A stretch of 10,463 nt of DNA from Bacillus sp. sid0103 (lineage in GTDB: Bacteria > Bacillota > Bacilli > Bacillales_B > DSM-18226). This document shows, in pieces, positions 1-10,463 of the stretch. The DNA is taken from contig NZ_JAHUWN010000058.1 of assembly GCF_019219025.1 (NCBI RefSeq), positions 1 through 10,463 of the forward strand, written 5' to 3'. The translations under genes and the position numbers were made by a program. Position 1 is the first letter of the stretch, and the number at the start of each line of letters is the position of its first letter. Below the pieces are notes generated by a model. It had not been told where the DNA came from and did no database searches. It saw only the letters and a program-made list of their open reading frames with translations.

Positions 1-2
1 GG

Positions 3-197
3 TCATCTATACAATATGATAGCGAATACCATATTGGAGATCCTGCAGAAATGATATGCAAGAAGGCAAAAGAAGGAGATTACGACCTGATCGTAATGGG
101 CAGCAGGGGACTTAGCCTCTTTTCAGAACTGCTCGTGGGAAGTGTAAGTCATAAAGTGGTCCAGCACGCTCATTGTGCTGTAATGATTGTAAAGTAA
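3..197 (+). CDS. Universal stress protein (UspA family), C-terminal part only
   Basis: The reading frame is open from the window edge to a TAA at 195-197 and encodes the last 64 residues of a UspA-type cytoplasmic stress protein. Seen directly: a segment reading YDLIVMGSRGLSLFSELLVG, then SVSHKVVQHAHCAVMIVK at the end. This is the family's nucleotide-loop pattern G-2x-G-9x-G-(S/T), here GSRG, nine residues, then GS, followed by the closing beta strand. Members with this loop usually bind ATP. The start lies outside the window. It is on the same strand as the reductase and TetR genes downstream, but about 180 bp separate it from the reductase, so co-transcription is uncertain. Family assignment is secure; the precise stress role is not. 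Confidence 0.9.
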   Translation, partial: SSIQYDSEYHIGDPAEMICKKAKEGDYDLIVMGSRGLSLFSELLVGSVSHKVVQHAHCAVMIVK

Positions 198-204
198 ATA
201 TGAG

Positions 205-432
205 GTGATCGTTACCCCAAGTACTAAGAGAAAAAGTATAAGAAGTAAGCAAGCTCGTATTTACCATCATGGTACAAATTCTATCGGAAGCCGAATTCAA
301 ATGAAATGTACTAATTGTAAAAAGACTGTTCGTATCCATAAAGAAAAAATAATACTAAAGGAGTTGAAGGGTAAATGGCAGAGCACGTTCGAATCGGGAA
401 AACAGATTTATATGTCAATCCAATTGGTTTAG
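205..432 (+). CDS. Doubtful small basic ORF with one CxxC motif
   Basis: An ORF of 75 codons opens with GTG at 205, eight bases after the uspA stop, and runs 58 bp into the reductase gene in another frame. It is rich in Lys and Arg and contains a single CxxC (MKCTNCKK, around residue 33) that could be half of a zinc ribbon. The arrangement faintly recalls the short DUF951 zinc-binding proteins, but this is only an impression. No good ribosome-binding site precedes the GTG, because the GAGGTG lies on the start itself. An internal ATG at 301 would give about 43 residues. The overlap with a well-supported gene argues that this may be chance or a decayed gene. Confidence 0.25.
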
Positions 433-1307
433 GAACAAACGCAGTCGGCGGTCACAATCTTTTTCCTAACCTTGATGAAGAAACTGGAAGGAAATTAGTT
501 CGCGCAGGACTGGCACACGGGATAAATTTTTTGGATACAGCTTTTATCTATGGTCCCAAACGTTCCGAGGAGATCATTGGTGAAGTCGTAAAAGAAACCG
601 GTAATCGCTCAGAAATTGTGATTGCGACAAAAGCAGCTCATAAAATTGTTGGTCCTGAAGTTGTGATTGATAATTCTCCTGCTTTTTTAAAACAATCTGT
701 CGAAGAGAGCTTAAAACGTCTGCAAACGGATTACATTGATTTATTTTATATTCATTTCCCTGATCAGGATACGCCAAAGGATGAAGCCGTTGGAGCCCTA
801 AAACAATTGAAGGATGAGGGAAAAATCAGAGCGATCGGTGTCTCCAATTTTTCGATTGAGCAATTGAAAGAAGCCAATAAAGATGGTTATGTGGATGTCT
901 TTCAAGGGGAGTATAATCTGCTAAGCCGCGGGGCCGAGAAGGAGTTATTCCCTTATGTTGCTGAGCATACCATTTCCTTTATACCGTACTTCCCGCTTGC
1001 TTCAGGATTATTAACGGGCAAATATAACAAAAATACCGATTTAAGTGAAAAAATGAGAAAACGCCCGCAATTCCGAGAGGGCGTTTATGAGGAGAACCTG
1101 GAAAAAATCGAGAAAGTTCGTAAAATTGCCGGTGAAAAAGGGACTGAAGTTGCCCATGTCGTTCTTGCCTGGTATTTAACCCGTGAAGGCATTGACGTCA
1201 TCATTCCGGGAGCGAAAAGGGCAGAACAAGTCTTGCAAAATCTGAAAACACTGGAAGTCCATTTAACGAATGAAGAAATTCAAGAAATTGACCGGATTTT
1301 TTCCTAA
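375..1307 (+). CDS. IolS-like NADPH-dependent aldo/keto reductase
   Basis: A 310-residue soluble oxidoreductase of the AKR11 type, the same length as Bacillus IolS and very similar to it along the whole chain (for example [14 protein letters not shown] near residue 16, [17 protein letters not shown] near residue 201). The catalytic tetrad is complete: Asp54 and Tyr59 in FLDTAFIYG, Lys86 in ATKAAHK and His127 in YIHFPD. The C-terminal cofactor region [10 protein letters not shown] (near 276) is also present. It should form a TIM barrel and reduce carbonyl substrates with NADPH; the natural substrate is not known even for IolS. The ATG at 375 is preceded by AAAGGAG at 357-363 and GAAGG at 366-370. 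No inositol genes are visible nearby, so an inositol role is not supported here. A TetR gene starts 7 bp after the stop, suggesting a two-gene operon. Confidence 0.93.
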
Positions 1308-1314
1308 AAATAAT

Positions 1315-1866
1315 ATGATGGGAAACAGGAAAACACAAATTATCGATCTGGCACTGAAACTAATTCGTGAAAAAGGTTATGTAGCCATTAGCTATGATGA
1401 TTTATCCAAAATATTGGGTGTGACGAAAGCAAGCATCCATTATCATTTTGAAAAAAAGGAGGATTTGGGAGTTGCCGTTACCGAACGGGTGCTTCAAAAT
1501 TTGCAGGACTTTTCCTCGTTCATTACAAATTCTAACCTGACTGTTGAAGAAAAAATCAAGAATTTTTATGAGAGACAAATTGTTTTATGTGACGGTGGGA
1601 TATGCGCCGTATCATCTCTTCAGTCTGATTATGAATCCCTTCCTGAAAAGGTAAGGCAAAAAGTACGAGAAATCAGTCAGTTAGAAATAACGATTATTAA
1701 AAATATTCTTAAGGTCACACTGGAAAATAGGGGAGCCAAAGAAATTGAATCATTAGCTTTTGCCATCGTGTCTTGTATGAAAGGAGCAATACAATACGAA
1801 AGGGTACTGGGAAAGCAGATATTGCCGCAAGCAATGAATGAAATATCCCGCCTTTTAAAAGGTTAA
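1315..1866 (+). CDS. TetR/AcrR-family transcriptional regulator
   Basis: The protein is about 183 residues long, with a typical TetR N-terminal DNA-binding domain: a first helix (QIIDLALKLIREKGY), then the helix-turn-helix in residues about 25-50 with the diagnostic GVTKASIHYHFEKKEDL. The C-terminal ligand domain is divergent and carries three cysteines (92 and 97 in the CDGGIC segment, and 154). Start choice: two adjacent ATGs at 1315 and 1318 fit the family; an in-frame ATG at 1270 would overlap the reductase. No clear Shine-Dalgarno is seen, so translational coupling to the reductase 7 bp upstream is likely. By position it probably represses its own operon, but no operator was identified. 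The gene ends inside its terminator stem. Assignment to TetR is firm; the ligand is unknown. Confidence 0.9.
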   Translation: MMGNRKTQIIDLALKLIREKGYVAISYDDLSKILGVTKASIHYHFEKKEDLGVAVTERVLQNLQDFSSFITNSNLTVEEKIKNFYERQIVLCDGGICAVSSLQSDYESLPEKVRQKVREISQLEITIIKNILKVTLENRGAKEIESLAFAIVSCMKGAIQYERVLGKQILPQAMNEISRLLKG

Positions 1867-1877
1867 AAGGCGGTTTT
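1848..1877 (+). terminator. Rho-independent terminator overlapping the TetR stop codon
   Basis: A perfect 10-bp stem, CCGCCTTTTA at 1848-1857 paired with TAAAAGGCGG at 1864-1873, encloses a 6-nt loop and is followed by TTTT. The TAA stop of the TetR gene (1864-1866) is the first triplet of the right arm, so the hairpin closes the reductase-TetR operon with no 3' UTR to spare. Confidence 0.85.
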
Positions 1878-1918
1878 AAGCGAGCAAACTTACCAGTCTC
1901 CAAGAAGGTAAAAAAATT

Positions 1919-2233
1919 AAAACCATCCTTTTCTATAATTCTAGCGTCGGCTGTCTTAACAATTTACATATGGAAAATAGCATGGGCAGCTATGCCACAG
2001 AATTTAGTAAACGGAATCCGGAAACGGGAAAATTGGATGGTCCATCATGAAGATTGATTATGCAAAAGCCCCAGAAGGCTGGAGTAAAAACCTAAGCACT
2101 GTTTGATCAAAAGCCTGTTTTTACTGGAGATGAGTGGAAGGTGTTAATCGAAGGGCAGCATCTTCTTGGTGATTTGGCAACTGAAAAGGATATGAAAATC
2201 GTGTATCACCAAAAAGTTATTGATTTTGTATAA
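1919..2233 (+). pseudogene. Decayed gene fragment, family not recognised
   Basis: Protein-like text survives in pieces but is broken by stops. One frame reads [11 protein letters not shown] and later [20 protein letters not shown], then hits TGA at 2048 and TAA at 2093. The same frame continues from 2096 as ALFDQKPVFTGDEWKVLIEG, then QHLLGDLATEKDMKIVYHQ, ending at TAA 2231-2233. An overlapping frame gives [16 protein letters not shown] from 2047, hinting at a frameshift near 2095. The last 45 residues look like the C-terminus of a real protein with a clean stop. No start with a ribosome-binding site is present. I do not recognise the family. It may instead be a chance open stretch. Confidence 0.35.
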
Positions 2234-2450
2234 AGTGAAGTCTAAATAATCTAAAAAATGTAACCGTTTTCTATACTAGTAAATAGCGAAGGGTATCCAT
2301 GAGTGGCCGTCCTTATATTTGGCATAAGTGGGGCTGAAACCAGGGGCAGATGTACATGTCTTTGTGGTGATAGACTTAACATCTTTCGTTAAATCATGTG
2401 GAAAATAAAGGATGAAGAATTTTAACAAAAACTTCTGACAAATAAGATGT
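2234..2450. other. Non-coding stretch with no recognised gene
   Basis: No ORF with a ribosome-binding site was found here. One frame reads GLKPGADVHVFVVIDLTSF around 2330-2385 and ends at a TAA, which may be another shred of decayed coding sequence. The only site-like element is the cre-like sequence at 2259-2272. Confidence 0.4.
2259..2272. promoter_or_regulatory. Orphan cre-like (CcpA) site
   Basis: TGTAACCGTTTTCT matches the catabolite-responsive element consensus TGWAANCGNTNWCA at 13 of 14 positions; the last base differs. No intact gene starts downstream on either strand, so it may be left over from a lost gene or be a chance match in AT-rich DNA. Confidence 0.3.
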
Positions 2451-2483
2451 GCTGGATAGTATAAATGACTATCCTGCTTTTAT
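2451..2483 (+). terminator. Orphan rho-independent terminator
   Basis: GCTGGATAGT at 2451-2460 pairs with ACTATCCTGC at 2468-2477 with one mismatch across a 7-nt loop, followed by TTTTATT. It reads as a plus-strand terminator, but no intact plus-strand gene precedes it, which supports the view that a gene here has been lost. Confidence 0.65.
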
Positions 2484-2640
2484 TAGGAATAGGTTTTATC
2501 ATTTAAGAATTTTAGAAGAACATTTATTACGCCTTTAACTCTCTAAAAATATGTTTAAAGATTTGAAATGATAAAGTGTTGAAATAATTAACCACTCATT
2601 GTAAATGATATCTTCTTTGTTTCTATTCCTCCGATTTAAA

Positions 2641-2690
2641 AGCCCTTCTAAGCTTGAGCATACATTCTCCACATTTTGCTGGAAGGGCTA
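2641..2690 (-). terminator. Probable minus-strand terminator of the small membrane gene
   Basis: AGCCCTTC at 2641-2648 pairs with GAAGGGCT at 2682-2689 across a long loop of 33 nt. On the minus strand the stem is followed by TTTT. It lies 39 bp beyond the stop of the 54-residue membrane gene. The long loop lowers confidence. Confidence 0.5.
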
Positions 2691-2728
2691 AATTCATAAC
2701 TAACACAAACAATGAAAAAATTCAGCGT

Positions 2729-2893
2729 TTAATTCGTTATATTAACTTCATTTTTATCGATTTCTTCCATTTGCTTTAATCTATTCTTTATGTGTTTGTT
2801 GGAAATAAATAACATTGCTATGAATAAAATTAGACATCCACCCATAATCAACAAGAAAAATTGCAACCAAGTATTGAGAACTGAAAACTCCAT
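2729..2893 (-). CDS. Small single-pass membrane protein, 54 residues
   Basis: The ATG at 2893 is preceded by a strong ribosome-binding site (GAGGGGGAT on the minus strand, 2899-2907), and the frame ends at TTA 2729-2731. The protein begins MEFSVLNTWLQ, has one hydrophobic segment at residues about 11-31 (rich in Phe, Leu and Ile with a central MGGC), then a positively charged turn SNKHIKNRLK and an acidic-amphipathic tail. This suggests an Nout-Cin membrane peptide with a short cytoplasmic helix. The function is unknown and I recognise no family. The ribosome-binding site, charge distribution and downstream terminator support it as a real gene. It lies 110 bp downstream of the YolD-like gene on the same strand. 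Confidence 0.65.
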   Translation of the reverse strand: MEFSVLNTWLQFFLLIMGGCLILFIAMLFISNKHIKNRLKQMEEIDKNEVNITN

Positions 2894-3003
2894 TCAAATC
2901 CCCCTCGATTTAATGACTTGTCTCTAATTATTTCTATGTATGTAAAAAAAATCCTCCTATTGAAGTGCAATAATTATAGGTTTGACCTTTTTAAGGTAAG
3001 TAT

Positions 3004-3330
3004 TTATTTGACCTTTACATTGGTTATGGAAAAGAAATCAAGATTAATGATGGATTCAAATTCATCTTGGATTTGAATTCTTTTATTTAAAGAATCAATT
3101 TTCATTACAAATCCAATACGGGAAGTAAAAAATCCGTCTTTCCATGTAGTAATTTCTAAAAGTAATTTGGTTTCCATGCTATTAGATAATAGCTGTTCCA
3201 TCTCTTCTATTTTCATTTCATCCAGCAGTGGTCTAGGAGTTTTTTGATCATTCTTCCAAAGATCCTTTAACATTTTGATGGATTCCGGCATGAAAAACCC
3301 ATGCCACAATGTCATCAGGCTAGAACACAT
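3004..3330 (-). CDS. YolD-like protein
   Basis: The protein is about 105 residues long and fits the YolD family. Signs are the near-N-terminal WHGFFMPESIKMLKDLW segment (family W-x-FFMPEH-x-x-x-L), the PLLDEMKIEEMEQLL helix, and a C-terminal Sm-like beta barrel containing VMKIDSLNKRIQIQD (family GxIxxIDxxxKxIxL). YolD proteins are found on phages and plasmids, often beside a UvrX/UmuC-type Y-family polymerase, and are thought to act with it; no polymerase gene lies in this window. The start is uncertain. AGAAGGA abuts the ATG at 3330, while the ATG at 3315 leaves about 14 nt and fits the family's N-terminus better. It follows the recombinase gene by 44 bp on the same strand, so the two are probably co-transcribed. 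Confidence 0.75.
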   Translation of the reverse strand: MCSSLMTLWHGFFMPESIKMLKDLWKNDQKTPRPLLDEMKIEEMEQLLSNSMETKLLLEITTWKDGFFTSRIGFVMKIDSLNKRIQIQDEFESIINLDFFSITNVKVK

Positions 3331-3374
3331 TCCTTCTGTGGAATATCCATGCTGGACACATTACAAGAAAAAAT

Positions 3375-4493
3375 TTACTTTAGCCGCTCTCTTCTCCTTC
3401 CCAATTGTTTAGCCGCTTGCTGAGCTTTTTCTTGTTCAGGGTTGGAATAGAGTGCAGCTGTTGTTGTAGAAGAATGTCCAAGCTGGCGCATAAGAAGATG
3501 AATATCTCCCGTTTCCTCCATTAAATTTGTAGCATAAGTGTGTCTTAACTTATGGGGTGACATCGATTTATTGTGTTTATAAGCTTTTGTATACTTTTTT
3601 ACTAAACTCTCAATTGCTCGATTTGAAAGGGCAGAGGAGGTATTATGAACTTTTGCAACAAATACATACTCATTTTCTTCAGAGCTTGCTTTATATCTTT
3701 CTTGACGTATATCTAGATAGGCTTTCACATCCTGCATAGATTCAGGTACAACGGAAACGGTATCCTGTTTGCCACCTTTCCTAATAACGTTAATACGATT
3801 TTCATCAAAATCTAAATCTCGTAAACGTAGGTTTGAAAGTTCATTTACGCGAATTCCACTGCCTAAAAACAGGGAGAGGATAGCAATATCACGTTCCTTG
3901 TCTCTCTTAAAGTAAATCTTTTTTCTTGGTTCTTGTTCTAACTCATTTTCATATTCTTGTTGAATGTACTGCAAAAAGTGAATGTCATCATCATTATGGA
4001 ATATTTTCGTTGAGATTTTACTTGCTCGAGCACCAAGCGTCTCTTTTACTTTGTTGACTTCAATTTTTAACATTACATTACGATAAAAATAGGGTTCACC
4101 GTCATCATTTTCTGTTTGAGTAGTTAAATATTTATATAGGGAACGTAATGCTGATATTTTTCGGTTTATTGAGACCTTTTCTGGTTTTTTCGTTTCATCT
4201 TTTTGTACCTTAATATCACGTCTTTGAAGATATTTAAAAAAATTCTTTACATCATCCAACTTTAAATTCTCTAGGACGGATATGGGAATGTCTTTTATAT
4301 TTGATACCTTAGCAATCTTTTTTTCTGCTAACCATTCAAAAAACAATTTGTAGTCGTACAAGTAATTCAAAAGAGTTGAGGGAGAACGATTGTCAATCTT
4401 ATCGTCAACATATTCACCAACATAGGAGGGCATCATTTTGACCATTTCCATTAGTTTCTTTTCGTGTATCTGATGTTGTCTCGAATCAGCCAT
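3375..4493 (-). CDS. xerS: XerS-type tyrosine recombinase
   Basis: A 372-residue site-specific tyrosine recombinase. The N-terminal SAM-like core-binding domain spans residues about 20-125 and includes DIPISVLENLKLDDV and ISALRSLYKYLT, and the stretch NDDGEPYFYRNVM near 130 is characteristic of the single-recombinase XerS branch of streptococci and lactococci. The catalytic domain is complete: Arg215 (GSGIRVNELSNL), Lys239 (RKGGKQ), His314 and Arg317 (SPHKLRHTYA), His340 (QLGHSS) and nucleophile Tyr349 (AALYSN). The C-terminus ends in a basic tail. It should cut and rejoin DNA at palindromic sites with a 6-7-bp centre. The ATG at 4493 has AAGGAG about 10 nt upstream. A dif-like palindrome lies 34-61 bp upstream, as difSL does beside streptococcal xerS. 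It may resolve dimers of a plasmid or move the adjacent toxin-antitoxin segment. XerCD-like phage integrase is the alternative. Confidence 0.88.
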   Translation of the reverse strand: MADSRQHQIHEKKLMEMVKMMPSYVGEYVDDKIDNRSPSTLLNYLYDYKLFFEWLAEKKIAKVSNIKDIPISVLENLKLDDVKNFFKYLQRRDIKVQKDETKKPEKVSINRKISALRSLYKYLTTQTENDDGEPYFYRNVMLKIEVNKVKETLGARASKISTKIFHNDDDIHFLQYIQQEYENELEQEPRKKIYFKRDKERDIAILSLFLGSGIRVNELSNLRLRDLDFDENRINVIRKGGKQDTVSVVPESMQDVKAYLDIRQERYKASSEENEYVFVAKVHNTSSALSNRAIESLVKKYTKAYKHNKSMSPHKLRHTYATNLMEETGDIHLLMRQLGHSSTTTAALYSNPEQEKAQQAAKQLGRRRERLK

Positions 4494-4526
4494 AAGGGGT
4501 ATGCTCCTTGTGATATTTTGTCGATT

Positions 4527-4554
4527 TATGCGTAAAATTCAATTTTTACGTATA
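4527..4554. repeat. 28-bp dif-like palindrome A, upstream of xerS
   Basis: The left arm TATGCGTAAAA (4527-4537) and right arm TTTTACGTATA (4544-4554) are inverted repeats matching at 10 of 11 positions, around the 6-bp centre TTCAAT. The 11-6-11 layout is that of a Xer recombination site, and the inner AAAA/TTTT ends recall streptococcal difSL. The arms do not match the Bacillus XerCD dif consensus. It lies 34 bp before the xerS start codon, so it could also be an operator that controls xerS. Confidence 0.6.
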
Positions 4555-4571
4555 GTTATTAACATAATAAC
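4555..4571. repeat. Perfect 7-bp inverted repeat abutting palindrome A
   Basis: GTTATTA, spacer ACA, TAATAAC: a perfect inverted repeat directly adjoining the outer edge of palindrome A. It may be an accessory or regulator binding site for the recombinase locus. A 14-base match in AT-rich DNA could also arise by chance. Confidence 0.4.
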
Positions 4572-4634
4572 TTCATGGTAAACATAGGATTTATTGCTTT
4601 TTACTGAAAAAAAGGGAGCCGTAAGAAAGTAGGA

Positions 4635-4793
4635 TTATTTTATAGGGACTTTTACGTAATCATACTTATCCGGATACATACTTCTAAACTTACTAATAGC
4701 ATTTTCAGCAGCTTCTTTAGATTCAAAAACTTCATTTAAAATAATTGCTTCTTCATTCGTATTTATATGAAATACTCTAATTTTATATCTCAT
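4635..4793 (-). CDS. Small 52-residue protein, third gene of the toxin-antitoxin operon
   Basis: The ATG at 4793 is preceded by a very strong AAGGGGGG, and the stop is at 4635-4637. The protein starts MRYKIRVFHINTNEEAIIL, has a central helix-like FESKEAAENAISKFRSM, and ends YPDKYDYVKVPIK. The predicted pattern is beta strand, beta strand, amphipathic helix, beta strand, which suggests a compact cytoplasmic fold. No family is recognised. It starts 15 bp after the hepT-like stop on the same strand and lies inside the segment bounded by the two dif-like palindromes, so it is probably co-transcribed with the toxin-antitoxin pair. No clear hairpin terminator follows it. It could be an accessory antitoxin, a regulator or a passenger. 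Confidence 0.7.
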   Translation of the reverse strand: MRYKIRVFHINTNEEAIILNEVFESKEAAENAISKFRSMYPDKYDYVKVPIK

Positions 4794-4808
4794 AGAAAAC
4801 CCCCCTTA

Positions 4809-5213
4809 TTAATATTCTAGAATTTGTCTTGTATAATCGGTAAAATCACTTAGATGCTTATCCACGATTTGATTTAGAATGTCTATATTAAGGGTTTGGT
4901 AATCGTGTACAGCAATGTTTCGAAATCCTACCATTGCTTTTAGTCTTTTGGCTATATTTTCGTCTATAATCGAGTTAGACTGAAGCATATCAAACGCATC
5001 TCTACTGGTCTGAGGCAATCCAAGGCGTTGTTCAGAAACGATATGCATGGCCAAGTCTATAGAGGCTTCACATGAACGTTGTATGTTTAGAATAATTGAA
5101 TCTTGTTTCGTATAGTCTTTTAGATTAGCGGGATCGTTTGCATATACTTCTTGTATGCGGTTTATACAGCGTTCAATCACACTTATTTTGTTCAAAATCA
5201 CATCATTTTTCAT
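4809..5213 (-). CDS. hepT: HepT-like HEPN toxin (DUF86 family RNase)
   Basis: A 134-residue all-helical HEPN-domain protein. The diagnostic RX4HXY motif is seen as RNIAVHDY, with Arg98, His103 and Tyr105, and the family segment DSIILNIQRSCEASIDLAMH lies at 38-57. In known HepT/MntA pairs HepT is a toxic ribonuclease, dimerises through this helix bundle, and is silenced when MntA adds AMP units to the tyrosine of the motif, here Tyr105. The start is taken as the ATG at 5213 because it overlaps the antitoxin stop by 11 bp, a normal coupled arrangement; a GTG at 5231 would add six residues but has no ribosome-binding site. It is the second gene of a three-gene minus-strand operon. All key residues are intact, so it is predicted active. 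Confidence 0.88.
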   Translation of the reverse strand: MKNDVILNKISVIERCINRIQEVYANDPANLKDYTKQDSIILNIQRSCEASIDLAMHIVSEQRLGLPQTSRDAFDMLQSNSIIDENIAKRLKAMVGFRNIAVHDYQTLNIDILNQIVDKHLSDFTDYTRQILEY

Positions 5214-5610
5214 AAACAGACCCACTTTCACTGATATTTTTTAAGATATTCTTCCGTTCTTCGTTCAACTTTGTGTACATGCTAAGAGCAGTCATTTGTT
5301 GATTCCTCAGTAATGTGTCATCTTTTGAGTAAATGACAATACCGGTTGTGTAAATCTGTGCCTTAAAAACGGTTGATGCCGTCCCCAGATTAACCAGATC
5401 CACATCTATTTTGAGGATATCTGCTAATTCTTGAGCTAATAAAAAAATCTCATATGTAGAAAGTGATGAATCCTGATTGTAGAAAGCCACATCAATGTCG
5501 CTGTCCTTATGTGTACAGCTTTTCGCATAAGAACCAAACACAATAATAAATGAAGGATTCATTTTGCCTATAAGGAAATCTTGAATTTTTTGAAACATTT
5601 CTGATTTCAT
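5203..5610 (-). CDS. mntA: MntA-like minimal nucleotidyltransferase antitoxin
   Basis: A 135-residue protein of the minimal nucleotidyltransferase (Pol-beta-like) fold. The signature GSX10DXD is complete: Gly26-Ser27 in VFGSYAK and Asp38/Asp40 in DSDIDVAF. A probable third metal-binding acid is Asp71 in KIDVDLVNL. In HepT/MntA systems such proteins use ATP to AMPylate the toxin's tyrosine and so neutralise it. The C-terminus (residues about 100-135) is helical and charged and may contact the partner. The ATG at 5610 has GGGAGCG about 7 nt upstream and a good promoter at 5640-5668. Its stop overlaps the toxin start. Dif-like palindrome B lies directly upstream of the promoter. Confidence 0.88.
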   Translation of the reverse strand: MKSEMFQKIQDFLIGKMNPSFIIVFGSYAKSCTHKDSDIDVAFYNQDSSLSTYEIFLLAQELADILKIDVDLVNLGTASTVFKAQIYTTGIVIYSKDDTLLRNQQMTALSMYTKLNEERKNILKNISESGSVYEK

Positions 5611-5639
5611 AAGACACGCTCCCTAATGATAATATGAAT

Positions 5640-5668
5640 AGTATACCAAACATTCATTCTTATGTAAA
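5640..5668 (-). promoter_or_regulatory. SigA-type promoter of the mntA-hepT operon
   Basis: On the minus strand, a -35 box TTTACA (5663-5668), a spacer of exactly 17 bp and a -10 box TATACT (5640-5645) preceded by TGG. It is placed to start transcription shortly before the mntA ribosome-binding site. Palindrome B begins 2 bp upstream of the -35 box, so a protein bound there could touch RNA polymerase. Confidence 0.7.
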
Positions 5669-5669
5669 T

Positions 5670-5697
5670 TATTCGTAAAACTGGTATTTTACGCACA
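5670..5697. repeat. 28-bp dif-like palindrome B, upstream of mntA
   Basis: The left arm TATTCGTAAAA (5670-5680) and right arm TTTTACGCACA (5687-5697) match as inverted repeats at 9 of 11 positions, around the centre CTGGTA. The inner seven bases of both arms, CGTAAAA and TTTTACG, are identical to those of palindrome A, 1143 bp away, and the 6-bp spacing is the same; the centre differs. A further half-copy, AGCGTAAAT, lies at 5704-5712. Together with palindrome A it brackets the toxin-antitoxin operon exactly. Confidence 0.6.
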
Positions 5698-5717
5698 AAT
5701 GATAGCGTAAATAAATT

Positions 5718-5746
5718 AGAGGAAGGAAAGATCCTCCTCTCTTTTT
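5718..5746 (+). terminator. Hairpin with T-run beside palindrome B
   Basis: AGAGG-A-AGGA (5718-5727) pairs with TCCTCCTCT (5732-5740) with one bulged A and an AAGA loop, followed by CTTTTTA. It reads as a plus-strand terminator, though no plus-strand gene precedes it. Read on the minus strand it could weaken transcription entering the toxin-antitoxin segment. Confidence 0.55.
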
Positions 5747-5829
5747 ACTATCGACACGAAACTCCCAATAAATTTAAGACACTAAATCTTGCTGAAACAT
5801 GATTTAGCTTCAATATTGATGAAACAAAA

Positions 5830-5857
5830 ATCCTAAGGCTTATGTGTCATTTAGGAT
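5830..5857 (-). terminator. Probable terminator downstream of the membrane protein gene
   Basis: ATCCTAA (5830-5836) and TTAGGAT (5851-5857) form a perfect 7-bp stem with a 14-nt loop. On the minus strand it is followed by TTTTTG, and the plus side also carries CTTTTA. It lies about 130 bp past the stop of the minus-strand membrane protein gene. Confidence 0.5.
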
Positions 5858-5954
5858 CTTTTATAGCCTTTAGTTAATGCTTTTCGATATAAGCGCCTGA
5901 TTGCGGAAGATTGAAAAACGCTAAAGGGGCTACAAAAAATGGCTTCTAAGTTAT

Positions 5955-5985
5955 TTTACTAACGCACCCATTAGTTTAAGTGCAT
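5955..5985. repeat. Copy A of a degenerate palindromic repeat
   Basis: ACTAACGCACCCATTAGT followed by TTAAGTGC. It closely matches the copy at 7652-7690 (shared GCACCC, TAGTTTAAGT, CTTCACA) and the copy at 8717-8753. The ACTAA/TTAGT ends are self-complementary, so the transcript could form a small hairpin. It lies 5 bp past the stop of the membrane protein gene. Confidence 0.5.
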
Positions 5986-5989
5986 CTCT

Positions 5990-6598
5990 TCACATTCTCA
6001 AATATTCTCTTCCTTCATTTTTCTTCATAATCACTAAATAAATAACAATACTTACAATCATTAGACAATAGGTAACATTTTGTGCAATTCCAATAATGTC
6101 ACTCCAGCTCCTTATACCATTCACAAACAATTGTAGGAACAACCCTGCAAGTAAAACCATTAGAACATATGGTGTTTTTTTTATTAAAAATCCTAAAATT
6201 CCACCAAGGATACCACCGATAGTTGAAGCTCCGTACCAACTCGCATAAATAAATGCCTGTTCTTTGAATGATAAAGATACTGCTGCATCCGTATAAAAAT
6301 GCCCAATCACGAAGTAAAATGAAATTGCAGAAATTGTATAAATGGCTCCAAGTAATGAAGCCTCCCTAATGTTCCTCGAAAACAAATAGCCAACAAGCAT
6401 TGCAAGAATAAACCACATTGGTAAGGAATTAATCATTACCGCTAAATATGAAATGATTAATTCAATAACTGTTACACCATCACTCAAATATGGCAAATTA
6501 TCAGAAATAACCGAAAAAAATGCAACAATTAAACCAACGATAAATGTAAAGCTAATAAACTTTATCCAATGCCCTCTATTCTCTTTATTCTCCTTCAA
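5990..6598 (-). CDS. Six-helix integral membrane protein, function unknown
   Basis: A protein of about 202 residues with a charged, hydrophilic N-terminus (KENKENRGHW) followed by roughly six hydrophobic helices near residues 13-33, 45-75 (probably two), 84-104, 125-142, 145-162 and 172-193, and a short charged tail ending KKNEGREYLRM. A Gly-rich stretch ASTIGGILGGILGF around residue 130 suggests tight helix packing. It may belong to the DUF6518-type membrane proteins, but this is an impression, and no transport motif or catalytic residue is visible. Two TTG codons at 6601 and 6598 follow a strong GGGAGGTG; the second gives better spacing and is chosen here. The gene stands alone between a repeat and an intergenic region. 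Confidence 0.75.
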   Translation of the reverse strand: MKENKENRGHWIKFISFTFIVGLIVAFFSVISDNLPYLSDGVTVIELIISYLAVMINSLPMWFILAMLVGYLFSRNIREASLLGAIYTISAISFYFVIGHFYTDAAVSLSFKEQAFIYASWYGASTIGGILGGILGFLIKKTPYVLMVLLAGLFLQLFVNGIRSWSDIIGIAQNVTYCLMIVSIVIYLVIMKKNEGREYLRM

Positions 6599-6687
6599 CA
6601 AAGCACCTCCCTATGTATATAATACAATCGCAACATCTTTCTATTTAAAAATACCTTACATAATTTTACCATTAAAACCTTTTCTTG

Positions 6688-6740
6688 TTAAATTATCCTG
6701 CCCTTTAGTTCAATAAAAAAGAAGGCTGCCGCAGCAACCC
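6688..6740 (-). repeat. Terminator-like hairpin plus repeat copy
   Basis: On the minus strand the hairpin GGTTGCTGCGGCAGCC (6724-6739) is followed by a T-rich run (6712-6722) and then TTGAACTAAAGGGCAGG (6696-6712), a relative of the palindromic repeat seen elsewhere. No minus-strand gene ends here, so it seems an orphan. The same 16-bp hairpin sequence recurs at 7627-7642. Confidence 0.5.
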
Positions 6741-6777
6741 TTTGTTCCACTAAAGAATTACTATAAACCATTAAAAA

Positions 6778-6812
6778 CCTGTATTGATTTATAAATCGAT
6801 ACAGGCTTTTTA
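6778..6812. terminator. Strong hairpin flanked by A- and T-runs
   Basis: CCTGTATTGATTT (6778-6790) pairs with AAATCGATACAGG (6793-6805) with one G-T pair; the innermost bases must open to form the loop. AAAAA precedes and CTTTTTA follows, so it could stop transcription in either direction. It insulates the deformylase gene from upstream reading. It resembles the hairpin inside the IS remnant at 7441-7474 and may be of IS origin. Confidence 0.6.
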
Positions 6813-6943
6813 ATAATGTTTATTGTCAATTTGATTTCCTATTATTTTTTTCTTCCGTTCGAATATATTTTATAAAGGACTTTTTTTTGAAAATATTCCA
6901 AAAAATTTTGTAAAAATATTTAACTCAGACGAAAGGTGATGAT

Positions 6944-7393
6944 ATGTTTTCCATTCTTACATTTCCAAACCCAATTTTGTTTCAAAAAGCAATGGATGTT
7001 GAACACATTTATAGTGTAACTCCACTTTTGAATGAAATGAAAACGTTCGTGGAAAATTCGCCACATGTATTAGGAATTTCATTACCGCAAGTCGGCGTAT
7101 CAAAACGGGCTTTTGTTGCTCGATTTACAACAGGAACAGAAATTTTAATCAATCCAAGTTTTGATATACTTGATCCAACACCCAACTCATTACCATCTGG
7201 CGAAGGATGTATCTCTCTTCCAGGGATTATAGGGATTGTTCAGCGCTACCTCATGATAAGGATTTCCTATTTATCAATCTTTGGTGAAAGGACATTCCGT
7301 GAGATGGGAGGGATGGATTCGATTATATTCCAGCATGAATTTGATCATTTGGAAGGAATTCTTTTTACAAGCAAAACTTTGCAGGCATTTTAA
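6944..7393 (+). CDS. Divergent peptide deformylase
   Basis: A 149-residue member of the peptide deformylase family, which removes the formyl group from nascent N-terminal methionine using Fe2+ or Zn2+. Metal ligands are intact: Cys89 in motif II (EGCISLPG) and His131/His135 with catalytic Glu132 in motif III (QHEFDHLEG). Motif I is altered: the usual GxGLAAPQ reads LGISLPQ, losing the first Gly and both Ala but keeping Gln49. It is slightly shorter than Bacillus Def (about 160) and ends soon after motif III. The ATG at 6944 follows GAAAGGTGA. A weak promoter may lie upstream (TTGAAA at 6887, TAAAAA at 6911). It is not next to fmt, as a housekeeping def often is, so it is probably an extra copy. 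Activity is likely but not certain. Confidence 0.85.
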   Translation: MFSILTFPNPILFQKAMDVEHIYSVTPLLNEMKTFVENSPHVLGISLPQVGVSKRAFVARFTTGTEILINPSFDILDPTPNSLPSGEGCISLPGIIGIVQRYLMIRISYLSIFGERTFREMGGMDSIIFQHEFDHLEGILFTSKTLQAF

Positions 7394-7409
7394 AAAGGCA
7401 ATGGATTTT

Positions 7410-7612
7410 GGGGCTGTTGACAAAAATAATAGGATTTTCTAAAACCTGAATAGAATTTTTTCTATACAGGTTTTTTATTGGGGGAATTTTTTATGATGGG
7501 TCTTAAAGATGAATATCAAAGTAAACTTGAATTGATTGATTTAAATGTGTTTGTTCCTTCAAATCATATTCTTCGTCAAATTAATGAAAAAATAGATTTC
7601 TGCCACGGTAGC
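7410..7612 (+). mobile_element. Left end of an IS1182-type insertion sequence, truncated
   Basis: The stretch starts with GGGGCTGTTGACAAAA at 7410, which looks like the left terminal repeat of IS1182-type elements, continues through an internal terminator hairpin (7441-7476) and enters a transposase start. No matching right end (ending in CAGCCCC) occurs further right in the window. The element lies only 16 bp after the deformylase stop codon. It appears cut off near 7612, where similarity to a transposase stops and a repeat begins. Confidence 0.6.
7441..7476 (+). terminator. Terminator inside the IS left end
   Basis: AAAACCTGAATAG (7441-7453) pairs with CTATACAGGTTTT (7462-7474), 12 of 13 positions, followed by further T residues. 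It would end transcripts from the deformylase gene and shield the transposase from outside transcription, as is common in such elements. Confidence 0.7.
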
Positions 7613-7717
7613 GGAACAAGAAAAAAGGCTGCCGCAGCAACCTGGTCTTTTTCAACTCTAGCACCCGATAGTTTAAGTACGATTCTTCACAAACTATTAG
7701 CTCGTTTAGTTCAATAA
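7493..7717 (+). pseudogene. Truncated IS1182-family transposase, N-terminus fused to repeat DNA
   Basis: The ATG at 7493 with GGGGGA upstream begins a frame whose first 40 or so residues (KLELIDLNVFVPSNHILRQI, then NEKIDF) match the N-terminal DUF772-type domain of IS1182/IS5-like transposases, which helps bind DNA. After about 7607 the frame leaves the transposase and encodes repeat sequence (GSGTRKKAAAATWSFSTLAP onward), ending at TAA 7715-7717. The DDE catalytic core is absent, so it cannot be an active transposase. It is best read as a remnant joined to unrelated DNA by deletion. Confidence 0.75.
7627..7716 (+). repeat. Hairpin plus two copies of the palindromic repeat
   Basis: The hairpin GGCTGCCGCAGCAACC (7627-7642, identical to 6724-6739) is followed by a T-run and TTCAACTCTAGCACCCGATA with GTTTAAG (7651-7677). 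A second weaker copy with AACTA and TAGTT arms lies at 7692-7711. The unit hairpin, T-run, repeat is the same as at 6688-6740 and 8371-8446. Confidence 0.5.
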
Positions 7718-7767
7718 CAAAATCATTTTAGATTATTGGTATTAAAAAAATTCAAAAAACCTGTTTT

Positions 7768-8292
7768 TTACTTTAACAGTGAGTAAACATCCGTATCATA
7801 TGGTATATCATTTTGATACATAAACTTTTTTAGCGTACCTTCCTTTGTAAAACCTAATTTTATTAATAACTGACTCGAAGCTTTATTTTCAACAAAAACA
7901 ATTGCACCTATACGCTCTAATCCAAGTTCTTGAAACCCATAAGAAATCACTTTATCAACAGCTTCACTAGCAAATCCATTACCCCATTTTTCTGGGAAAA
8001 GTGCATAGCTTATGTTCGCTCTTTTATGTTCAAAAGACCAATCCTGTAAACCAATAGTCCCAATAATAGTACCTGTTTCTTTTAGTTTAATGCCCCATTT
8101 TACTCCATTTTTTTCTTTGAATTGTCCTGCGAAATTTTTAATGATTTGTTTTACCTGCTCTATACTTGTTAGAGGTTTCTGACCGTAATAACGTAATACA
8201 TAATCATTCGAAAAACACTTTAATATATCTTTAGCGTCATTTTCAACTAATTCCCTTAACACTAATCGTTTCGTTTCAAGCACAGGAAACAT
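7768..8292 (-). CDS. GNAT-family N-acetyltransferase (RimJ/RimL-like)
   Basis: A 174-residue cytoplasmic acetyl-CoA-dependent acetyltransferase of the Acetyltransf_3 (RimJ/RimL-like) subgroup. Seen in order: ETKRLVLREL at the N-terminus (typical strand 1), GTIIGTIGLQDW at 74-85, ISYALFPEKWGNGFASEAV at 94-112 with the acetyl-CoA pyrophosphate loop (W-G-N-G-F-A in place of the usual R/Q-x-x-G-x-G/A), and VENKASSQLLIKLGFTKEGTL at 134-154. The substrate, possibly a protein N-terminus or a small amine, cannot be told from sequence. The ATG at 8292 has AAGGAG about 7 nt upstream. It stands alone, 145 bp downstream of the 62-residue hypothetical gene. Only a weak A/T-rich hairpin follows it, near 7755-7772. 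Confidence 0.9.
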   Translation of the reverse strand: MFPVLETKRLVLRELVENDAKDILKCFSNDYVLRYYGQKPLTSIEQVKQIIKNFAGQFKEKNGVKWGIKLKETGTIIGTIGLQDWSFEHKRANISYALFPEKWGNGFASEAVDKVISYGFQELGLERIGAIVFVENKASSQLLIKLGFTKEGTLKKFMYQNDIPYDTDVYSLLK

Positions 8293-8370
8293 TCTACCAC
8301 TCCTTAAATAAGCATTAAAATGTATTAATTTTATGTATATATCCTAACATAAAATTCCATATTCTTTTTG

Positions 8371-8399
8371 GACTAACCTGCTTACGTTAGTTGAAGAAG
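8371..8399 (-). repeat. Repeat copy just beyond a terminator
   Basis: On the minus strand CTTCTTCAACTAACG (8385-8399), then TAAGCAGGTTAG. The 15 bp CGTTAGTTGAAGAAG are also present at 8738-8752, so the two copies flank the 62-residue gene. As elsewhere, it directly follows a terminator T-run. Confidence 0.5.
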
Positions 8400-8420
8400 A
8401 AAATAAAATCTTTATTTTAT

Positions 8421-8446
8421 AAAAAAAAAAGAGAGCCTTAGCTCTC
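8421..8446 (-). terminator. Rho-independent terminator of the 62-residue gene
   Basis: On the minus strand GAGAGC, loop TAAG, GCTCTC, followed by ten T residues (8421-8430). The left arm includes the end of the coding region and the loop contains the TAA stop, so the gene and its terminator overlap. Confidence 0.88.
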
Positions 8447-8626
8447 CAACAATCGGTTAACTTTCTGAATCTCCCCTTCAAATAACCTCATATCCAACTC
8501 GTAATCATCATGACCATCAAATGAATCCAACATATCTTTTTCTTGATGTAATGTTATCAAATACTGCTCCAATGAAAACCCACCACTTTGGATTGTATTC
8601 TCAAACACAACTTTAAATCTGCTCAT
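8438..8626 (-). CDS. Small acidic hypothetical protein, 62 residues
   Basis: The ATG at 8626 follows GAGGTG with 7-nt spacing, and the gene ends within its own strong terminator, so it is very probably real. The protein begins MSRFKVVFENTIQSGGFSLE (a likely short beta strand pair), then helical segments EQYLITLHQEKDMLDSF and YELDMRLFEGEIQKVNRLLES with heptad-like spacing that could form a helical hairpin or dimer. It is soluble and acidic with no cysteine. I recognise no family. It lies between fabF and the acetyltransferase gene on the same strand but has its own terminator. Confidence 0.75.
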   Translation of the reverse strand: MSRFKVVFENTIQSGGFSLEQYLITLHQEKDMLDSFDGHDDYELDMRLFEGEIQKVNRLLES

Positions 8627-8692
8627 TTATTTCACCTCGACAGATAGTATTTCCAATACAATAAATGAAATTCGTATTTTATTACCAAATAT

Positions 8693-8753
8693 AAAAGGAC
8701 CATTTAGTTCCTTTTGGCTTCTTCAAGTAAAGCTACCCGTTAGTTGAAGAAGC
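8693..8753 (-). terminator. fabF terminator region plus palindromic repeat copy
   Basis: AAAAGGA (8693-8699) pairs with TCCTTTT (8709-8715) across a 9-nt loop and can act on either strand. Directly beside it GCTTCTTCAA (8717-8726) and TTGAAGAAGC (8744-8753) form a perfect 10-bp stem around a 17-nt loop containing CTACCCGTTAG. A third hairpin (8771-8782 with 8794-8805) adjoins the fabF stop. The 10-bp stem is the best-preserved copy of the window's repeat. Confidence 0.55.
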
Positions 8754-8810
8754 ATCTAATTAATTAGCATTTAATCGATAAGATAATATATGACTTACCG
8801 ATTAATCCTT

Positions 8811-10058
8811 TTATTTAGTCTTATCTATCGAAAACTTCTTAAATGCCAAGACTGCATTATGTCCTCCAAAACCAAAACCATTAGAAATAGCATAGTTTAT
8901 TTTTGTCTTAACTGCATGGTTTGGAACGTAGTCTAAATCACAATTTTCATCTGGTATTTCGTAATTGATAGTGGGAGGAGCTATATCTTCCATGATACTT
9001 TTGAGTGCTATAATGGACTCAATTCCCCCTGCAGCTCCGAAAAGGTGTCCAGTCATTGATTTGGTAGAACTCACCTTTAAATTATAAGCATGATTACCAA
9101 AAACACTTTTAATTGCTTTAGTTTCTGATTTATCTCCTTCAGGGGTACTAGTTCCATGGGCATTTATATAATTTACATCAGTAAGGTTGATTTCACCCAT
9201 TTCTAAAGCTAATTTCATAGCATTTGCTGCACCGTTATAATCAGGGGAAGTAATATGATAGGCATCCGTTGTGGAACCATATCCTACAATTTCTCCTAAA
9301 ATTGTCGCTCCTCTTTCTTTAGCGTGTTCATACTCTTCAAGGAATAATACACCTGCTCCTTCTGACATAACAAAGCCATCACGTTGACTGTCAAATGGAC
9401 GGCTTGCCCTTTCTGGAATATCATTAAAAGTGGACATTGCTCTCATTCTTGAAAATCCAGCAAAAGCTAAAGGATTAATAGGAGCTTCAGCCCCTCCAGC
9501 TAATATTCCATCAGAGTAACCATGCCGAATATTTAAAAAAGCCTCCCCAATCGCTTGATTCCCTGTTGCACAAGCAGAAACAGGAGAATAGCTAGGTCCC
9601 TTAAATCCTGTTTTTATGGAAATAATACCTGAAGCCATATTACTAATCATCATAGGAACCATAAATGGAGAAACTCTTCTTGGTCCTTTTTCAATTAAGA
9701 ATTTATGATTATCTAATATGGTATTAATTCCTCCAATACCTGAGCCAATATATACCCCGAATCGCTCCTTATTTATATTATCTACATCAATATTTGCTTG
9801 GTCTAAGGCTTGTTTAGCAGCAGCATAACCATATTGCACAAACAAATCATATTTCCCTAATTCTTTTTTATCAAGATATTGCTCTGCATTAAAGTCGGTA
9901 ATAAAACCACCAATTTGAGTGCCTATATCTTTGAAGTCATCAGATTGAATTTTTTTGATCCCTGATTTACCTTCTTTAATATTATTCCAAAACTCTTCTA
10001 CGTTATTTCCTAACGGTGAAACTACTCCATATCCAGTCACTACAACTCTACGTGGCAT
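8811..10058 (-). CDS. fabF: FabF-type 3-oxoacyl-ACP synthase II
   Basis: A 415-residue thiolase-fold condensing enzyme that elongates acyl-ACP with malonyl-ACP in type II fatty acid synthesis. The Cys-His-His triad is complete: Cys163 (SACATGNQAIGEA), His301 (NAHGTSTPEGDKSE), His338 (STKSMTGHLFGAAGG, with Lys333). The glycine-rich C-terminus GFGFGGHNAVLAF is also present. Length matches Bacillus FabF (413), but many positions differ, for example GPSYSPVSACATG before and around the active Cys, so it may be a paralogue rather than the housekeeping copy. The start is the ATG at 10058, eight bases after GAGGAG and giving the family's MPRRVVVTGYG; a GTG at 10067 is less likely. Usually fabF follows fabH; here no fabH lies upstream, but a FapR-like box does, about 240 bp away. 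Confidence 0.93.
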   Translation of the reverse strand: MPRRVVVTGYGVVSPLGNNVEEFWNNIKEGKSGIKKIQSDDFKDIGTQIGGFITDFNAEQYLDKKELGKYDLFVQYGYAAAKQALDQANIDVDNINKERFGVYIGSGIGGINTILDNHKFLIEKGPRRVSPFMVPMMISNMASGIISIKTGFKGPSYSPVSACATGNQAIGEAFLNIRHGYSDGILAGGAEAPINPLAFAGFSRMRAMSTFNDIPERASRPFDSQRDGFVMSEGAGVLFLEEYEHAKERGATILGEIVGYGSTTDAYHITSPDYNGAANAMKLALEMGEINLTDVNYINAHGTSTPEGDKSETKAIKSVFGNHAYNLKVSSTKSMTGHLFGAAGGIESIIALKSIMEDIAPPTINYEIPDENCDLDYVPNHAVKTKINYAISNGFGFGGHNAVLAFKKFSIDKTK

Positions 10059-10100
10059 AATCAACACTCCTCTTAATTCTTCACACTATACTTAAAACGA

Positions 10101-10274
10101 TTATTTCAAAAGACTTCTAAAAAGTTCGATTACATTTGAAAATAATGTATTCCCCCAAAACATGCTATATTGTAGTCCGCCTTTTGTACTTGAAATCAGA
10201 AGGACAGCTAATGATTCTTTCCTGGAACATGCGAATCTATCACACTGTTTTGGATTTGAACATAGAATAATCAC
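10101..10274 (-). CDS. Possible small Cys-containing ORF upstream of fabF
   Basis: A 57-codon frame from GTG at 10274 to TAA at 10101. It contains CSNPKQCDRFAC (Cys at 5, 11 and 16) and then a hydrophobic SLAVLLISSTKGG and NVIELFRSLLK. No ribosome-binding site is properly spaced for the GTG. Instead, the strong GAGGTGATT is ideally spaced for an ATG at 10263 in another frame, which stops after seven codons. So this may be a gene with a frameshift near its start, or the frame may be chance. It would be the first gene after the FapR-like box. No family recognised. Confidence 0.3.
   Translation of the reverse strand: MIILCSNPKQCDRFACSRKESLAVLLISSTKGGLQYSMFWGNTLFSNVIELFRSLLK
10240..10263 (-). 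CDS. Possible 7-residue leader peptide
   Basis: ATG at 10263, preceded by GAGGTGA at good spacing, encodes MFKSKTV followed by two stop codons in close succession (TGATAG). It is either a short upstream ORF in the fabF leader or the remaining 5' end of a frameshifted gene. Confidence 0.35.
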   Translation of the reverse strand: MFKSKTV

Positions 10275-10286
10275 CTCGTTTTATGA

Positions 10287-10318
10287 ATTATATACTTGGT
10301 ATTAATACCTGGTACTAA
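10287..10318 (-). promoter_or_regulatory. FapR-like operator with adjacent -10 box
   Basis: TTAATACCTGGTACTAA at 10302-10318 matches the FapR operator TTAGTACCTRRTACTAA at all but one position. FapR is the malonyl-CoA-responsive repressor of lipid synthesis genes in Bacillus and relatives. On the minus strand TATAAT (10287-10292) lies immediately downstream and no good -35 box is seen, so the operator would cover the promoter's -35 region. It points toward fabF. Confidence 0.75.
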
Positions 10319-10349
10319 TTATACATAAAAAAAATTCTTCTTCATACAG

Positions 10350-10463
10350 ATAGGTAAGGGTTTGAAGTTATCGCTCCCTTTTCCCCCCGTTCACACCGTA
10401 CATGAGACTTTCACCTCATACGGCGTTCCAACTAATCCAATTCAAATTAATCATCAACACTTC
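10350..10463 (-). mobile_element. Group II intron, 3' end (domains V and VI)
   Basis: On the minus strand, 10426 down to 10393 forms a 34-nt domain V: lower stem ACGCCGTA with TACGGTGT, a 2-nt bulge TG, and upper stem TGAGGT/GTCTCA capped by GAAA. The catalytic triad reads CGC instead of the more common AGC. Domain VI follows, with stem AAGGG/CCCTT around an A-rich segment that could hold the branch-point adenosine, and the intron end is near CCTAT(C) at 10349-10351. The reverse transcriptase/maturase gene, if present, lies outside the window. The element is a self-splicing retroelement; the class is not certain. Confidence 0.8.

What the first reader, a model, noticed from the sequence alone, without database searches (positions are those of the whole stretch)
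4527..5697. Toxin-antitoxin operon bracketed by two Xer-like sites beside a XerS-type recombinase
Two 28-bp palindromes with the same 11-6-11 design and identical inner arm bases (CGTAAAA / TTTTACG) enclose exactly one transcription unit: mntA, hepT and a 52-residue gene. One site is 34 bp upstream of xerS, the position difSL takes in streptococci. This looks like the pdif modules of Acinetobacter plasmids, in which Xer sites flank toxin-antitoxin or resistance cargo, but with a single-recombinase XerS system in a Bacillaceae host. The sites and gene positions are seen directly; mobility is inferred. The centres differ (TTCAAT against CTGGTA), so recombination between this very pair may be poor.
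Basis: partly seen in the sequence, partly recalled or inferred. Interest (0 to 1): 0.8.

Follow-up and report, generated by a model that had tools for sequence, protein, structure and literature searches.

The report
Swappable toxin-gene slot beside XerS recombinase
Two matching DNA sites next to a recombinase gene mark the ends of a slot in Bacillus-type bacteria, often on large plasmids, that holds one of many different toxin or defence gene sets, and the DNA carries traces of past swaps at those sites.

Summary
The two palindromes are the only exact matches in the window. They belong to a conserved design: of 59 non-redundant xerS loci, 44 carry a site upstream of xerS (P) and a second farther upstream (D). 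D is an inverted copy of P in its arms, which co-vary between clades; the 6-bp centres differ, P nearly constant and D variable. Between them lies one operon, read towards xerS in 35 of 35 slots with an ORF of 100 aa or more: MntA-HepT here, elsewhere HipA-like, RES, RelA/SpoT, Fic, HNH or unknown genes. Homology steps sit at the sites: the window and Bacillus sp. OV166 are 99% identical up to P and 71% beyond. One relative has a hybrid site, D's left half and P's right half, without cargo. Thirteen of 15 other, mostly chromosomal xerS loci have one site and no D. Best reading: a single-recombinase system built like Acinetobacter dif modules. That XerS does the exchanging is inferred; D could instead be mainly an operator.

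The parts
3375..4493 (-). xerS, tyrosine recombinase of 372 aa
   Evidence: NCBIfam XerS 435 bits against cut-off 267; Pfam Phage_integrase; R215, K239, K242, H314, R317, H340 and Y349 invariant among 11 relatives (their catalytic role is recalled)
4527..4554 (-). Site P (xerS-proximal), core 4531-4550; read in xerS direction CGTAAAA-ATTGAA-TTTTACG
   Evidence: identity step against L048 at its right edge
4635..4793 (-). 52-codon ORF, optional third gene of the cargo
   Evidence: Pfam DUF7336 only weakly, 18.5 bits against cut-off 25
4809..5231 (-). hepT, RNase toxin of a type VII toxin-antitoxin pair (GTG start at 5231; ATG at 5213 equally likely)
   Evidence: NCBIfam HepT 167.8 bits; R-x4-H-D-Y visible in the translation
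5203..5610 (-). mntA, adenylyltransferase antitoxin
   Evidence: NCBIfam MntA 111.2 bits; GS-x10-D-x-D visible in the translation
5640..5668 (-). Promoter-like sequence of the cargo: -35 TTTACA (5663-5668), 17 bp, -10 TATACT (5640-5645)
   Evidence: consensus match only, 10 of 12
5670..5697 (-). Site D (distal), core 5674-5693; read in xerS direction CGTAAAA-TACCAG-TTTTACG

Best explanation
P and D are two recombination sites of the adjacent XerS and delimit an exchangeable one-operon slot. Both have arms around a 6-bp centre. The arms of D are those of P in inverted order, so the same half-site faces the cargo from both sides, while the centres differ. As with heterospecific sites in recombinase-mediated cassette exchange, P can recombine with P, and D with a matching D, on another replicon; the resulting cointegrates resolve with flanks or cargo swapped, while P x D excision or inversion within one molecule stays rare. 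P would also be the resolution site of the replicon, as difSL is for streptococcal chromosomes. The cargo is expressed from a promoter fixed just inside D and is mostly of toxin-antitoxin or defence type (MntA-HepT here). Shown by sequence: architecture, co-variation, cargo diversity, identity steps at both sites, one hybrid site without cargo. Inferred: XerS as the actor, the cointegrate route, the benefit to the replicon.
For: Two site classes beside xerS in 44 of 59 loci. Arms co-vary in inverted register: 2.63 mismatches of 22 against 4.47 when D is permuted, 0 of 2000 as low. Strict D in 25 of 193 genomes with no hit of the reversed pattern; 24 of the 25 have XerS against 69 of 168 without D. 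Unrelated cargo, always towards xerS, with sister XerS holding different cargo. Window and L048: 99% up to P, 71% from core +20 to +26 on. All 10 pairs of five Peribacillus-type loci lose homology 0-38 bp outside D. L015 and L172 share only the left of an identical D. L028: D left half joined to P right half, no cargo. One-site xerS loci without D.
Against: No binding, reads or assay. D centres vary (25 kinds in 43 loci), which limits D x D exchange if equal centres are needed, and some D steps join unlike centres (L012/L017, L165/L168). In some sister pairs the D-promoter stretch is kept while cargo changes (L005/L031, L015/L016), so the swap edge can lie inside D. Nine of 59 loci have neither site. 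The L039/L170 difference is not base-perfect at D. Nine of 26 block edges lie at neither site. The reversed pattern also gives places: 6 against 38 on plasmids, 18 against 57 in 38 genomes. The cargo label is partly inherited: 9 changes against 13.2 shuffled. Slippage between short repeats could make L028.
Confidence: 0.62

Rival explanations
1. D is an operator. XerS bound at D controls the cargo promoter that starts 5-6 bp away, tying toxin or defence expression to XerS level. Only P is recombined; cargo changes come from ordinary recombination that uses the conserved D-promoter and P-xerS stretches.
For: 39 of 43 loci have a promoter-like match of 9/12 or better within 60 bp inside D (22% in shuffles), the -35 five or six bases after the core in 23. 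D and about 70 bp after it are conserved before unrelated cargo in L005/L031 and L015/L016. D centres vary, which an operator would allow.
Against: Homology is lost right outside D in many pairs. L015/L172 share only the left of D. The L028 hybrid joins D to P within the site.
Confidence: 0.2
2. D is an accessory site that XerS binds but does not recombine; with P it makes resolution selective, as accessory sequences do at other plasmid resolution sites (recalled).
For: Same arms, unlike centre, close to P.
Against: D-P spacing runs from 341 to 3045 bp and the cargo varies; identity steps and the hybrid involve D.
Confidence: 0.08
3. The sites are used by the host's own XerC/XerD pair (CodV/RipX in Bacillus), as true pdif sites are, and xerS is a neighbour only.
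For: The outer half-site TTCGTATAA resembles the XerC half-site of Acinetobacter pdif sites in a table passage of PMC13141974.
Against: P is adjacent to xerS; D occurs with XerS in 24 of 25 genomes against 69 of 168; one-site xerS loci have a related site at the same place.
Confidence: 0.07
4. Chance palindromes.
For: Other CGTAAAA palindromes, for instance with centre GTGTAC, occur on Peribacillus plasmids, and the reversed pattern has some hits.
Against: None in 200 shuffles; two classes conserved in place and orientation in 44 of 59 loci.
Confidence: 0.01

Closest known systems
Acinetobacter dif modules (pdif or xrs cassettes); passages of PMC13141974 and PMC11705084 seen
   Same: Cargo, toxin-antitoxin genes among it, between inversely oriented Xer-type sites with 6-bp centres that often differ; exchange thought to go through cointegrates between sites with equal or near-equal centres.
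   Different: Those use host XerC and XerD on distinct half-sites, and plasmids carry alternating C and D modules. Here one XerS gene lies beside the site, usually with one slot, one cargo orientation and a promoter next to D.
XerS/difSL of streptococci and lactococci; passages of PMC5357621 and PMC2731167 seen
   Same: XerS family protein with its site just upstream of its gene.
   Different: difSL is 31 bp with an 11-bp central region and is chromosomal, with no second site or cargo described in the passages seen; here 28 bp with a 6-bp centre, two sites and a slot.
tet(45) element of Bacillus cereus 9i with a difSL-like site; passages of PMC4876114 seen
   Same: A Bacillus element linked to a difSL-like site and an integrase called XerS-like.
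   Different: Two integrases and an excisionase-like gene; the paper says its integrase lacks significant similarity to streptococcal XerS. No inverted two-site slot is described in the passages seen.
Recombinase-mediated cassette exchange with heterospecific sites (recalled, engineered)
   Same: Same recombinase arms with incompatible centres on the two sides of a cassette.
   Different: Engineered tool; here natural and only inferred.

Membership tests
XerS tyrosine recombinase (NCBIfam NF003462) | Score over the curated cut-off | tested here: met
   435.2 bits against 267
XerS tyrosine recombinase (NCBIfam NF003462) | Recombination at an adjacent site | not testable with these tools
   Site P found at the expected place; activity not testable
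Type VII MntA-HepT toxin-antitoxin system | Both proteins pass the equivalog cut-offs, genes adjacent | tested here: met
   111.2 and 167.8 bits against 60; adjacent and overlapping ORFs
XerS/difSL system | 31-bp site with an 11-bp central region | tested here: not met
   28 bp, 6-bp centre, against the description in PMC5357621 passages
XerS/difSL system | Site immediately upstream of xerS | tested here: met
   34 bp from the start codon
XerS/difSL system | Chromosomal, at the replication terminus | not tested
   No genome held for the window
Acinetobacter-type dif (pdif) modules | Cargo flanked by inversely oriented sites with 6-bp centres | tested here: met
   For the family: inverted fit better in 31, direct in 1, tie in 11 of 43 loci. 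In the window itself the 7-bp inner arms are symmetric
Acinetobacter-type dif (pdif) modules | Distinct XerC and XerD half-sites, recombination by host XerCD | not testable with these tools
   Half-sites differ in many relatives, but a XerS gene is adjacent; dependence cannot be tested here
Acinetobacter-type dif (pdif) modules | Several modules with alternating site orientation on one plasmid | tested here: not met
   14 plasmids scanned whole: 24 of 38 places are D or P of one pair per plasmid, plus one relic P. Tandem D sites and one tandem D-P unit occur in genome loci
Acinetobacter-type dif (pdif) modules | Crossovers lie within the sites | tested here: inconclusive
   15 of 19 chosen pairs step between core -10 and +27; hybrid site in L028; no reads or assay

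The most novel reading that the evidence does not exclude
A natural single-recombinase cassette-exchange platform in Bacillaceae: XerS with a constant site P and a variable partner site D holds one interchangeable toxin-antitoxin or anti-phage operon behind a resident promoter. It would be a Gram-positive, single-slot counterpart of dif modules and integrons, with centre incompatibility protecting the slot from excising itself.
Probability: 0.45. Interest if true: 0.85.

Novelty: new variant of a known kind. Interest (0 to 1): 0.7.

Why it matters
If right, it gives a concrete, readable route by which plasmids and other replicons of Gram-positive bacteria exchange toxin-antitoxin and defence genes, and new cargo could be found simply by looking between D and P; the slots seen already hold genes of unknown function. 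It offers one recombinase with two natural sites of unlike centre that can be tested in Bacillus subtilis, and a sharp prediction: the 6-bp centre decides which replicons can exchange with which.

Tried and rejected
Chance was rejected, and so was a plain conserved operon. Routine inversion of the cargo is not supported: 35 of 35 slots with an ORF of 100 aa or more read towards xerS. A promoter fixed at P was not found; the best score was about that of shuffles, 8.37 against 8.24. Three MntA-HepT operons on Priestia and Cytobacillus kochii plasmids have no D or P by the matrix at threshold 12 (L098-L100), so the operon does not by itself bring the sites. A motif close to TTATGTAAAC left of P (21 of 45; 0.6% in shuffles; 1 upstream of D) is absent, by my own reading of the printed rows, from the 14 loci that I class as other cargo; its role is unexplained. 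Of 10 cargo proteins PADLOC gave only weak hits for L005 and L031 and hits to a candidate family (PDC-M03A, best 6e-12) for the HipA-like kinase of L007.

Rows left out. One search kept 63 of 95 loci (94 and the window) and merged 4 near-duplicates (L011, L023, L027, L036) to 59. Left out: L028, L029, L066, L069, L072 (partial or broken XerS), L049 and L060 (second copies of records), and L067, L068, L070, L071, L073-L079, L081-L094 (more distant). L028 later proved important. The matrices were trained on these same loci. Among the 44 with two sites, the proximal site of L005 and L031 was caught by the D matrix, and the distal site of L022 only on the other strand. The D/P list has 45 loci because L026, with a weak D, was added; L022 and L026 were dropped, and also L039. 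The 19 pairs were picked mostly because they showed a step; one search is less selected. In one search the XerS row of L003 is a badly broken frame with a very long branch. By-eye classing of cargo is mine.

Full report
1. What is in the window. The two palindromes are real and are the only exact CGTAAAA-N6-TTTTACG in 10463 bases; 200 dinucleotide shuffles gave none. They enclose mntA, hepT and a 52-codon ORF on the minus strand, and one begins 34 bp from the xerS start. MntA, HepT and XerS pass their NCBIfam cut-offs. No whole genome is held for the window, so its replicon is unknown.

2. Relatives. A protein search of plasmids and one scan of GTDB genomes (489 encoding stretches, best 80 kept) gave the loci used. 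Read in xerS direction there are two classes of site: P, 45-128 bp before xerS in most loci, TTCGTAAAA-ATTGTA-TTATACGAACA or variants; and D, about 0.4-3.1 kb before xerS in most, TTCGTATAA-TACYTA-TTTTACGAATA or variants. With matrices trained on the same loci, 44 of 59 non-redundant loci have two sites, 5 only P, 1 only D, 9 neither; the null at that threshold was 0 (P) and 0.03 (D) per 10 kb of strand. Two of the P-only or neither loci (L021, L063) begin within 500 bp of a contig end.

3. D is an inverted P with another centre. Over 43 loci the arms fit in inverted register with 2.63 mismatches of 22, against 4.47 after permuting D (0 of 2000 as low). Inverted wins in 31, direct in 1, tie in 11. 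Clade variants move together, such as TTATACA with TGTATAA, and TTTAATG with CATTAAA. Centres do not match (3.53 of 6 mismatched; permuted 3.46). P is ATTGTA or ATTGAA in 36 of 43; D shows 25 centres. Relatedness inflates the permutation result: it shows co-variation by clade, not independent events.

4. Not only beside the bait. A strict D pattern over 193 genomes of one GTDB family matched in 25, the reversed control in none of them. Of the 25, 24 have XerS at E 1e-70 or better, one of these broken; of the other 168 genomes 69 have it (Fisher p 6e-8). Looser patterns have a background: on 14 whole plasmids 38 places against 6 for the reversed pattern, 24 of the 38 being D or P of a pair; in 38 genomes 57 against 18. 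Fetched D regions show D-cargo-P with xerS (L156, L171), D-mntA-hepT-P with no xerS in the stretch (L165-L167; L168 with one fused frame; also L095 and L096), and D with no P in the stretch before other genes, for instance a JetD-like gene in L154. In the genome of L035 such a pair lies about 12 kb from xerS in the same direction.

5. Cargo. In 45 intervals, 35 hold an ORF of 100 aa or more, and in all 35 these read towards xerS. In 21 of them the first ORF starts 68-92 bp from the middle of D; in the others 13-305 bp. mntA with hepT is commonest (17 of 45, one with a short hepT). Others by Pfam: HipA-like (26.4 bits, cut-off 30.5) with a 129-aa partner, RES, NERD, RelA/SpoT with DUF6037, HNH_5, DUF4238, DUF1173, DUF6710, proteasome-like, and unknowns. 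Fic (92 bits) sits in a second D-cargo-P-recombinase unit of L047. A pair in L172 resembles Pycsar, both just under Pfam's cut-offs. Ten of 45 have no such ORF. A tree of 42 XerS needs 22 changes for 17 cargo labels (16 is the least possible); mntA-hepT needs at least 8. The label is still partly inherited: 9 changes against 13.2 shuffled. Sister pairs with different cargo include L015/L016, L005/L031, L057/L058 and L033/L040.

6. Promoter. Within 60 bp inside D, 39 of 43 loci have a sigma-A-like match of 9/12 or better (22% in shuffles), the -35 five or six bases after the core in 23.

7. Footprints. (a) Window and Bacillus sp. OV166 (L048): 97-100% per 100 bp over about 1.2 kb up to P, then about 71% from core +20 to +26; the xerS genes are 74% identical. 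(b) Five Peribacillus-type loci (L001, L010, L012, L017, L019): in all 10 pairs, 87-94% identical over the block, homology ends 0-38 bp outside D. (c) L015 and L172 share 92% left of an identical D and no more than background to the right; L038 and L164, in one genome, share sequence from 7 bp outside D through P into the first codons of xerS; L096 and L168 are 99% identical for 7.4 kb from 10 bp outside D. (d) L039 has about 485 bp more, between two D sites, where L170 has one D; the last 15 bp before D differ, so this is not base-perfect. (e) L028 (Peribacillus simplex RUG2-6) has one site 50 bp before xerS: left side and centre follow D (85-86% over about 60 bp to L001 and L010), right side follows P (94-96% to L010, L012, L017 and L019), and there is no cargo; its XerS lacks about 19 codons. 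It is the only such junction in 43 genomes, 6 of which have a P-type junction. Of 26 pairs with one block across the xerS start at 80% or more, the left edge lies at D in 10, at P in 7, between in 7, beyond D in 2. Of 19 chosen pairs, 15 step between core -10 and +27. Pairs are not independent, and a conserved P can by itself place an edge there; (a), (b) and (e) suffer least from that.

8. One-site control. Of 15 more xerS loci, 13 (35-40% identical XerS) have one site 53-74 bp before xerS and no D in the roughly 4 kb fetched upstream; the centre is TATAAA in 10. Ten of the 13 lie on contigs of 4 Mb or more. The other two are of the P or D/P kind, although on contigs of 3.0 and 4.7 Mb, so the slot is not confined to plasmids.

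9. Literature. Passages only were seen of PMC5357621, PMC2731167 (difSL), PMC13141974, PMC11705084 (dif modules, xrs cassettes) and PMC4876114 (tet(45) element). Searches listed no paper whose title or shown abstract start describes XerS-flanked cargo in Bacillaceae; the library holds open-licence papers only.

10. Verdict. By design it works like a dif module with one, locally encoded recombinase. It is not filed as a pdif module (alternating modules not found, XerCD dependence untestable) nor as difSL (site length and centre differ). Main open question: exchange site or operator.

Noticed in passing
L174-L183 and L186-L188, 53-74 bp upstream of xerS: Thirteen xerS loci, ten on contigs of 4 Mb or more, have a single palindromic site (TTACGTAAAA-TATAAA-TTTGACGTAA in ten): probably the chromosomal dif of a XerS system in this Bacillaceae family.
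   Followed up: partly
L097:5181 onward (NZ_CP011009.1 about 58180): A second P followed by the first codons of an xerS copy that then breaks off, on the same plasmid as L012.
   Followed up: partly
L047:9198-11818: Second D-cargo-P-recombinase unit right behind the first, with arms of its own (CGTTAAA type) and a Fic gene as cargo.
   Followed up: partly
NZ_CP085396.1:92616 and 161615; NZ_CP011009.1:79776 (one mismatch): Another palindrome family, CGTAAAAGTGTACTTTTACG, on Peribacillus plasmids, away from xerS.
   Followed up: no
window 6722-6739 and 7625-7642: Exact 18-bp repeat AAGGCTGCCGCAGCAACC, none in 200 shuffles; perhaps a small dispersed element.
   Followed up: no
45 bp left of P, 21 of 45 loci: A motif close to TTATGTAAAC, often part of an AT-rich palindrome, seen with MntA-HepT-type cargo or remnants.
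   Followed up: partly
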